Positions 1-64,000 of a stretch of DNA of 64,000 nucleotides are shown one piece after another. Numbering within the stretch: position 1 is the first letter of the stretch; each line of letters starts with the position of its first letter. The position numbers and the translations under genes are program-made. The stretch is from Methylovulum sp. Lineage in GTDB: Bacteria; Pseudomonadota; Gammaproteobacteria; Methylococcales; Methylomonadaceae. The notes below the pieces were generated by a model. That model was not told the DNA's origin and searched no databases. It saw nothing but the letters and a program-made list of their open reading frames with translations. Location of the stretch: NCBI RefSeq assembly GCF_028687615.1, contig NZ_JAQTZU010000014.1, forward strand, positions 1 through 64,000, given 5' to 3'.

Positions 1-2
1 AC

Positions 3-158
3 AACTTCAACCTGAAACTCAGGGCTGTTGGACGTAAGACCCCTTTTGATGCCGTCCTAAAATGGTATGATGAAAAACCAGATATTTTTATTATTAATCC
101 TAACCATTTAAATGTGGGACTAAACAGCCGCAACCGTTCCACATTTAATTGGATATAA
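3..158 (+). CDS. IS481-like transposase, C-terminal fragment
   Basis: The window opens inside a reading frame of 51 codons ending at TAA 156-158. Its residues include KTPFDAVLKWY and INPNHL, which resemble the C-terminal end of IS481-type DDE transposases (pattern KTPF.A...W......F..NP.HL). Only the tail is present, because the start lies outside the window, so it is not possible to say whether the full gene is intact. It borders a decayed integrase and truncated defence genes, in keeping with a mobile-element boundary. The family assignment rests on a short stretch and is moderate only. Confidence 0.45.
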   Translation, partial: NFNLKLRAVGRKTPFDAVLKWYDEKPDIFIINPNHLNVGLNSRNRSTFNWI

Positions 159-164
159 CTGCTG

Positions 165-330
165 GTCACGTCTTCGCCTTGCTTATGGTCCACCAGTGCC
201 TTGACCGACTAGGCGGAAATATCTAACGACTCAGACATGGTTATGAAGGTGCGGCGTAAGTCGTGCTTGGAAAAAGGCATATCTGTTTTTTTCGATGGCC
301 TTGGCTAGTTGCCGCACGCCTAAATTCCCT
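165..330 (-). pseudogene. Tyrosine recombinase (phage-type integrase) remnant
   Basis: Read on the minus strand, this stretch gives DMPFSKHDLRRTF followed by ITMSESLDISA, an in-frame TAG, and SVKALVDHKQGEDVTS. The HDLRRTF box is the H-x-x-R part of the tyrosine recombinase active site, and the following text matches the usual region before the last His and Tyr of P4/DUF4102-type integrases. The internal stop and the lack of an open frame on either side make it a pseudogene. It probably marks an old island integration next to the IS fragment. Limits are approximate. Confidence 0.55.
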
Positions 331-477
331 GCTTGATGGCAATCTGGATAAGGTACTGCATACACTCAGCGAAAACCTTTGGCAAACAACGGGGTAATTC
401 AGGCTCTGTTATAATCCGGCTAAGACGTTACCAATCCGACCACCTCAAATAACGTCAATTATTACCAAGGAATTGCC

Positions 478-732
478 ATGCAGCGCACAATAACGATTGA
501 TTGCCCGCCCGAATTATTAATGGGTATCCACCTTAGCGCAGAAGACTTTGCCGCGTATCTAAAAAAACAAGCCGCCATCAGTTTGTTCAAGGAAGGCAAA
601 TTGTCATCGGGCAGTGCTGCAACGTGGCTAGGCATAGGCCGGGTTGCCTTTTTGCGGATGGCTTTTGATGCCGGAGCCACTTTACTGGAAGATAGCCAAG
701 ACGACTTCCAGAGAGAAATGGCCTTGTTATGA
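478..732 (+). CDS. UPF0175 family protein (antitoxin-like)
   Basis: An 84-residue protein with the typical UPF0175 features: a short N-terminal strand, then helices with LKKQAAISLFKEGKLSSGSAA and WLGIGRVAFL, which look like a degenerate ribbon/helix DNA-binding unit. The family usually precedes a DUF3368/PIN-domain toxin and is thought to be its antitoxin. Here the stop overlaps the start of such a toxin gene by ATGA (729-732), but that toxin is cut short. Start: ATG 478 after AAGGA at 469-473; a TATAAT box lies at about 415-420 (no good -35 seen). It may be an orphan left after loss of its partner. Confidence 0.7.
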   Translation: MQRTITIDCPPELLMGIHLSAEDFAAYLKKQAAISLFKEGKLSSGSAATWLGIGRVAFLRMAFDAGATLLEDSQDDFQREMALL

Positions 733-827
733 TCGTCTTTTCCAATACCACGCCCATCATTGCCTTAAACAGTATCCAGCAACTGGATTTGTTGCCTGAA
801 TTGTTTGGACACATTCACTTGAAATGA
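729..827 (+). pseudogene. DUF3368/PIN-type toxin, N-terminal stub
   Basis: ATG 729 overlaps the stop of the UPF0175 gene. It encodes only 32 residues (MIVFSNTTPIIALNSIQQLD then LLPELFGHIHLK) before TGA 825-827. The start matches the first strand and helix of DUF3368 PIN-like toxins, in which S-N-T-T/S-P carries the first acidic/Asn active-site position; the family is normally about 150-160 residues. The frame ends exactly at the first codon of an hsdM fragment, so a deletion joined the two genes. The product cannot be an active nuclease. Confidence 0.65.
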
Positions 828-946
828 CCAACAACGACATCGTTCAAAAACTCTGGAACTTCTGCGACGTACTGCGTGACGATGGCATCAACTACAGCGA
901 TTACGTCACCGAAGGGGGGGATCGAAAGACCTTAAAATCCATATAG
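824..946 (+). pseudogene. hsdM (type I restriction methylase), N-terminal stub
   Basis: ATG 824 overlaps the preceding stop (ATGA). The first 31 residues, including IVQKLWNFCDVLRDDGINYS and DYVTE, are the characteristic N-terminus of type I restriction-modification M subunits (HsdM_N). After the G run at 914-920 the homology stops, and the frame closes at TAG 944-946 after 40 codons. The rest of hsdM, and hsdS/hsdR, are absent, so this is the scar of a lost restriction system. Confidence 0.65.
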
Positions 947-1054
947 AGCCAAAAACTTTTGCACCACTACTTACTGGCATTAAACAATAGTGGTGGGGTT
1001 GTCCAAAGCGTTGGGGGAGGGCGGTTCAGTTTGAGAATTTATTGGCTTCTCTAA

Positions 1055-1897
1055 TCAAGTCGCCCAGATACGCGGCGCACAGGCTTTACGCCCAACCACA
1101 TCTGGCCGTAAACACATCCAAACTTCTTGGAAAAAATCACGTAAACGGTCGGCGCGGGTGTCCAAAGCGCGGCAAATTAATAAATCATCCAGCAAAGTCA
1201 CGCCTCGTCCTACACTATCGCCAATCAATGTTTGCACCACCGCCAATTGCACGGTTGTGGCGGGATAGGCGAACAACGTGCCGCAAGCGGAATGTCCGTC
1301 CAGCCCCCAGTTGGCGGCAAACGCCTCAGCATCGATCAACAAACGTTCACGGTAAAATAAGTCGCCGGCGCGGAAGATTTGCCAGTTCATGCCGACTTCG
1401 CCGCTGGTGAAACTTTCCTGCGCGGCAGGTCGGCCCAGTGCGAGGATTTCCCAACCGATAAACTTAGCCCCCGCCGCCAATTCCAAACGCATTTCCGCCG
1501 CCACTTGTGCGCCTTCGTAAATAATCGTTTCCTGCGGCAACCATTCCAATGATGCCCCGGCCGCCACGGTCAAGGCCACAGTTTGCCGCGCCAGTTTGCC
1601 GTCGCTACGATAAAACTTGCCCGCCGCCGGCGTCGTCACCAAGGCCGCGCTATTGGTGGCGGCGTTGATGGTAATCGCCAAACAATCCCCCGCCACGACA
1701 CCGCCAGGCGGATGCAGGACATACAGATGGCAGACTTCGCCTTCGGGATAAAAGGGACGTTGTACTGTCAAGGGGCCGATATGGCGGCGGTGCGCCAGTA
1801 CGGTTTTGCCGTGTTTGTATTCAAAGCCCAGTTCTAATTGGGCTTGCCAGCCTTGGGATGATCCGGCACTTATAGTTTCCAAGGTATCTGGGTTCAA
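1055..1897 (-). CDS. ureD: Urease accessory protein UreD
   Basis: A 280-residue UreD/UreH protein, the scaffold that binds apo-urease (UreABC) and recruits UreF and UreG for nickel insertion. Typical features are the early QLELGFEYKHGKTVLAHRRH block, LHPPGGVVAGDCL, TTPAAGKFYRSDG, the LPQETIIYEGA region, and the C-terminal PRIWAT. Length is normal and the gene looks intact. It is transcribed away from the structural genes, which begin about 9.7 kb downstream at 11595; ureE, ureF and ureG are not in the window. In most relatives ureD sits directly upstream of ureABC, so this locus has been split. Confidence 0.93.
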   Translation of the reverse strand: MNPDTLETISAGSSQGWQAQLELGFEYKHGKTVLAHRRHIGPLTVQRPFYPEGEVCHLYVLHPPGGVVAGDCLAITINAATNSAALVTTPAAGKFYRSDGKLARQTVALTVAAGASLEWLPQETIIYEGAQVAAEMRLELAAGAKFIGWEILALGRPAAQESFTSGEVGMNWQIFRAGDLFYRERLLIDAEAFAANWGLDGHSACGTLFAYPATTVQLAVVQTLIGDSVGRGVTLLDDLLICRALDTRADRLRDFFQEVWMCLRPDVVGRKACAPRIWAT

Positions 1898-2052
1898 AAT
1901 ATTTCCGTTGCTGGTTTAGCGGGGCAGGATGGGCTAAATACCAAAGTGCTTCATACGAATATCAGTGCGATGGGTGTCTAGTTTGCTATGGATCATTTAC
2001 GCAATGGTTGGGCGCATTTTGCTTAAGTCATGCGGGTGTTAAAAACAAACCC

Positions 2053-2991
2053 TCATTTCTCCCCCAACAACTCCGTAATCCGAATCGCCGTCGCCAATGC
2101 CCGGCGTCCTGCTTCGCCGGACACCAGCGGTTTGCTGCCAGTTTGGATGCAGTTGACGAAATGCTTGATTTCTTCCAACAAGGCATCGCCACTTTCAAAC
2201 ACCGATTCTTCCGTTTCAATTTCAGGGATGCCTGGGAACATTTCTTTTTTGCCCGTGCGGTGTTGGGTCAGGGTACGGTTTTGGAAATCGACGGCGATAT
2301 ACGAACTGGGGCGGAACAGGCGCATTTTACGCTCCAGTTTCATGCTGATGCGGCTGGCGGTGACGTTGGCGACACAGCCGTTTTTGAACAGCAAGCGGGC
2401 GTTGGCGATGTCCGTGCCTTGCGTCAATACCGCCGTGCCGCTGGCGTCGATGCGTTCGACTTCGGAATCGACCAAGGCCAGGATGATGTCTATGTCGTGG
2501 ATCATCAAATCCAGCACGACACTGACATCGTTGGCGCGGGGGTTGAACGGCGACAAGCGGTGCGATTCGATGAACAGCGGTTTTTCGTCCTTATCCAGGC
2601 CCAATACGGCGGGATTGAAGCGTTCCAGATGCCCGACCTGCAAAATCAGCTTGTTGGCGGCAGCGGTGGCGATCAAATCATCGGCTTCGGCGACAGTGAC
2701 GGTGATGGGTTTTTCCACCAGCACATGCACACCGGCATCGAGGAAATCTTTGGCGACGCGATGGTGCAGCGTCGTTGGCACGACAATGCTGACGGCGTCG
2801 ATTGCACCATTGAGCAGGGATTGGTAATCGCTGAGGGCTTGCGCCCCGTGCTTATCGGCTACAGAGCTGGCGGCGGCAGGATTGACGTCCACCACGGCGA
2901 CCAGTTCACAATCCGGTAATGACGCGTATTTTTCGGCGTGGAATTTGCCTAAATAACCGGTGCCGATCACGGCGCATCTTAATTTTTTCAT
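2053..2991 (-). CDS. Gfo/Idh/MocA family NAD(P)-dependent oxidoreductase
   Basis: About 312 residues from the preferred start at 2991 (an upstream ATG at 3012 would add seven). An N-terminal Rossmann fold shows GTGYLGKFHAEKY at residues 10-22, and the family's EKP motif lies at 93-95; the C-terminal half is the alpha/beta catalytic and dimerisation domain with GHLERFNPAV and DLMIHDIDI. Members oxidise or reduce sugars and sugar nucleotides. The HLERFNPA segment is shared with UDP-N-acetylglucosamine 3-dehydrogenase-like proteins of lipid A pathways, but no partner transaminase or lpx gene is adjacent, so the substrate is not assigned. Confidence 0.85.
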   Translation of the reverse strand: MKKLRCAVIGTGYLGKFHAEKYASLPDCELVAVVDVNPAAASSVADKHGAQALSDYQSLLNGAIDAVSIVVPTTLHHRVAKDFLDAGVHVLVEKPITVTVAEADDLIATAAANKLILQVGHLERFNPAVLGLDKDEKPLFIESHRLSPFNPRANDVSVVLDLMIHDIDIILALVDSEVERIDASGTAVLTQGTDIANARLLFKNGCVANVTASRISMKLERKMRLFRPSSYIAVDFQNRTLTQHRTGKKEMFPGIPEIETEESVFESGDALLEEIKHFVNCIQTGSKPLVSGEAGRRALATAIRITELLGEK

Positions 2992-3117
2992 GATTTTGTG
3001 GTGGATGGTCAAATGCTGTCACTGGGTTTGATAGAGATAACCAGCCGTGACGGGATTGAAGGGGTTTGGCTATTGTAAGCTATCGGAAACTATTCAGAAA
3101 CCTCATAAACAAGCGTC

Positions 3118-3325
3118 TGTCCACGAAAGACACGAAAGACACGAAAAGTTTCGTATCCCAATTTTGGGGCTATGTCACCGTTAATTGTTGAAAAGTTTTT
3201 ATTTTCGGCGCAAAGCCCTATTTAATACGGATTGTGGCTTTTGCTCAAAGCTGCGTCATTTAAGGCTTCCACAATTAACAGTGACATAACCATTTTTTTC
3301 GTGTCTTTCGTGTTTTTCGTGGACA
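3118..3325. repeat. Nested inverted repeat with CACGAAA outer arms
   Basis: Outer arms: 3118-3147 (GTCCACGAAAGACACGAAA and a further unit) and its inverted counterpart 3296-3325 (TTTCGTGGACA at the end). Inside them is a second inverted repeat, 3169-3190 against 3269-3291 (ATGTCACCGTTAATTG / CAATTAACAGTGACAT), and inside that the short arms AAAGCC/GGCTTT. Together they fill most of the 406-bp gap between the oxidoreductase and tetR genes. The same outer arms occur at 5741-5927, and a related hairpin at 10198-10243. Confidence 0.8.
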
Positions 3326-3392
3326 AGCCTACTTTTAGGCTTCAACAACTTAAAAGGTTTTGGCAATTGGGATTTTTGATGCTATTATTTTT

Positions 3393-3407
3393 ACCGAACG
3401 TTCGTTA
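3393..3407. promoter_or_regulatory. Candidate TetR operator
   Basis: A perfect 10-bp palindrome CGAACGTTCG (3395-3404), with further matching bases A3393/T3406 and T3392/A3407, lies 12-26 bp upstream of the GTG start of the tetR-like gene. Such a short palindrome close to the start is what an autoregulated TetR repressor normally binds. Binding is inferred, not shown. Confidence 0.5.
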
Positions 3408-3418
3408 GGGATTATTGA

Positions 3419-4042
3419 GTGACTTCCAAAGAAAAAATTTTAAGCGCGGCAATTTCGTTATTTGCCGAAAAAGGCTATTCCGGTTTGTCGATGCGGCAGT
3501 TGGCGAGTGCCGTGGATATGAGTGTCGCGGCGATTTATCATCATTTTCCAGATAAAAACGCGCTTTATATGGCAGCCACCCGCTATGCGTTTTCTGGCAA
3601 GGAATTGATTTTTGCCCAAGTTTGGGAAGCGCAATGTCCGGCTTCTGAAAAAATGTATAAATTCGTTCGTGCCTTAATCACCGTCATGTCGCAAGACAAT
3701 GAATTTTGCCGACTGGTGCAGCGCGAGATTATGGAGGCCGACCCTGAGCGCATGGAGTTGTTGGCACAAGGCGTGTTCAAAAACCAGTTTAATTTATTGT
3801 TGCAACTAGCGGCGGAATTGGCCCCTGGGCGGGATAGTTACCTGGTCGCCACATCCATCATCGGCCTAGTTAAAATTTATGTTGACCATCAACCCTTAAA
3901 TAAATGTTTTCCAGGTTGGCGGCCCGAATATGCTGAACCCGGGGCGATTGCCGCCCATGTGACGGATTTGTTGCTTAATGGCTTGATTGCTAAGGAGCAC
4001 ACATTAAACAACTTCGACAAATGTTATCGCCCAATCCCATAG
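3419..4042 (+). CDS. TetR/AcrR family transcriptional regulator
   Basis: A 207-residue repressor. Residues 5-50 form the TetR DNA-binding domain (ILSAAISLFAEKGYSGLSMR, then the recognition helix VAAIYHHFPDKNALY); the rest is the variable ligand-binding domain. Start is GTG 3419. It directly precedes the outer membrane factor, adaptor and pump genes of an RND efflux system in the same direction, so it probably controls that pump and itself through the palindrome at 3395-3404. The ligand cannot be predicted. Confidence 0.9.
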   Translation: MTSKEKILSAAISLFAEKGYSGLSMRQLASAVDMSVAAIYHHFPDKNALYMAATRYAFSGKELIFAQVWEAQCPASEKMYKFVRALITVMSQDNEFCRLVQREIMEADPERMELLAQGVFKNQFNLLLQLAAELAPGRDSYLVATSIIGLVKIYVDHQPLNKCFPGWRPEYAEPGAIAAHVTDLLLNGLIAKEHTLNNFDKCYRPIP

Positions 4043-4180
4043 AGCTTTCAGTTTTTTAAATCTGACCTGCCAGAACGCGAAGTGAAAGGCCATATCAAGC
4101 TCTGACAAACGCAGGACTCCCACGATTTAACCCGCCGGCCCGCTTCGGCACTAACTATTTATCCAAGGGGAAGAGTTTAC

Positions 4181-5725
4181 ATGCTATCCAAACGACGGGA
4201 TTATCCCTTACGCAAGCCCATCAATGGCTTGTTGCTGGCGGCAAGCCTGATGACGGCATCTTGCACAATGGGGCCGGATTTTACGCGCCCAGCCGCACCT
4301 GAAGTGAAAAGCTACACCCCTAACGCCGAAGCCGAACACACGGTCAAGGCTTTGCAACCAGGCAAGGACTTGCCGGGGCAATGGTGGACGCTGTTCCATT
4401 CCAAAGCCTTGACTGCGCTGATCGAACAGGCGATCAAGCATAATCCTGATTTGCAATCGGCCCATGCGACGCTGGTTCAGGCGCGGGAAAACGCCTTGTC
4501 CAAACAAGGCTCGTTATGGCCGTCATTAGATGCGACCGGTTACGCAACCCGCCAGCAAATATCGGGCGCACAATTCGGTAATCCCAATTTTCCAGGTTCC
4601 GTGTACAGCTTATTCAATACCTCGATTGGCGTTTCTTACACTTTAGATGTCTTTGGCGCGATCCGACGCGAAATCGAAGGGCTGGAAGCGCAAGCACAAT
4701 ACCAACGTTTCCAACTTGAAGCGGCGTTTTTGACGATTGCGTCCAACATCGTCACCACCGCCGTGCAAGAGGCATCGGTACGGGCGCAAATCGACGCCAC
4801 GCAAGAGATGATTGCCGCACAAACCCAGCAATTGGATGTCATCAAACAACAATTTGAACTCGGCAGCACGTCGAAAACAGCAATATTGGCGCAGCAATCG
4901 GCCTTGGAGCAAACCAAAACCACGCTGCCGCCTTTGCAACAACAGCTCACGCAATTGCGTAACCGCTTGAAAATCTTGGTCGGCACGTTCCCCAGCACCG
5001 ATTTGGCGGCGCAATTTACATTGGAAGAAATCACTTTACCGACCAACTTGCCGCTGAGCTTGCCATCAAAATTAGTCGAGCAACGCCCCGATATCCGCGC
5101 CCAAGAAGCCATGTTACATGCCGCCAGCGCCCAAATCGGCGTGGTCATCGCCAGTGTCTTCCCGGATTTTACGCTCAAGGCCAATGTTTCGACGATTGCC
5201 ACGGAAGCGGGCAATCTGTTCGCCCCAGGCAGTGATATTTGGAATATGACCGCCAATTTGGCACAGCCGATTTTTCATGGCGGGCAGTTGACGCACCAGC
5301 GCAAAGTCGCCAAAGCCGCTTATCAACAAGCCGCCAGCCAATACCGCAGCACGGTTTTGCAAGCTTTCCAACATGTCGCCGACACCTTGAACGCCCTGCA
5401 TTACGATGCCGATGAACTGCAAACCCAAGCCTCTTCCCAAAATGCCGCCCGCGAAACGCTGGAACTGACGCAAACGCAATTCCAAATCGGCGCGGTGAGT
5501 TATTTGGATTTGTTGACCGCACAACATGATTACCAACAAGCACACTTAGGCCATATCAAAGCCAAAGCCACGCAATTGGGCGACACTGCCGCGCTGTTCC
5601 TTGCTTTAGGCGGCGGCTGGTGGCAACGCGCCGATTTGTCGCAAACGATCACGGATAATCAGCCGAAAGAAAAACCGGTCAGGTCTTGGCTGGAAGAATT
5701 TGAACGCTTCCGCAAAGGGAAATAG
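4181..5725 (+). CDS. RND efflux outer membrane lipoprotein (NodT/OprM type)
   Basis: A 514-residue TolC-like outer membrane factor. Signal peptide with lipobox LMTASC (Cys at residue 28), followed by the family start MGPDFTRP and QWWTLF. Two internally repeated OEP domains with long coiled helices follow, including PSLDATGYATRQ, LVEQRPDIRAQEAMLHAASA and the second copy near SYLDLLTAQHDYQQA. It forms the exit duct of the tripartite pump with the adaptor at 5968 and the transporter at 7105. ATG 4181 has AAGGGGAAGAG upstream. A repeat separates it from the adaptor gene. Confidence 0.93.
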   Translation: MLSKRRDYPLRKPINGLLLAASLMTASCTMGPDFTRPAAPEVKSYTPNAEAEHTVKALQPGKDLPGQWWTLFHSKALTALIEQAIKHNPDLQSAHATLVQARENALSKQGSLWPSLDATGYATRQQISGAQFGNPNFPGSVYSLFNTSIGVSYTLDVFGAIRREIEGLEAQAQYQRFQLEAAFLTIASNIVTTAVQEASVRAQIDATQEMIAAQTQQLDVIKQQFELGSTSKTAILAQQSALEQTKTTLPPLQQQLTQLRNRLKILVGTFPSTDLAAQFTLEEITLPTNLPLSLPSKLVEQRPDIRAQEAMLHAASAQIGVVIASVFPDFTLKANVSTIATEAGNLFAPGSDIWNMTANLAQPIFHGGQLTHQRKVAKAAYQQAASQYRSTVLQAFQHVADTLNALHYDADELQTQASSQNAARETLELTQTQFQIGAVSYLDLLTAQHDYQQAHLGHIKAKATQLGDTAALFLALGGGWWQRADLSQTITDNQPKEKPVRSWLEEFERFRKGK

Positions 5726-5740
5726 GGATTAATCAGAATT

Positions 5741-5927
5741 TTTGTCCACGAAAGACACGAAAAGCACGAAAAATAGATGTTTTAGACGTTGGGTTTACCC
5801 ATAGGGCATAAAAGCGATAGCGTAACCCAACGCAATTTGCACAGAATGTCGGGTTACGCTATCGCTTTTATGCCCTGCGGGTAAACCCGACCTACTATTT
5901 CGTGCTTTTCGTGACTTTCATGGACAA
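5741..5927. repeat. CACGAAA inverted repeat enclosing a REP pair
   Basis: Outer arms 5741-5776 and 5894-5927 (TTGTCCACGAAAGACACGAA and inverted copy) are the same family as at 3118-3325. They enclose a pair of inverted REP-like hairpins: 5788-5831 (GTTGGGTTTACCC to GTAACCCAAC) and 5848-5895 (GTCGGGTTACGC to AAACCCGACCTAC, ending in the CTAC signature). The element separates the outer membrane factor gene from the adaptor gene in the efflux operon and could form a large transcript hairpin. Confidence 0.8.
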
Positions 5928-5967
5928 ACCAAACCAAATCAACAAACAATTCGCACAGGAAATTAAT

Positions 5968-7098
5968 ATGTTCAAGCGTATGCTCATTATGCTCATCGTT
6001 GTCGGCGTGGTGCTGGGCGGTGTGTTTGGTTTTATCGAATTCAAAGGGCGCATGATCAAGCAATTCATGACGGCCCAGGGCGAACCGCCGCAAACCGTTT
6101 CGACCATCACCGCCAGTTTCCAGGATTGGCTGCCAAAACTCGAAGCCGTAGGCACGCTACGCGCCGCGCAAGGAGTCGAGATCAGCTCGGAAGTGGCTGG
6201 CTTGGTCAGTGATATTCATTTCAAACAAGGCGATGCCGTCGCCGCCAATACACCGCTAGTGCAATTGCGCACCGATGATGAAATCGCCAAGCTAAAATCC
6301 TTGAACGCCACCGCCGAACTGGCGCGTATCACTTTCCGGCGTTCTGAGGCGCAGTATAACGCCAGGGCCATCAGCCAACAAACCGTGGACATTGACCGGG
6401 CCAATCTCAACATCGCCCTTGCCAATGTCGCCGCGCAACAAGCGTTGGTTGACAAAAAAACGATCCGCGCCCCGTTTGCCGGACAATTGGGCGTCCGCAA
6501 CATCGACCCGGGCCAATTCCTGGAAGCGGGTACGGCTATCGCCACCTTGCAAAACTTGGATACGGTGTACGCGGATTTTTACTTGCCACAACAACATCTC
6601 GCCGCGTTAAAAGTCGGACTAGCGGTTAGTTTGGCTGCCGATGCCTATCCTAAGCAAGATTTTTCCGGTGTCATCAGCGTCATCGACCCTAAAGTTGACC
6701 GCAACACGCGCAACGTACTGGTCCGTGCCACATTGAAAAATCCTGACCATCGCCTGGTTCCGGGCATGTATGCCAAAGTGCATGTCGTCACTGGCAAGGC
6801 GCAATCCTATATCACTGTACCTCGCACCGCGATCAGCTTTAATTCGTTTGGGGCCAGCGTTTTTGTTGTTGAAGACAAGGGCAAGGATGATAAAGGCCAG
6901 CCAGCATTGGTCGCCCACCAAGCGTTTGTAACCACGGGTGCGACACGCGGCGACCAAATCAGCCTTATCAAAGGCGTTAAGGAAGGCGGGCTGGTCGTCA
7001 CATCAGGACAAATCAAGCTGCATAACGGCACAAAAGTGCTGATTGATAATTCGCAGCAGCCCAGCAATGACGCTAATCCACAACCTATTGACCAGTAA
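5968..7098 (+). CDS. RND efflux periplasmic adaptor (membrane fusion protein)
   Basis: A 376-residue adaptor from ATG 5968 (AGGA at 5957-5960); longer in-frame starts run into the upstream repeat and are unlikely. The N-terminal hydrophobic segment MLIMLIVVGVVLGGVFGF anchors or exports it. A lipoyl half (EISSEVAGLVSDIHFKQGDA), a short hairpin, a second lipoyl half (IRAPFAGQLGVRNIDPGQFL), a beta-barrel and a membrane-proximal domain follow. It bridges the inner membrane pump and the outer membrane duct; the pump gene starts 7 bp downstream. Confidence 0.92.
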   Translation: MFKRMLIMLIVVGVVLGGVFGFIEFKGRMIKQFMTAQGEPPQTVSTITASFQDWLPKLEAVGTLRAAQGVEISSEVAGLVSDIHFKQGDAVAANTPLVQLRTDDEIAKLKSLNATAELARITFRRSEAQYNARAISQQTVDIDRANLNIALANVAAQQALVDKKTIRAPFAGQLGVRNIDPGQFLEAGTAIATLQNLDTVYADFYLPQQHLAALKVGLAVSLAADAYPKQDFSGVISVIDPKVDRNTRNVLVRATLKNPDHRLVPGMYAKVHVVTGKAQSYITVPRTAISFNSFGASVFVVEDKGKDDKGQPALVAHQAFVTTGATRGDQISLIKGVKEGGLVVTSGQIKLHNGTKVLIDNSQQPSNDANPQPIDQ

Positions 7099-7104
7099 GC
7101 CACC

Positions 7105-10100
7105 ATGAATTTAACCGACATTTTTATCCGCCGCCCCGTTTTGGCTATGGTCATCAGCATCATGCTGCTGGTGCTAGGCTTGCGCTCGCTCACCAACTTG
7201 CCCGTGTTGCAATATCCACGCACAGAAAACGCCGTGGTCACGGTCATGACCGCTTATTACGGCGCCGACCCTGACATTATCGCGGGCTTTATCACCACGC
7301 CCTTGGAAACGGTGATTGCCGAGGCCAATGGCATAGATTACATCACGTCGATCAGCCAAAACGGGGTCAGCACCATCACCGCCAATTTGCGCCTGAATTT
7401 TGATCCGAACAAAGCCTTGACGGAAATCAATGCCAAGGTCAATTCAATCCTCAACCAATTGCCGCCGGAATCGCAACGTCCGGTGATGAACGTCAAAATC
7501 GGCGAAACCATTGATGCGATGTACATCGGTTTTTCCAGCGACAGCTTGCCGGCGAACAATATCACCGATTATCTGGTGCGCACCGTGCAACCCCGTTTGC
7601 AATCGGTGGAAGGCATCCAGTTGGCTGAATTATTGGGCAGCAAGAACTTTTCCCTACGCGCTTGGTTGGACCCCGACAAACTCATGGCCTACTCGCTGAC
7701 CGCCACCGATGTCAGTAACGCGCTAAGACAAAATGACTTTATCGCAGGACTTGGAACGACCAAAGGGCAAATGGTGCAAGTCAACTTGACTGCCTCGACT
7801 GGCTTGCATTCAGTCGCCGAGTTTGAAGATTTAATTATAAAACAGCAAGATGGCGCAATTATCCGGCTGAAAGATGTCGCCAATGTCACTTTAGGTGCGG
7901 ATGATTACGAATCCAGCGTGGCTTTCGATGGCGATAAAGCCGTTTATATCGGTTTGCAAATCGCCCCCAGCGCGAATTTGCTGGAAGTCATAGGCCGTGT
8001 GCGCGACGTGTTTCCTGGCATCCAGGCGCAATTGCCGGAAGGCATGAGCGGTAAAATCGTTTATGACTCGACCAAGTTTGTCGATAGCTCCATCCATGAA
8101 GTTATCCACACCTTGGTTGAAGCTCTGATTATCGTCACCTTGGTGGTGTTTGCGTTCTTAGGTTCGCCGCGCTCGGTGCTGATTCCGGTGATAGCGATTC
8201 CCTTGTCGCTGATAGGCACGTTCACGATGATGCTGATGTTCGGCTTTTCCATCAACTTGCTGACTTTGCTGGCTTTGGTTTTGGCGATTGGTCTGGTGGT
8301 CGATGACGCGATCATCGTGGTCGAAAACGTCAACCGCCATCTCGAAGACGGCATGGAACCCATTCCCGCCGCATTATTGGCGGCGAAGGAGTTGACCGGA
8401 CCCATCATCGCGATGACCATCGTCTTGATTGCCGTGTATGTGCCCGTGGGTTTCCAAAGCGGTTTGACGGGGGCATTGTTCTCGGAATTCGCGTTTACCG
8501 TGGTCGGGGCCGTCACCGTGTCGGCCATCGTCGCGCTGACCCTCTCGCCGATGATGAGTTCACGTTTGCTAAAAGCCCACAAACATGACCGTAGTGGCTG
8601 GGAAGAACGTCTGGTCGATTGGATAGACCGCAATTTCAACCGCCTGAGCAAAATGTACGGGCGTTTGTTGCATGGTTCTTTGAATTTCCTCCCCGTGACG
8701 GCGGTGTTTGCGGTGATTATCCTGGGCAGCATTTATTTTCTGTACACCCATGCCAATAGCGAACTTGCCCCGCAGGAAGACCAAGGCGTCATTATCAGCA
8801 TCGCCAACACCGCGCCGGATGCCACTTTGCAACAGAAACTGCTGTACAGCCGCCAGATTTTTGAAACTTTCCATAAATATGCCGAAACCGACCATGTTTT
8901 CCAACTGGAAACGCCAGGGCAATCCATTTCGGGATTGGTGCTGAAACCTTGGGATGAACGCCTGCAAACCGCCACGCAAATGTTGCCGCAAATACAAAAT
9001 AATTTGGACAAAATCGCCGGCATCAAGGCCGCCGCATTCCAGCCACCGCCCTTGCCCGGCAGCAGCGGTATGCCTGTGCAATTTGTCATCGGCACCAACG
9101 AATCGTTTGAGCAGTTGAACACGGTTCATCAGCAATTCATGACGGAAGCGCGTAAAAGCGGGCGGTTTATTTTTGTTGACAGCGATTTGCGCTACGACCA
9201 GCCGCAAACACGGCTAAACATAGACCGCGACAAAGCGGCTTTGCTGGGCTTGACCATGCAGGATGTCGGCTCGTCGTTAGCGTCCATGCTCGGCGGTGGT
9301 TATGTCAATTATTTCAGCCTCGATGCGCGGTCTTACAAAGTCATTCCGCAAATACAGCAAAAATTCCGCCTCAATCCTGAGCAATTGCTGGATTATCCCA
9401 TCCGAACCGCCGATGGTGGTAGTGTGCCTTTATCGACGATAGCCAGCCTCAGCACCGAAACGGTGCCACGCTTGCTAAACCATTTCCAGCGCATCAATGA
9501 TGTGATGGTGACGGGAGTACCGTTCCCTGGCGTGACTTTAAGTGATGCCCTGGCAACCTTGCAAGACATTGCCAAACGGGTGTTGCCACCGACTTACAGC
9601 ATCGACTATGCCGGACAATCGCGGCAATTGATCAAGGAATCCAGCGGTTTTTTGTTTACCTTCCTGTTCGCGCTGATCATTATTTTCCTGGCCTTGGCGG
9701 CGCAATTTGAAAGCTTCCGCGATCCCTTGATCATTTTGGTGTCCGTGCCAATGTCGATTGCTGGCGCGTTAATTTTTATTGCGCTTGGCATCGGGAATGC
9801 CACGCTGAACATTTACACCGAAGTAGGTTTGGTGACGCTAATGGGCTTGATTAGCAAACATGGAATTTTGATTGTCGAATTTGCCAACAACCGGCAAAAA
9901 CAAGGCATGAGCAAGCGGGAAGCGGTAGAATCTGCCGCCAGCATCCGCTTACGCCCGATTTTGATGACCACGGCGGCAATGGTGCTGGGCGTGTTGCCCT
10001 TGATTATGGCAACGGGTGCGGGGGCGGTGTCACGCTTTAGCATGGGTCTGGTGATTGCCACAGGCATTGCGATTGGCACCTTGTTTACCATGTTTGTCGT

Positions 10101-10161
10101 GCCGGCGGTGTATTTGATGTTGGGCGAAGACCATCATAAAACTGAGGCGAAAACGCTTTAA
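7105..10161 (+). CDS. RND (HAE1) efflux pump, inner membrane transporter
   Basis: A 1018-residue proton-driven multidrug transporter. It starts NLTDIFIRRPVLAMVISIML and has two halves of one plus five membrane segments, each followed by a large periplasmic loop. The proton-relay aspartates lie in TM4 in IGLVVDDAIIVVENV, and a second conserved region is LISKHGILIVEFANN. Overall style is closer to the MdtB/MuxB/MexK branch than to AcrB. Length is normal. It completes the TetR-OMF-MFP-RND set; substrates are unknown. Confidence 0.94.
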   Translation: MNLTDIFIRRPVLAMVISIMLLVLGLRSLTNLPVLQYPRTENAVVTVMTAYYGADPDIIAGFITTPLETVIAEANGIDYITSISQNGVSTITANLRLNFDPNKALTEINAKVNSILNQLPPESQRPVMNVKIGETIDAMYIGFSSDSLPANNITDYLVRTVQPRLQSVEGIQLAELLGSKNFSLRAWLDPDKLMAYSLTATDVSNALRQNDFIAGLGTTKGQMVQVNLTASTGLHSVAEFEDLIIKQQDGAIIRLKDVANVTLGADDYESSVAFDGDKAVYIGLQIAPSANLLEVIGRVRDVFPGIQAQLPEGMSGKIVYDSTKFVDSSIHEVIHTLVEALIIVTLVVFAFLGSPRSVLIPVIAIPLSLIGTFTMMLMFGFSINLLTLLALVLAIGLVVDDAIIVVENVNRHLEDGMEPIPAALLAAKELTGPIIAMTIVLIAVYVPVGFQSGLTGALFSEFAFTVVGAVTVSAIVALTLSPMMSSRLLKAHKHDRSGWEERLVDWIDRNFNRLSKMYGRLLHGSLNFLPVTAVFAVIILGSIYFLYTHANSELAPQEDQGVIISIANTAPDATLQQKLLYSRQIFETFHKYAETDHVFQLETPGQSISGLVLKPWDERLQTATQMLPQIQNNLDKIAGIKAAAFQPPPLPGSSGMPVQFVIGTNESFEQLNTVHQQFMTEARKSGRFIFVDSDLRYDQPQTRLNIDRDKAALLGLTMQDVGSSLASMLGGGYVNYFSLDARSYKVIPQIQQKFRLNPEQLLDYPIRTADGGSVPLSTIASLSTETVPRLLNHFQRINDVMVTGVPFPGVTLSDALATLQDIAKRVLPPTYSIDYAGQSRQLIKESSGFLFTFLFALIIIFLALAAQFESFRDPLIILVSVPMSIAGALIFIALGIGNATLNIYTEVGLVTLMGLISKHGILIVEFANNRQKQGMSKREAVESAASIRLRPILMTTAAMVLGVLPLIMATGAGAVSRFSMGLVIATGIAIGTLFTMFVVPAVYLMLGEDHHKTEAKTL

Positions 10162-10197
10162 TCGGTTATAGTCCGCAATTTAAAGCATAAATCCTCA

Positions 10198-10243
10198 ACC
10201 ACGAAGGGTACGAAGGTTGTTGTTTCGTCGTACCCTTCGTGGT
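10198..10243. repeat. Inverted repeat between RND pump and ispDF
   Basis: A perfect 16-bp stem (10198-10213, ACCACGAAGGGTACGA; complement 10228-10243) with a 14-nt loop. Sequence style is related to the CACGAAA repeats at 3.1 and 5.7 kb. It has no T run, so it is better called a dispersed palindrome than a factor-independent terminator, although it could limit read-through into ispDF. Confidence 0.7.
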
Positions 10244-10268
10244 GTAAACCGTTTACTAGAAAAGCCCC

Positions 10269-11453
10269 ATGACCCATCCACAAAAATTCTGGGCCGTCGT
10301 CCCGGCCGCTGGTGTCGGCAAGCGTATGAACGCGGGCCGCCCTAAGCAATATCTTGAACTCGGCGACAAAACCGTCCTTGAACACACGCTGGCCCGCTTG
10401 CTGGAAGCCGGAGTTTTTACTGGCATCGTCGTCGCGGTTTCCGAAGAAGATGGCTACTGGCCTGATTTGCCCATCGCCAGCCATCCGCACATCATCCGCG
10501 CCAAAGGCGGCATCGAGCGCGCCGATTCCGTGCTGTCCGCCCTCACCGCTTTGCAAAATACCGCCGCCGATGAGGATTGGGTGCTGGTGCATGATGCGGC
10601 AAGGCCGTGCATCACCGCCAGCGACATCCACTTGCTTATCGACACTTTACGCGATGACGCTGTTGGTGGCATTTTAGCGTTGGCCTCGCACGACACTTTA
10701 AAGGATGTCGATAAGGTCAATATTTTCGGCACTTTGGACAGAAGCCATATCTGGCGGGCATTAACCCCGCAAATGTTCCGCTACCAAGCCCTCAAGACCG
10801 CCTTGGAAACCCACCAAGGCAACCCGGCGATCACCGACGAGGCCAGCGCCCTGGAACTGCAAGGCCAGCAACCGAAAATCGTCGAAGGCCGCCCCGACAA
10901 CATCAAAATCACCCGTCCCGAAGATCTGGCGCTCGCCCACTTTTATATGGAGCAGTTAGTTATGAGTAAAAAAAGCATGATACGCATAGGCCAAGGCTAC
11001 GATGTCCACCGTTTTAACGAGGGCGGGCACATTATTTTAGGTGGCGTGAGCATCCCTTACGAACAAGGCCTGGAAGCGCATTCCGATGGCGATGTCGTGC
11101 TACACGCCTTGTGCGACGCATTGCTGGGCGCGGTGGCTTTAGGCGACATCGGCAAACATTTCCCCGACACTGACCCCGAATTTAAAGGCGCGGATAGCCG
11201 TGTGCTATTACGCCATGTCTACCATATCGTGCAGGAAAAGGGCTACCAATTAGTCAACGCCGATATGACCATCATCGCCCAAGCCCCCAAAATGGCCCCG
11301 CACATCGCCGCCATGTGCCAAAATATCGCCGAAGATTTGCAAGTCGCGGTCGATTGCATCAATGTCAAAGCCACCACGACAGAAAAGCTGGGGTTTGAAG
11401 GGCGTAAGGAAGGGATTGCCGTGCAGGCGGTTGTGTTGGTGGCTTCGGTTTGA
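10269..11453 (+). CDS. ispDF: IspD-IspF bifunctional fusion (MEP pathway)
   Basis: A 394-residue fusion of two isoprenoid (MEP pathway) enzymes. Residues 1-231 are IspD, 2-C-methyl-D-erythritol 4-phosphate cytidylyltransferase, with [20 protein letters not shown] and [10 protein letters not shown]. From residue 237 comes IspF, 2-C-methyl-D-erythritol 2,4-cyclodiphosphate synthase, with the metal-binding [41 protein letters not shown] and [16 protein letters not shown]. There is no stop between them; an internal ATG at 10962 or 10977 marks the old ispF start. The two enzymes are consecutive neighbours (IspE acts between them), and fusion is better known from alpha- and epsilonproteobacteria. 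Confidence 0.95.
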
Positions 11454-11547
11454 TGATAAAAGCACTGGTCATTAATAAACGGTTATTCCGTCACGGTCTC
11501 CAATTGTATTAAACTCTGGTTGCAAGAACTGTAGTTATCCACCTTAG

Positions 11548-11569
11548 CCCAAACAATCCGCTGTTTGGG
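11548..11569 (+). promoter_or_regulatory. Leader hairpin upstream of ureA
   Basis: CCCAAACA (11548-11555) and TGTTTGGG (11562-11569) form a perfect 8-bp stem with a 6-nt loop, ending 25 bases before the ureA start. No T run follows, so it is more likely an mRNA leader structure or protein site than a terminator. Function is unknown. Confidence 0.35.
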
Positions 11570-11594
11570 AACGGGATTAAAGAGGAAAATAACC

Positions 11595-11897
11595 ATGCAA
11601 TTAACCGCACACGAAAAAGACAAACTCCTAATTTTCACCGCCGCCTTGCTGGCAGAACGGCGCAAAGCGCGTGGCCTGAAACTGAATTACCCCGAAACCG
11701 TGGCCTATATTACCGCCGCTATCATGGAAGGCGCACGCGACGGGCGCACCGTTGCCGAGCTGATGGAATATGGGCGCACCTTGTTAAGCCGCGACGATGT
11801 CATGGACGGCATCAGCGACATGTTGCCGGATGTGCAGGTGGAAGCGACGTTTCCAGACGGCACGAAGTTGGTGACGGTGCATAATCCGATTGAATAA
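11595..11897 (+). CDS. ureA: Urease gamma subunit
   Basis: 100 residues from ATG 11595 (AGAGGAAAATAACC upstream; an ATG at 11565 would add 10 non-family residues). It begins [20 protein letters not shown] and carries [22 protein letters not shown] and the C-terminal TVHNPIE, all typical of UreA. UreA with UreB and UreC forms the nickel enzyme that hydrolyses urea to ammonia and carbamate. In this genome ureB does not follow directly: a toxin-antitoxin pair lies between them. Confidence 0.95.
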
Positions 11898-11922
11898 ATC
11901 GTTTTTTATCCGAGGCAAATCT

Positions 11923-12222
11923 ATGAAAACAGCACAAAGCAATGCCAGCATGACGGTGAATCTTGATGTTAGCGATAGCAATCGGCTTGCTAGACTGGCG
12001 GCATTAAAAAAACAAAGTCCACAAACTGTTTTAAATCAAGCGGTTCACGATTATTTATTACAGGAAGAAGCGCGCCAGGCGTTTATTAATGAAGCGAAAA
12101 CCTCGTGGGAAAATGTTGCCAAAACCGGACAGCATATTAGCTTGGAGGAATTTGCGGATTGGGTCGATACGGTGCAGAACCAGCCTGACGCGCCTATGCC
12201 GACATGTCACAAGTCATACTGA
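11923..12222 (+). CDS. Ribbon-helix-helix antitoxin (ParD/RelB-like)
   Basis: 99 residues from ATG 11923 (CGAGGC upstream). The start ASMTVNLDVSDSNRLARLAA is a ribbon-helix-helix strand and helix, followed by KQSPQTVLNQAVHDYLLQEE; the C-terminal part (SWENVAKTGQHISLEEFADW VDTV) is the usual toxin-wrapping tail. Its end overlaps the toxin start at 12204 by 19 bases, typical of a translationally coupled type II pair. It lies inside the urease operon, 25 bp after ureA. Confidence 0.85.
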   Translation: MKTAQSNASMTVNLDVSDSNRLARLAALKKQSPQTVLNQAVHDYLLQEEARQAFINEAKTSWENVAKTGQHISLEEFADWVDTVQNQPDAPMPTCHKSY

Positions 12223-12497
12223 CGGAAAAAGCCAGTAGTGATATTTTCAGGTTATACCTATTTTTGTTGGCGAAAAATGAGCCGTCAGCAAAACGGGCTG
12301 TGCAAACCATAAAATCGGCTTTCAACTTACTTGCCCAGCATCCAGAGTTAGGCCGTCCGGTTGAAAACGAGCCGGAACTCAAGGAATTATTGATAGATTT
12401 TGGCAACAGTGGTTACACGGCTTTGTACCATTTTGAGCAAAATACCGATCAAGTGATTATTCTGGCAATACGCCATCAACGCGAGGCGGGGTATTAA
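12204..12497 (+). CDS. ParE/RelE superfamily toxin
   Basis: 97 residues of the ParE/RelE fold: [20 protein letters not shown], a helical middle with [22 protein letters not shown], and the C-terminal strands [27 protein letters not shown]. The HPELGRP and IRHQREAGY motifs are typical of ParE-type toxins that act on gyrase, although RelE-like mRNA cleavage cannot be excluded by eye. It overlaps its antitoxin and is followed 31 bp later by ureB, so it splits the urease operon without breaking the direction of transcription. Confidence 0.85.
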
Positions 12498-12528
12498 TAG
12501 CCATCCCCGTTTTATTAAGGAGTCCCCC

Positions 12529-12861
12529 ATGATCCCCGGAGAAATCATCCCCGCCACTGGCGAGATTGAACTGAACGCTGGTTGCGAAACCCTCACATTA
12601 ACCGTCGCCAACAGCGGCGACCGCCCTATTCAAGTCGGCTCGCATTATCATTTTTACGAATCCAATCCGGCTTTGCAATTTGACCGGGAAGCGGCGCGAG
12701 GCTACCGTTTGGACATTCCCGCAGGCACGGCGGTACGCTTTGAACCAGGCCAACAACGGCAAATCCAGCTTGTGCCGTTTGGCGGTTTGCGCCGTGTCTA
12801 TGGCTTCCGGCAAGCGGTGATGGGCTGCTTGGATTCAAAATCAGCGGAGGTTAAACCATGA
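12529..12861 (+). CDS. ureB: Urease beta subunit
   Basis: 110 residues, normal for a separate UreB. It starts [18 protein letters not shown] and includes [34 protein letters not shown] and [13 protein letters not shown], the core of the beta-subunit fold. A good AAGGAG sits 8-13 bases upstream. Its stop overlaps the ureC start (12858), so the two are translationally coupled. Confidence 0.95.
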
Positions 12862-14609
12862 GCAAAATCACGAGACAAGCCTACGCCGATATGTTCGGCC
12901 CGACCACAGGCGATAAAGTCCGTTTGGGCGATAGCGAATTGTTTTTACAAGTCGAAGCCGACCGCACGATTTACGGCGAAGAAGTCAAGTTCGGCGGCGG
13001 CAAAGTTATCCGCGACGGCATGGGGCAAAGCCAAGTCGATTCCAGAACCGCGATGGACATGGTGATTACCAACGCCTTGATTATCGACTACTGGGGCATC
13101 ATCAAGGCCGATGTCGGCGTGAAAAACGGCCGTATCGCCGCGATAGGCAAGGCGGGCAACCCCGACATCCAGTCCGGCGTGGGTATGATTATCGGCCCCG
13201 GCACAGAAATCATCGCGGGCGAGGGCAATATCCTCACGGCGGGCGGCATCGACGCGCACATCCATTTCATCTGCCCGCAGCAAATCGAAGAGGCGTTAAA
13301 CTCCGGCGTAACGACGATGATCGGCGGCGGTACGGGGCCAGCGACAGGCACCAACGCCACCACCTGCACCCCCGGCCCTTGGCACACACAACAAATGTTG
13401 CTGGCTTTGGACGGCTTCCCGATGAATTTTGGTTTGCTCGGCAAAGGCAACGCCAGCTTGCCGGGTGGTTTGGAAGAGCAAATCCGCGCTGGCGCGATGG
13501 GCTTAAAATTACATGAAGACTGGGGTACAACGCCCGCCGCGATTGACTGCTGCCTAAGCGTTGCCGAAAACTACGACGTTCAAGTGGCGATCCACACCGA
13601 CACCCTTAACGAATCCGGTTTTGTCGAAGACACCATCGCCGCCTTCCAAGGCCGTACCATCCACACTTACCACACCGAAGGCGCGGGCGGCGGTCATGCG
13701 CCGGACATCATCAAAGCTTGCGGCTTGCCGAACGTGCTGCCGTCGTCCACCAACCCGACGCGGCCTTACACCGTCAACACCGTGGACGAACATCTGGACA
13801 TGCTGATGGTCTGCCACCACCTCGACCCCAGCATCCCCGAAGATGTCGCCTTCGCCGAATCACGCATCCGCCGCGAAACCATCGCCGCCGAAGACATCCT
13901 GCACGACCTGGGCGCGTTCTCGATGATCTCGTCCGATTCGCAAGCGATGGGCCGCGTCGGCGAAGTCATCCTCCGCACCTGGCAAACCGCGCATAAAATG
14001 AAAATCCAGCGCGGACATCTATCACCCTCCTTTTCTACAGACCTGGCAGGTTTCCAAAACCTGCCAGGTCTTGAGTCAACGGTAGACAACGACAACTTCC
14101 GCATCAAACGCTACATCGCCAAATACACGATTAATCCCGCGATCAGCCACGGCATCGCCCATGAAGTCGGCTCGATAGAAGTCGGCAAACTCGCCGATTT
14201 GGTGTTGTGGAATCCGGCGTTTTTCGGCGTGAAGCCGAGTTTAATCTTAAAAGGTGGACTCATCGCCGCCGCCGCGATGGGCGATCCCAACGCGTCGATA
14301 CCCACCCCGCAACCCGTGCATTACCGCCCCATGTTCGGCGCGTTCGGTGTGACCGCCGCCGCCACGTCGATGATCTTCCTGCCGCAAGCTGCGGTAGAAG
14401 GCGGCGTGCCTGCCAATTTGGGTTTGCGTAAACGCATCGGCATCGTCAAAAACACCCGTAACATCGGCAAGAAAGATTTAATCCATAACGCCTATCAACC
14501 CGTCATGGAAGTTGACCCGCAAACCTATGCGGTACGGGCGGATGGGCAGTTGTTGACGTGTGAGCCTGTGGCGGTGTTGCCGTTTGCTCAGCGGTATTTT
14601 TTGTTTTGA
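12858..14609 (+). CDS. ureC: Urease alpha (catalytic) subunit with in-frame palindrome insert
   Basis: 583 residues against the usual 567-570. Nickel and active-site parts are intact: the first nickel-binding box GGIDAHIHF, the carbamylated lysine K217 in [33 protein letters not shown], and the flap region MVCHHLD. The extra length lies between IQRG (ending at residue 386) and DNDNF (starting at 410): 23 residues where Klebsiella UreC has about 7. That insert contains a 33-bp perfect palindrome (14039-14071) read as [11 protein letters not shown]. The position is just past the catalytic flap, on a loop that tolerates change, so activity may remain. The reading frame and the C-terminus (PFAQRYFLF) are intact. 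Confidence 0.95.
14039..14071. repeat. 33-bp palindromic core inserted inside ureC
   Basis: AGACCTGGCAGGTTT (14039-14053), a CCA loop, then the exact reverse complement (14057-14071). The same 33-bp core recurs in intergenic DNA at 21496-21528, 49896-49928 and, with changes in the middle, 61701-61733; looser copies lie at 21659-21709 and around 46318-46332. Because 33 is divisible by three, the ureC frame is kept. The outer inverted repeats that surround the intergenic copies are absent here. Confidence 0.9.
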
Positions 14610-14649
14610 GTTGTTGGATGTAGGATGGGCACGACTTCCTCGCTATCCT

Positions 14650-14731
14650 CCCGATGATCAATCGGGGATTCTGAGCTTTTGATTGTTCAGAATCAAGACA
14701 TAAGGATGGGCTGACGTAAGGAAGCCCATCA
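14650..14731. repeat. Cluster of small palindromes after ureC
   Basis: The 198-bp gap after ureC holds CCCGAT/ATCGGG (14650-14655, 14661-14666), then GATTCTGA/TCAGAATC (14667-14674, 14687-14694), then GATGGGCT/AGCCCATC (14706-14731). They may form stacked hairpins at the end of the urease transcript, but no T run follows. The first two abut exactly. Confidence 0.55.
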
Positions 14732-14807
14732 AAACTATCAATAAATGATATGCTTAGTTTGACTATGTATCTCATTGCGTCAATGCGCTACTCAACTAAA
14801 GTCAACA

Positions 14808-15959
14808 ATGAATCGTACAAATTATTTCAATTTCATAAGTGAAAAGATTAACGCGTTTGCCAGACTTATAGAGTCACAAGGCAGCTTGAATCTTCTCGAT
14901 CATCATATTCATGCGGAAATATTTTTTCGGGACTTTCTGAACTTATTGTTTGGATGGAACTTGAAAAAAACAGAGCATAACAATGAATCAGGAATTGATT
15001 TGATTGATGAAAATAATCGAATTGTAGTTTCGGTATCTTCAACTGCAACTAAGCAAAAAATTGAAAGCTCTTTAGAAAACGTTGATTTACGCTTTTCCAA
15101 TTATGCTTTTAAATTCATGTCTATAGCTAAAGAAGCAAGCAAATTAAAAACTAAAACTTATTCAAATCCACATCAATTAATTTTTAATCCATCAGGTGAT
15201 ATTTATGATGTTAAAACACTGCTGGATTTTATTTCCAGAATGGAAATTAATCAGCTTTTCGATGTTTATAAGTTCATTAAAAAGGAACTTCATCATCATG
15301 AAACTTCCGCTGAAAACATAAATCCGATTGATCGTTTCAAAGACTATCTTGCGGATATTGAAAATTGGAAAGAAATCGAAACTGAAGAAGCGGTACCTGA
15401 AGAAATTGCTTACTACTACGAACCATATCCAGAATTCAGAGTTATAGAAAACAAAGAATTTCATGAAAAGTATGAAGAACCGTGGTGTTCTCAATTTCCC
15501 GATCCTAATTCACACCGATATGAGTATTTAGCTAAATACCACGACACTATTTTGTCTAAAGTTTATGTGGTTGTTTGTGATGGTAATAGATTTTTTACGG
15601 CTGAGCCTTCCATATGGCTTGGAGAATCAATAACCGATTGGTTTTATTCATACTATCTCATTGAGGATTCTATTGAATATTTAGTTGGTAAATTGATTCA
15701 AGAAAAAGGGGGGGCTGTAAATTTAAGGAATCCTCTAGTTTACGAAGATATTAAAATATTTGATTCAGAAGAACTTGCAAAGGAGTCAATTGATTACGAT
15801 TTTTCCAATAATTGGTACGAGTATATTTACTATAGCTTTGATAAGAAAACTCAAGTTTACTCTCGAATTGTGGAAGGCGAAAAGGTCGAACTACCATTGA
15901 GCTGGTTAAAATGGAGAGGAAATTTAGAGCAATTAAGATGGAAGCCAAATTTACGCTAA
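14808..15959 (+). CDS. SMEK-domain-like protein, possible REase fold
   Basis: About 383 residues from ATG 14808. The N-terminal 140 residues resemble the SMEK domain: FISEKINAFARLIES, GSLNLLDHHIHAEIFFRDFL, then GIDLIDENNRIVVSVSS followed by TATKQKIESSL. The D...(S)xxxTK arrangement has the look of a restriction-endonuclease-like core (Asp, then a strand, then Lys), but this is inference. The remaining 240 residues are acidic, Tyr-rich and unrecognised. Base composition is much more AT-rich than the neighbouring urease genes, so it was probably acquired. SMEK proteins are found in predicted conflict or defence loci; a role here is unproven. Confidence 0.55.
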   Translation: MNRTNYFNFISEKINAFARLIESQGSLNLLDHHIHAEIFFRDFLNLLFGWNLKKTEHNNESGIDLIDENNRIVVSVSSTATKQKIESSLENVDLRFSNYAFKFMSIAKEASKLKTKTYSNPHQLIFNPSGDIYDVKTLLDFISRMEINQLFDVYKFIKKELHHHETSAENINPIDRFKDYLADIENWKEIETEEAVPEEIAYYYEPYPEFRVIENKEFHEKYEEPWCSQFPDPNSHRYEYLAKYHDTILSKVYVVVCDGNRFFTAEPSIWLGESITDWFYSYYLIEDSIEYLVGKLIQEKGGAVNLRNPLVYEDIKIFDSEELAKESIDYDFSNNWYEYIYYSFDKKTQVYSRIVEGEKVELPLSWLKWRGNLEQLRWKPNLR

Positions 15960-16085
15960 CACTATAATAGAATAGGATGTGCCTCCTATTGTCGGCTACC
16001 CAAGCAGGAGCTTAGGAAGGTGATTTGGTTATCTTAAAAAATTTGCCTTATGTTCGGCATTGTTGAATTAACGAGAGGGTATGAG

Positions 16086-16832
16086 ATGGAATTATTGGTA
16101 ATAATTTTTTTAATTATTTTTGTTATTTATTCTTTGCAAAGTTCGGAAAAATTTAAACTGCATATGGACACCTTAAATGCTGAATATCAAGCTAAATACA
16201 AAGAATTTGAAGATACTTTTCAAAAAGCGTCGGATTTTAACCCTACTTTCCTGTATGTGGGTTTGGATAGGAAGACTGGCATAGCAATTGATGAGCCAAG
16301 AACAAAAGTATGTATAGTCAAAAGGAATGGTAATTTGCTAGTTCATCGCGTAATTAGCTACGAGGACATACTTAGCTCAGAGCTGTATAAAGATGGAGAA
16401 ATCATTTTAAAAACAGTAAGATCAAGCCAGATAAGTGGCGCGGTTGTTGGTGGACTCTTGTTGGGTGGAGTTGGAACAGTAATTGGAGGGCTCTCTGGCA
16501 ACAAAATACAAAAAAACAACACACAAACTATTATCCTTAGAGTGGTTGTAAATGACCCGACTGATCCGCTACTTGATGTTTATTTCTTGAATTACGAAAT
16601 TGACAATAACAGTGAATATTACAAGCTTCTTTTGGAAGATGCCCGCCAGTGGCAGGCTCGTATGGATATTTTGATAAAGCGTGCTGAGAGAGAAGATGCC
16701 GCTCTTCGAAGAAACGAAACGAGTTCTGTAAGTCTGCCAGATGAATTAAGGAAACTTGCCGAATTAAAGAACAATGGAGTTCTCACAGACGAAGAATTCA
16801 ATACTCTAAAGGAAAAAATACTCAACCAGTAA
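16086..16832 (+). CDS. SHOCT-domain membrane protein
   Basis: 248 residues from ATG 16086 (GAGAGG upstream). An N-terminal membrane segment (ELLVIIFLIIFVIYSL) is followed by a coiled stretch, a soluble middle with a PH-like look, a glycine-zipper hydrophobic segment SGAVVGGLLLGGVGTVIGGL, and a C-terminal SHOCT motif (LRKLAELKNNGVLTDEEFNT), a short oligomerisation module. Such proteins usually sit at membranes with unknown roles. AT-rich like the preceding SMEK-like gene, same direction, 126 bp away, and probably part of the same acquired segment. Confidence 0.7.
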   Translation: MELLVIIFLIIFVIYSLQSSEKFKLHMDTLNAEYQAKYKEFEDTFQKASDFNPTFLYVGLDRKTGIAIDEPRTKVCIVKRNGNLLVHRVISYEDILSSELYKDGEIILKTVRSSQISGAVVGGLLLGGVGTVIGGLSGNKIQKNNTQTIILRVVVNDPTDPLLDVYFLNYEIDNNSEYYKLLLEDARQWQARMDILIKRAEREDAALRRNETSSVSLPDELRKLAELKNNGVLTDEEFNTLKEKILNQ

Positions 16833-16975
16833 GACGCACTAAAATAAACATCTATTTCAAATCCAAAGGAGTTTTTTAACACGTAAGATACTCTGTTCAA
16901 TTTCAAGTTAAATGTGCTGATTTTTACTATCAGTTGCATTCTGGAATTGCATAAAAACGGGTGTTGTCGAAACAC

Positions 16976-17062
16976 GTAAGGTGGATTCGCGCTAGCAATC
17001 CACCATTTCGAAAGTTGATGTTGCGCTAAACATGGCGGTTTGCTAGCGCGAAACCGCCCTAC
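16976..17062. repeat. REP pair upstream of brnT
   Basis: GTAAG then GTGGATT-CGCGCTAGC-AATCCACC (16976-17004), and the opposing hairpin GGCGGTTT-GCTAGCGCG-AAACCGCC followed by CTAC (17034-17062). The GTAG/CTAC-type edge and the stem-loop are the hallmarks of REP sequences mobilised by RAYT transposases; a RAYT gene lies 730 bp downstream. The gap 16833-17100 otherwise holds only the brnT upstream region. Confidence 0.75.
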
Positions 17063-17100
17063 GAACTGCTGGCTATAGCAACGGGAATAAAGGATTCAAA

Positions 17101-17376
17101 ATGCAATTTGAATGGGACAATCGAAAAGCTCTTATTAATTACCGCAAGCACGGCGTTAGTTTTGAAGAAGCAAAAAGTTGTTTTTATGACCCAAACCAAA
17201 TTGCTTTTTATGATTCTGGGCATAGTCAAGACGAAGACAGGGAAATTTTAGTGGGTCATTCCAATAGGGGCAGGCTGTTAATGGTCATTTGCACGATACG
17301 CACCGACAAAATTCGGATTATTTCAGCGCGTAAAGCAACTCAACAAGAGGTGATTGATTATGAAAAAGGAATATGA
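17101..17376 (+). CDS. brnT: BrnT-family ribonuclease toxin
   Basis: 91 residues with the BrnT signature: FEWDNRKALINYRKHGVSFE at the start, then EDREILVGHSNRGRLLMVIC and the C-terminal IRIISARKATQQEVIDYE. BrnT is a RelE-fold ribonuclease that halts translation under stress and is neutralised by BrnA. The order toxin-then-antitoxin, with the start of brnA inside the end of brnT, is as in the Brucella system. Confidence 0.9.
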   Translation: MQFEWDNRKALINYRKHGVSFEEAKSCFYDPNQIAFYDSGHSQDEDREILVGHSNRGRLLMVICTIRTDKIRIISARKATQQEVIDYEKGI

Positions 17377-17590
17377 TTTAACCAAATTAAAAGTTAAGCG
17401 GCGCGGGTTATTAGCTGATTTACCGCCGCTGGAAGAAGCGGAACAAGTAACCTGTGTATTATCACTGGATAAAAAGGTGGTTGATTTCTTTCAACGGGCG
17501 GCAGATTTGCCAAATGCGTTGCCTTATCAGCAACAAATTAACCATGCGTTGCAGGAATGGTTGGAAACCCGTAAGGTGGATTCGCATTAA
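17360..17590 (+). CDS. brnA: BrnA-family antitoxin
   Basis: 76 residues from ATG 17360, inside the brnT 3' end. It begins KKEYDLTKLKVKRRG, followed by a ribbon-helix-helix segment (VTCVLSLDKKVVDFFQRAAD) and NHALQEWLE. BrnA binds BrnT and represses the shared promoter. The last residues (RKVDSH) are encoded by sequence that matches the left end of the REP at 16976 (GTAAGGTGGATTCGC), so the antitoxin C-terminus appears to have been set by a repeat landing at its end. Confidence 0.85.
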   Translation: MKKEYDLTKLKVKRRGLLADLPPLEEAEQVTCVLSLDKKVVDFFQRAADLPNALPYQQQINHALQEWLETRKVDSH

Positions 17591-17598
17591 CGCGATTA

Positions 17599-17642
17599 AC
17601 GCGGTAAGTCGCATTCCGTAACGCGGTAAGTCGCATTCCGTA
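17599..17642. repeat. Two tandem 22-bp direct repeats
   Basis: Two exact adjacent 22-bp copies (17599-17620 and 17621-17642) beginning ACGCGGTAAGTCGC. They lie between the brnA stop and the REP pair upstream of the RAYT gene, and overlap the GTAG edge of that REP. Probably a slippage product in REP-derived sequence. Confidence 0.8.
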
Positions 17643-17743
17643 GGGCGCAATAGCCGATAGGCGTATTGCGCCGCATGGGAAATTACGAATCATACGGCGG
17701 AATACCCAAAGGGCATAAATACGCTATCGCTATTCCGCCCTAC
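17640..17743. repeat. REP pair (BIME) upstream of the RAYT gene
   Basis: GTAG-GGCGCAATA-loop-TATTGCGCC (17640-17672) and the opposing GGCGGAATA ... TATTCCGCC-CTAC (17696-17743). The GTAG edge and inverted pairing are exactly what a REP-associated tyrosine transposase recognises. A matching inverted REP lies downstream of the transposase (18346-18376). Confidence 0.85.
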
Positions 17744-17790
17744 CTTTGTGGACACGCTTAATAAAGTCAACGATTAATTAGGGATAGGCA

Positions 17791-18327
17791 ATGCCGGATT
17801 ACCGTCGCTACCGCGTTCCGGGCGGGACTTATTTTTTCACGGTCAATCTGTTGGAACGGCACGGTAATGATCTTTTGGTGCGCCATATCGACATTTTACG
17901 CACGGTGGTGCGGGAGACGCGCACCCGTTGGCCATTTCACATTGATGCGTGGGTGGTTTTACCCGAACATTTGCATTGCGTATGGACATTGCCAATCGGC
18001 GATGCTGACAATGCCAACCGCTGGCGGGTCATCAAACAAGGCTTTTCCAAGGCTCTGCCGAACACGGAAAAACGCTCCGCCGTCCGTGTTGCAAGAGGCG
18101 AGCGCGGAATCTGGCAACGCCGCTTTTGGGAGCATGTCATCCGGGACGATGCGGATTATGCGGCGCATATCGATTATTGCCATATCAATCCGGTCAAACA
18201 TGGCTTGGTTAAACAGGTTTCGGATTGGCCTTACTCGACGTTTCACCGAGATGTCGAGAGGGGGCTTTATCCGCTGAATTGGGCAACGTCTCCTGATAAT
18301 AATTTTGACTACGGCGAGCGTGGTTGA
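17791..18327 (+). CDS. REP-associated tyrosine transposase (RAYT)
   Basis: 178 residues, single domain of the IS200/IS605 Y1 type. It starts PDYRRYRVPGGTYFFTVNL, has the metal-binding HLHCVWTLP (H-x-H, residues about 60), and IWQRRFWEHVIRDDADYAAHIDYCHINPVKHG, which holds the catalytic Tyr. These are the standard RAYT motifs. REPs with GTAG/CTAC edges flank it on both sides, so it is probably the source of the REP family scattered through the window. The gene looks intact. Confidence 0.93.
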   Translation: MPDYRRYRVPGGTYFFTVNLLERHGNDLLVRHIDILRTVVRETRTRWPFHIDAWVVLPEHLHCVWTLPIGDADNANRWRVIKQGFSKALPNTEKRSAVRVARGERGIWQRRFWEHVIRDDADYAAHIDYCHINPVKHGLVKQVSDWPYSTFHRDVERGLYPLNWATSPDNNFDYGERG

Positions 18328-18345
18328 AGATATTGGCAATCATGC

Positions 18346-18376
18346 GGCGCAATACGCTTGCGCTATTGCGCCCTAC
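18346..18376. repeat. REP downstream of the RAYT gene
   Basis: GGCGCAATA-CGCTTGCGC-TATTGCGCC then CTAC: the inverted counterpart of the REP at 17640-17672, so the transposase gene is bracketed by opposing copies of the same hairpin. Confidence 0.85.
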
Positions 18377-18467
18377 GGAATTAGGCTTATCTCCTTAGGC
18401 ATGTCGGCGATGATGCCAAGCCTTATCAGGTGCGCGAAGCTAGGAAAAAAATAGAGGAATCAAAATC

Positions 18468-18749
18468 ATGAAAGACAGTGACTGCTATGTGAAAATTGTT
18501 GAATGGTCTGAGGAAGATGGCTGTTTCGTGGGCTTTTGCCCTGGTGTTATCGGCGCTTGTTGTCACGCTGACAATGAAGTCGAAGTGTATGCCGAACTGT
18601 GCCAGATTGTGGATGAATGGCTTACTACTCTTAAAACTGACGGTAAGCCTCTACCTTTGCCTACCGTGGGTAAAGGTTTTGTCGACCAGATTTGCGCTCG
18701 TTCCCAAGCTGGAGCTTGGGAACGAGCGAAATTTCAAATTACCTATTGA
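18468..18749 (+). CDS. HicB-like antitoxin, orphan
   Basis: 93 residues. YVKIVEWSEEDGCFVGFCPG is the partial RNase H fold of HicB, followed by DNEVEVYAELCQIVDEWLTT. No hicA is found on either side. The last 20 or so residues (ICARSQAGAWERAKFQ) are encoded by a near-perfect palindrome (18698-18731, CGCTCGTTCCCAAGC / GCTTGGGAACGAGCG) that also occurs at 47.4 and 47.7 kb. The native C-terminus, which in HicB carries the DNA-binding domain, has therefore been lost or replaced. Confidence 0.75.
   Translation: MKDSDCYVKIVEWSEEDGCFVGFCPGVIGACCHADNEVEVYAELCQIVDEWLTTLKTDGKPLPLPTVGKGFVDQICARSQAGAWERAKFQITY
18698..18731. repeat. CGTTCCCAAGC palindrome inside the hicB 3' end
   Basis: CGCTCGTTCCCAAGC, short spacer TGGA, GCTTGGGAACGAGCG. 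The same repeat forms the outer arms at 47416-47446 and 47636-47674. Here it lies within the coding frame and supplies the C-terminal codons of the HicB-like protein. Confidence 0.8.
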
Positions 18750-18793
18750 TGAGCAACTAACGGTAATCCAAGCAATTTTTTAAATGCAGGCTA

Positions 18794-20002
18794 ATGATAT
18801 TTTTAACTTACTTACCCGTTCCAAGCAAACATCCGGCTTTACTGGCCGTGCTGGTCATGGGGATTTTGCAAGGCTGTGTGTCTTCGCCCGCCTTGTTTGA
18901 TGATGCGGTCATTTCCTACGATAAGTCAATCACCGAAACGTTATCCAAGCAGTTGCTGCTGAATATCGCCCGCGCCCATCAGCATCAGCCCATGCACTTC
19001 ACCGGTATTTCCAATATAGCCGCAACGTTCAATTTTCAGTTGAATGCCGGCGTTACGCCTGCACTAACCGGTAATAGCGGTTCGTTATTGGTGCCTTCTT
19101 TTGGCGGTGGCATTTCGGAAAACCCCACGATCAGTATCGTGCCGATGGAAGGGGAAGAATTTACCCGCCGCTTGCTAACGCCTTTGCAGGAAGCCAAACT
19201 GACCATGCTGTTGCGCCAAGGCGCGGATGTTGATCTGGTATTACGTTTGTTAATTGATGAATTGCGGCTTACTGACGCCAATGGGGATAAAATCTATCAG
19301 AACAAACCCGCCGACACTCAAGCTTACCGTATGTTCCGGCAAGTGATTTTGCATTTGTCCGCCATACAAGATAACCATGCTTTGCATGTCAATCCTCTGT
19401 TGTTCGACCGAAGCTGGACTTTACCGGCGGCATCCTTATCGGTGGATAAGTTGGCGGAGCTACAAAAAGAATTTACCGTCAATTATGATGCCGTCCGGCA
19501 ACAAGTCAAACTGACTAAACGGGTTACCGGGCACATCATTTTGAGCAATTATGATCCGGTTTCCCTTAGCAACGAAGAACGCGAGCAACTACAACAAGAA
19601 GCGGATAACCTGCCTGCCAATGAAGTGATGCTGGATATCCGGGCTGGTTACCCAGACGGGGAATGGCCGTTGCATGGCGCTTTCCGCTTGCGTAGTTTTC
19701 ATAATGTGCTGAATTTTATCGGCCAAGGCATCAGTGAATATCCTGAATATGTTGTCCCCAAACATGCGCTGACACCGGAGGTAAGGGAAAATCCCGCACA
19801 AACTTTGGCTATCATGGTGTCACCCACCGAGCCTCAAAAAGCCGATCTCAGCGTAGAATATGGCGGCAACTATTACGCGATTAAGCCGGAGTCGGGTTAT
19901 CAATGGAACCGCGAGGGTTTTCGGCTGTTGTATCAAGTTTTTCAGATGACGATGAGCGAATTGTCGCAACAAGGCGCACCTAGCATCACAATTTCAAAAT
20001 AA
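18794..20002 (+). CDS. Predicted outer membrane lipoprotein, unknown function
   Basis: 402 residues. A signal peptide ends in a lipobox GILQGC (Cys about residue 28). The mature protein has NIARAHQHQPMHFTGISNIAA, a Gly/Ser-rich FGGGISENPTISIVPMEGEEF, and a C-terminal VEYGGNYYAIKP region. I do not recognise a named family with certainty; similar hypothetical lipoproteins occur in proteobacteria. The stop is at 20002 and a corA-like gene follows on the same strand. No membrane segments besides the signal. Confidence 0.75.
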   Translation: MIFLTYLPVPSKHPALLAVLVMGILQGCVSSPALFDDAVISYDKSITETLSKQLLLNIARAHQHQPMHFTGISNIAATFNFQLNAGVTPALTGNSGSLLVPSFGGGISENPTISIVPMEGEEFTRRLLTPLQEAKLTMLLRQGADVDLVLRLLIDELRLTDANGDKIYQNKPADTQAYRMFRQVILHLSAIQDNHALHVNPLLFDRSWTLPAASLSVDKLAELQKEFTVNYDAVRQQVKLTKRVTGHIILSNYDPVSLSNEEREQLQQEADNLPANEVMLDIRAGYPDGEWPLHGAFRLRSFHNVLNFIGQGISEYPEYVVPKHALTPEVRENPAQTLAIMVSPTEPQKADLSVEYGGNYYAIKPESGYQWNREGFRLLYQVFQMTMSELSQQGAPSITISK

Positions 20003-20129
20003 TCACTGGATTCCCAGGAAATTACTTCATAACTAAAGGTTTTTCAGGTTTTAATACCTGTGTGTCATTTGCAAAAATTGCATAGACACCAGATGACTCA
20101 TTTACCGTGTTTAGCTTCTCTTTTCAGAT

Positions 20130-21452
20130 ATGCCAAAAGAACCGACCGCCAAATTCCACAATAGCCAGCAAGCTGTGCTTGACATATTGGTCAAGCACAA
20201 GCTGATTGCAAAATTGGTGCATAATCAGGAAATGCCCCACCATGAGCTGGTGGAAACGCTGGTCCGCAAAGAGAACATGGCGCAGTTGCAACAGATACTG
20301 AACCATTTGCCGCCTGAGGAAATTGCCCACATCCTCGAAGAATTGCCGCCCGAAGACCAATTGCTGGTCTGGGAGCAGTTGGATGACGCGCATAAGCAGC
20401 CCATCCTGCTGGAAGCCCCGATCTCTGTGCTGCAATTACTGGGGAAACAAGACTACAAGACGGAACGCTCCAGGGTCAAAGCGTTTAATCTCTACGAAGG
20501 CCGCTTGCACGAAATTACCATTGATACCCCTAACGATTTATTGGAGTCCCAACCTATCTGGATAGATTTGGTGGCGCCGACGTTTGAGGATCGGATATGG
20601 GTGGGCGATATTTTTGGCATAGAATTCCCCGATCCCTATAAATTGAGCGATTTGGAATCCAGCGCGCGGTTTTATGTGGAAGAAAACGGCGAAATCCACT
20701 TGCATTCAGATTTCCTGCTTGACAAAGGCGACGTGTCACGCAACATCGTCGTGGCGTTTATCCTTTATAAAGATATTTTGTTTTCCATCCGTAAAGAAGA
20801 ATTGCCGGTTTTCCGGCTCCAGCGTTTACGCGCCTTGAGCCAGGCTAATTATGTTGCCAACTCAAGGGATATGTTGCTTGACCTTTACGCGGCGAATGCC
20901 GAGTATTCGGCTGATGCCCTCGAAGATGTTTATCTGGCCTTGGAAGTGGTTGGCAATCAAGTCCTCAGCAAACAAATGAGCGATGAAGAAGCGGCTAAGA
21001 TATTGATTGATATTGCCAATGAAGAGGATCTGAACGGGCGTATCCGCCGGAACGTGATGGATACCCGCCGTGCCGTTTCATTTTTAATGCGCAGTAAGTT
21101 TCTTGCCAAAGACCAACTGGAATATTCCCAGCAGATTTTGCGTGATATTGAGTCCTTGGACGGCCACACGGCATTTCTTTTCGACAAGATCAACTTCTTG
21201 ATGGATGCCGCCGTGGGTTTTATCAATATCAACCAAAACAAGGTGGTCAAGCGGTTGACCGTCGTCAGTGTGGTGTTTATGCCGCTCAATGTCCTGGCGG
21301 GCATTGGTGGCATGTCCGAATTTTCGATGATGACACAAGCGATACCTTGGCCTATCTCATACAGCATTTTTACTATCGGTTTGGTCATTGTCGGTTGGCT
21401 GACTTTTGTGATTTTGCAGATTCTTGAAAAACGCGAACACAATAAATCATAG
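20130..21452 (+). CDS. CorA-type divalent cation transporter with MgtE-like N-domain
   Basis: 440 residues. Residues about 30-100 (VETLVRKENMAQLQQILNHL, then LEELPPEDQLLVWEQL) look like the superhelical N domain of MgtE magnesium channels; the rest is CorA: an alpha/beta cytoplasmic domain, long helices, and two C-terminal membrane segments (about 375-395 and 410-430). The GMN selectivity motif at the end of TM1 is replaced by GIGGM (391-395) followed by SEFS. It probably moves Mg2+, Co2+ or another divalent ion, but the altered filter makes the substrate open. Confidence 0.85.
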   Translation: MPKEPTAKFHNSQQAVLDILVKHKLIAKLVHNQEMPHHELVETLVRKENMAQLQQILNHLPPEEIAHILEELPPEDQLLVWEQLDDAHKQPILLEAPISVLQLLGKQDYKTERSRVKAFNLYEGRLHEITIDTPNDLLESQPIWIDLVAPTFEDRIWVGDIFGIEFPDPYKLSDLESSARFYVEENGEIHLHSDFLLDKGDVSRNIVVAFILYKDILFSIRKEELPVFRLQRLRALSQANYVANSRDMLLDLYAANAEYSADALEDVYLALEVVGNQVLSKQMSDEEAAKILIDIANEEDLNGRIRRNVMDTRRAVSFLMRSKFLAKDQLEYSQQILRDIESLDGHTAFLFDKINFLMDAAVGFININQNKVVKRLTVVSVVFMPLNVLAGIGGMSEFSMMTQAIPWPISYSIFTIGLVIVGWLTFVILQILEKREHNKS

Positions 21453-21463
21453 GATTTTCGCTA

Positions 21464-21573
21464 AGGATTTGGCCATTAATAACTTCCCGATATTAAGACC
21501 TGACAGGTTTTTGAAACCTGTCAGGTCTAGGGTTTCAAGAATGGTTCAAGGAAGTTATTTTTAGCCAAATCCT
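21464..21573. repeat. 110-bp nested palindromic element, copy 1
   Basis: Outer arms 21464-21487 (AGGATTTGGCC to AACTTCC) and 21550-21573 (GGAAGTT to CCAAATCCT), 21 of 24 bases complementary. Inside is the 33-bp core: AGACCTGACAGGTTT (21496-21510), loop, exact complement (21514-21528). The same arms, core and spacing (8 bases from left arm to core) occur at 49865-49977, so this is one repeated element. It starts 11 bp after the corA-like gene. Confidence 0.88.
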
Positions 21574-21627
21574 AAAGGGTTTTGAGGTCGGACTATAGGA
21601 CACGTTATCTTAAACCCACAGTGCTTT

Positions 21628-21746
21628 AGGAATGTGCATGGAATAAATTCGCGGATCAAGACCTGTCAGGTTTTGATACCCTCTGGGGCACAAGAAACCT
21701 GACAGGTCTGACGAGCCGGTGCGGAAATTATTTCATGCACATTCCT
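21628..21746. repeat. Nested palindrome with a second type of outer arm
   Basis: Outer arms 21628-21646 and 21728-21746 (AGGAATGTGCATG and complement, one mismatch in 19). Inside are the two halves of the same core, AGACCTGTCAGGTTT (21659-21673) and AAACCTGACAGGTCT (21695-21709), here separated by 21 bases. The outer arms are unrelated to those of the neighbouring element. Confidence 0.85.
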
Positions 21747-21750
21747 TAGC

Positions 21751-21894
21751 CAGTGGTTGTTTAGTGTTTTTTTGGAGTACAAACCTAATCCTCAGTCAAT
21801 GTTTTTCCGACGGGTATTCCGGCCTACGTCAACCCGACAATTCAACACTGACTGGGTACTAGGCTTGTACTCCGCAACTAAATTACAACCACTA
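21751..21894. repeat. Third nested inverted repeat
   Basis: Outer arms AGTGGTTGT (21752-21760) / ACAACCACT (21885-21893), then GGAGTACAAACCTA (21774-21787) / TAGGCTTGTACTCC (21860-21873), then CAGTCAATGTT / AACACTGACTG, with a REP-like GGTATTCCGGCCTAC in the middle. It completes the 464-bp gap 21453-21916, which is filled by three palindromic elements in a row. Confidence 0.7.
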
Positions 21895-21916
21895 TCAGAT
21901 AATCCAACTAAGGAAA

Positions 21917-22156
21917 TTAGGCCGGATTGATCAAATGGAATAAAGTCTGCGCCATTTCCGCTGCTTCATGACCCATCGTGGTCAGATAACCGCCATCTTC
22001 CCGTGTGGTCAGACCTTTTGCATGCAAACGATGTGCGGCGGCAACCGCGCTTGGGGTTGCACTGGATGTGTGGATTTTAAGGCCGGCCAGGGTGCTGTCC
22101 AGATTGTAAAGGGCCAGCAGGTTGAGTTCATCGATCATTTCTTGATTATAGTTCAT
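21917..22156 (-). CDS. TIGR02647-like small protein
   Basis: 79 residues from ATG 22156 (GAGGAG upstream at the right spacing); longer frames have no family support. Sequence NYNQEMIDELNLLALYNLDS, GLKIHTSSATPSAVAAAHRL, LTTREDGGYLTTMGHEAAEM fits the conserved TIGR02647 family of small proteins found in gammaproteobacteria, sometimes called DNA-binding. Function unknown. It lies downstream of the serine-cycle gene hprA on the same strand. Confidence 0.75.
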   Translation of the reverse strand: MNYNQEMIDELNLLALYNLDSTLAGLKIHTSSATPSAVAAAHRLHAKGLTTREDGGYLTTMGHEAAEMAQTLFHLINPA

Positions 22157-22331
22157 TGTTTCTCCTCGTGTGTTGCCTAAGCCTGGGCGTATTGCTGGCT
22201 TTGGCGGGTGTGGGTACGCTTTTATGCCCATGAGGGCGGCGCGTACCTTTATGTATTGGATAAGATAATTTATGTTGAAAAACGTACTTGCCACGTCTGG
22301 GCGCACCCTGCCGGATTCACGGGCAAGGCTA

Positions 22332-23303
22332 TTATGCAACGCGGTCTTCCGGCTCGTTTCCCGCAAAAAACGCGGCGATATTGCTCAGGACCCGATTGCC
22401 CATCGCCTCCCGTGTTTCTTCACTGGCACTGCCTAAATGCGGCAATAGCGTCACATTGTCCAGTTCCAAGAAACCGGGATTAAGATTCGGTTCGCCTTCG
22501 TAAACATCCAAACCGGCTCCGGCGATCCAACCTTCTTTCAGGGCTTTGATCAGCGCGTTGCTATCGACCACGTCACCTCGTGCGGTGTTGATAAGATGTG
22601 CGGAGGGGCGCATCAGTTTCAGGCGTTGTTCGTTGAGCAAATGTTGGGTGGCCGCCCCGCCAGGGCAATGTAGCGAGACGAAATGGGCTTCGGTCAGCAA
22701 CTCCTCAACCGTTTCACAGCGCACGGCTTGTAATTCTTCGACTATCGCGGCATCGGGTGCGGAAGGCACATAGAACAGGATTTTCATGCCAAAGCCATGA
22801 TGGGCTTTGCGGGCCATCGCTTGGGCGATGCGGCCAAAGCCGATTAATCCCAAGGTTTTGCCCGTGACTTTTTGCCCGACCAATTGCGTGGGCCCCCAGC
22901 CCGTCCATTGCCGGTTCAAAATTAGCCGTTCACCTTCGGCGGCTCGGCGGGCGGACATCAACAACAACAGCATGGCTATGTCCGCCGTGCAATCGGTCAG
23001 GACATGCGGCGTGTTGGTGACGACCACACCATTTGCTTTAGCGGCGTTGATGTCGATATTGTTATAACCCACGCCAAAATTACCGATGATTTTCACGCGC
23101 CGGTTTTCGGCACCGATAATGTCGGCGGTGATCGGGTCGGTCACCGTCGGCAACAAGGCATCGGCGGTTTGCATGGCGAGTTTCAATTCATCCGCGTTCA
23201 TTGGCGTGTCGGACTCGTTGAGCTGCACATCGTAAAGGGCTTTAAGTTGCGACTCGACTTCGGCGGGCCAGCGGCGGGTGACAATGACTTTGGGTTTATT
23301 CAT
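22332..23303 (-). CDS. hprA: Hydroxypyruvate/glyoxylate reductase (D-2-hydroxyacid dehydrogenase)
   Basis: 323 residues of the D-isomer 2-hydroxyacid dehydrogenase family. The N-terminal substrate domain carries NFGVGYNNIDINAAKANGV; the NAD domain has LGLIGFGRIAQAMARKAHHG; the catalytic set is Arg in NTARGDVVD, Glu in DVYEGEP and His in LLPHLGSAS. In the serine cycle HprA reduces hydroxypyruvate to D-glycerate. It follows the aminotransferase gene that makes its substrate (23406-24569) on the same strand, separated by a 12-bp hairpin. Confidence 0.9.
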   Translation of the reverse strand: MNKPKVIVTRRWPAEVESQLKALYDVQLNESDTPMNADELKLAMQTADALLPTVTDPITADIIGAENRRVKIIGNFGVGYNNIDINAAKANGVVVTNTPHVLTDCTADIAMLLLLMSARRAAEGERLILNRQWTGWGPTQLVGQKVTGKTLGLIGFGRIAQAMARKAHHGFGMKILFYVPSAPDAAIVEELQAVRCETVEELLTEAHFVSLHCPGGAATQHLLNEQRLKLMRPSAHLINTARGDVVDSNALIKALKEGWIAGAGLDVYEGEPNLNPGFLELDNVTLLPHLGSASEETREAMGNRVLSNIAAFFAGNEPEDRVA

Positions 23304-23339
23304 AAACGTAGCTCCACGCGATTGTAGGTTTAGTTACAG

Positions 23340-23372
23340 CAATCGGGTTGCAATAGATGCGCAACCCGATTG
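23340..23372 (-). other. Hairpin between sgaA and hprA
   Basis: CAATCGGGTTGC (23340-23351) and GCAACCCGATTG (23361-23372), a perfect 12-bp stem with a 9-nt loop, lie in the 102-bp gap between the aminotransferase and hprA. There is no T run on the minus strand, so it may tune or stabilise the transcript rather than end it. Confidence 0.55.
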
Positions 23373-23405
23373 TGGTAAAGCAGGGAGGGTAGGGCGGTGT
23401 GCTTA

Positions 23406-24569
23406 TTACGCCGTGGCGCGATAATATTCAATCGCCGCCGCAACGCCGCTACCCGGGACTATATCAATGCCGCTATCCAACAAGGCCATTTCCACACCGG
23501 CAATCGCACCGAGCATGGACACGTCATTCATGTCGCCAACATGGCCGATTCGGAAGACCTTGCCGGCCACTTCAGACAGGCCCGCACCCAGGGAGATGTT
23601 GTATTTGCTGAATGCAGTGCTGATGACGGTGCGGGCATCCTTGTCTTCAGGGACAACCACGGCGGTGACGGTGTTGGACTCAAACCCCGGCTGGGCGCAT
23701 TGTTTCAAGCCCCACGCAGCGACGGCTTTACGGGTGCCTTCCGCCAGGCGGTGATGGCGGGCGTAGACGTTTTCTAAGCCTTCTTCCAGCAACAAGTCCA
23801 AAGCCTTGCGCAAGCCGTATAACAGCGGCAGGTTGGGCGTATAAGGCGTGTAGCCAGAGGCATTGTTGGTCATTTGGTCTTTCAAGTCCAAGAAGCAGCG
23901 CGGATACGTTGACGTTTCCACAGCGGCCAGGGCTTTTTGGCTGAAGGCCAAGAACGCGCCGCCTGCCGGCAGCATAAAACCTTTTTGTGAACCGCTGATC
24001 GCACCGTCCACGCCCCATTCGTCCATGCGGAAGTCGATGCTGGCAATCGAGCTGACACCGTCTACAAACAAAAACGCCGGATGGTTTGCCGCATCCATCG
24101 CTTTGCGGACGCCGCCGATGTCGCTGGTCACGCCGGTGGCGGTTTCATTATGGGTTGCCAACACGGCTTTGATTTCATGGTTGGTGTCTTCTTTCAGACG
24201 GGCTTCGAGTTTGTCTAAAGGAATGCCGCAGCCCCAAGGTTCTTGGTGGATTTCAACATCAAACCCTAAGCGTTTCGCCATTTCCGCCCACAAGTGGCTG
24301 AATTGTCCAAAACGGTAAATCAAGACTTTGTCGCCGGGATTCAAGGTGTTGGTCAATGCCACTTCCCAACCTGCCGTACCTGTGGCAGGGAAAATGAAGG
24401 CTTGCCCTGTTTCAGTTTTGAAGACTTTTTTCAGGTCTTGCAACAATGGGGTCAGCAGTTTTGGGAAGATGGGTGAGCGGTGGTCTTCCATCGCAACGTG
24501 CATGGCGTTAAGGACTTCGTTAGGCACGTTGGTAGGGCCTGGGATATAAAGGTGGTTACGACCAGCCAT
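23406..24569 (-). CDS. sgaA: Serine-glyoxylate aminotransferase
   Basis: 387 residues, class V PLP aminotransferase. AGRNHLYIPGPTNVPNEVLN is the family start; FIFPATGTAGWEVALTN binds PLP phosphate; the Schiff-base lysine is in SGSQKGFMLPAGG (about residue 195). It moves the amino group of serine to glyoxylate, giving hydroxypyruvate and glycine, the step that gives the serine cycle its name. It is divergent from mcl-mtkA-mtkB and cotranscribed with hprA in all likelihood. Confidence 0.93.
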   Translation of the reverse strand: MAGRNHLYIPGPTNVPNEVLNAMHVAMEDHRSPIFPKLLTPLLQDLKKVFKTETGQAFIFPATGTAGWEVALTNTLNPGDKVLIYRFGQFSHLWAEMAKRLGFDVEIHQEPWGCGIPLDKLEARLKEDTNHEIKAVLATHNETATGVTSDIGGVRKAMDAANHPAFLFVDGVSSIASIDFRMDEWGVDGAISGSQKGFMLPAGGAFLAFSQKALAAVETSTYPRCFLDLKDQMTNNASGYTPYTPNLPLLYGLRKALDLLLEEGLENVYARHHRLAEGTRKAVAAWGLKQCAQPGFESNTVTAVVVPEDKDARTVISTAFSKYNISLGAGLSEVAGKVFRIGHVGDMNDVSMLGAIAGVEMALLDSGIDIVPGSGVAAAIEYYRATA

Positions 24570-24663
24570 GAGGTTTCCTCTTGTGTAATAGTTAAGAAAG
24601 GGATGGGGGCGTCATGCAAACTGGCGTTTGCGGGTGGGCCTGAATGTTCTGGATATAGGGGGC

Positions 24664-24678
24664 GACTTTGACAAAGTC
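24664..24678. promoter_or_regulatory. Palindrome in the divergent serine-cycle promoter region
   Basis: GACTTTG-A-CAAAGTC is a perfect 15-bp palindrome in the 358-bp region between the divergent sgaA and mcl genes, about 95 bp before the sgaA start and 250 bp before mcl. It has the size of a LysR- or GntR-type operator. No regulator gene is adjacent. Confidence 0.4.
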
Positions 24679-24927
24679 ACCAGGCCGCGCTGGGTTTAAG
24701 TATAAAACAGCTTGCGGTTGTTAATAAAGTCCCAGCAAAAAAACGAGCAATAATGACATAGCCACTGACAATCAGCAACATTTGATTGACGATTTATCGT
24801 GGTAACAATTGACTTTACGGTGCCTGAAAGTAAAATGGGCGATTTATTTGTTTCTGGGACGCGCCAGAATGACTTTCTCAAGTACTGTATTCCAGTACGT
24901 TAATACCCAAAAAGTAGGGATGTACAA

Positions 24928-25881
24928 ATGAGCCACACTTTATATACAGCGTCAGTCCAACGAGTCCAACGCTGTGAATTGGCTGTTCCGGGTTCCAACC
25001 CGGATATGTTTGAAAAGGCGATGAAGAGTGGTGCGGATTTTATTTTTTTGGACCTTGAGGATGCGGTCGCTCCCGATGACAAACTACGTGCCAGAAAAAA
25101 TATTATCGAAGCCATCAATGACCTAGACTGGAAAGGCCACGGCGTGACCGTTTCTGTACGGATCAACGGCTTGGACACCCAATACATGGTGCGCGATGTA
25201 GTTGATTTGGTTGAACAAGCCGGAAGCAAGATCGATACCATCCTGATACCAAAAGTAGGCGTATATGCCGATGTCTACATGGTGGAAGCCATGTTGAACC
25301 AATTGGAAATGCAGCAAGGCCTGAAAAACAAAATCGGTATTGAAGCGTTGATTGAAACCGCTTTAGGTATGGCAAATGTGGAAGATATTGCCCGCCAAGG
25401 CGCACACGGATGTCTGGAAGCCCTGCATTTTGGCGTGGCTGATTATGCCGCCAGCAACCGCGCCCGCACCACTAACATCGGTGGTTTGAATCCTGATTAT
25501 CCAGGCGACCAATGGCATGCAGCCATCAGCCGCATGACCGTCGCTTGCCGCGCGTTTGGCTTGCGCCCAATCGACGGCCCTTTTGGTGATTTTAAAGATC
25601 CCGAAGGTTTTAAAATGGCGGCTAAACGGGCGGCGGCTTTGGGTTGTGAAGGAAAATGGGCGATCCATCCCTCACAAGTTGAATTGGCGAACGAGGTTTT
25701 TACCCCACCAGCGGCGGAAATTGAAAAAGCCAAACGCATACTCGTTGCTTTGCAAGAAGCGGCGGCACAAGGCAAGGGGGCGGCGGCATTGGATGGCCGT
25801 CTAATTGACGCGGCGTCAGAAAAAATGGCGAATAACGTGGTAAAAGCCGCTGAAGCGATTGCTGCAAAAACCCAAAAATAA
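24928..25881 (+). CDS. mcl: Malyl-CoA lyase
   Basis: 317 residues of the HpcH/CitE TIM-barrel family. QRCELAVPGSNPDMFEKAMK, then SGADFIFLDLEDAVAPDDK (Glu and Asp bind Mg2+ and CoA), LIPKVG, GIEALIETALGM and LHFGVADYAAS, with the C-terminal WAIHPSQVELANEVF. It cleaves malyl-CoA to acetyl-CoA and glyoxylate, the closing step of the serine cycle. Downstream are the two genes that make malyl-CoA from malate, on the same strand. Confidence 0.93.
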   Translation: MSHTLYTASVQRVQRCELAVPGSNPDMFEKAMKSGADFIFLDLEDAVAPDDKLRARKNIIEAINDLDWKGHGVTVSVRINGLDTQYMVRDVVDLVEQAGSKIDTILIPKVGVYADVYMVEAMLNQLEMQQGLKNKIGIEALIETALGMANVEDIARQGAHGCLEALHFGVADYAASNRARTTNIGGLNPDYPGDQWHAAISRMTVACRAFGLRPIDGPFGDFKDPEGFKMAAKRAAALGCEGKWAIHPSQVELANEVFTPPAAEIEKAKRILVALQEAAAQGKGAAALDGRLIDAASEKMANNVVKAAEAIAAKTQK

Positions 25882-25953
25882 TTTTACGGGTGACTGGGCG
25901 GCAAAGATTTTGTCAGCCAAAGGCAAATTAACTACACAAATAATGGAGATGCT

Positions 25954-27144
25954 GTGGATATTCATGAGTATCAAGCAAAAGAAATTTTAAGCGGTTACGG
26001 TATTAAAATCGCGGAAGGCGGCTTGGCGTATAGCCCGGAAGACGCAGTGCAACGCGCACGGGAAATCGGCGGTCATGTTTGGGCGGTTAAAGCCCAAATC
26101 CATTCCGGCGCCCGTGGCAAGGCCGGCGGTATCAAGATTTGTAAAACCCATGATGAAGTTGAAGCCGCTGCCGAAGCCTTGTTGGGCAAACGTTTGGTGA
26201 CCCATCAAACTGGCTCGGCGGGAAAAGTGTGCGGTCGTTTGTATGTCGAAGCAGGGACGGAAATCGCCAAAGAATTGTATTTTTGCTTTTTAGTCGACCG
26301 TAGCTCCGAACGCATCGTCATGGTCGGTTCGGCGCAAGGCGGTATGGATATTGAAGAATTGGCAGCAACCAATCCCGAAGCCATCACCAAAATTTATATC
26401 GAGCCCGCCGTGGGTTTGCAGGATTACCAAGCGCGGGAAATGGCGTTCAAATTGGGTTTAGACTCGGAAATCATCAGCCATGCAGTAAAAACCATCAAAG
26501 GCTGTTACCGTGCTTTACGGGCCTTGGATGCCAGCATGTTGGAAATTAATCCCCTGGTCGTCACCAAGAGCGGAGAGCTTTTGGCCCTCGATGCCAAAAT
26601 GGGCTTTGATGAGAACGCCTTGTTCCGCCAACAAAAAATCTCCGAATTGCGTGACAAAACCCAAGAAGACCCACGCGAAACCGCCGCCGCCGACCGTGGC
26701 TTAAGCTATGTCGGACTTGATGGTGACATCGGCTGCATGATCAACGGTGCCGGCTTGGCAATGGCGACGATGGACATGATCAAACTCGCTGGCGGCGAAC
26801 CGGCCAATTTCCTGGACGTAGGTGGCGGCGCGTCGGCGGAACGCACCGAAAAAGCCTTCCGCTTGGTGTTGGCAGACCAAAACGTCAAAGCCATGCTGGT
26901 CAATATTTTCGCGGGCATCAACCGCTGTGATTGGATTGCCGAAGGCGTGGTGCAAGCGGTCAGAAAAATCGACATGCAAGTGCCGTTGATCGTGCGTTTG
27001 TCCGGCACCCATGTCGAAGAAGGCCAGCGCATCATCAGGGAAAGCGGCCTGCCCATCATCACCGCAGAAACCTTGGCAGAAGCGGCGGAAAAAGCCGTGC
27101 AAGCGCGTAATGAAGTTGCCGCCCGACTCAGATCGGCGGCTTAA
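25954..27144 (+). CDS. mtkA: Malate-CoA ligase (malate thiokinase) beta subunit
   Basis: 396 residues, start GTG 25954. ATP-grasp fold like the succinyl-CoA synthetase beta subunit: [40 protein letters not shown] (nucleotide loop), [20 protein letters not shown] (metal site), and the C-terminal CoA-ligase domain [20 protein letters not shown] with NFLDVGGGA and [17 protein letters not shown]. With MtkB it makes malyl-CoA from malate, CoA and ATP. Placement between mcl and mtkB argues for malate over succinate as substrate; sequence alone cannot prove it. Confidence 0.9.
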
Positions 27145-27153
27145 GGAAAGTAT

Positions 27154-28041
27154 ATGGCTATTTTAATTAATGAAACCACCCGTATCATCGTCCAAGGCAT
27201 CACTGGCAAAATCGGCAGTTTCCACGCCCAAGACATGCTCAACTACGGCTCCAAAGTGGTCGGTGGCGTGACTCCCGGCAAAGGCGGGCAAATCCATTTA
27301 GGTTTGCCCGTATTCAACACCGTCAAAGAAGCCGTGCAACAAACCGGTGCGGTAGCCAGCATCGTGTTCGTTCCACCAGCGTTCGCCGCCGACTCCATTA
27401 TGGAAGCCGCCGATGCGGGCATCAAATATTGTGTGGCAATCACCGACGGCATCCCGACCCAAGACATGATGACGGTCAAAAATTTCCTGCGCCGTTTCCC
27501 GGTTGAAGAGCGTATGATTTTGACCGGCCCGAATTGCGCCGGCACCATCAGCCCGGGCCGCTCCATGCTCGGCATCATGCCGGGGCACATCTACATACAA
27601 GGCAACGTCGGCATCGTCGGGCGTTCCGGCACTTTAGGTTATGAAGCCGCCGACCAAATGACACGTTTGGGCATAGGCATCTCCACCTCTGTCGGTATCG
27701 GTGGCGACCCGATCAACGGCAGTTCGCACCGCGATATTTTTGAGCATTTCGAGCAAGACCCCGAAACCAAAGTGGTGCTGATGATCGGCGAAATCGGCGG
27801 CCCGCAAGAAGTCGAAGCGGGGATTTGGGCCAAAGGGAACATGAGTAAGCCCGTGGTCGCCTATATCGCCGGACTCACCGCGCCCGAAGGCCGCCGCATG
27901 GGCCATGCCGGAGCTATCATTTCCTCGGCAGGTGAAAGCGCGGCGGAAAAAGTCGCCATGCTGAGGGATTTAGGCGTGATTATCAGCCCGACACCGGCGG
28001 CGATGGGGGCGACTGTTGCAGCAGTTTTGGCTAAATTGTAA
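27154..28041 (+). CDS. mtkB: Malate-CoA ligase (malate thiokinase) alpha subunit
   Basis: 295 residues, the CoA-binding and phospho-histidine subunit. It starts [20 protein letters not shown], with [10 protein letters not shown] and [11 protein letters not shown] (CoA binding), [12 protein letters not shown], and the phosphorylated His in [14 protein letters not shown] sits before ATG 27154, 9 bp after mtkA. A strong terminator follows at 28086. Confidence 0.9.
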
Positions 28042-28085
28042 AACGTCTGATATAAGAGGCTTAACTGCACCGCGTTTTAGTGATG

Positions 28086-28120
28086 AGGAGTAAAAAACTT
28101 TGTTTTTTTACTCCTTTTTT
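28086..28120 (+). terminator. Factor-independent terminator after mtkB
   Basis: AGGAGTAAAAAA, loop CTTTG, TTTTTTACTCCT, then a further T run. Ends the mcl-mtkA-mtkB transcript before mdh. Confidence 0.85.
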
Positions 28121-28288
28121 ATAGGGACAATAATATGATAAGTGCTTAAGCCTATGTAGAATGTGGTTAATCCTGTTTTGTAAGGAAGCAATAGGATTTT
28201 AAAACGTGATTTTATCCAGCCATGAATGATACGATTGCACATATTTATAGTTTTAGCGACTATTTGGTGCGTTGGAAACGACGTGTTT

Positions 28289-28376
28289 ATTATTAATTGT
28301 TTCATAAGTGTTTGCATTGAAGATGAAATGCCTCACTCACGCTTTTTTGACAAGCATTTATGAAACAATTAATAAT
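28289..28376. repeat. 19-bp inverted repeat upstream of mdh
   Basis: ATTATTAATTGTTTCATAA (28289-28307) and its exact complement (28358-28376), 50 bases apart, end 50 bp before the mdh start. The rest of the 384-bp gap 28042-28425 holds the terminator at 28086 and AT-rich DNA that probably contains the mdh promoter. It could be a regulatory loop site or a small mobile-element scar. Confidence 0.7.
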
Positions 28377-28425
28377 CTTCTTGAATGGGAAAATTAATAA
28401 TGATGATAAAAATAAAGGAACATAG

Positions 28426-29403
28426 ATGAAAACACCTATACACATTGCTGTTACGGGCGCGGCAGGGCAAATTAGTTATTCGTTGCTATTTCGCCTGACC
28501 GCAGGTTTATTGTTAGGGCCTGAACAACCTATTATCCTGCATTTGCTTGAAATCACACCGGCTATGCCTGCCTTAAAAGGCGTGCTGATGGAACTTCAGG
28601 ATTGTGCGAACCCCTTGTTGCATCGGGTTGTGATGACTGACGACCCGATGGTGGCTTTTAAAAATGTCGATTATGCGTTTTTAGTCGGCGCGCGTCCACG
28701 AGGCCCAGGGATGGAGCGTAAAGATTTGTTGCAAGTGAACGCGGAAATTTTCGCGGTGCAGGGTAAAGCCTTAAACGCCGTTGCCAATCGAGATGTAAAA
28801 GTGCTGGTGACGGGTAATCCGGCTAATACCAACGCCTTGATTGCGATAAAAAATGCGCCGGATTTGAACCCTGAGAACTTTTCTTCGATGAGCCGTCTTG
28901 ACCATAACCGCGCCATCAGTTATCTGGCGGAAAAATGCGGGGTTTTGTGCAAGGATGTAAAAAATATGAGTGTCTGGGGAAACCATTCGACCACGCAATA
29001 CCCGGACTTGCATCATGCCCAGGTCAAAGGCCAGGATGCGTTGACTTTGGTTGAACGGGATTGGTTTGTAGATGATTTTATCCCTACCGTCCAGCAACGC
29101 GGTGCCGAAGTGATTAAAGCACGCGGTCAATCCAGCGCCGCATCAGCCGCCAATGCCGCTATAGACCAGATGAAAACCTGGGCGTTTGGCACCGAAGAAG
29201 GCGACTGGGTCAGTATGGGCGTGTTGTCTGATGGCAGTTATGGCATAGAAGCAGGGCTGGTCTATTCCTATCCTGTCACCGTGAAAAATGGCGAAGTCAA
29301 TATCGTAAAAGGTCTGGATATTAATGATTTCAGTTTGGAAAGATTGCGGATTTCCGAAGCCGAATTGAAAGAAGAACGGGATGCCGTCAAGCATTTGTTT
29401 TAG
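28426..29403 (+). CDS. mdh: Malate dehydrogenase (NAD, cytosolic-type)
   Basis: 325 residues. [20 protein letters not shown] is the nucleotide loop, then [21 protein letters not shown] (mobile loop with substrate Arg), [23 protein letters not shown], and the catalytic His in [12 protein letters not shown]. It interconverts malate and oxaloacetate, feeding the malate thiokinase. AAAGGAA before ATG 28426. It has its own promoter region, separated from mtkB by a terminator. Confidence 0.94.
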
Positions 29404-29437
29404 ATTCCATCATTACCCATATTTCTCATAACGCGTT

Positions 29438-29475
29438 GATTCCGCTCATGTTAGATGCCCAGCATAAGCGGAATC
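29438..29475. terminator. Hairpin between convergent mdh and sbcC
   Basis: GATTCCGCTCATG (29438-29450) and CATAAGCGGAATC (29463-29475), one mismatch, in the gap between converging genes. It could serve both directions, but no T run is seen. Confidence 0.45.
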
Positions 29476-29526
29476 CATTCATACTCTGGACGGCGGTTTG
29501 TTTTTGCAGAACTGCTGATACCAGCC

Positions 29527-32500
29527 TCAAGAAGCCTTTTTTAACATCCCGAAACCGTTGGGTTTTTTCACCATTTGCACTTGGGTTTTGATGCGTTTTT
29601 TGACCGCATCGACGTGGGAAATCACGCCTACGGTTTTTCCGTAAGCACGCAGGTTTTCCAAGGTGCTGAGGACTAGCGTGAGCGAGTCGCCGTCTAAATT
29701 ACCGAAACCTTCATCGATAAACAGCGAATCCACCGATTTATTGTTGTTGGCGAGTTCTGACAAACCCAAGGCCAAAGCCAAGCTGACGATAAAGCTCTCA
29801 CCGCCGGATAGGGTTTTCGGCTGGCGTCGGGTGTTGTTTTGGAAGGTGTCTTCAATTTCCAAGGCCAAGCCAGCCACTTCGGGATCAAAACGCAGATAAT
29901 AACGCCCGCTGATTTTTTCCAGGATGCGGTTGGTTTTGGCAAGCAATTGTTCGGCGAGACGCAACTGCACACGGCGACGGAAAACCATACCGTTTTCAGT
30001 GTCCAGCAAGGCACGTTCGGTCAAAATTGGCTGGGCTTCGTGCTCGCGTTGCTGCAATTCTTGTTCGAGTTCGTCAAACCGTTGCAGTAATTGGCTTTGT
30101 TGTGCCAAATGTTTTTGCAAACGCTGGATTTCTAATTGAGTCATGTCCATTTTGTTGGCAAATTGCGTCAATTGCCTATAAATGTCATCCGCGCCGGGGA
30201 CGTTTTCAACCAATAGGGTTTGTTTGTCGATTTCTGCCGCCAAGTTTGCCAATTCTTGTTGCTTGTGGATGATTTGTTCTTGTAAAGCGGTTTTGCGCCG
30301 GGTGAATTCCGGCTCACGGGTCAATAGTTGCAAGGCGTTGCGCAATTCGGTCAGATTGGCGAAAGGTGTGGGTGCGAGCGTATCGAGCAGGGTTTGTTTC
30401 AAGCTGGAAAATTGGATTTCCTGCTCGGATACTACACGTTCCTTATCTGCGATGAGTTGTTGTTTTTCAATCAGTGCCAGATGCACACCAATCAATTCTT
30501 CACCATCCAATTGCTTGATTAGTTCGTTGATGAGGCGGTCGCAACGGGTGATTTCAGCTTGGCACACAGCTTGTTGGGCCGAAAGTGCGGACAATTCTTC
30601 GAGCAGGTTTGTCCTGCGGAAAAAATAAGTTTGATAGTCTTGCCGACGGCTGTTGAGGCGGTCAAAAAAAGCGTCTTCCTTGCCTTTGTTCGGTATGGTT
30701 TCCCCCAAGGAGGCCAGTTGCGTCAGTACTTTTTCCGCCAATTCCTGTTCTTCTTGGCGGCATTGCGCCAATGCCGTTTCAAGATCCTGCAATTCCTGAC
30801 CGCTGCCTTGGGTGTTGCTGTCCAAGAGCATGGCGGTTTCTTGCAATTGGATGGTGGCGGCCTCGTTTTTGGCGATCAGCGCGGTGATTTTGGCGATGCG
30901 GGCGGACTTTTTCTGGTACTGCTTGCCCAGTGACAAGATATTCCTCAATTCATCTTGGGCCTCTTTTAACCAGATTTTCATTAAGCGCAGATTCGCTATG
31001 TCCAAGTCTTTAGATGCGGCGCCCAAGCGGTTGCATTGCGTCATCCACTCGGCTTTGAGCTTGTGCATTTGTTGCTGTGTCGCCCGGTTTTTTTCGGCAG
31101 TTTTTTGGGCGGTGATGATGCGTTTGCCTAACTGCTCAACTTTTGCCGACAAATCAAGCATTTTTATTTTTTGGTCAGCCAGGGCTTGTACCGAATTGGC
31201 GGAGACTGGCGGGTGTATTAGGTAAGGGTGTTGTTTGGAACCACATAGGGGGCAGGGCTTGCCAGCCACCAAATGGGGGCGTTCGATGGCCAATTTTTTT
31301 ATCAGGGCTTCGCGGTACACCGATTCTTCAAGGGCGCGTTTGATATTTTCCTCGCGTTTTATGATGTCGCGCAGTTGTTCCTGTTCTTGCGCCAGGGCTT
31401 CAATATCAATTTCAATTTGTGGTTTAGGGCTAAACAAACCCAGCCATCCGCCGCGTTGTTGGTCGAGTTTTTGGTAATCAATGGCTAAACCGTACAGATG
31501 TTGGAATTGTCTGACGCGTTCTTGCTGCTCGCTTTTCAGCCCGTCAATGCTGTCGGCGGGATAGCCTTGCAACAGCTCGTTGCGGGCTTGTTCATCGGCG
31601 GCGAGCTGTTCTTTGAGACCGGCAATATCCGTATGGGTTTTAGTGAGGGCGGTACGGGTGTTTTTTATTGACGCCGAGGTTTTTTTTGAGCCGCTAGTGA
31701 ATTGTTTGTATTGTTCGGTAAGTTCCTTCAATTCCCCCCGAAGTTTTTTCAAACGTGCGGTTTCTGGAAAATGGTCCAGCAAGGATTCGTCGCCAGCGTG
31801 TCCGTCCAGCCATGTTTGCACCGTTTCCAGGGCGGCTTCTTTTTCAGCCTTTTGCGTGTCCAGCGTTTGCAAAAGCGTGGTTTCTGACTGTTTTTGCAGA
31901 CGGGTTTGGTTGATCTGGAATTTTATGTCATCAATCGTTTGATGCTGTTCGGAAAAAGTCACAGTCCCGGTTTTTTCAGGTATATTGGGCTTATCGCCCA
32001 ATTGCTCCCTAAGAAAGCGCAGTTCGTTTTGTAGTGTGTTCCATTCCGTCTTGTGGTGCTGTAAGCTTTTTTGCTTGTCATCCAGGGCCAACAAATCCTC
32101 TTTATAAATTAACGCCTGTTTCGCGGTGGCGATGTTACCCAGCGATTGTCCGGTAACCAGTAATTGTGCTTGCAAATCTTGCAGGCGTTTTTTCTGGTCG
32201 ACGCTTTGGATTTGCAGGGCGGCGGTGTTTTTTAGTGCGGATTGTTGCTGCTCCAAGATTTTTCGGGCGTCTTGGAATTCTTTAAGCTGTTCCTGATAAT
32301 CCAATAAATCATGTTCGGACGCTTCCTGCTCTTCAGGTGTCAAGCACTTGATTTTTGCCAGTTCTTGCTTGACGGCATCGACCGATTTTTGGGCTTTTTC
32401 TGCGTTGCTGATGATTTCGTTGCGGTGGTCTGCGTAAATGTCAGTAGCAATCAAGGTTTCCAGAATACCCATGCGTTCGCTGTCCAGCGCGTTCAAAAAT

Positions 32501-32964
32501 GCCGCAAAATCACCTTGCGCCAATAACATCGAACGTGTGAAAGTGCGGAAATTCATGCCTGTCAGTTCGGTGATGGTGGCGCAAACGCTGGCTGGTGTGG
32601 TCGCCAGCACTTCACCGTTGGACACACGGGTCAATTGCATCTTGATCGACGCCGAACTGGGTATTTTCAAATCACGTTCAGCCCGCCAGCTTGATTGGTA
32701 TGCCTCATCGCCAAGCCTGAATTCCACTTCGGCATACGAATCGGCGGTGTTTTGGGTCATGACAAACTCAGCCGGTTGGTCGAAGCGGAAAGTTTCGCCG
32801 TAAAGGGCTAAGGTGATGGCATCAAGGACGCTGGATTTGCCCGAACCATTCGCACCCGTAATTGCAAAAACACCTGTGTCGGCAAAAGGCGCCTGGGTGA
32901 AGCTGATGCGGTTTTCACCCGCCAAGGAATTGATGTTTTTGAAATGGATAGAAAGTATTTTCAT
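29527..32964 (-). CDS. sbcC: SbcC, ATPase of the SbcCD nuclease
   Basis: 1145 residues of the Rad50/SbcC SMC-like family. Walker A GANGSGKSSVLDAI near residue 40, two long coiled coils with a zinc hook CPLCGSKQHPYL near residue 570, and at the C-terminus the signature LSGGESFIVSLALALGLSEL, Walker B SLFIDEGFGNLDGDS and the D/H-loop ISHVDAV. SbcCD cuts hairpins and protein-blocked ends, which matters in a genome so rich in palindromes. The SbcD nuclease gene, normally just upstream, is not in this window. Confidence 0.95.
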   Translation of the reverse strand: MKILSIHFKNINSLAGENRISFTQAPFADTGVFAITGANGSGKSSVLDAITLALYGETFRFDQPAEFVMTQNTADSYAEVEFRLGDEAYQSSWRAERDLKIPSSASIKMQLTRVSNGEVLATTPASVCATITELTGMNFRTFTRSMLLAQGDFAAFLNALDSERMGILETLIATDIYADHRNEIISNAEKAQKSVDAVKQELAKIKCLTPEEQEASEHDLLDYQEQLKEFQDARKILEQQQSALKNTAALQIQSVDQKKRLQDLQAQLLVTGQSLGNIATAKQALIYKEDLLALDDKQKSLQHHKTEWNTLQNELRFLREQLGDKPNIPEKTGTVTFSEQHQTIDDIKFQINQTRLQKQSETTLLQTLDTQKAEKEAALETVQTWLDGHAGDESLLDHFPETARLKKLRGELKELTEQYKQFTSGSKKTSASIKNTRTALTKTHTDIAGLKEQLAADEQARNELLQGYPADSIDGLKSEQQERVRQFQHLYGLAIDYQKLDQQRGGWLGLFSPKPQIEIDIEALAQEQEQLRDIIKREENIKRALEESVYREALIKKLAIERPHLVAGKPCPLCGSKQHPYLIHPPVSANSVQALADQKIKMLDLSAKVEQLGKRIITAQKTAEKNRATQQQMHKLKAEWMTQCNRLGAASKDLDIANLRLMKIWLKEAQDELRNILSLGKQYQKKSARIAKITALIAKNEAATIQLQETAMLLDSNTQGSGQELQDLETALAQCRQEEQELAEKVLTQLASLGETIPNKGKEDAFFDRLNSRRQDYQTYFFRRTNLLEELSALSAQQAVCQAEITRCDRLINELIKQLDGEELIGVHLALIEKQQLIADKERVVSEQEIQFSSLKQTLLDTLAPTPFANLTELRNALQLLTREPEFTRRKTALQEQIIHKQQELANLAAEIDKQTLLVENVPGADDIYRQLTQFANKMDMTQLEIQRLQKHLAQQSQLLQRFDELEQELQQREHEAQPILTERALLDTENGMVFRRRVQLRLAEQLLAKTNRILEKISGRYYLRFDPEVAGLALEIEDTFQNNTRRQPKTLSGGESFIVSLALALGLSELANNNKSVDSLFIDEGFGNLDGDSLTLVLSTLENLRAYGKTVGVISHVDAVKKRIKTQVQMVKKPNGFGMLKKAS

Positions 32965-33171
32965 GGTTTGATACTTTTGCCGGACACTGGGATAATTTTA
33001 GTGCCCCATTATAACGCCGTGACCAGGCTTTTTATCAAACTATCGAGGAGGCAAAATGCTTGGCTTATCTGAGGATATTGGCGTGAGGCGTAAACGTTAT
33101 AAACTGACGGGCCTTGTGGGTATTCCGGCCTACGATGTTATTTTTAATTTAACCAAATGGGCAGACAAACC

Positions 33172-33921
33172 ATGTTGACTTTATATCAATTTCCCATTTC
33201 ACATTATTGTGAGAAAGCACGTTGGGCTTTGGACTACAAGCGATTGGACTATAAAATTAAAAACCTATTTCCGGGCTTGCATGTCATGACGGCAAAACGC
33301 TTGGCGGGCGCATCATCATTACCGATCTTGGTGCATGACGGCAAGGTGGTGCAGGGATCGGGGGAGATTATTGATTATTTGGAACAGGTTTTTCCAGAAC
33401 ACAAGCTGGCTCCAGCGGATGATACGCTCTTGGCGGACGTGTTGGCGTGGGAAAAATTTGTTGATGGGAAGATTGGGGTTGCGGTCAGGATAGTGTGTTA
33501 TCACGTCCTATTGGATCATCCTGATATTTTGACGCCGTTTTTCACCCGCAACGCGCCTTGGTATGGAAGCATTTATATGAAAATCGCTTTTCCAAATGTC
33601 GCGGCAAGAATGCGTGGTTTAATGAATATCAACGACAGAACGGCGGCATTGGCAAACCGGCAATTGGCGAGGGGGATAGCAAAACTTTCCGAACGCTTGC
33701 AGCATCGCCCATTTTTGGCCGGAGATACGTTTACCCGCGCTGACTTGTCGGCTGCGGCGTTATTGGCCCCGTTATGCAAAAGGCCGGAGTTTGGCCTGCA
33801 ATGGCCTGGGCGTTTTCCTGGGCCTTTGGAAGAGATTATCGGGCAATATGCCGAGCAACTGGCGTGGGTGCATGAGGTTTATAATAACTATCGCCGCCCG
33901 AAGCCAAGTTCTAAAATATGA
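33172..33921 (+). CDS. Glutathione S-transferase family protein
   Basis: 249 residues from ATG 33172 (another ATG lies at 33157). An N-terminal thioredoxin-like domain (LTLYQFPISHYCEKARWALD, Cys in the active position; LPILVHDGKVVQGSGEIIDY binds glutathione) is followed by an all-helical C-terminal domain with RPFLAGDTFTRADLSAAALL. The wide class is clear, but the substrate is not. The 192-bp upstream gap contains one REP-like GGTATTCCGGCCTAC half site (33118-33132). Confidence 0.85.
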   Translation: MLTLYQFPISHYCEKARWALDYKRLDYKIKNLFPGLHVMTAKRLAGASSLPILVHDGKVVQGSGEIIDYLEQVFPEHKLAPADDTLLADVLAWEKFVDGKIGVAVRIVCYHVLLDHPDILTPFFTRNAPWYGSIYMKIAFPNVAARMRGLMNINDRTAALANRQLARGIAKLSERLQHRPFLAGDTFTRADLSAAALLAPLCKRPEFGLQWPGRFPGPLEEIIGQYAEQLAWVHEVYNNYRRPKPSSKI

Positions 33922-33952
33922 CTATCGAAACAAATCATCAGGTGTATAAAGT

Positions 33953-34333
33953 ATGACCCACAAAAAATCATCGTCCCAGAATGACAAACAAAGCCAATTG
34001 GTGATGTCCGCACGGCGCGACCAAGAGCTGCGGGAGCAATCTTATCGCGGTCAGGCCTTAAAAATGTATCCGTGGGTGTGTGGTCGCTGTGCCCGGGAGT
34101 TCACGCATAAAAACTTGGCGGAGTTGACCGTGCATCATAGAAACCATAACCATGATGACAATCCGGCGGATGGCAGCAATTGGGAATTGTTGTGTTTGTA
34201 CTGCCACGATAATGAGCATTCGCGATATGAGGAAACCCGTTTTGCCAGCGTCAAATCCAGCAAGACGGGTGCTCCAGTGGCGACACATAATCCGTTTGCA
34301 GATTTAAAGAGCTTGCTTAACTCCAAAAAATGA
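33953..34333 (+). CDS. yajD: YajD-like HNH nuclease domain protein
   Basis: 126 residues with a treble-clef HNH fold: WVCGRCAREFTHKNLAELTV then HHRNHNHDDNPADGSNWELL CLYCHDNEH. Cys pairs C-x-x-C at both ends bind zinc, and the HH..N..H set is the nuclease core. It matches the YajD family of gammaproteobacteria. Cellular role unknown. Confidence 0.85.
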   Translation: MTHKKSSSQNDKQSQLVMSARRDQELREQSYRGQALKMYPWVCGRCAREFTHKNLAELTVHHRNHNHDDNPADGSNWELLCLYCHDNEHSRYEETRFASVKSSKTGAPVATHNPFADLKSLLNSKK

Positions 34334-34342
34334 AAATTGGCG

Positions 34343-34780
34343 TCAAATCAATGAATCAATGCCGAGATTGGCGAGTACGTCCGCCCGTTCATTGCCTTCG
34401 TCGCCGGAATGGCCTTTGATCCATTTCCATTCGATGGTGTGTGGGTTGCGGGCGGCATCCAGCCGCCGCCAGAGATCATCGTTTTTGACCGGTTTTTTTG
34501 CGGCGGTCAGCCAATTGCGTTTTTTCCAGTCCGGCAGCCATTCGGTAATGCCTTTCAAGACATAGCTGGAATCGCTGTGCAGTTGGACGTTACAAGGTTT
34601 TTTTAACGCTTCCAGCGCTTGTATCGCCGCCATCAATTCCATGCGGTTGTTCGTAGTGCTTTTTTCACCGCCATGCAGTTCTTTAATTTTGCCTTTGTAA
34701 CTCAATAAGGCACCCCAGCCGCCCGGCCCCGGATTGCCCCGGCAGGCACCATCGGTATAGATAATCACACAATCAGTCAT
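34343..34780 (-). CDS. rnhA: Ribonuclease HI
   Basis: 145 residues from ATG 34780. [20 protein letters not shown] gives the first catalytic Asp, [14 protein letters not shown] the Glu, [20 protein letters not shown] the second Asp, and [15 protein letters not shown] the last Asp and the His loop. It degrades RNA in RNA-DNA hybrids. Convergent with the yajD-like gene, 9 bp apart. Confidence 0.95.
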
Positions 34781-34996
34781 GGTGGTTTCAGTCAATTCAA
34801 AAATTCCACCCATGTTACGCAGGGACCATGCTTCCTGCAACCTTCATAAGCTTTGCCAGATTTTCTGAGAACACGTTCTGAGAAGCTGGCGTTGCGATGC
34901 AGATGATGTTTATCTTCGGTTGCCCAGCCCTAACTAGCCATTTTTTATGTCATAATGCCGCCTAATTTTCCTTCATTACCTGTACATTTTTTACCC

Positions 34997-37042
34997 ATGT
35001 TGAACAGAAAAATTCTTGTCACCAGCGCGTTGCCTTACGCGAATGGCCCGATTCATTTAGGACATCTGGTCGAATACATCCAAACCGATATTTGGGTGCG
35101 TTTTCAGAAACAGCGCGGTCATCAATGTTATTACGTCTGTGCAGATGACACCCACGGTACACCGATTATGTTGCGGGCTGACAAAGAAGGTATTGCGCCT
35201 GAAGCCTTGATCGCCAAGGTTTGGGAACAACACAACGCCGATTTTAAAGAATTTGGCGTCGCGTTCGACAATTACCACAGCACCCATTCCGATGAAAATA
35301 AAGTGCTGGCTTCTTTGATCTACACCCGTCTGCGGGATGCCGGACATATCAGTTCACGCACGATCACCCAGGCTTATGACCCCGTCAAAAACATGTTTTT
35401 GCCTGACCGTTTCATCAAAGGCGAATGCCCGAAATGCGGTGCGGCGGAGCAATATGGCGATGGTTGCGAAGTGTGCGGGGCGACGTATTCACCGACCGAT
35501 TTGAAAAACCCTGTGTCGGCAATTTCCGGCGAAAAACCCATAGCCAAAGATTCGGTGCATTATTTCTTCGATTTGGCGAATTTCACCGACATGCTTAACG
35601 AATGGACAAACGCCGGGCATTTGCAAGCGGAAGTCAGCAACAAACTTGCCGAATGGTTGGGCGGTGGTTTGCAGCAATGGGACATAAGCCGCGATGCGCC
35701 CTATTTTGGTTTTGAAATTCCTGATGCGCCAGGCAAGTATTTTTATGTCTGGCTGGATGCGCCGATTGGTTACATGGCAAGTTTTAAAAACCTGTGTGAT
35801 AAGCAAGGCCTGGATTTCAACGAGTTCTGGGCCAAGGATAGCGATGCCGAGTTGTACCATTTTATCGGCAAAGACATCATTTATTTCCATGCCCTGTTCT
35901 GGCCGGCGATGCTGCATGGGGCGCATTTGCGGACTCCGAGTGCGATTTTCGCGCACGGTTTTTTAACGGTGAATGGCGAGAAAATGTCCAAATCCCGTGG
36001 CACGTTCATTACCGCACGGACCTATCTGGAACACCTGAATCCTGAATATCTGCGTTATTATTTTGCCGCCAAACTCAGTGCCGGTGTCGATGACATTGAT
36101 TTGAACTTCGATGATTTCAGCCAGCGCGTCAATTCCGATTTAGTCGGCAAAGTGGTCAATATCGCCAGCCGTTGCAGTGGTTTTATCGCCAAGCGTTTTG
36201 CCGGGATGTTGTCGGCTAACTGTTCAGAACCCGCATTATTTGCCGAGTTTATCAACGCCAACGAAACCATTGCCGAGTTTTACGAAACCCGTGAATTTGG
36301 CAAAGCGATGCGTGAGATCATGGCGTTGGCGGATAAGGCCAACCAGTATATCGACGAGAAAAAACCGTGGTTGTTGGCGAAAGCAGAGGGCAAAGAGCAG
36401 GAACTGCATGCCGTTTGTTCTATGGGCCTCAATTTGTTCCGCTTGTTGGCGGTGTATCTGAAACCCGTGATTCCGGTTTTGGCGGGTGAAGCGGAAAGCT
36501 TTTTGAATATTTCGGCCCAAGCTTGGGTTGCCGGGTTGCAGCCCTTGCTGGATCACCAAATCAATGAATTCAAGCCGTTGATGACCCGTGTTGATGCTGA
36601 CAAAATCACGGCGATAGTCGAAGCGTCCAAAGAGAATCTGGAAAAAACCTCGTCGTCAATAGCGGTATCGACACCTGTTGTTAAACAAGCCGCCAAGCAA
36701 TTCGAGCCGATTGCCGACACGATTGAGTTCAACGATTTCGCCAAACTGGATTTGCGTATCGCTAAAATCATTAAAGCCGACCCTGTCGAAGGTTCGGATA
36801 AATTATTGTGCCTGACCGTGGATATTGGCGATGAAACCCGCACGATTTTTTCCGGTATCAAATCGGCGTACCAGCCGGACGATTTGGAAGGGCGTTTGAC
36901 ATTGGTCATTGCCAATCTTGCCCCAAGAAAAATGCGTTTTGGCGTGTCGGAAGGGATGGTGTTGGCGGCAGGGCCTGGGGAGAAGGAAATTTGGTTGCTG
37001 GAGCCAGATGGCGGGGCTATAGCGGGAATGCGGGTCAAATAA
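34997..37042 (+). CDS. metG: Methionyl-tRNA synthetase
   Basis: 681 residues from ATG 34997 (14 extra codons are possible from 34955). Class I signatures: [18 protein letters not shown] (HIGH region) and [11 protein letters not shown] (KMSKS). The zinc knuckle is [21 protein letters not shown]-terminal tRNA-binding OB domain ([20 protein letters not shown] to AGMRVK) is fused, as in E. coli MetG. It charges both initiator and elongator tRNA-Met. Confidence 0.96.
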
Positions 37043-37144
37043 TTTTGCTGGTTTCCAACAGGCGTACCCCTTCAGTGCGGCAGGGATGGGGGTTGTTCGC
37101 ATTATGAATTAGAACGGCTACATCACCACCAATAACAACTTTTT

Positions 37145-37180
37145 GAAAAAAAGTCCAAGGCTATCTCGATTGCCTTGGAC
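37145..37180 (-). terminator. Terminator of the small exported protein gene
   Basis: On the minus strand GTCCAAGGC, a 10-nt loop, GCCTTGGAC and a TTTTTTT run follow the stop of the gene at 37211-37543. Confidence 0.85.
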
Positions 37181-37210
37181 CTTCATTAAAAGCCCTTTCA
37201 GGCACTTAAT

Positions 37211-37543
37211 TTATAGTGATTTGTACAACACTAAAGCTTTATTCAATTCTTCAGCCGCTTTTTTGACATCGCCTTTGTTTGACTGGATTTGTCCTTGAAT
37301 GACGCTAGCGTTGGCTTTTTTAACAATGTCGTCATGACCAGAGATTTTTTCTGATGCGGAACGAGCTGCTTTTAAATGCAAACGGGCGGCAGAAAAATCA
37401 CTTTTGTTGACTTCTTCCAAGGCTTTTTCAACATGCACAATCGTTTCGGAAACGCTTGCATCTTCTGCTAAGGCAACAGTGCTGACAGCACCTAAAGAGA
37501 TAGCCATTAAGAAAGTTAGCATAGTTTTTTTGATGATATTCAT
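37211..37543 (-). CDS. Small periplasmic helical protein, unknown function
   Basis: 110 residues. Signal peptide (KKTMLTFLMAISLGAVSTVA) with cleavage after TVALA, then an all-helical mature part of about 84 residues with repeats in the style HVEKALEEVNKSDFSAARLH and AAEELNKALVLYK, like a single tetratricopeptide pair. It recalls small periplasmic proteins such as SmbP in size only; it lacks their His content. It has its own terminator and stands alone. Confidence 0.7.
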   Translation of the reverse strand: MNIIKKTMLTFLMAISLGAVSTVALAEDASVSETIVHVEKALEEVNKSDFSAARLHLKAARSASEKISGHDDIVKKANASVIQGQIQSNKGDVKKAAEELNKALVLYKSL

Positions 37544-37682
37544 AAAATTTGAAAAGCCTTTAGTGGGTTATTGGGGAATTTGGACATCAATGTCGGTAAA
37601 TCTATAGTATGTCCAGCCCCTATCATATCGCATTAGTTGCTTTCATATCTGACTGTTTTGGTTTTAAAATAACTGGGGTAAA

Positions 37683-37741
37683 TAACTGGGGTCAGAGTAA
37701 GTTTAAATCCTGTCATTTTAATCTTACTCGACCCCAGTTAT
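37683..37741. repeat. 59-bp GGGGTCAGAGTAAG palindrome, copy 1
   Basis: TAACTGGGGTCAGAGTAAG at the left and CTTACTCGACCCCAGTTA at the right, 59 bp in all; a partial tandem left end (AATAACTGGGGTA) precedes it. Copies of the same length are at 38517-38575 and 39758-39816. Confidence 0.88.
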
Positions 37742-37830
37742 TTATTTGTATTTATTTGAAAATGTAGTAAATATTATTTTTCTATAATTGCAGTTACAAT
37801 AAGCCAACTCTTGATAAAACCTAATTAATT

Positions 37831-38193
37831 ATGGCTACATTAACCTTTGACACCCATGAATTCGTTACCGAACTTAAGCAGGCGGGGTTGACTGAACCGC
37901 AAGCTGAAGCCATAACACGGCTTCATCAACAAGCCACATCTGCCCTTGTCGATTACGTCAAGCACGAACATAATCTTGATAACGTCGTCACTAATAAAGA
38001 TTTGGATGCAAGGATTAAGGAAACGGAACTTAAAATTGAACTGGTCCGTTCTGAATTGAAACGTGATATTGAAATGGTCAGGCGTGAAATACAAGAAACT
38101 AAAGCTGACCTAATACGTTGGGTTGTCGGTGTCGGTCTTTTGCAGATAACCATTATTACCGCGCTTTTGTTACGTCTTACGGGTAAGTTTTAA
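37831..38193 (+). CDS. DUF1640-like coiled-coil membrane protein
   Basis: 120 residues. LTFDTHEFVTELKQAGLTEPQAEAITRLHQ is the conserved start of DUF1640/CCDC90-like proteins, followed by a coiled coil (ARIKETELKIELVRSELKRD) and a C-terminal membrane helix (VVGVGLLQITIITALLLRL). Such proteins are frequent in multiple copies in proteobacteria and have no firm role; distant eukaryotic kin belong to the mitochondrial uniporter regulator family. Confidence 0.8.
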   Translation: MATLTFDTHEFVTELKQAGLTEPQAEAITRLHQQATSALVDYVKHEHNLDNVVTNKDLDARIKETELKIELVRSELKRDIEMVRREIQETKADLIRWVVGVGLLQITIITALLLRLTGKF

Positions 38194-38194
38194 T

Positions 38195-38506
38195 TTAATC
38201 TTGATAAGTAAGTATGAATTGCTTCCATGCTCTAACGTGTGTGTTGATGCAGTCCATTTTTTCCTTTTCGTTTTCTGGGGTAAAGCATTTGCTGGGTTTT
38301 TGGTAAAATGCTTTAAAAGCTTGATCTCTTTTCATTTTTGCCGCTTCTTTTTTCCAGTCTATTTCCTGTGGCTCATTGATCTGGTTTTCTTTGAATATTT
38401 TCCTTTCTATTTTTGCGAATTCTCCTTTTTTTATCTGTCCTTTTTCCTCAAATCCTCTGGCTATAGTCCCTATGCCTTCGTGAACTACATATTTCTGGAT
38501 TTCCAT
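38195..38506 (-). CDS. Small charged hypothetical protein
   Basis: 103 residues, Lys- and Glu-rich, with KAFYQKPSKCFTPENEKEKM and a second Cys in MDCINTHVRAWKQF. The two cysteines in a helical tail resemble small periplasmic or cytosolic CX-type hypotheticals, but there is no signal peptide from this start. Convergent with the DUF1640 gene (1 bp apart). A 59-bp palindrome lies directly upstream. Coding status is uncertain. Confidence 0.45.
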   Translation of the reverse strand: MEIQKYVVHEGIGTIARGFEEKGQIKKGEFAKIERKIFKENQINEPQEIDWKKEAAKMKRDQAFKAFYQKPSKCFTPENEKEKMDCINTHVRAWKQFILTYQD

Positions 38507-38516
38507 TACTTCTGCA

Positions 38517-38575
38517 TAACTGGGGTCAGAGTAAGCTTAAATCCTGCCATTTTAATATTACTCTGACCCCAGTTA
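38517..38575. repeat. 59-bp palindrome, copy 2
   Basis: Same arms as 37683-37741, followed at once by a second right arm (38580-38600, ATTACTCTGACCCCAGTTA) and a short CCCAGTTATTC echo. It separates the hypothetical gene from the HxlR regulator's 3' end. Confidence 0.88.
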
Positions 38576-38613
38576 TTCTTAATATTACTCTGACCCCAGT
38601 TATTCCCAGTTAT

Positions 38614-39045
38614 TCAGGTAATGCCGTTAGAACCCAAACTCGATGTATCCGTACTGTCGTACATGGTCTGAGCTTTCAGTACTTCTTCGATATGGGTCTC
38701 TGACCATACACGGATAGCATCGAGCAGTGAGACCAAGGTGCGTCCAAGCGGAGTAAGCGAATATTCTACCTTCGGCGGCACAGAGGGATAGATGGTTCTT
38801 GTGACCAGACCGTCACGCTCAAGCCCACGAAGCGTTTGCGTCAGCATCTTTTGGGATACCCCGCCGATCTCGCGCCGTAAAGTGCTGAAGCGCTTGGTTC
38901 CGCCTTCCAGCGAACTAACGACCAGGACAGTCCATTTGTCGGCAATCCTGTTTAGCACCAGGCGTGTCGGACACTGAGCGTCATAGACGTTCCAGACTTG
39001 TGCTTGTTTTGATGGTGACGGCTTCATTGTTCCCATAGTATCCAT
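38614..39045 (-). CDS. HxlR family transcriptional regulator
   Basis: 143 residues, a MarR-like winged helix. CPTRLVLNRIADKWTVLVVS, LEGGTKRFSTLRREIGGVSQKML and TLRGLERDGLVTRTIYPSVP with VEYSLTPLG are the HxlR signature. It is divergent from the SnoaL-like gene, and the intergenic region carries TAGGTACCTA (39046-39055) and a nearby TTTAGGTGCC, candidate operator half sites. It probably controls the divergent gene and itself. The ligand is unknown. Confidence 0.9.
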   Translation of the reverse strand: MDTMGTMKPSPSKQAQVWNVYDAQCPTRLVLNRIADKWTVLVVSSLEGGTKRFSTLRREIGGVSQKMLTQTLRGLERDGLVTRTIYPSVPPKVEYSLTPLGRTLVSLLDAIRVWSETHIEEVLKAQTMYDSTDTSSLGSNGIT

Positions 39046-39073
39046 TAGGTACCTATATATCGTTTAGGTGCCT
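39046..39073. promoter_or_regulatory. Candidate HxlR operator
   Basis: The palindrome TAGGTACCTA, then after 8 bases TTTAGGTGCC, lies immediately before the HxlR start in the region shared with the divergent SnoaL-like gene. Two spaced half sites of this kind are typical for HxlR-family repressors. Inferred. Confidence 0.4.
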
Positions 39074-39165
39074 TCTTCCAAATAGTAACCATTTTTTATA
39101 TAGTGTGCAACGCTGATTGTGTACTACCAACCAATCGCGATCAGCATCTTAATCAAGGAGGTCAC

Positions 39166-39651
39166 ATGAAATTATTACGCAAGACTATTACAGCCCTACT
39201 TTCTGCTTTTTTACTTACTACCGGAGATAATGCAATGGCTCAAGACACATTACAGGAAAACAAGCAATTACTGGCGAACTTCGGTGCAGAAGTCTTCGGC
39301 AAGAAGGAGCTATCAAACCTGCATAGCTACATGCACGAAGGCTACATCCAGCACAATCCACTTGTTCCGCAAGGCTTGGTGGGATTCAAGCAGTTCTTTG
39401 CCGATTGGTTTAACGCTGTACCAGACTGGAATTACAGTCTTACCAAGATTGTGGCGGAAGGCGATACCGTTTGGGCTTATGGAACGTATTCAGGCACCCA
39501 GCAAGGGGATTGGCTGGGAATCCCCGCCACCAACAAAAGTTACAGCATTGCCGCAGTGGACATTTTCCGTATTCAGGACGGCAAATTCGCCGAACATTGG
39601 GACGTCATAGATGTCTACGGGCTTTTCAAGCAACTCGGCGTCATCAAATAG
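39166..39651 (+). CDS. Exported SnoaL-like (NTF2-fold) protein
   Basis: 161 residues from ATG 39166, with an excellent AAGGAGGT 5 bases before. Signal peptide (LRKTITALLSAFLLTTGDNA, cleavage near AMAQ). The mature part is a SnoaL-type NTF2 fold: YMHEGYIQHNPLVPQG, FADWFNAVPDWNYSLTKIVA, DTVWAYGTYSGT and FRIQDGKFAEHWDVID. Family members bind or isomerise small hydrophobic molecules. Paired with the divergent HxlR regulator, it suggests a small inducible detoxification unit. Confidence 0.85.
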   Translation: MKLLRKTITALLSAFLLTTGDNAMAQDTLQENKQLLANFGAEVFGKKELSNLHSYMHEGYIQHNPLVPQGLVGFKQFFADWFNAVPDWNYSLTKIVAEGDTVWAYGTYSGTQQGDWLGIPATNKSYSIAAVDIFRIQDGKFAEHWDVIDVYGLFKQLGVIK

Positions 39652-39757
39652 CGTAAAGCGTTTGGTTGATAATTGGGTCGCTTAGAGGCATGAAGGCGCA
39701 TCTGAGCGTTCCCAATTGGGTTCTAACGTTACGGTAAGGGGCGCGCCGCCTACAGCA

Positions 39758-39816
39758 TAACTGGGGTCAGAGTAAGCTTAAATCTTGCCATTTTAAGCTT
39801 ACTCTGACCCCAGTTA
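39758..39816. repeat. 59-bp palindrome, copy 3
   Basis: The best-preserved copy: the left arm (GGGGTCAGAGTAAGCTTAAA) and right arm are complementary over about 25 bp. Shortened echoes (ACCCCAGTTACTCCCAGTTACT) follow at 39818-39840. Confidence 0.9.
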
Positions 39817-39933
39817 CTACCCCAGTTACTCCCAGTTACTCAGACCGGGATCAGGATTAGATGACATTGCTTTGCTTAACTCAGCAGCTATGTGTACTAT
39901 GCCCGCTTTAAAGCCAACACCGACCCTTTGTTT

Positions 39934-40554
39934 ATGAAAGCAAATAGCGAAACCATTAAAAAACGCTATGACCGCATAGCCCCGTATTTTGAAGTGTTTG
40001 AAGCCATTGTCGAAGGCTTGTTTTTTAAAAAATGGCGTAAGAAACTCTGGGAACGGGTAGAGGGTTACCATATTCTGGAAGTTGGTGTCGGTACGGGGAA
40101 GAACTTCGCGTATTACCCAGGTTATGCGCGTATCACTGCGATAGATTTTAGTCCAGGTATGCTCCAACAGGCCGCTATCCAGAAGGAGCGCAAAAAAGTC
40201 GTGGTAGATTTGGAATTGATGGACGTACAATCTTTGTATTTCGCCGATAACAGTTTCGACACTGTCATCGCCACGTTTGTGTTCTGTTCCGTGCCTATGC
40301 CGTTAAAAGGTCTGAAGGAATTGCACCGGGTATGCAAACCGGGTGGGCAGGTGTTGTTATTGGAACATGTGTTAAGCTCAAAACCACCGATAGCCTGGCT
40401 GATGAAACGCTTGAACCCGCTGGTATTGCGTCTATTTGGCGCGAACATTGACCGCAATACCGTCAAAAATGTCAAAGCCTGTCCGTTTGTATCGGTGCGG
40501 GTGGATGAGGAAAGCGGGGATATGCTTAAACTGATTGAAGCCAGAAAATGGTAG
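39934..40554 (+). CDS. Class I SAM-dependent methyltransferase (UbiE/PmtA-like)
   Basis: 206 residues from ATG 39934 (14 more codons possible upstream). ETIKKRYDRIAPYFEVFEAI, then motif I ILEVGVGTGKNFAYYP, ITAIDFSPGMLQQA (acidic loop), DNSFDTVIATFVFCSVPMPL and VCKPGGQVLLLEHV. The arrangement is like UbiE and phospholipid N-methyltransferases. The acceptor is not known. The end of the 59-bp repeat cluster overlaps its upstream region. Confidence 0.85.
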   Translation: MKANSETIKKRYDRIAPYFEVFEAIVEGLFFKKWRKKLWERVEGYHILEVGVGTGKNFAYYPGYARITAIDFSPGMLQQAAIQKERKKVVVDLELMDVQSLYFADNSFDTVIATFVFCSVPMPLKGLKELHRVCKPGGQVLLLEHVLSSKPPIAWLMKRLNPLVLRLFGANIDRNTVKNVKACPFVSVRVDEESGDMLKLIEARKW

Positions 40555-40587
40555 TCCGACAGGCTCTGCTAGCTGCTAGTGTGGGGA

Positions 40588-40660
40588 ATTTCATACTACA
40601 ACGCTCCAGCGTTGCATGACGTGACGCTGGGGCGTCAATAGCTGCATTCCCACAAAGCGT
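40588..40660. repeat. GCTCCAGCGT palindrome
   Basis: ACGCTCCAGCGT and ACGCTGGGGCGT form a near-perfect hairpin, bounded further out by TGTGGGGAAT and ATTCCCACA. Another nested palindrome, just upstream of the 197-bp element. Confidence 0.55.
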
Positions 40661-40681
40661 GGGAACGATGCCCAACCATTA

Positions 40682-40878
40682 TAGAAGTTACGCATTGACA
40701 GCGATAAATATATAAAAATCATGTGGTTTTTATGTGAGGCTACATCAATGGGTAATTTAAAAGAAATCTTTAAATTAAAATTCTCAACAATACCTTAATT
40801 TTAAAAGGTAAAAATTTTTATATGACCTCGCATTGGCAGGGTTTTTAAAAAATCCCCGCTGTCAATGCGTAACTTCTA
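40682..40878. mobile_element. 197-bp MITE-like element with 22-bp perfect ends
   Basis: The terminal inverted repeats 40682-40703 and 40857-40878 are perfectly complementary over 22 bp (TAGAAGTTACGCATTGACAG... at the left). Both ends carry TA outside GAAG/CTTC, as expected if TA is the duplicated target of an IS630/mariner-like transposase. The AT-rich interior has no coding capacity. Together with the palindrome at 40588 it fills the first half of the 737-bp gap before tonB. Confidence 0.82.
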
Positions 40879-41111
40879 CATGATTGCCTAGTAAACTTTC
40901 ATCCCCCCGCTCCGACAAAAAATATCTCCCTCTCATGTATCGCATCTAGCGTGGAACCAGCCAATCCCAGGTGTTTCTGGCGAAACAGTGGACAACCAGC
41001 TTGTTGCTGAAAATACAGGCTGCGGTTTGGCTGGAATTCTTATAAATATCCAGATTTGCTAAACCCTATTGTCACCAAGGCTATTTTACAACGCAAGCAA
41101 TTGTTTTTATG

Positions 41112-41139
41112 ATGTATTTTTATCTATAGAAAAATACAT
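41112..41139. promoter_or_regulatory. 10-bp inverted repeat upstream of tonB
   Basis: ATGTATTTTT (41112-41121), 8-nt spacer, AAAAATACAT (41130-41139), perfect, 152 bp before the tonB start. The remaining sequence 40879-41291 is AT-rich non-coding DNA and probably holds the operon promoter. No Fur box was recognised. Confidence 0.4.
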
Positions 41140-41291
41140 AAAGAATCCCCTGTTGATTTTAATTAATGGCATGTCTTATGCTTAAGGTATATTGAAGCCA
41201 ATGGAAAATAGTCCAAGTGTTTGGTGGATAATGATTTTCTAGCCAATTAATGATTGATGCCGATTGCGTATCTGATGGAATGGGGTGAGCC

Positions 41292-42155
41292 ATGAACAGA
41301 CCATTATTAAACTTCCAACTTGTTGAGGCGGATACAAAACCGCCTAGCCAAAGTAATACGGCGAAAGTCTTCCCTTTTAAACCGGCGGCCAGTGAACTGG
41401 CGACCGGCCTATTACCGTCAACGGCAGGTACTTTTGTTTTGGGGCATTTAAAAAACGCTACGGAGCAAAGTGACAGGAAGTTGTTGGATTATTTGATCAT
41501 CGGGGCTTTGGCGTTGTGGGTACATGCCAGCTTGGTCGGTCATTTAGACAAAAACATGTTCGCCCAAGAACCGCTAATCGAACCGGTAAAAGTGCCGCCA
41601 AAAGTGGAGATAACCTTGGTCAAGCCGCAACCCAAGCCGATTATCCAACCGCCACCTCCACCGCCGCCACCAAAAGCCCAGACGCCACCTAAGCCACCTG
41701 TGCCCAAGGCGGTACCACTGAAGCCCAAACCTAAGCCTAAGCTCCAGCCGAAACCGATGCCACAGCTTGCCCCGCCACCTTTGCCCCGGCCCGTCTCCAC
41801 GGTTGAAAGCAAAGGGCCAGTGGTGCCAGTACCTCCTGTAGCCCAAGCTGCGCCGCCTGTGGTGGAGAAAGTGACAGAACCCAAAGCCGGGGCCGCCTAT
41901 TTGCATAACCCGTCGCCAGAATATCCCGAAGCGGCGATGGACAGAGGGCTGGAAGGCAAGGTGCTGATGAAGGTGCATGTGCAGCCAAATGGCAAGCCCG
42001 ACACTGTCAACGTCACCAAATCCAGCGGTTATTCGATACTGGACGATGCCGCCGTGCGCACCGTCAAACAATGGTCTTTTGTGCCCGCCATGCGCGGCAA
42101 AACGCCAATTGCCGGTTGGGTGACCGTACCCATCACTTTTAATTTACAAAACTGA
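41292..42155 (+). CDS. tonB: Energy transducer TonB
   Basis: 287 residues. An unusual 70-residue cytoplasmic lead precedes one membrane helix (LLDYLIIGALALWVHASLVG); then comes a Pro/Lys-rich spacer (VKPQPKPIIQPPPPPPPPKA and more), and the C-terminal TonB domain with NPSPEYPEAAMDRGLEGKVL and VRTVKQWSFVPA. It transmits proton-motive force to outer membrane receptors. It heads a tonB-exbB-exbD-receptor operon with 8-bp and overlapping junctions. Confidence 0.93.
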   Translation: MNRPLLNFQLVEADTKPPSQSNTAKVFPFKPAASELATGLLPSTAGTFVLGHLKNATEQSDRKLLDYLIIGALALWVHASLVGHLDKNMFAQEPLIEPVKVPPKVEITLVKPQPKPIIQPPPPPPPPKAQTPPKPPVPKAVPLKPKPKPKLQPKPMPQLAPPPLPRPVSTVESKGPVVPVPPVAQAAPPVVEKVTEPKAGAAYLHNPSPEYPEAAMDRGLEGKVLMKVHVQPNGKPDTVNVTKSSGYSILDDAAVRTVKQWSFVPAMRGKTPIAGWVTVPITFNLQN

Positions 42156-42163
42156 GGCCCTTC

Positions 42164-42928
42164 ATGTCAGATATAGCATCCACCGCCATTGTCGATGGCA
42201 CCCTTTATGTCCTGGTCGGGTTTTCCGTGGCGACGTGGACTTTGATTCTTATCAAAGGCATACAGCATCTACGCATTGCCCATTACAACCGCCTTTTTAA
42301 CAAACAATTTTGGAGTGCGGCGGATTTGCAAGTGGCTTCCGAGTTGAAAATTTACCAAGGCCCGATTGCACGGGTCGCCCAGGCGGGGTTCACCACGTTG
42401 GTGGAAACTGAAACGGGGACTTCAACCCATGACCTTGAGCACACCGGAGACCGCCAAGAATTGCTGGATCGGCGTTTACGCCAGCAAATGCAGAAAGAAC
42501 GCGGTGCTGTGGAAAGCGGCTTGGCGATTCTTGCCACGGTAGGCAGCGTTTCGCCCTTCGTCGGTCTGTTCGGCACGGTGTGGGGGATTATGGGCGCGTT
42601 GACCAGCATCAGCAAAAGCGGCTCGGCAAGTTTGGAAGTGGTCGCCGGCCCCATCGGTGAAGCCTTGATCGCCACCGCCGTCGGTATCGCAGTCGCCGTA
42701 CCCGCCGTTATCGCCTACAACTTTTTTATCCGCCGGAACAAAGTCGTGTGGGCCTTACTGGATGATTTTGCGATTGATTTCGTGCATCTGGCTTTAAAAA
42801 CCTCGTTCATCATCAAACGTCCGGCCCCCAAATTGGCGGCGACTTCACGGCTAGGCGAAGCGGGCGGCAGGGAACAAATTTCTAAACTTGAACAAGAAGA
42901 ACTGCATGCGAAAGGGGCGCAAATCTAA
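42164..42928 (+). CDS. exbB: ExbB/TolQ/MotA family proton channel protein
   Basis: 254 residues with three membrane segments: near residues 8-30 (DGTLYVLVGFSVATWTLIL), a central pair from GLAILATVGSVSPFVGLFGT VWGIM, and IGEALIATAVGIAVAVPAVI AYNFF. The Thr-Val-Gly and Pro-Phe-Val-Gly residues line the proton path with ExbD Asp. Ends at the ATG of exbD (42928). Confidence 0.93.
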   Translation: MSDIASTAIVDGTLYVLVGFSVATWTLILIKGIQHLRIAHYNRLFNKQFWSAADLQVASELKIYQGPIARVAQAGFTTLVETETGTSTHDLEHTGDRQELLDRRLRQQMQKERGAVESGLAILATVGSVSPFVGLFGTVWGIMGALTSISKSGSASLEVVAGPIGEALIATAVGIAVAVPAVIAYNFFIRRNKVVWALLDDFAIDFVHLALKTSFIIKRPAPKLAATSRLGEAGGREQISKLEQEELHAKGAQI

Positions 42929-43335
42929 TGGCTTTTAAAACCCAAGATGAAGGCGATGAGGTGATGGGCGAAATCAACGTCACGCCATTGGTCGATGTGA
43001 TGCTGGTATTGCTGGTGGTGTTCATCGTCACCGCGCCGCTGTTGACGAACGCCATCCATGTCAATTTGCCCAAAACTGCCGAGACCGCACCGCCCGAAGA
43101 AAAAGACCCCGTGTATGTGAGCGTGGATGCGTCCGGGAAAATCTTTATCGACAAAACCGAAATTCAACTGGAATCCTTTGAAAACGAGTTGAAAACGCGC
43201 AAGGCGGCTGACCCGGAAATCGCCCTCAATTTAAACGCAGATGATGGTGTGCAATACGGCATAGTCGCCAAAGTCATGTCATCCATTGAACGGTCTGGCA
43301 TCAGCAAGTTGTCAGTCCTGACCATAGCCCAGTAA
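42928..43335 (+). CDS. exbD: ExbD/TolR family protein
   Basis: 135 residues: cytoplasmic start with EVMGEINVTPLVDVMLVLLV (the Asp is the proton carrier), one membrane helix, and a periplasmic domain ending ISKLSVLTIAQ. Completes the TonB motor. A 129-bp gap precedes the receptor gene. Confidence 0.93.
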   Translation: MAFKTQDEGDEVMGEINVTPLVDVMLVLLVVFIVTAPLLTNAIHVNLPKTAETAPPEEKDPVYVSVDASGKIFIDKTEIQLESFENELKTRKAADPEIALNLNADDGVQYGIVAKVMSSIERSGISKLSVLTIAQ

Positions 43336-43464
43336 ATCCAAGGCCAAGCGGTAAAAATCAGCGGCTTTTTAAGCCGTATATGGGTTGCTTTGCGAAAAAT
43401 TTATGAAAACAACCAGTTTTGGCTGGAAAAACGACTTTACTTTTGACGATAAGAAGGAAACACA

Positions 43465-46221
43465 ATGAAACATCAAAACAACAGGCGACAGCCAAAGCAA
43501 GAGGTGGAACTATTGCTGGCAACGACAGAAATGCCTTCGACGTTAAATGCCGTTGTGCAAGTTTTAATTAACGGAGCGGGCAGATCTGTGAAGCTAGGTG
43601 GTGTCGCTGTGATTATTGCAGGGGCTGCTTTACTGTCACCGGATACCGGTTTTGCGGAAGAAAAAGCGGTTAATTACGGGCTGGAGTATGAAAACAGCCG
43701 TTTGCGGGAAGAATTGCTAAAAGCCAAACAAGAAAGCGAGCGTCTGAAAAAAGCCCTGACCGACAGCGGCAATGCCGCCGCTATCGGATCGCCAAGCACT
43801 GAATCCACAACACCTGTTGCGGTTGAAGCGAAGCCAGAGGAAGCCGCCACGACAGCGGAAGCGAAAAACAAAGACTATATCGAAGAACCCAAAAACCTGT
43901 CCGAAGTGGTGGTGACTTCACGTCGCAAAGAAGAAAAATTGCAAGAAGTGCCTATCCCTATCGCCGTCATTACCGGCGAAACCTTACGGCGGGACAATAT
44001 CGTCACGGTGCAGGATATGTCCCGGCGCGTCCCTAACTTAGGCGTCACCAGCACCAACGTCCGGCAAACCAGTATCGCCTTGCGCGGCTTGGGCAAAAAT
44101 AGCGGCAACGAGTCGATGGAATCTAGCGTCGGCGTCATGGTGGACAATGTCTGGTCATCCTGGGTGGGTTCGACGTGGACCAACTATGTGGATATAGACC
44201 ATGTCGAAGTCTTGCGCGGGCCGCAAGGCACGTTACAGGGCAAGAACAGTAACTTAGGGCTAATTAACGTCAACACCAAAACCCCGTCGTTCAAATCCGG
44301 GTATTACATTGATGGTTTTGCCGGGAACCGCGATTCACTGCAAGGCAAGGCATCGGCGACGGGTACGCTGTTGCCGGGCTTTTTGGCTTACCGCGCGTCT
44401 ATCTTTGTTGACCGCCGCGATGGTTTTGTCCAAAACCTGGATTCGCCTGTGACAGTCGGTAATGTCCAGGAAACCAATGCCTTGGGCGGACGTGTGCAAT
44501 TTTTGTTCACGCCTAGCGACACCGTGTCGGCGCGGATTATTGCCGACCGCTCATCGTCTACACAAACCATGAGCATCAATCCTTTGATGAACGATCCGGC
44601 CACTTTTGCTGACGGCACGGTGAGAACATCGTCTTTTACGACGCGCTTGAACCGTGACTGGTTTGACAATCTGCGCCATTCAGGCCAGCCACTAACGGTG
44701 ACTGGCGATCCTCGAAGAATCTCACAAAATGACCGCCAAGTATCACGCGGCGACCAGGAAGGGGTGTCGGGGGAAATCAACTGGGATGTAGGCTCACACA
44801 AATTGACCTCCATTTCGGCCTACCGTGATTCCTTGTTTGAACCGCATCATGACGGCGATGCCACGACCGCCGATATTCAGCATATTTCCGGCCTTACCGT
44901 GCAAAACCAGCAATGGACGCAGGAACTGCGCTTGACTTCCCAACAACCGGGGCCGATTGACTATCAGGTAGGTTTGTTCGGGATGCGCACTTCGGCGGAC
45001 ACCAATAACCAGCGTCTCTACGGTGCCGATGCCGGGGCTTTTTATGCCAAAACCAGCGATTACAAACTGTTGAATGCCGATCCTTTGGGCCGTCAAGTCA
45101 TGCGGGATTCGCTGAACCATGTCCTGCAAACGGGTTATTTGAACCCGGAAGTGACCAGCTTGGCGGCGTTTGGACAGGCTAACTGGCATATCACCGATAA
45201 GGCGACGTTGACTTTAGGTTTGCGGGAAACCTGGGAACATCGCGATAACAAAGGCAACAACGGTTACAGCGGCGGCGCAGATTTAAGCTATGCCTCCCAA
45301 GACCAACAAGCCGCCGCCTTGCGTATCCAACAAGCCGCGTTGGGCAAAATTCCAATTTGGTCGGCACCAAGACAAGGATTTGACCAAGACTCCCAAAACT
45401 GGCTGGTCAATCCCAGTTATAAAATCAACCAGGATGTCATGGTCTATTTCTCCGTGGCGGGCGGGCAAAAATCCGGCGCGGCACAATTTTCCAATTCCGA
45501 TGGCTCGATACAAAACGTCAATCCAGAAGATGTGATGGATTATGAATTGGGCATCAAGAGTTCGTGGTTCGACCGCAAATTGGCGGTCAACCTGAACCTG
45601 TACAACACCGACGTCGAAGGTTTCCAATCGCAATTGCAAGTGGTTGATACCACCACGCAGTCCGGTTTCAACACCATCTTGGGCAATATCAACGGTATCC
45701 GCTTACGCGGGATTGAGTTGGAAACTAACTGGTTGGCTTACAAAGGTTTGAGCCTGTTCATGAACGGTTCGTATAACAATGCTGTGTACACCGATTTTAA
45801 AAACGCGCCTTGCCCGGCTGAGCTAAACAATTCCGGCGCTTGCGACCAGACCGGTTTGCAAATACCCAACGCTCCCGAGTTTACCGCCAACTTTGGGGCG
45901 GATTATAAGCTGCCGTTTGGCTTGGGTTTATGGAACGATTTAGGTCTGCAATGGCATGCGTTCATCGTCAACAGTTATAAATCCAGGGCCAATTACAACG
46001 CCAGCCTCAGCGCGTCGGGTTGGCAAGATGCCTATCATGTCACCGATGCCGGACTGGGTGTCAGCAGCAAAAACGGTCAATACAACCTGGATCTGGTGGG
46101 GCGTAACGTCTTTGATACGATTTATCTGACCAACGCAGCTCAGTTTTCAAGCACTAGCGCACCGTCTGGCACTTACGGCGAAGCGCGTTACTTTGGTGTG
46201 CATTTCCGTACCAGTTTTTGA
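43465..46221 (+). CDS. TonB-dependent receptor with N-terminal coiled-coil extension
   Basis: 918 residues. The export signal is unusually deep (hydrophobic core GGVAVIIAGAALLSPDTGFA, residues about 46-65). A coiled coil follows (YENSRLREELLKAKQESERLKKAL, about 73-97) and an Ala/Glu/Thr linker, before the plug (LSEVVVTSRRKEEKLQEVPI is the TonB box region, about residue 148). Plug motifs VEVLRGPQGTLQGKNS and the beta-barrel with a C-terminal FGVHFRTSF are standard. The ligand is unknown; the cluster lacks siderophore genes. Confidence 0.9.
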   Translation: MKHQNNRRQPKQEVELLLATTEMPSTLNAVVQVLINGAGRSVKLGGVAVIIAGAALLSPDTGFAEEKAVNYGLEYENSRLREELLKAKQESERLKKALTDSGNAAAIGSPSTESTTPVAVEAKPEEAATTAEAKNKDYIEEPKNLSEVVVTSRRKEEKLQEVPIPIAVITGETLRRDNIVTVQDMSRRVPNLGVTSTNVRQTSIALRGLGKNSGNESMESSVGVMVDNVWSSWVGSTWTNYVDIDHVEVLRGPQGTLQGKNSNLGLINVNTKTPSFKSGYYIDGFAGNRDSLQGKASATGTLLPGFLAYRASIFVDRRDGFVQNLDSPVTVGNVQETNALGGRVQFLFTPSDTVSARIIADRSSSTQTMSINPLMNDPATFADGTVRTSSFTTRLNRDWFDNLRHSGQPLTVTGDPRRISQNDRQVSRGDQEGVSGEINWDVGSHKLTSISAYRDSLFEPHHDGDATTADIQHISGLTVQNQQWTQELRLTSQQPGPIDYQVGLFGMRTSADTNNQRLYGADAGAFYAKTSDYKLLNADPLGRQVMRDSLNHVLQTGYLNPEVTSLAAFGQANWHITDKATLTLGLRETWEHRDNKGNNGYSGGADLSYASQDQQAAALRIQQAALGKIPIWSAPRQGFDQDSQNWLVNPSYKINQDVMVYFSVAGGQKSGAAQFSNSDGSIQNVNPEDVMDYELGIKSSWFDRKLAVNLNLYNTDVEGFQSQLQVVDTTTQSGFNTILGNINGIRLRGIELETNWLAYKGLSLFMNGSYNNAVYTDFKNAPCPAELNNSGACDQTGLQIPNAPEFTANFGADYKLPFGLGLWNDLGLQWHAFIVNSYKSRANYNASLSASGWQDAYHVTDAGLGVSSKNGQYNLDLVGRNVFDTIYLTNAAQFSSTSAPSGTYGEARYFGVHFRTSF

Positions 46222-46237
46222 TGGTGGTGGTCCTTTC

Positions 46238-46264
46238 CCGCCTGCACAAACAGGCGGTTTTTTT
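46238..46264 (+). terminator. Factor-independent terminator after the receptor gene
   Basis: CCGCCTG, loop CACAAA, CAGGCGG and a T7 run, 17 bp after the receptor stop. Ends the tonB operon. Confidence 0.9.
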
Positions 46265-46286
46265 AGATAAAAATGGTTTGTAATGA

Positions 46287-46357
46287 CTAAGTACCCATGC
46301 AAATAATTTTTGTGCAAACCTGACAGGTTTTATGAAAACTTATGCGCGGGTACTTAG
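46287..46357. repeat. Nested palindrome with a half core
   Basis: Outer arms CTAAGTACCC (46287-46296) and GGGTACTTAG (46348-46357), perfect. Inside is AAACCTGACAGGTTT, one half of the 33-bp core (itself a palindrome). A different outer arm from every other copy. It lies between the terminator and the SMP-30 gene. Confidence 0.75.
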
Positions 46358-46395
46358 CATCTAGCGTTACTTTTAATTAAATCAGGAGATACATC

Positions 46396-47388
46396 ATGTT
46401 TACATCTGTATTTAAGAGGTCAATACCGGTCGCCGGTGCCTTTTTATTGGTCACTTCACTTTTGGCAATTGCTGAATCGGCTATTCCCGAAGACACCTTC
46501 ACGCCCGCCATTTCTGGGGTCACGGCGGGCGGGACACCTATCCATTTTATCAAGGATGGTTTCGATGGCACCGAAGGCCCGATTGCCGCCGTCGATGGCA
46601 GCGGCAGTGTGTTGTTCACCGAAACCAAAGCCAACCGCATCACCCGCATTGCACCCGATACCACGATTTCGACTTTCTTGGAAAATACTAACGGGGCCAA
46701 TGGCCTGGCATTCAACAGCAATGGCGAATTGTTTGCCGTGCAAACCCTGAAAACCAAAGTCGGCATCATTTACCCGCCAGGCAAGGAGAAAACCTTAAGC
46801 GAAAATTTTGAAGGCACGGCTTACCAACGCCCCAATGATTTGGTGCTGGCGAAAAACGGCGGCATTTATTTCACCGATAGCGGCACCCGCCCATCTAAAG
46901 AAAACCCTACGCCGCCCGCTTCCACGCCAGGTGTTTATTATATTGCCCCCGATGGCGAGGTGAAACGCCTAGCCAACGACATCAAACGACCTAACGGCAT
47001 CCAGCTCAGCACCGATGAAAAAGTCCTGTATGTCGCCAATACCGATGGCGAACACATCCTGGCCTACGATGTCACGGCGGATGGTTCTATCGGCACGAAA
47101 CGGAATTTCGCCAAGCTGGCGGGTTGGGGCAAAACTGAAACGGGCGACTGGGCTAGCGGTGCGGACGGCCTTGCCGTTGATGCTAAAGGCAGGCTCTATG
47201 TCGCCTCCAGTGCAGGTATTGAAGTGTTTGGCGACAAAGGCGATGCCTTAGGCGTTATCCCGCTGCCTAAAAAACCCCAAAACCTTGCTTTCGCGGGTAA
47301 GGACAAGAAAACCCTGTATGCCGTGGGGCGTGGTGCGGCTTATAAGATTGCCGTGCTGACACCGGGCTTTGATGGGCGGGTGAAATAA
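46396..47388 (+). CDS. Exported SMP-30/gluconolactonase-like beta-propeller
   Basis: 330 residues, signal peptide (RSIPVAGAFLLVTSLLAIAE). Six-bladed propeller with GTEGPIAAVDGSGSVLFTET, NGLAFNSNGELFAVQ, YQRPNDLVLAKNGGIYFTDS (metal-site Asn/Asp), KRPNGIQLSTDEKVLYVANT and ASGADGLAVDAKGRLYVA. These are the metal-site positions of SMP-30 lactonases. A role in hydrolysing sugar or aromatic lactones in the periplasm is likely. Next door is a dienelactone hydrolase. Confidence 0.88.
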   Translation: MFTSVFKRSIPVAGAFLLVTSLLAIAESAIPEDTFTPAISGVTAGGTPIHFIKDGFDGTEGPIAAVDGSGSVLFTETKANRITRIAPDTTISTFLENTNGANGLAFNSNGELFAVQTLKTKVGIIYPPGKEKTLSENFEGTAYQRPNDLVLAKNGGIYFTDSGTRPSKENPTPPASTPGVYYIAPDGEVKRLANDIKRPNGIQLSTDEKVLYVANTDGEHILAYDVTADGSIGTKRNFAKLAGWGKTETGDWASGADGLAVDAKGRLYVASSAGIEVFGDKGDALGVIPLPKKPQNLAFAGKDKKTLYAVGRGAAYKIAVLTPGFDGRVK

Positions 47389-47415
47389 GTTTGCGCCAGA
47401 CCTTTCAGGTGTTTA

Positions 47416-47674
47416 CTCGTTCCCAAGCCGGAGCTTCACTGCCCACAGTTAATGTTTTTTTACTTTCATTATCAATTGGATACGTCTTATGTAGGTTGGG
47501 TTAGCGATAGCGTAACCCAACAGCGTAGCGGTGTGCCGCCCAGATGCTGTCGGGTTACGCTATCGCTAACCCGACCTACGATGGAAATACCACTTAACAC
47601 AATCGTAACCATTTGATTATAAATATATATTTATTAACTTGTGGGCTGTGAAGCCGGAGCAGCTTGGGAACGAG
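47416..47674. repeat. CGTTCCCAAGC outer arms enclosing a REP pair
   Basis: Outer arms 47416-47446 (CTCGTTCCCAAGCCGGAGC to GCCCAC) and 47641-47674 (GTGGGC to GCTTGGGAACGAG) are inverted. Inside is a clean REP pair 47491-47579: GTAG-GTTGGGTTA-loop-TAACCCAAC and GTCGGGTTA-loop-TAACCCGAC-CTAC. This is one of several composite elements where a REP pair sits inside another repeat family. It fills the 342-bp gap before the hydrolase gene. Confidence 0.8.
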
Positions 47675-47730
47675 CGTGAAAGCCCCCTGAACGACTGAGA
47701 TATTTCTAAAACTACCGAAAGGAAACATCC

Positions 47731-48642
47731 ATGACCCGTAAAACAGCCAACGACTTTGACCCTGAAGTGCTAAAACTTTTTGACAAATATGTCCACGGCG
47801 ACATTTCGCGGCGCGGATTTTTAAGTTCCGCCGCAAAATTCACCGTGCTAGGCTTGGGCGCAGAGGGCTTGCTGGAAGCGTTGAACCCCAAATTTGCCCA
47901 AGCGCAGCAAATCGCCCCCGGCGATCCGCGCATCGTAGCGAAATATGTCGAATACGATTCTTCCGAAGGCAACGGCACCTTGCGTGGCTATCTGGTGCAA
48001 CCTGCTAAATCCACAGGCAAACTGCCGACCGTGCTGGTGATACACGAGAACCGTGGCTTGAACCCGCATATCGAAGATATAACCCGGCGGCTTGCGTTGG
48101 ACAATTTTATTGCCTTCGCGCCCGATGGTTTGGCTTCGTTAGGTGGCTATCCTGGTGATGAAGACAAAGCCCGCGAGCTGTTCCAAAAACTCGATAAAAC
48201 CAAATTGCAGGCCGATTTTATAAAGGCCGCCGAAGTCTTGAAACAGTTGCCCGACGGCAACGGCAAAGTCGGTGCGGTCGGTTTTTGCTATGGTGGCGGC
48301 ATCGTCAATTTCTTGGCGACACGGATACCCGATTTGGCGGCGGCCGTGCCGTTTTACGGCAGCCAACCCACCGCCGAAGAAACCGCAAAAATCAAAGCCC
48401 CGTTGCTGATCCATTATGCAGGTGTTGACGATCGTATCAATGCCGGTTGGCCTGCTTATGAAACCGCGTTGAAAGTGGCGGGGGTCAAATATGAAGCCTT
48501 CATTTATCCGGGTGTGCAGCATGGTTTCAACAACGACACCACGCCACGCTTCGACGAAGCGGCAGCCAAACTGGCTTGGGAGCGGACTATCCAATTTTTT
48601 AACGGGCATTTGCGTAGCCAACAGTTTATCAACGGTTTTTAA
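47731..48642 (+). CDS. Tat-exported dienelactone hydrolase family protein
   Basis: 303 residues. A twin-arginine type signal SRRGFLSSAAKFTVLGLGAE precedes an alpha/beta hydrolase. Catalytic Cys in VGFCYGGG, Asp in YAGVDDRINAGW, His in GVQHGFNND, with Glu in IHENRGLNP, the classic DLH set. Members cleave cyclic lactones from aromatic ring breakdown. Pairing with an exported SMP-30 lactonase suggests periplasmic lactone processing. Confidence 0.92.
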   Translation: MTRKTANDFDPEVLKLFDKYVHGDISRRGFLSSAAKFTVLGLGAEGLLEALNPKFAQAQQIAPGDPRIVAKYVEYDSSEGNGTLRGYLVQPAKSTGKLPTVLVIHENRGLNPHIEDITRRLALDNFIAFAPDGLASLGGYPGDEDKARELFQKLDKTKLQADFIKAAEVLKQLPDGNGKVGAVGFCYGGGIVNFLATRIPDLAAAVPFYGSQPTAEETAKIKAPLLIHYAGVDDRINAGWPAYETALKVAGVKYEAFIYPGVQHGFNNDTTPRFDEAAAKLAWERTIQFFNGHLRSQQFINGF

Positions 48643-48653
48643 GGGGGAATACG

Positions 48654-49358
48654 ATGAAAGTGACAGTGCGTATTTGGGATTTTCCCATCCGGCTATTTCA
48701 CTGGTTGCTGGTGCTTGCCGTCGTTGCGGCTTATGTCACCGCGACCCTGGGCGGCAATCTGATGGACTGGCACGGGCGCATCGGCTCATTCATCCTGGGT
48801 TTGCTGATTTTTCGGCTGATTTGGGGATTTATCGGCTCAACCTACGCCCGGTTCGGCAGTTTTTTGCCTACCTTGCCACGGTTGGCCGCTTATCTTAGAG
48901 GCCGTTGGTACGGCATCGGCCATAACCCGCTAGGCGCGTTGGCGGTGTTCGCCCTGCTCGCGGACTTGTCGCTGTTGGTCGGGACGGGTTTGTGCGCCAG
49001 TGATGATATTGCCTTTGAAGGGCCGTTTTACCAGTTGGTGGATGACGAGTCTTCACGGGACAAATTAAGCGGTCTGCATGTGCAGGCATTCAATTTTTTA
49101 TTGGTGCTGGTGGCGCTGCATATCGCGTCCATCGTTTTTTACCGCGTGGTAAAAAAAACCAACCTAGTTGTGCCGATGCTGACGGGCAAGAAAGAAGTGC
49201 CTAAAGCTTTGGCAACCACAGTAATAGGCGGTGGCGTGTTCCGTTTCTTGACCACTGTGATTATTTCCGGCGCGGTGGTTTGGGGTGTTTGGGAGGGCGT
49301 GGAAATTATCAAGCCCGTCGAAAGCGCGCCGGTGACGGCCACCCCGCCGAGTTTTTAA
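48654..49358 (+). CDS. Cytochrome b561 family protein (di-heme, four TM)
   Basis: 234 residues. TM1 with IRLFHWLLVLAVVAAYVTA, TM2 with DWHGRIGSFILGLLIFRLIW, TM3 with PLGALAVFALLADLSLLVGT, TM4 with LSGLHVQAFNFLLVLVALHI. The His residues in TM1, TM2 and TM4 are heme ligands. A fifth hydrophobic stretch near the C-terminus (FLTTVIISGAVVWGVWEGV) is extra. It passes electrons between quinone and a periplasmic partner, most likely the cytochrome c' encoded next. It starts 11 bp after the hydrolase. Confidence 0.9.
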   Translation: MKVTVRIWDFPIRLFHWLLVLAVVAAYVTATLGGNLMDWHGRIGSFILGLLIFRLIWGFIGSTYARFGSFLPTLPRLAAYLRGRWYGIGHNPLGALAVFALLADLSLLVGTGLCASDDIAFEGPFYQLVDDESSRDKLSGLHVQAFNFLLVLVALHIASIVFYRVVKKTNLVVPMLTGKKEVPKALATTVIGGGVFRFLTTVIISGAVVWGVWEGVEIIKPVESAPVTATPPSF

Positions 49359-49392
49359 AGCAATAATATTTTTAACCACTGAGGACTTAACC

Positions 49393-49854
49393 ATGAAAAC
49401 CAAACTGACCCTAGCCATTATCCTGGCAACCGCCACCACCGCCGCACTGGCCGGCCCGATAGAGGAACAAATCCGTTTCCGCCAATCGGCATATTCATTT
49501 TTGGGCTGGAACACCGGGAAAATCAAGAAACAAGTCGTCGATCATCCTGAAACCTTTAACAAAGACTATGTCGCCGCCGCCGCCAATGCCATCGCCGCCG
49601 TTGCCAATTCCGGCCTGGGCGAGCTTTATGGTGCCGGTACTGACCAAGGCACCGGCTGGAAAACCAGCCGCCTGAAACCGGAATTCTTCCAGAAAAAAGA
49701 TGAAGTGACAGTCGTCGCCAATAATTTTAATACCGCCGCCAACGAACTGGCAAAAATTGCAGCGACGGGCGATGTCAACGCAATCAAAACCCAGTTTGGC
49801 AAACTCGGTGAAACTTGCAAAGGTTGCCATGATTTAATCCGTATCAAGGAATAA
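49393..49854 (+). CDS. Cytochrome c prime
   Basis: 153 residues. Signal peptide TKLTLAIILATATTAALA, then IEEQIRFRQSAYSFLGWNTG, the four-helix bundle, and the C-terminal heme motif CKGCH (about 144-148), as in class II cytochromes c. In methylotrophs these bind NO or accept electrons from b561-type partners. AGGACTTAACC before ATG 49393. Confidence 0.93.
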   Translation: MKTKLTLAIILATATTAALAGPIEEQIRFRQSAYSFLGWNTGKIKKQVVDHPETFNKDYVAAAANAIAAVANSGLGELYGAGTDQGTGWKTSRLKPEFFQKKDEVTVVANNFNTAANELAKIAATGDVNAIKTQFGKLGETCKGCHDLIRIKE

Positions 49855-49864
49855 GACATTACTT

Positions 49865-49977
49865 AGGATTTGGTCAATATTAACTTCCTGATTTAAGACC
49901 TGGCAGGTTTCAAAAACCTGCTAGGTCTCTACGGTTTCGGCAATGACAGTTCGGGAAGTTATTTTTAACCAAATCCT
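49865..49977. repeat. 113-bp nested palindromic element, copy 2
   Basis: Outer arms 49865-49888 (AGGATTTGGTCAA to AACTTCC) and 49954-49977 (GGAAGTTATTTTTAACCAAA to TCCT), with the 33-bp core at 49896-49928 (AGACCTGGCAGGTTT, loop CAA, AAACCTGCTAGGTCT, one change). It matches copy 1 at 21464-21573 in arms, core and spacing. A decayed extra core (GGGTTTTGAAAACCTGTCC) follows at 49984-50012. Confidence 0.88.
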
Positions 49978-50045
49978 TAGGCCTGATGGGTTTTGAAAAC
50001 CTGTCCAGGTCCCCTGGGTCAACAACACATCGTCGGAGAAACCCC

Positions 50046-50792
50046 ATGCCCCCTTATCCTTACAGCCGCCGTGATTTTTTAGCCAACGCCTCCGGTGCCG
50101 CCCTGGTCGCTTTGGCATCAGATAGCCTAGCAGCGGAAGCAACACCGGAAACTCCCGCAACAACCGCGCTGGCTTCCGCTTTCACAACCGCGCACGAACC
50201 CAAACCTTTGCCGTTCAATCCGGCGAAACTGGATGGCATATCCGAAAAACTGATCCGCTCACATTGGGAAAACAATTACAGCGGCGCGGTAAAAGCCTTA
50301 AACACGGTAAAAAAACGCCTTGTTGTGGCCTTGGAAGATGCCGACACGCCGCCTTTCCTTTATAACGACCTCAAACGCGAACACCTGACGCGCACGGGTT
50401 CCGTGGTCTTGCACGAATTGTATTTCCACAATCTGGGCGGTTCCGGCAAAGCGGGCGAAACCCTTAAAAAAGCCCTGGCGGAGGCGTTCGGCAGCTACGA
50501 TGCGTGGGAAAAAGAATTCCGCCGCATCGGTGCAGGTTTGGGCGGCGGTTCAGGTTGGGTGGTGCTGGGCCATAATCTGCATACTGGCTTGCTGGAGAAT
50601 TATTGGCTGGCGGATCATCTGCATTCCCCCGCCGCGACTTTACCCATCCTGGTGATGGATATGTACGAACATGCTTACCAAATGGATTATGGCGCGGCGG
50701 CAACGCAATATGTCGATGCTTTTTTCCGTAACATTCAATGGGACGTGGCGGCGGTGAGATTGGAAAAAGCTTTGAAAATACAATCACTTTAA
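50046..50792 (+). CDS. Exported Fe/Mn superoxide dismutase family protein
   Basis: 248 residues from ATG 50046 (an in-frame start at 49986 lies inside the repeat). A twin-arginine signal YSRRDFLANASGAALVALAS precedes the SOD fold: LIRSHWENNYSGAVKALN, VVLHELYFHNLGG, GGGSGWVVLGHNLHTG and MDMYEHAYQMDYG, which give the usual His/His/Asp/His metal set. Export is unusual for Fe/Mn SODs, and the ligand region is typical but not identical to SodB. It closes the redox cluster. Confidence 0.88.
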   Translation: MPPYPYSRRDFLANASGAALVALASDSLAAEATPETPATTALASAFTTAHEPKPLPFNPAKLDGISEKLIRSHWENNYSGAVKALNTVKKRLVVALEDADTPPFLYNDLKREHLTRTGSVVLHELYFHNLGGSGKAGETLKKALAEAFGSYDAWEKEFRRIGAGLGGGSGWVVLGHNLHTGLLENYWLADHLHSPAATLPILVMDMYEHAYQMDYGAAATQYVDAFFRNIQWDVAAVRLEKALKIQSL

Positions 50793-50936
50793 TTTATTTG
50801 CTAATTTAATTCCCTACAGCTTTTAAAAAACCAGCATTGATTTCGGATAAACAGGGGTTTCCGGCTTTGAAAAATTGTATGGAGTTTTGCATGGTTCGGT
50901 TTCCGTTTTCCTCAAATTCTATGCAGGCTTCTTTTT

Positions 50937-52058
50937 TCAACAACACCCGCCCCCTGGGCTACATTTATCCTCATGCACTCCGCCTTTGGTTTCCGCCACG
51001 GCGCGTAAGGTTCCGGTGGCGCAGTCCCAGGGTATGCCGGCTTGCTCTTGGGCGGGGGCGATGCCGATGAAGTCATCGCCGTAAGCGTCGCTTGTCAGCA
51101 ATTGGTAGTTACGTTCACACACCGCCATGCGTTGCCCACGGTAATAGACATGGCCTTCATCATCGTACACTTCCGAGTACGGGCCGCGGTAAATCACGGC
51201 GTGGCCTTTGTCGGTGCAGGTGTTTCCCGCCGGTTTGATGGCGGTGATGGTGACGGCGCGGAATTCTATGCCTTCGACGACTTGCCACGCTTGGTTTTCC
51301 CATTTGTCGTAGCTGACGGCGATAAATCCGGCTTTGATGAACGCTTCTAAAAATTCATGCTCCTGCAACGCGCCGGAGATGCAGCCGCTCCACAGTTGCG
51401 GGTCTTGTTTCAGATGTCCGGGCACGGTTTCGTCGCTGACAATATCCGAAACCGCCACCCGTCCGCCGGGTTTGACGACGCGGAAAATCTCGCGGATGAG
51501 CTGTGCCTTATCGCTGTCATGCACCAGGTTCAATACGCAGTTGGACACGACCAAATCTACGGAATTGTCCTTAATTAAAGGCGCCGTTGCCCGCTGGTGT
51601 TCTTGCCAAGCGCGTAAGCCTAGCATGTCTTCGGCATTTTTCACCGGATGTTCTGCCAGATACGCATTCACCGCAGCCCAATCCAAAGCCAAATCCTGGA
51701 TCTGGCCTTTGACGAATTCCACGCGGTCTTCGCCTAGTTTTTCCGCCATCTCGCCTTGGTATTTGCGTGCCAGGGCCAGCATGTCATCGTTCATATCGAC
51801 ACCGATCACCTTGCCGCCATCGCCGACCAATTGCGCCGCCATGTAGCAAATTTTGCCGGAACCGGAACCTAAGTCCAGCACCACGTCACCCGCTTTGACA
51901 TAACGCGACGGGTCGCCGCAACCGTAATCTTTGGCTATGATTTCTTGAGGTAACAGTTCGAGCAGGGAGCGGTCATAATCGACCGGACAGCACAACTCGG
52001 TTTGGACGCTGTGCGCGCCTGCCGAATAACGTTCTAAGACACTGGTTTCTATAGTCAT
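50937..52058 (-). CDS. Arsenite methyltransferase-like protein (ArsM family)
   Basis: 373 residues. Motif I VLDLGSGSGKICYMAAQLVG, GVDMNDDMLALA, VVSNCVLNLV and SGCISGALQEHEF: the two Cys of VSNC and SGC match the arsenic-binding cysteines of ArsM. The third Cys candidate lies in QTELCCPVDYD. A C-terminal domain ends in a Cys-rich tail CSPGGGCC that could bind metalloid. It would convert arsenite to methylated forms. No arsR or arsB lies beside it, so regulation is open. Confidence 0.83.
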   Translation of the reverse strand: MTIETSVLERYSAGAHSVQTELCCPVDYDRSLLELLPQEIIAKDYGCGDPSRYVKAGDVVLDLGSGSGKICYMAAQLVGDGGKVIGVDMNDDMLALARKYQGEMAEKLGEDRVEFVKGQIQDLALDWAAVNAYLAEHPVKNAEDMLGLRAWQEHQRATAPLIKDNSVDLVVSNCVLNLVHDSDKAQLIREIFRVVKPGGRVAVSDIVSDETVPGHLKQDPQLWSGCISGALQEHEFLEAFIKAGFIAVSYDKWENQAWQVVEGIEFRAVTITAIKPAGNTCTDKGHAVIYRGPYSEVYDDEGHVYYRGQRMAVCERNYQLLTSDAYGDDFIGIAPAQEQAGIPWDCATGTLRAVAETKGGVHEDKCSPGGGCC

Positions 52059-52085
52059 GGTTTTTCCTTAGTGGGGGCCTTAATC

Positions 52086-52859
52086 TTATTTAAAAATCGC
52101 CGCGTCAAGATGTTTGCTGGAATTCAAGCCCTTGGGCTTTCCTTTATCCTTAATACCCGAAAACCGCGTGCCTGCCAAATCCGCCCCGGCGAAATTGGTG
52201 TCTTCCAATAAGCTGTCGGACAAATCCGCACCTGACAAATCGGCGTTGCTTAAATCCGCGCCCGATAAATCCACGCCCGACAAAATCGCGTTTTTCAAAG
52301 TCGCACCGTGTAAATTGGCGTAACGCATCAACGCGCGGTTGAGGTTGGCGGCCGTCAAATCCGCCCCCGTCAAATTGACGTTGTTTAAGCTCACGCGCAT
52401 CAGGCCCATAGGCTGGTTTTGCATGTCCACCCCCCAATTGGCATGGCTTAGGTTGGCGTAACTGAGATTAGAACGGTCCAGATTGGCGATGAAACGGCTG
52501 CCGCTGAGATTGGCGTGGCTCAAATCCGCGCCGCCGATATGGACACCGAAGACGCTGGTGTTGGCGAGGTTTGCGCCTGACAAGTTAATTTTTGACATCA
52601 CGCTTAAATCCAGATTCAGGCCGGACAAATCGCTGTTGCTGAAATTGGCGCGGCGCAAATCCGCACCCCATAAATCAGCCTGTTTAAAATCTAAATTCGA
52701 TAAGTCCATGTCCGTCAAATCTTTGCGGCGCAAGTCGGCGGGATGTTGCTTGCTGGCGTTGGCCAGCCGTTGTTCGACTTCGGCGCGGGTCAAATCAGCC
52801 GCCGAGGCGGGTAGGGCGATTAACACGGCAAGTAATAGGCAATGGGGAAGTTGTTTCAT
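52086..52859 (-). CDS. Exported pentapeptide-repeat protein
   Basis: 257 residues with a signal peptide (HCLLLAVLIALPASAA). From residue about 50 on, repeats of A(D/N)LxX: ADLRRANFSNSDLSGLNLDL, ANLANTSVFGVHIGGADLSH and so on, forming a right-handed quadrilateral beta helix. These scaffolds often mimic DNA or bind proteins; the exported form has no assigned role. 27 bp downstream of the ArsM-like start, same strand. Confidence 0.9.
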   Translation of the reverse strand: MKQLPHCLLLAVLIALPASAADLTRAEVEQRLANASKQHPADLRRKDLTDMDLSNLDFKQADLWGADLRRANFSNSDLSGLNLDLSVMSKINLSGANLANTSVFGVHIGGADLSHANLSGSRFIANLDRSNLSYANLSHANWGVDMQNQPMGLMRVSLNNVNLTGADLTAANLNRALMRYANLHGATLKNAILSGVDLSGADLSNADLSGADLSDSLLEDTNFAGADLAGTRFSGIKDKGKPKGLNSSKHLDAAIFK

Positions 52860-53002
52860 GGACGTGCTCCATATTATAAGTGGGATGCGAAATGATCAGG
52901 CTTCCAACTTTAGCCCTAGTTCTTTTCGATTGCAATAAACAGTGATGGATGGAATTTACAGCGTTTTCATATCAGATCGATTACCACAACAACGCTAGAT
53001 CT

Positions 53003-53103
53003 GTAGGCCGGAATACCCGCAGGGCATAAATAAGCCGGTTTGGGCGCAAGCGCCGGAAACGACCATTCTTCGCTACGCTTTGGACGCTCTTATTCCGGCC
53101 TAC
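53003..53103. repeat. REP pair (BIME) between pentapeptide and cyclase genes
   Basis: GTAGGCCGGAATACCC at the left and TATTCCGGCCTAC at the right, with inner arms (GCGCAAGCGCC and others). It has GTAG and CTAC edges at both ends, as in the RAYT family. It fills most of the 265-bp gap 52860-53124. Confidence 0.75.
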
Positions 53104-53124
53104 ATATTAATGCGCCCAGTGGCG

Positions 53125-55359
53125 TTATTTGCTGGTGTAGGTAAACACCCCGTCCCAATCCGTTTCCGGTGGTGATGATTGATAAAGCCCAATGCGCTCA
53201 AGATATATTGTGTATAACTTGTCATTTGGATGCTGCATGGACAATTCAGTAAATATCGCTATCGCCAGCGTCCATTGTTGTTGCCGGTAATAGCGCAGGG
53301 CGGATTCCAGTAGCCCGATGGTTTGGTATTGTTCGGGGAGGATGTCGGCTTTTTTGCCGATGGGTTCGTAAATGGTGATCGGATACTGTTTGCCTTTGAC
53401 CCGCACCCGGTCTAGCTCTCGGTAAACGAATCCTGGCGCAGCCAAGCGGGTGGATTCGCTGACGATGATTTTTACGCCATACTGCTTGGTTAGTTCTTCC
53501 AGGCGCGAGCCTAGATTGACGGCATCACCCATGACGGTATAAGCCATGCGGAATTGTGAACCCATGTTGCCGACATTCATCGTGCCGGTGTTGATGCCGA
53601 TACCCATATCAATCACCGGCCAACCTTTGTTAGTAAATTCGCTTTGCAGGGTGGCGAGCATGTCCACGATAGCTAAAGCCGATTGCACGGCTCCTGAGGC
53701 ATGGTGGGGGTTGTGCATGGGGGCGCCCCAAAAGGCCATGATGGCGTCGCCGATGTATTTGTCGATAGTGCCGTTGGCTTCGTGGATCAAATGGGTGGCG
53801 GGGGTGAAAATGGCATTGATGATTTCACACAAGGCTTGTGGTTCCTGGGTTTCCGAGATTGTGGTGAAGCCGCGCACGTCAGAAAAAAATACCGTCATTT
53901 CGCGGCTTTCCCCTTTCAAGGAAAAGGCTTCGTCGGATTGGCTCATTTGTTCAACCAATTCCGGGGGGATGTATTGCCCGAACATCGCGCTTAACTGCCT
54001 TTTTTTACGGCTTTCCAAAAAGAAGCCGAAAAATATTTGGATGCCGTAAAGCAAAAATAACAGCGTTATTGGTATGGCTAAAATAGTGTCAATGCCCAGG
54101 CTTGTCCAGCAATAGAAATTGGCCAAGATGCCGCAGGCCAACAAACTGCTGAATGTGAGTGCAGAGCGTATGGCGGTCAAATGCGGAAATAAAAAAATCA
54201 CTAGCAGGCAAATAGCCAGCAATTCAATCATTTCAGGGACAATAATATAGTTAGGCCGCGATTTGATGGTTTGGTCGAGCATGGCACTGAGGATATTGGC
54301 ATGGACTTCCACGCCTGGGTAAATATGCTGGACCGGAGTCGCCCGGGAATCCAGCAAACCGACGGCCGTTGCGCCGAGAATGACAATTTTGTCTTTTAAT
54401 TTCGTAACATCGGTGAGTCCGTTGAGGACATCAGTGGCGGAAATATAATTAAAACTGCCTTGGCGTCCCCGAAAAGGCAGCAAAATAGCCGCACTTTCAT
54501 CCACTGGAATGCTTATCCCCTCAATCCGCAGGCCTTCCAGTCGGCTTTCGTTGTTTTGTAAACCGTATTTGTCACCCACTGCAAATTCAATAGCCGGATA
54601 ATCGAGCAAAGCCCTGAATAGGGCCAATGACAGGGATTCATAAAGCTGATGCTGGTATTGGATCAATAAGGGCAGTTTGCGGTAAATGCCATCCTGGTCA
54701 ATAAACGGGTTTTCAAAAAAACCGGCGGAAGCAGCGGCATTTTGTAGTTCCGGTAAATTCGCCGCATAGCTTTGGGCATCAAACAACAACGGACTGAACG
54801 GCAGATTATTGGTTTTGGTCAGAGGGAGCGGTAATTTGCCAATCTGGGCAAGTTTTTCTTTGATATGGCTGAAGAAATATCCCAACACCACCGGACGGTT
54901 TTTTAGGCTTTTGGCAAAGGTATCATCATACGACAATTGCGGTTTTAGCCTTTCCAAGGCTGATAAAAAACGGGCGTCATCGTGTAATTGGGTTGTAGCG
55001 AGTTTATTTAATGTCGTTATGCCTGAACTGGTGTCTGGTTCCGGGAACACCATATCAAAACCCAGCAGTTTGATGCCGTAATAGTCAAACAAAATATCGA
55101 CCAGATACGCCATCTTGTCGCGGCTCCAAGGCCATTGTCCTTCTTGGGACAGGCTGGCTTCATCTATGGTGACAATGACAATACGCGGATCAACGGTGTT
55201 GACCAGCGTATTACGCAAGCGTAAGTCATAAAAGATATTCTCCATGCGTTCCAGCGTTGGCAGAGCCAGCAATCCCACCGTGTTTAGCATAAATGCCCCG
55301 GTTATGCTGATGCAAAGGAGGATGCGAAAAATCGAAAACCATTGATAGCTGAGCCGCAT
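53125..55359 (-). CDS. CHASE2-domain adenylate/guanylate cyclase
   Basis: 744 residues. An N-terminal membrane helix, a periplasmic CHASE2 sensor domain (DPRIVIVTIDEASLSQEGQW PWSRD, then VILGATAVGLLDSRATPVQH), three membrane segments (about 365-450), and a class III cyclase domain: MTVFFSDVRGFTTISE (metal Asp), YIGDAIMAFWGAP (second Asp), VMGDAVNLGSRLEELTKQYG. Adenylyl or guanylyl preference was not determined. An about 65-residue tail is present. Its neighbours give no clue to the signal sensed. Confidence 0.93.
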   Translation of the reverse strand: MRLSYQWFSIFRILLCISITGAFMLNTVGLLALPTLERMENIFYDLRLRNTLVNTVDPRIVIVTIDEASLSQEGQWPWSRDKMAYLVDILFDYYGIKLLGFDMVFPEPDTSSGITTLNKLATTQLHDDARFLSALERLKPQLSYDDTFAKSLKNRPVVLGYFFSHIKEKLAQIGKLPLPLTKTNNLPFSPLLFDAQSYAANLPELQNAAASAGFFENPFIDQDGIYRKLPLLIQYQHQLYESLSLALFRALLDYPAIEFAVGDKYGLQNNESRLEGLRIEGISIPVDESAAILLPFRGRQGSFNYISATDVLNGLTDVTKLKDKIVILGATAVGLLDSRATPVQHIYPGVEVHANILSAMLDQTIKSRPNYIIVPEMIELLAICLLVIFLFPHLTAIRSALTFSSLLACGILANFYCWTSLGIDTILAIPITLLFLLYGIQIFFGFFLESRKKRQLSAMFGQYIPPELVEQMSQSDEAFSLKGESREMTVFFSDVRGFTTISETQEPQALCEIINAIFTPATHLIHEANGTIDKYIGDAIMAFWGAPMHNPHHASGAVQSALAIVDMLATLQSEFTNKGWPVIDMGIGINTGTMNVGNMGSQFRMAYTVMGDAVNLGSRLEELTKQYGVKIIVSESTRLAAPGFVYRELDRVRVKGKQYPITIYEPIGKKADILPEQYQTIGLLESALRYYRQQQWTLAIAIFTELSMQHPNDKLYTIYLERIGLYQSSPPETDWDGVFTYTSK

Positions 55360-55561
55360 TGGGTAGCCTTGTCAGTCAATAAAACAGGGGTGAAAACTCA
55401 TGCAAATGATGATACATCTTGTACATTTAGCAACAGTAGGGAATGAAGATGGAAGCCGGACATGTTTTATCAACGGTTTGAATGGGGGTGGATGGTAAAA
55501 AATTTAAAAAATGATGAAGATCAGCTTACTATGTGATTCCCCGTCATTTAAATATACCATC

Positions 55562-56206
55562 ATGCCTTCCAAAAAATATTTTGATCAAGATTGCCGCCAG
55601 TGCCAAAGATTGGCTGATTTTCTGTGTGTGGTGAAGCAGGAGCATCCAACTTACCATGCCCGTCCCGTCGCACCTTTTGGTGACAGCAAAGCACGGTTGT
55701 TAATTGTCGGTTTGGCACCCGGGATGCACGGGGCCAACGCCAGCGGGCGGCCTTTTACCGGAGATTATGCCGGATTGCTGCTTTATGAAACGCTGTTCAA
55801 ATTTGGTTTCAGCAATCAAGCTGAATCCAAATCACTTGACGACGCCCTGGTGCTTAACAATTGCCGGATCACCAATGCCGTAAAATGTTTACCGCCCCAA
55901 AACAAACCCGCGCCCAGTGAAGTCAGCCAGTGTAATGGCTATCTGGCGGCCGAGATACAAACATTGCCTGCCAATGCGGTTATTTTGGCACTAGGGACTG
56001 TCGCCCACCAAGCCGTTTTAAAAGCCTATCAATTGAAAACCAGCCAGTATGTTTTTGGACACCGCAGACAACACCGGCTGCCCGATGGCCGTATGTTCGT
56101 CGATTCCTACCATACCAGCCGTTACAATATGCAAACCAAACGCTTGACCCAAGCTATGTTCCATGAAGTTTTTATAACAATTAGCGATTTAATGGCTACG
56201 GCTTAA
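55562..56206 (+). CDS. Uracil-DNA glycosylase, family 5 (UDGb)
   Basis: 214 residues from ATG 55562 (a start at 55511 would add 17). CRQCQRLADFL and NCRITNAVKCLPPQNKP supply the four Cys of the Fe-S cluster; GLAPGMHGANASGRPFTGDY is motif A of family 5; HRRQHRLPDGRMFVDSYHTS RYN is the motif with catalytic His. It removes uracil and related bases. It stands alone before the tRNA-fMet gene. Confidence 0.87.
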   Translation: MPSKKYFDQDCRQCQRLADFLCVVKQEHPTYHARPVAPFGDSKARLLIVGLAPGMHGANASGRPFTGDYAGLLLYETLFKFGFSNQAESKSLDDALVLNNCRITNAVKCLPPQNKPAPSEVSQCNGYLAAEIQTLPANAVILALGTVAHQAVLKAYQLKTSQYVFGHRRQHRLPDGRMFVDSYHTSRYNMQTKRLTQAMFHEVFITISDLMATA

Positions 56207-56275
56207 GACGTGTCGGTAAAAGCAGTGCAATATAACGAATTGCCGTTGGATTTGTCATACAAATTTAAAAATAGA

Positions 56276-56303
56276 TTGATAAATAAAAAAAAGCGACTAT
56301 ACT
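56276..56303 (+). promoter_or_regulatory. Promoter of the metY-nusA-infB operon
   Basis: TTGATA (56276-56281), 16-bp spacer, TATACT (56298-56303), 12 bases before the tRNA. Good sigma-70 match in both boxes. Confidence 0.65.
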
Positions 56304-56315
56304 ATTCGAATCAAT

Positions 56316-56392
<77 letters not shown>

Positions 56393-56397
56393 GATCA

Positions 56398-56424
56398 AGA
56401 AACCCCGTTTTGGGGTTTTTTATT
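56398..56424 (+). terminator. Terminator after tRNA-fMet
   Basis: AAACCCC, loop GTTTT, GGGGTTTTTT directly after the tRNA. It limits read-through into rimP; the operon probably depends on antitermination or processing. Confidence 0.85.
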
Positions 56425-56466
56425 TTCAGGGCTTCGGATTTTGGAAGCTGACAATTGATTGTTAAT

Positions 56467-56493
56467 GGAAGAGCCTTAGGCTCTTTTTTTTTG
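56467..56493 (+). terminator. Second terminator/attenuator before rimP
   Basis: AAGAGCC-TTA-GGCTCTTTTTTTTT. A second T-run hairpin 23 bp before rimP, so the rimP-nusA-infB genes are behind two terminators in series, in line with feedback control by NusA. Confidence 0.8.
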
Positions 56494-56515
56494 TGCGTAA
56501 GTAAGCGAGGAAATA

Positions 56516-56992
56516 ATGAAGCAGGCCCCTGAGCATTTGGTCAATCTGATCGAGCCAGTTGTTGAAGGTTTAGGGTATGAATGTGTCGGTATCGACTATC
56601 ATCCGCATCCCAAGCACGGTCTGTTACGGATTTATATTGATAGTGAAAACGGCATTTTGGTTGATGATTGCTCAAAAGTCAGTCATCAAATCAGTGGTGT
56701 TCTGGATGTCGAAGATCCGATTCCGGGCAACTATCAATTGGAGATTTCTTCACCAGGCGAAGACCGTCCATTTTTTAAAATCAGCCAGTTTGAACGTTTT
56801 ATCGGTAGCACCGTATTGGTCAATTTATTTAAACCCATAGAAAACCGTAGAAAAATCAAAGGTTCGATTGAAGGTGTTGCGGGTGATATTATTACACTTA
56901 AGGAAGATGGCCAGGTTTTTGAAGTGCCGTTTAGTGCCATGAGTAAAGCGCGTTTAGTACCTGATAACCATTTAATGAAAAAAAGCATTTAA
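56516..56992 (+). CDS. rimP: Ribosome maturation factor RimP
   Basis: 158 residues, needed for 30S maturation. [29 protein letters not shown], then [40 protein letters not shown], which is the diagnostic RimP pattern. Same order as in most gammaproteobacteria (rimP, nusA, infB). Confidence 0.95.
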
Positions 56993-57018
56993 TCAAGGCA
57001 TCGAAAAAGGAGCTCGAA

Positions 57019-58518
57019 GTGGCAAATAAAGAAATTTTATTGGTAGTGGAGGTGTTCTCCAACGAAAAGGAAATTGACAAGGAAATTGTTTTTCAGGCGA
57101 TAGAATCAGCATTGGAAGTCGCTACTATCAAGCGTCATGTGAACTCAATCAAAGCCCGCGTTGCCATTGACAGGAAAACCGGCGATTACAAAACTTTCAG
57201 GCAGTGGGATGTGGTTGCGCCTAATCCGGCTTGTGATGGCGATGTGGAATTCCCGACCACCCAAGTCCTGCTGGAAGTGGCGCAGATGGATGATCCCAAT
57301 ATCAACGTAGGTGATGTTGTTGAAGAAGAAATTGATTCGGTCGATTTCGGCCGCATTGCCGCGCAACACGCCAAGCAAGCGATTATCCAGAAAGTCCGCG
57401 AAGCCGAGCGTAAAAAAATTGTCGATGCTTACCATTCACGTATTGGCGAGTTGGTCACAGGCATCGTCAAACGCATAGAAAAAGGCAGTATTTTTATGGA
57501 CTTGGGCGGTCACGTCGAAGCCTTTATAGCCAAAGAAGACATGATTCCGCGCGAGGCCATCCGTATCGGCGACCGTGTTAGAGGTTATTTGAAAGACGTG
57601 CGTCTGGAGCAACGCGGCCCGCAACTGTTCATTAGCCGCACTGCGCCAGAATTGTTGACGGCCTTGTTCCGCCTGGAAGTGCCCGAGATTGCCGAAGGCA
57701 CTATTTCCATCATGGCTGCCGCCCGCGATCCGGGTTCCAGGGCTAAACTGGCGGTAAAAAGCAATGATCCAAGATTGGATCCGGTTGGCTCTTGTGTCGG
57801 CATGAGGGGGGCGCGGGTGCAATCAGTCACTAACGAATTGGCAGGCGAACGGGTCGATATTATCCTTTGGAATCCCAGCGAAGCCCAATTTGTCATCAAC
57901 GCCATGTCTCCGGCTGAAATCCAGTCTATTATCGTTGATGAAGACAAGCACAGCATGGATTTGGCGGTCAGTTCAGAAAATTTGTCGCAGGCCATAGGCC
58001 GGGGCGGGCAAAACGTGCGCTTGGCCTCGCAATTGACGGGTTGGGAGCTGAATGTCATTGATGCGTCCAAAGCTGAGCTGAACAACGAAGCGGAAATATC
58101 CAAAATTACCCAGTTGTTTATGGAGCAATTGGATATTGACGAAGATATCGCCTTAACCTTGGCAGAAGTCGGTTTTAATACGGTTGAAGAAATTGCCTAT
58201 GTGCCGGTCAGTGAAATGCTGGATATTGAAGGTTTTGATGAAGATCTCGTCAATGAGTTGAGAAGCCGTGCGAAAGATGCCTTGTTGATCAGCGCGATTG
58301 CCGCCGAAGAAACCAGGGAAACCGCCCATCCGGCTGAGGATTTATTGACAATGGAAGGCATGGACGATGATTTGGCTTACGAATTGGCAAGTCATGGAAT
58401 TATTACTATGGATGATTTGGCCGGGCAATCGATAGATGATTTGCTGGATTTTACCGGCATGACAGAAGAACGGGCGGCAAAATTGATTATGAAGGCGCGT
58501 GAGCCTTGGTTTGCTTAA
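57019..58518 (+). CDS. nusA: Transcription termination/antitermination factor NusA
   Basis: 499 residues, start GTG 57019 with GGAGCTCGAAG upstream. N-terminal RNAP-binding domain, S1 ([22 protein letters not shown]), KH1/KH2 ([37 protein letters not shown]), and two C-terminal acidic repeats ([32 protein letters not shown]). Complete and typical. Confidence 0.97.
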
Positions 58519-58543
58519 GGCACAGCGAGTAAAGGGGAAATAA

Positions 58544-61282
58544 ATGAGCGATAAAACGGTACGGCAGTTAGCTGAAGTAGTCAAAATACCACTAGAGCGA
58601 TTATTGGAGCAACTGAAAGAAGCAGGATTATCTGCCAGCTCCCCTGATGATGTCATCAGTGAAGATGAGAAAATGCAATTGCTGGGGCATTTGCGTAAGC
58701 GCCACGGAAAACAGGAAGATAGCACCGCCTCTTCACCGCGACGGGTGACGCTGGAACGCCGGAAAGTGATGGAAATCAAACAGTCCACAGCACCTGGGAG
58801 TTCCTCAAAAACGATCAGCGTTGAAGTGCGGAAGAAGAAAACCTATATCAAACGGCCTGAGATGGTGGAAGCGGAACCGGCCCAAATTATCGAGCCGATA
58901 AAGCCTGTCCAGGTTGAAGAAGTGCCGCAAACGCCGCCATTGCCAACCACGGTGGAAACCGTAGTCGCCGTCGCTGTGCCTGAGCCTGTCCAAGAAAATC
59001 CAGTGCTTGACGAAACGGTGCAAGCGGGCGTGCCTGAAGCAGAAACCCTAGCCGAGCCAGCACCCGCACCTACAGCCAAAAAAGCCAAAGCAGAGCATGT
59101 CCAGCCTAAACCTAAACAAGAAAATAAAGTTGAGGGTGTAAGCAAGGCGGAGCCACCGGTTGACGCGTCTTCCGAACCAGAATTAATTGATGAACTGGAT
59201 CCCGAAGAGAAGTTTTCGACGATAAAAATCAAAGACGACAAGAAAATTAAACAAGATAAACCGATCAAGGCCAAAGAAACCGACGAAGTCAGAAAAAAAC
59301 AGCAGGAAAAAGAACGCCGGCTTGAAGAGTCCATCAAGAAAAATGCTGAAAAAGTAAGGCAGCAAGCGGCCGCCAAACAACAGGAAGGCGCGTACAAGAA
59401 AAAGCAAGAAGAAGGCGCATTGCGTACACCTGGCAAAAAAGGCAAAAAGAAAGGCAAGCAAAACCAGCGTGTCGCCATGCCTTCTGAAAACCGTCATCAG
59501 TTTGAGATGCCGGTCGCGCCTATCGTTAAGGAAGTCACCATTCCTGAGATGATCATCGTCTCCGATTTGGCGCAAAAAATGAGCGTCAAAGCCGCGCTGG
59601 TCATCAAGCATCTGATGAAGCTAGGGATTATGGCGACCATCAACCAAAGCATCGACCAGGAAACGGCGGTCATTTTGGTTGAGGACATGGGGCACAAACC
59701 CATCATGCAAAGCGACGATGACTTAGAGCAAGAGATGCTTGCCGAAGTGTTGGCGGAAGATAACCGTGTGGCTTTACCCCGCGCCCCTATCGTCACCATC
59801 ATGGGCCATGTCGACCACGGTAAAACGTCGTTGCTCGATTACATCCGCAAAACCCGCGTCGCTGCCGGCGAGGCGGGTGGGATTACCCAGCATATTGGTG
59901 CGTACCAAGTCAAAACTGACCACGGCGCGGTCACCTTCCTCGACACGCCAGGCCACGCCGCGTTCACCGCGATGCGGGCGCGGGGCGCCGATGTCACCGA
60001 CGTGGTTATTGTCGTAGTCGCCGCCGATGACGGCGTGATGCCGCAAACGAAAGAAGCGGTGGAACACGCACGGGCGGCGAACGTGCCGATCATTGTCGCG
60101 ATGAACAAAATCGACAAGCCCGAAGCCAATCCCGATAAAGTCATGCAGGAGTTGTCTACGATCAACGTTTTGGCGGAAGAATGGGGTGGTGATGTCCAAT
60201 TCCTGAAAATTTCCGCTAAAACAGGCGCAGGTATTGATGATTTGATCGAAGCCTTGATTGTCCAAACCGAAATTCTCGAACTCAAAGCCCCTATCGAAGG
60301 CGCGGCATCCGGTATTGTCATCGAATCACGTTTGGACAAAGGCCGTGGTGCGGTCGCTACGGTGCTGATCCAAAAAGGCACGCTGGAAAACGGGCAAATG
60401 GTTTTGTGTGGCCATGAATATGGCCGCGTCCGTGCCATGTTCAACGAAAATGGCAAAACCATCAAAGAAGCCGGCCCGTCAGTACCTGTCGAAATTTTGG
60501 GCTTGTCCGGTACTCCGAATGCCGGGGATGAATTCTTGGTGGTCCAAAACGAGCGGGTTGCCAAAGACCTGGCGAAACATCGTGAAGACCGCAAGAAATT
60601 TACCCGTCAAGCCGCCCAACAAGCGTCCAAACTGGATGAAGTGTTCTCACGCATGACGGCAGGTGAATTGGCCAGCGTCAACCTGGTGATCAAGACCGAT
60701 GTACAAGGCAGTTTGGAAGCCTTGCGCGGTTCCTTGGTCGGTTTGTCGAATGATGAAGTCGAAGTCAAAGTCATTTTTGGTGGTGTCGGCGGTATCAACG
60801 AAGGCGATGTCAACTTGGCCTTGGCTTCCGGTGCGATCCTGATCGGCTTCAACGTCCGTGCCGATGCCACTTCACGCCGCCTGATCGAAGAAAAAGGCGT
60901 GGATTTGCATTACTACAGCGTCATTTACGATGCCATTGACGAAGTTAAAAAATCCATCAGCGGTATGCTGGCCCCGGAAATCAGGGAGCATATTGTCGGC
61001 CTCGCCGAAGTCCGCGACGTGTTCCGCTCGCCAAAATTCGGCGCGATTGCCGGTTGTATGGTCATCGATGGCTATGTCAAACGCAACCTGCCGATCCGCG
61101 TCCTGCGTGAAAACGTGGTGATTTACGAAGGCCAGTTGGAATCGCTACGCCGTTTCAAAGACGATGCCGCCGAAGTCAAAATGGGCATGGAATGCGGTAT
61201 CGGTGTCAAGAACTACAACGACGTGCAAGCGGGCGACCAAATCGAAGTCTTCGAGCGCACTGAAGTCAAACGGGTATTGTAA
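58544..61282 (+). CDS. infB: Translation initiation factor IF-2
   Basis: 912 residues. N-terminal IF2 domain ([21 protein letters not shown]), a long Lys/Glu/Ala-rich linker, then the G domain with [23 protein letters not shown] and NKIDKP, domain II, and C1/C2 ([19 protein letters not shown]). It brings fMet-tRNA to the 30S subunit. The initiator tRNA heads the same operon. Confidence 0.98.
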
Positions 61283-61284
61283 GC

Positions 61285-61656
61285 ATGGCAAAAGAGTATG
61301 GCCGCAAAGACCGCGTCTCCTCGCAAATGCAGAAAGAACTCTCGTACATTCTGCAACGTGAGGTTGACGATCCACGGTTGGGGTTCGTCACCATCAACGA
61401 AGTCGAGGTCACCCGTGACCTCGCCGTCGCGAAAGTCTACGTCACCGTGCTGAACGCCGATGCCGACGGCAAAAAAGCCAATCTGAAAGTGTTGAACGAA
61501 CTCGCCCCGCAAATCCGCCACCTGCTCGCCAAACGGATGCGCCTACGTCACATCGCTGAACTACGTTTTCATTACGATGATTCATTTGATACGGGGATGC
61601 GGGTGGCGGAATTGTTGAGCGAAGTCAACAAGACATTGCCTGAAGATGAGTCTTAG
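61285..61656 (+). CDS. rbfA: Ribosome-binding factor A
   Basis: 123 residues with DRVSSQMQKELSYILQREVD DPRLGFVTINEVEVTRDLAV and LAKRMRLRHIAELRFHYDDS, the KH-like fold of RbfA. Starts 2 bp after infB. Downstream, truB is separated by about 690 bp of inserted DNA, which is unusual: in most relatives rbfA and truB are adjacent. Confidence 0.96.
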   Translation: MAKEYGRKDRVSSQMQKELSYILQREVDDPRLGFVTINEVEVTRDLAVAKVYVTVLNADADGKKANLKVLNELAPQIRHLLAKRMRLRHIAELRFHYDDSFDTGMRVAELLSEVNKTLPEDES

Positions 61657-61663
61657 GAGATTG

Positions 61664-61787
61664 GGCTACCAACTTAAGGCGGGATAAAAACAACTGGGCC
61701 AGACCTTCCAGGTTTTAAAAACCTGGAAGGTCTAAATACCTACGAGTAATTGGGAAATTACCTGTGTCCCGCCTTAAGTTGGTAGCC
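61664..61787. repeat. 124-bp nested palindrome with 21-bp perfect outer arms
   Basis: Outer arms 61664-61684 and 61767-61787 are exactly complementary over 21 bp (GGCTACCAACTTAAGGCGG...). Inside is a 33-bp core 61701-61733 (AGACCTTCCAGGTTTT, 1-nt centre, complement), a variant of the core seen in ureC and elsewhere. It sits 7 bp after the rbfA stop, inside the operon, and would form a long hairpin in the transcript. Confidence 0.92.
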
Positions 61788-61797
61788 GGAGATTGTG

Positions 61798-62076
61798 ATG
61801 GAATATCTGGTTAATTTGCACATAGAAAAATTGCCCGAAGGGGTTTGTTTGGCAACATCTGAGGATATTCAAGGCTTGGTGGCGCAAGGGCAGACCTTGA
61901 CAGAAACCTTGGCTATCGCTGCCGACGTAGCCAAGCAATTATTAGCAGCGCAAACGGAGCGGGATATTTTGTCACCGCTAAACATCCCGACTGATTCATT
62001 TGATTACTCCTTAAATAGTGAATGGCTAAAAATGGGTCAGTTAAGATTTTTTATTTCTGAATCGAGCGTATTTTGA
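61798..62076 (+). CDS. HicB/DUF1902-like antitoxin family protein
   Basis: 92 residues from ATG 61798 (a GTG at 61795 is possible). EYLVNLHIEKLPEGVCLATS EDIQGLVAQGQTLTETLAIA ADVAKQLLAAQ has the partial RNase H look of HicB/DUF1902. No hicA is nearby. It lies between the palindrome and a Phd-like antitoxin, within the rbfA-truB operon. Confidence 0.7.
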   Translation: MEYLVNLHIEKLPEGVCLATSEDIQGLVAQGQTLTETLAIAADVAKQLLAAQTERDILSPLNIPTDSFDYSLNSEWLKMGQLRFFISESSVF

Positions 62077-62138
62077 TGGCATGATTCTGTTTCAAAAGTA
62101 ATGGCGATTAACATCTAATTTATTTTTCAGAGGTAACT

Positions 62139-62348
62139 ATGCTGACATTGGAAATTGAACAACAACCTGAATGGATTAAGTTGATTGAACAAGGTGAAGA
62201 AATCGTTGTTTTGCAACATAACCAGCCTGTCGCCAAAATCATTCCATTTGCTTCGCAAGTTAAACGCAAATTAGGTACAGCTACAGGATTGTTTGCTATT
62301 AGCGATGATTTTAATGAGCCACTGACTGATTTTGACGGCTATCAATGA
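62139..62348 (+). CDS. Phd/YefM-family antitoxin
   Basis: 69 residues: IKLIEQGEEIVVLQHNQPVA KIIPF is the Phd N-terminal DNA-binding pattern, and TGLFAISDDFNEPLTDFDGY is the toxin-binding tail seen in VapB/Phd partners of VapC (PIN) toxins. Its stop overlaps an ATG by ATGA (62345-62348), exactly the coupling expected with a vapC gene, but the toxin is missing: the next frame is truB. Confidence 0.85.
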   Translation: MLTLEIEQQPEWIKLIEQGEEIVVLQHNQPVAKIIPFASQVKRKLGTATGLFAISDDFNEPLTDFDGYQ

Positions 62349-63274
62349 AGCTATTGTTGGATAAAGTATTGGTGAGCAAACGCACCTCCGACCGTAACGT
62401 CCACGGCATTATTTTGTTGGACAAACGCTTAGGCGTGTCTTCCAACAAGGCTTTGCAGGAAGTCCGCCGCTTGTTCAATGCCAATAAAGCTGGGCATACC
62501 GGAGCTTTAGACCCGTTAGCCAGTGGCTTATTGCCGCTGTGTTTTGGCGAAGCGACCAAAGTGTCTGCGTTGATGCTGGACGACGACAAACGCTATCAAG
62601 TCACCGTGCAATTAGGCGTGATGACCGATACCGGGGATGCCGAAGGCAAGGTGGTTGACACAAAACCGGTGCCGGCGTTGACGCTTTCCGACATTGAAGC
62701 CTGTCTACAAAAATTCACGGGCGCAATCGAGCAAGTGCCGCCGATGTATTCGGCCTTGAAACATCAGGGCAAAAAACTTTACGAATTGGCACGCGAAGGC
62801 ATCTCGATAGAGCGCAAGGCGAGGAACATCCATATTTACGGATTGACTTTGTTAAGCCATACGGCTGATCAATTGGACTTGGACGTTTCTTGTTCCAAAG
62901 GCACTTACATCCGTTCTTTGGCGGAAGACATAGGCCACGCCTTAGGCACTTGCGGCACGGTGACGGCATTACGGCGTTTGGGGGCAGGGCAGTTTTCCAT
63001 CAGCGAAGCCAAGACACTGGAAACATTGGCGGCGATGGACGAACAAACGCTGTTCAACACCTTGATTCCAGTTGATAAACCTTTGTCCGCGCTGCCAGCC
63101 GTGTATCTGTCTGACGCACAAACCATCGCTATCAATTATGGGCAGGCCATCCACTTTGAAAATGCCGGATTGGGTACTGTCAGGCTGTACCACGAAACCC
63201 TGTTTTTGGGGTTGGGGGAAATGCTATTGGATGGTAAAATAGCACCGAGAAAATTGTTTAATATGAACAAATAG
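62345..63274 (+). CDS. truB: tRNA pseudouridine-55 synthase TruB, with a toxin-derived start
   Basis: 309 residues from ATG 62345. The first residues MKLLLDKVL look like the start of a VapC/PIN toxin (consensus M(K/R)LLLDTH), and the TruB part begins at V10 (GTG 62372) with SKRTSDRNVHGIILLDKRLG. Catalytic Asp is in AGHTGALDPLASGLLP; further motifs are RYQVTVQLGVMTDTGDAEG and CSKGTYIRSLAEDIGHALG. The native start was probably GTG 62372; a deletion now places the gene in frame behind the first codons of a lost toxin, so that translation is coupled to the antitoxin. Confidence 0.94.
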   Translation: MKLLLDKVLVSKRTSDRNVHGIILLDKRLGVSSNKALQEVRRLFNANKAGHTGALDPLASGLLPLCFGEATKVSALMLDDDKRYQVTVQLGVMTDTGDAEGKVVDTKPVPALTLSDIEACLQKFTGAIEQVPPMYSALKHQGKKLYELAREGISIERKARNIHIYGLTLLSHTADQLDLDVSCSKGTYIRSLAEDIGHALGTCGTVTALRRLGAGQFSISEAKTLETLAAMDEQTLFNTLIPVDKPLSALPAVYLSDAQTIAINYGQAIHFENAGLGTVRLYHETLFLGLGEMLLDGKIAPRKLFNMNK

Positions 63275-63390
63275 ATACACACTGTTTTTCGTCTTCACAA
63301 TACTGGAGACGTCAATAGGCCAAGATGCAAGCCTTGTGTCGAAGCCACGCCGTCCTGCTCTACACCCTATCGTGGAACAGGATTTTTCCT

Positions 63391-63420
63391 AAGTCGCCCT
63401 TTGGCGGCTTTATTTTTTTA
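63391..63420 (+). terminator. Terminator between truB and rpsO
   Basis: AAGTCGCC, loop CTTT, GGCGGCTT, then TATTTTTTTA. rpsO starts 30 bp later and must have its own promoter or be read through. Confidence 0.85.
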
Positions 63421-63449
63421 TACTTTAATCTTATAGGGATTATCAAAAC

Positions 63450-63719
63450 ATGCCATTTACCGCAGAACAAAAAAAAGCCGTTGTTGAAGCTTACCGTTTG
63501 ACAGAAACCGACACGGGTTCCCCAGAAGTGCAAGTCGCGTTGTTGACCGCGCACATCACACATTTGACACCGCACTTTGCCGCCCATAAAAAAGACAACC
63601 ATTCCCGCCGTGGTTTGTTGCGCATGGTCAACCAACGCCGCAAGTTGTTGGATTATCTGAAAAATAAAGACGTCGCCCGCTACCGTTCTTTGATTGAACG
63701 TCTGGGTCTGCGTAAGTAA
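63450..63719 (+). CDS. rpsO: 30S ribosomal protein S15
   Basis: 89 residues, standard length. [39 protein letters not shown] and [40 protein letters not shown]. Binds 16S rRNA and, in E. coli, its own mRNA. Confidence 0.97.
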
Positions 63720-63732
63720 AGATGCCATTGGG

Positions 63733-63800
63733 GGGACGCAAGCGTTTGCGTCCCTAACAAGAAACGCTACAACCCCAGTAGGGATATGGTCGCCATATCC
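63733..63800 (+). other. Paired hairpins in the rpsO-pnp interval
   Basis: GGGACGCAA-GCGT-TTGCGTCCC (63733-63754) and GGATATGG-TCG-CCATATCC (63782-63800), both perfect. In E. coli this interval carries an rpsO terminator and the RNase III site for pnp autocontrol; a similar role is inferred. Confidence 0.5.
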
Positions 63801-63832
63801 TTATCCGAACCTCTACACAAAGGAATCTTATA

Positions 63833-64000
63833 GTGAATCCTATCAGGAAAGAATTTCAATACGGCGCACTCACAGTCAAGCTAGAAACGGGTGAAATTGC
63901 CCGCCAAGCCGACGGCGCGGTGATGATCGACGTTGACGGTACCACTTTGCTCGTCACCGTGGTGGGCAAAAAAGAAGCCAATGGCGGGGATTTTTTCCCG
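63833..64000 (+). CDS. pnp: Polynucleotide phosphorylase, N-terminal part
   Basis: 56 codons from GTG 63833, open to the window end. [48 protein letters not shown] matches the first RNase PH domain of PNPase. AAGGAA lies before the start. It follows rpsO as in most gammaproteobacteria. Confidence 0.95.

Follow-up and report, generated by a model that had tools for sequence, protein, structure and literature searches.

The Urease Locus and Its Genome

The window, by which we mean the whole stretch of 64,000 nucleotides that was analysed, belongs to a genome of 3.49 Mb in 56 contigs (labelled G000). This genome carries a pmoA-type gene (match to the AMO family, 427 bits). An intact gene for the urease alpha subunit was found, with ureA and ureB upstream and a ureD also present. 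Among the 80 UreC loci retained of more than 593, the records nearest to the window's UreC came from Methylomicrobium and Methylocaldum; from this and the pmoA-type gene we infer that the host is a methanotroph of the order Methylococcales. The protein could be aligned end to end with urease chains of 567 amino acids.

11595..11897, + strand: ureA (PF00547)
12529..12861, + strand: ureB (PF00699)
12858..14609, + strand: ureC, urease alpha subunit, 583 aa, intact (PF00449, PF01979)
17791..18327, + strand: REP-associated tyrosine transposase (RAYT) gene (NF047646, 201.8 bits, cut-off 80)

Several further elements lie in and around these genes. Between ureA and ureB there is a ParE-type toxin gene (PF05016; 11926-12497, + strand), preceded by an antitoxin-like ORF that was assigned by position and had no Pfam hit. 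The spacing between the ureA and ureB motifs was 871 nt in the window, 908 nt in G007, 531 nt in G001, and 325 nt in G019. Antisense to ureC (13010-13293, - strand), a match to Rfam 5_ureB_sRNA was obtained (132 bits), which may be due to conservation of the coding sequence and not to an RNA. Immediately 3' of the ureC stop codon (14619-14735), a REP-like repeat, GTAGGATGGGC ... GCCCATC, was recognized by eye, and the gene of a SMEK-domain protein (PF21941; 14775-15959, + strand) adjoins ureC downstream. The RAYT gene lies about 3.7 kb downstream of the ureC insert described below, proximity being the only tie seen between the two, and its ORF had no Pfam-A match at E ≤ 0.001. A second hairpin with 15-bp arms and a 4-nt loop (18695-18728) is located in frame near the C-terminus of the ORF at 18468-18749, where it encodes the peptide SQAGAWER; perhaps it is a further palindrome family in coding sequence.

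A 33-bp Hairpin within ureC

The earlier note on this DNA had described a UreC about 16 residues longer than usual, and this was confirmed by the ORF and by alignment with relatives: the protein has 583 residues compared with 567 in most of them, and all 16 extra residues lie between QRG and DNDNF. They fall within an inter-helix loop that contains a short hairpin.

14016..14090, + strand: UreC inter-helix loop, 25 aa (8-9 aa in 87 of 107 loop rows)
14039..14071, + strand: 33-bp hairpin unit in ureC (arms 14039-14053 and 14057-14071, spacer 14054-14056), encoding 11 residues

The 15-nt arms are fully paired around a 3-nt spacer, CCA. Since 30 of the 33 positions match the reverse complement of the unit, the earlier wording "perfect 33-bp palindrome" holds for the arms and is slightly too strong for the whole. 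The 33 nt stand after the second base of a codon and add exactly 11 residues with the frame kept, as had been proposed. When they are removed, the frame stays open and a loop of 14 residues remains. Of the 16 extra residues, 11 thus come from the hairpin, and the other five belong to a loop that was longer than usual anyway; probably the loop of this lineage already had 14 residues before the unit came in. The flanks, TTCTAC and TGAGTC, contain no direct repeat, so there is no target duplication at ureC.

This unit was found in one ureC only, that of the window. It was absent from all other UreC loops read, both in the 107 rows of the order set and in 77 other named records, and thus no loop shared with unrelated ureases came to light. 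A search of plasmids with the 33-nt unit gave zero matches, and a codon pattern for QRGHL[SA]P, applied class-wide to 369 genomes, matched the window's own genome alone. The comparison with other species points to an insertion event in the window's ureC.

Dispersal of the Core Hairpin

The earlier note regarded the palindrome as mobile and repeated in the window. Three further copies do occur there; all have diverged from the ureC hairpin and none is identical to it.

21496..21528, + strand: core hairpin, centre of a family B MITE-like element of about 105 bp, TAA on each side
49896..49928 (about), + strand: core hairpin with one mismatch to the 31-nt pattern, centre of a family C element, TTA on each side
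61701..61733, + strand: related core hairpin with two mismatches, in an element grouped by eye as family D

Across the genome the core proved to be dispersed: its 31-nt pattern has 78 copies at two or fewer mismatches, while the reversed-pattern control has 0. A narrower pattern gave 58 copies in this genome against 0 for the control, and it was present in 7 of 61 genomes, with 1-9 copies in each of the six others. These counts bear on the suspicion that the site is an ordinary variable loop holding a palindrome by chance. Loops of more than 10 residues do occur in 5 of 77 other UreCs (named records drawn from the 80 loci mentioned above), but 78 copies against 0, together with a perfect 15-bp stem, exclude chance for the sequence itself, and we give this reading practically no credence.

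The flanks were inspected for 63 copies; 61 belong to the 78, and two, with 4 and 5 mismatches, are more diverged. Most are the centres of MITE-like inverted-repeat elements of about 105 bp, which were assigned to family A (21), family B (22), family C (5), or others (15, including some of family D, by eye). Families B and C form a pair as to their arms, which are unlike those of A and of D; the central hairpin is common to all. This genome has at least three such families with unlike arms and one central hairpin (L152, L163, L164, L188, and others), and neighbouring and nested copies occur. End triplets could be parsed in 35 of the 63 copies, among which 27 had matching TAA or TTA on both sides and 8 did not; for the longer elements, such triplets would fit a DDE-type transposase and not a Y1 enzyme.

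The ureC copy is a bare core without the arms of the 105-bp elements. Judged by eye, it is also the only one of the 63 that lies deep within a long conserved ORF; in eight other ORFs spanning a core, the hairpin is at the edge or the frame looks antisense or extended. Moreover, the exact pattern was found in 25 IMG/VR viral stretches (several of them near-duplicates; G+C 0.41-0.65). Their flanks are mostly unrelated, so the core would appear to be a stand-alone unit of wide occurrence.

The UreC Loop among Relatives

UreC was present in 123 of 251 genomes of the order. Loops were compared in 107 rows, representing 101 of these 123 genomes, three further genomes, and three named records (two repeat genomes already in the set, and Thiocapsa lies outside the order). 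The other 22 genomes with UreC were judged by match length or were partial; L286 (G462, where ORF finding failed) and L244 (G590, a short loop) were left out, and L250 was dropped as a second copy of G020. The loop had 8-9 residues in 87 of the 107 rows and 16-38 residues in the remaining 20, and no further full-length match above 1704 nt was found among the 123 genomes. In two congeners, G004 and G005, the loop is long but lacks this hairpin (HLAPETPSGGIESETSN and HLAPETPCGIESETTN, respectively).

Of 369 genomes sampled across the class, 82 had UreC. Setting aside G000 and G029, which are of the window's own family, one of the 80 (G167) exceeded 1713 nt and three were partial, as judged by match span. 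Since few long UreCs occur outside the order in these samples, long loops are, as sampled, mainly a feature of this order.

In a tree of 105 UreCs, built with the loop excluded and without G618 and G604, which were too short, the state of the loop switches between long and short 14 times, and at least 7 switches are forced by starred branches (a quick method without bootstrap, which starred 33 of the 100 inner branches). With shuffled labels the average was 18.6 changes, and only 1 of 500 shuffles was as low as the observed 14. The long label is therefore partly clustered on the tree, so some of the long loops are not independent of one another. Each switch may be a gain or a loss, and the true number of insertions could be smaller if loop alleles have recombined. 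Even so, the sequences make it seem that one site in urease took in small repeats on several occasions.

A Different Palindrome Family in the Same Loop and in Other Genes

Many relatives hold a different palindrome family in the same loop, of which the earlier note made no mention. The intrastrand-triplex motif TM, earlier named PIT, is given in Table 1 of PMC4666352 as CCCTCTCCC, spacer, GGGAGAGGG, spacer, GGGTGAGGG, and the repeat of the relatives' ureC loops shares the layout of that table (C-rich arm, G-rich arm, mirrored G-rich arm). We found that 17 of the 20 long loops resemble this motif above shuffled loops (500 mononucleotide shuffles, p uncorrected), 14 of them at the floor of 0.002 and the other three at 0.004, 0.008, and 0.022. 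The exceptions were the loops of G004, G005, and the window. The encoded peptides are of the GRGAGGEG type, the GGEGLGERG type, and the reverse LPQGEG type, which means that the motif sits in different frames and orientations. Several of its carriers are finished or near-finished genomes, such as G536 and G457 (1 contig each), G456 and G434 (2 each), and G057 (3). We considered whether the window's insert might be a remnant of the TM/PIT copy that the sister genome G018 carries; 16 of 20 nt to the left of the insert agree by eye, but p was 0.51 and the idea was rejected. The UreC loop thus holds at least two palindrome families across the window and its relatives, the 33-bp hairpin and TM/PIT.

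The motif is found in other genes, too, including hsdM, hsdS, and dnaE-like, metG-like, and purL-like genes. Twenty long-variant loci, one or two from each of 18 genomes including the window's own, were selected automatically; frames were taken from stop to stop. In 14 of them the motif lies within an open frame bearing Pfam domains; the hosts are ureC (2), type I restriction-modification genes, other DNA methylases, a DUF1156 protein, Cmr2, and a PurL-like protein, and in some, e.g., L199 and L202, the motif precedes the domain. Two of the remaining loci are at an N-terminal edge and four are outside a clear gene. Samples that depend less on this selection had a smaller share of copies within genes. 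For the short variant, 20 of the 36 exact copies listed for G547, G536, and G429 were taken, and about 4-5 of these 20 were in genes, among them a DNA polymerase III alpha gene and an HsdM-like gene. For the long variant in G430 (20 of its 25 copies, the ureC copy excluded), about 5-6 of 20 were in genes, whose products include MetRS, an AcrB-type transporter, and a U32 peptidase; the verdict on L330 follows from its likeness to L328. An intragenic position as a general rule for TM/PIT was rejected on these two samples. By eye, shared sites were seen in HsdM-like proteins ('YHAWRG'/'YHNWQT'; L210, L333), and a 'SYHAKF' methylase site is common to L199 and L202, the latter (C10:66229) being a TM/PIT copy inside an N6/N4 DNA methylase ORF of the window's genome.

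Instead of repeated insertion, palindromes might have entered ureC once or a few times, the alleles then spreading between species by short-tract recombination. In agreement with this, G018, G536, G429, and G547 each have the long TM/PIT variant at one or no mismatch a single time, namely in ureC, and among the computed pairs the genome nearest to G018 by Ks is G019 (0.268), whose loop is short. However, the repeat varies in frame and orientation between UreCs, and the short variant occurs elsewhere in the same genomes at two or fewer mismatches (G536, 30; G429, 38; G547, 31; G018, 6; reversed controls 0, 0, 2, and 0, respectively). Mismatches between G000 and G018 on either side of the loop are also ordinary, 7 and 7 per 120 nt compared with 4-17 in other bins. 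On this evidence we think spread by recombination unlikely as the explanation.

Probable Tolerance of Extra Loop Residues

Inserts in enzymes often inactivate them, and the one in ureC could be the sign of a dead or dying gene. Against this, the frame is intact, ureA, ureB, and a ureD are present, and Ka/Ks, with the loop excluded, was 0.029 for both the G000-G018 and the G000-G019 pair. A ratio of about 0.03 indicates that the enzyme is under strong purifying selection; a dead ureC was rejected on this ground, and a dying one is extremely improbable.

A first AlphaFold run (35 rows) was discarded because of its pLDDT of 44.9. The second model (95 rows; mean pLDDT 82, pTM 0.89) has a helix at 369-385, residues 392-406 at pLDDT below 50, and then a helix at 413-423, with the block 411-420 at 95. 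Strand 356-358, next to the ligand residue Asp360, leads into helix 369-385, which runs away from the active site. On the topology of a (beta/alpha)8 barrel, the modelled loop would therefore lie at the barrel end far from the nickel site.

The first residue of the loop differs between the two length classes. It was H, Y, or F in 20 of 20 long loops and in 0 of 87 short loops, and all seven independent pairs agree with this rule (sign test, p 0.016). Among the 77 other named records, H, Y, F, or W came first in 3 of the 5 loops that are long and in 2 of the 72 that are short. The agreement of 7 of 7 pairs on an H/Y/F start suggests accommodation by the protein. It could also be taken, together with the very stable RNA fold of the ureC hairpin (z = -5.84), as a sign that the hairpin is kept for a role in the mRNA or the protein (attenuation, pausing, or binding), beyond being tolerated. 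But the G018 ureC insert folds at z = -1.69 only, and the change of first residue is possibly a by-product of the insertion junction. Such a role is, in our judgment, decidedly improbable.

Proposed Origin of the Insert

We consider it likely, with good confidence, that a UreC loop tolerant of extra residues received a copy of a stand-alone 33-bp hairpin unit. A short hairpin unit dispersed in the genome would have been copied into the permissive loop between two helices, and open inserts of a length of 3n would pass purifying selection there and hence be kept, given the loop's predicted distance from the nickel site. A Y1/HUH-type transposase may have moved the unit in trans, as a single-stranded hairpin, or template switching may have copied it; both options are suggested by the lack of a target duplication at the ureC copy.

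A broader proposal is more tentative, and we hold it to be somewhat less probable than its opposite. In Methylococcales, tiny palindromes of unrelated families might insert recurrently into coding sequence, at preferred addresses within conserved proteins. The UreC loop would be one such address for at least two families, each accommodated by the protein through a change of the first loop residue to an aromatic one or histidine. If true, selfish DNA would have in this a standing means of lengthening enzyme loops.

Comparison with Known Systems

The palindromic elements of Rickettsia (RPEs) were reportedly described by Ogata and coworkers in 2000 and 2002. They are palindromic repeats of about 150 bp that lie in frame within conserved genes and are apparently tolerated by the proteins, according to passages of PMC10969869. 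The ureC hairpin also lies in frame in a protein-coding gene, and the resemblance pointed out in the earlier note is apt as regards this way of working. Its scope needs widening, since intragenic palindromes exist outside Rickettsia according to passages of PMC3733652, where RPE-4 and RPE-6 are themselves equated with short CGTC-type repeats. As to size, the 33 bp of the hairpin compare with about 150 bp in the one source and with the short repeats RPE-4 and RPE-6 in the other. The hairpin has no CGTC tag and resides in a gammaproteobacterium; moreover, 62 of the 63 core copies here are not deep within a gene. The ureC case may be said to work like an RPE or an intragenic REP, the likeness to RPEs being one of description.

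GTAG/CGTC REPs are short palindromes that occur inside ORFs such as uvrA and dnaE2, as reported in the same passages of PMC3733652. Like these dispersed high-copy palindromes of 20-40 bp, the hairpin is numerous (78 copies), but it ends in AGAC/GTCT and lacks a GTAG or CGTC tag. A parallel in that text is recB, which has different REPs at about one site in two Xanthomonas species (PMC3733652). That case concerns two species of one genus, whereas the recurrence in the UreC loop spans several genera. A term search did not find the word urease in the main text of PMC3733652.

The TM/PIT copies of E. coli are placed relative to neighbouring ORFs in passages of PMC4666352, whereas many copies here lie in frame within genes. 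The window's own hairpin fails as a TM (p = 0.51), unlike the 17 of 20 long loops that pass, and a term search of that paper showed no mention of urease. The core resembles MITEs in being centred in inverted-repeat elements of about 105 bp with matching TAA or TTA ends in 27 of 35; the ureC copy differs in having neither terminal arms nor a target duplication. Among the literature matches listed, which mostly lack coverage of subscription journals, there was no report of palindromic repeats in urease, and a combination of Methylococcales with REPs gave no match; one of the matches is reported to concern loss of the urease character in Klebsiella.

The loop offers a replicated natural experiment, in which related genomes, some of them finished, have or lack palindromes at one position of a well-studied enzyme. 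It opens tests of whether such insertions are neutral, of whether DNA structure or protein tolerance sets their sites, and of which enzyme moves small units. In-frame intragenic palindromes are already known in Rickettsia and beyond, and the addition made here is the apparently recurrent filling of one UreC loop.
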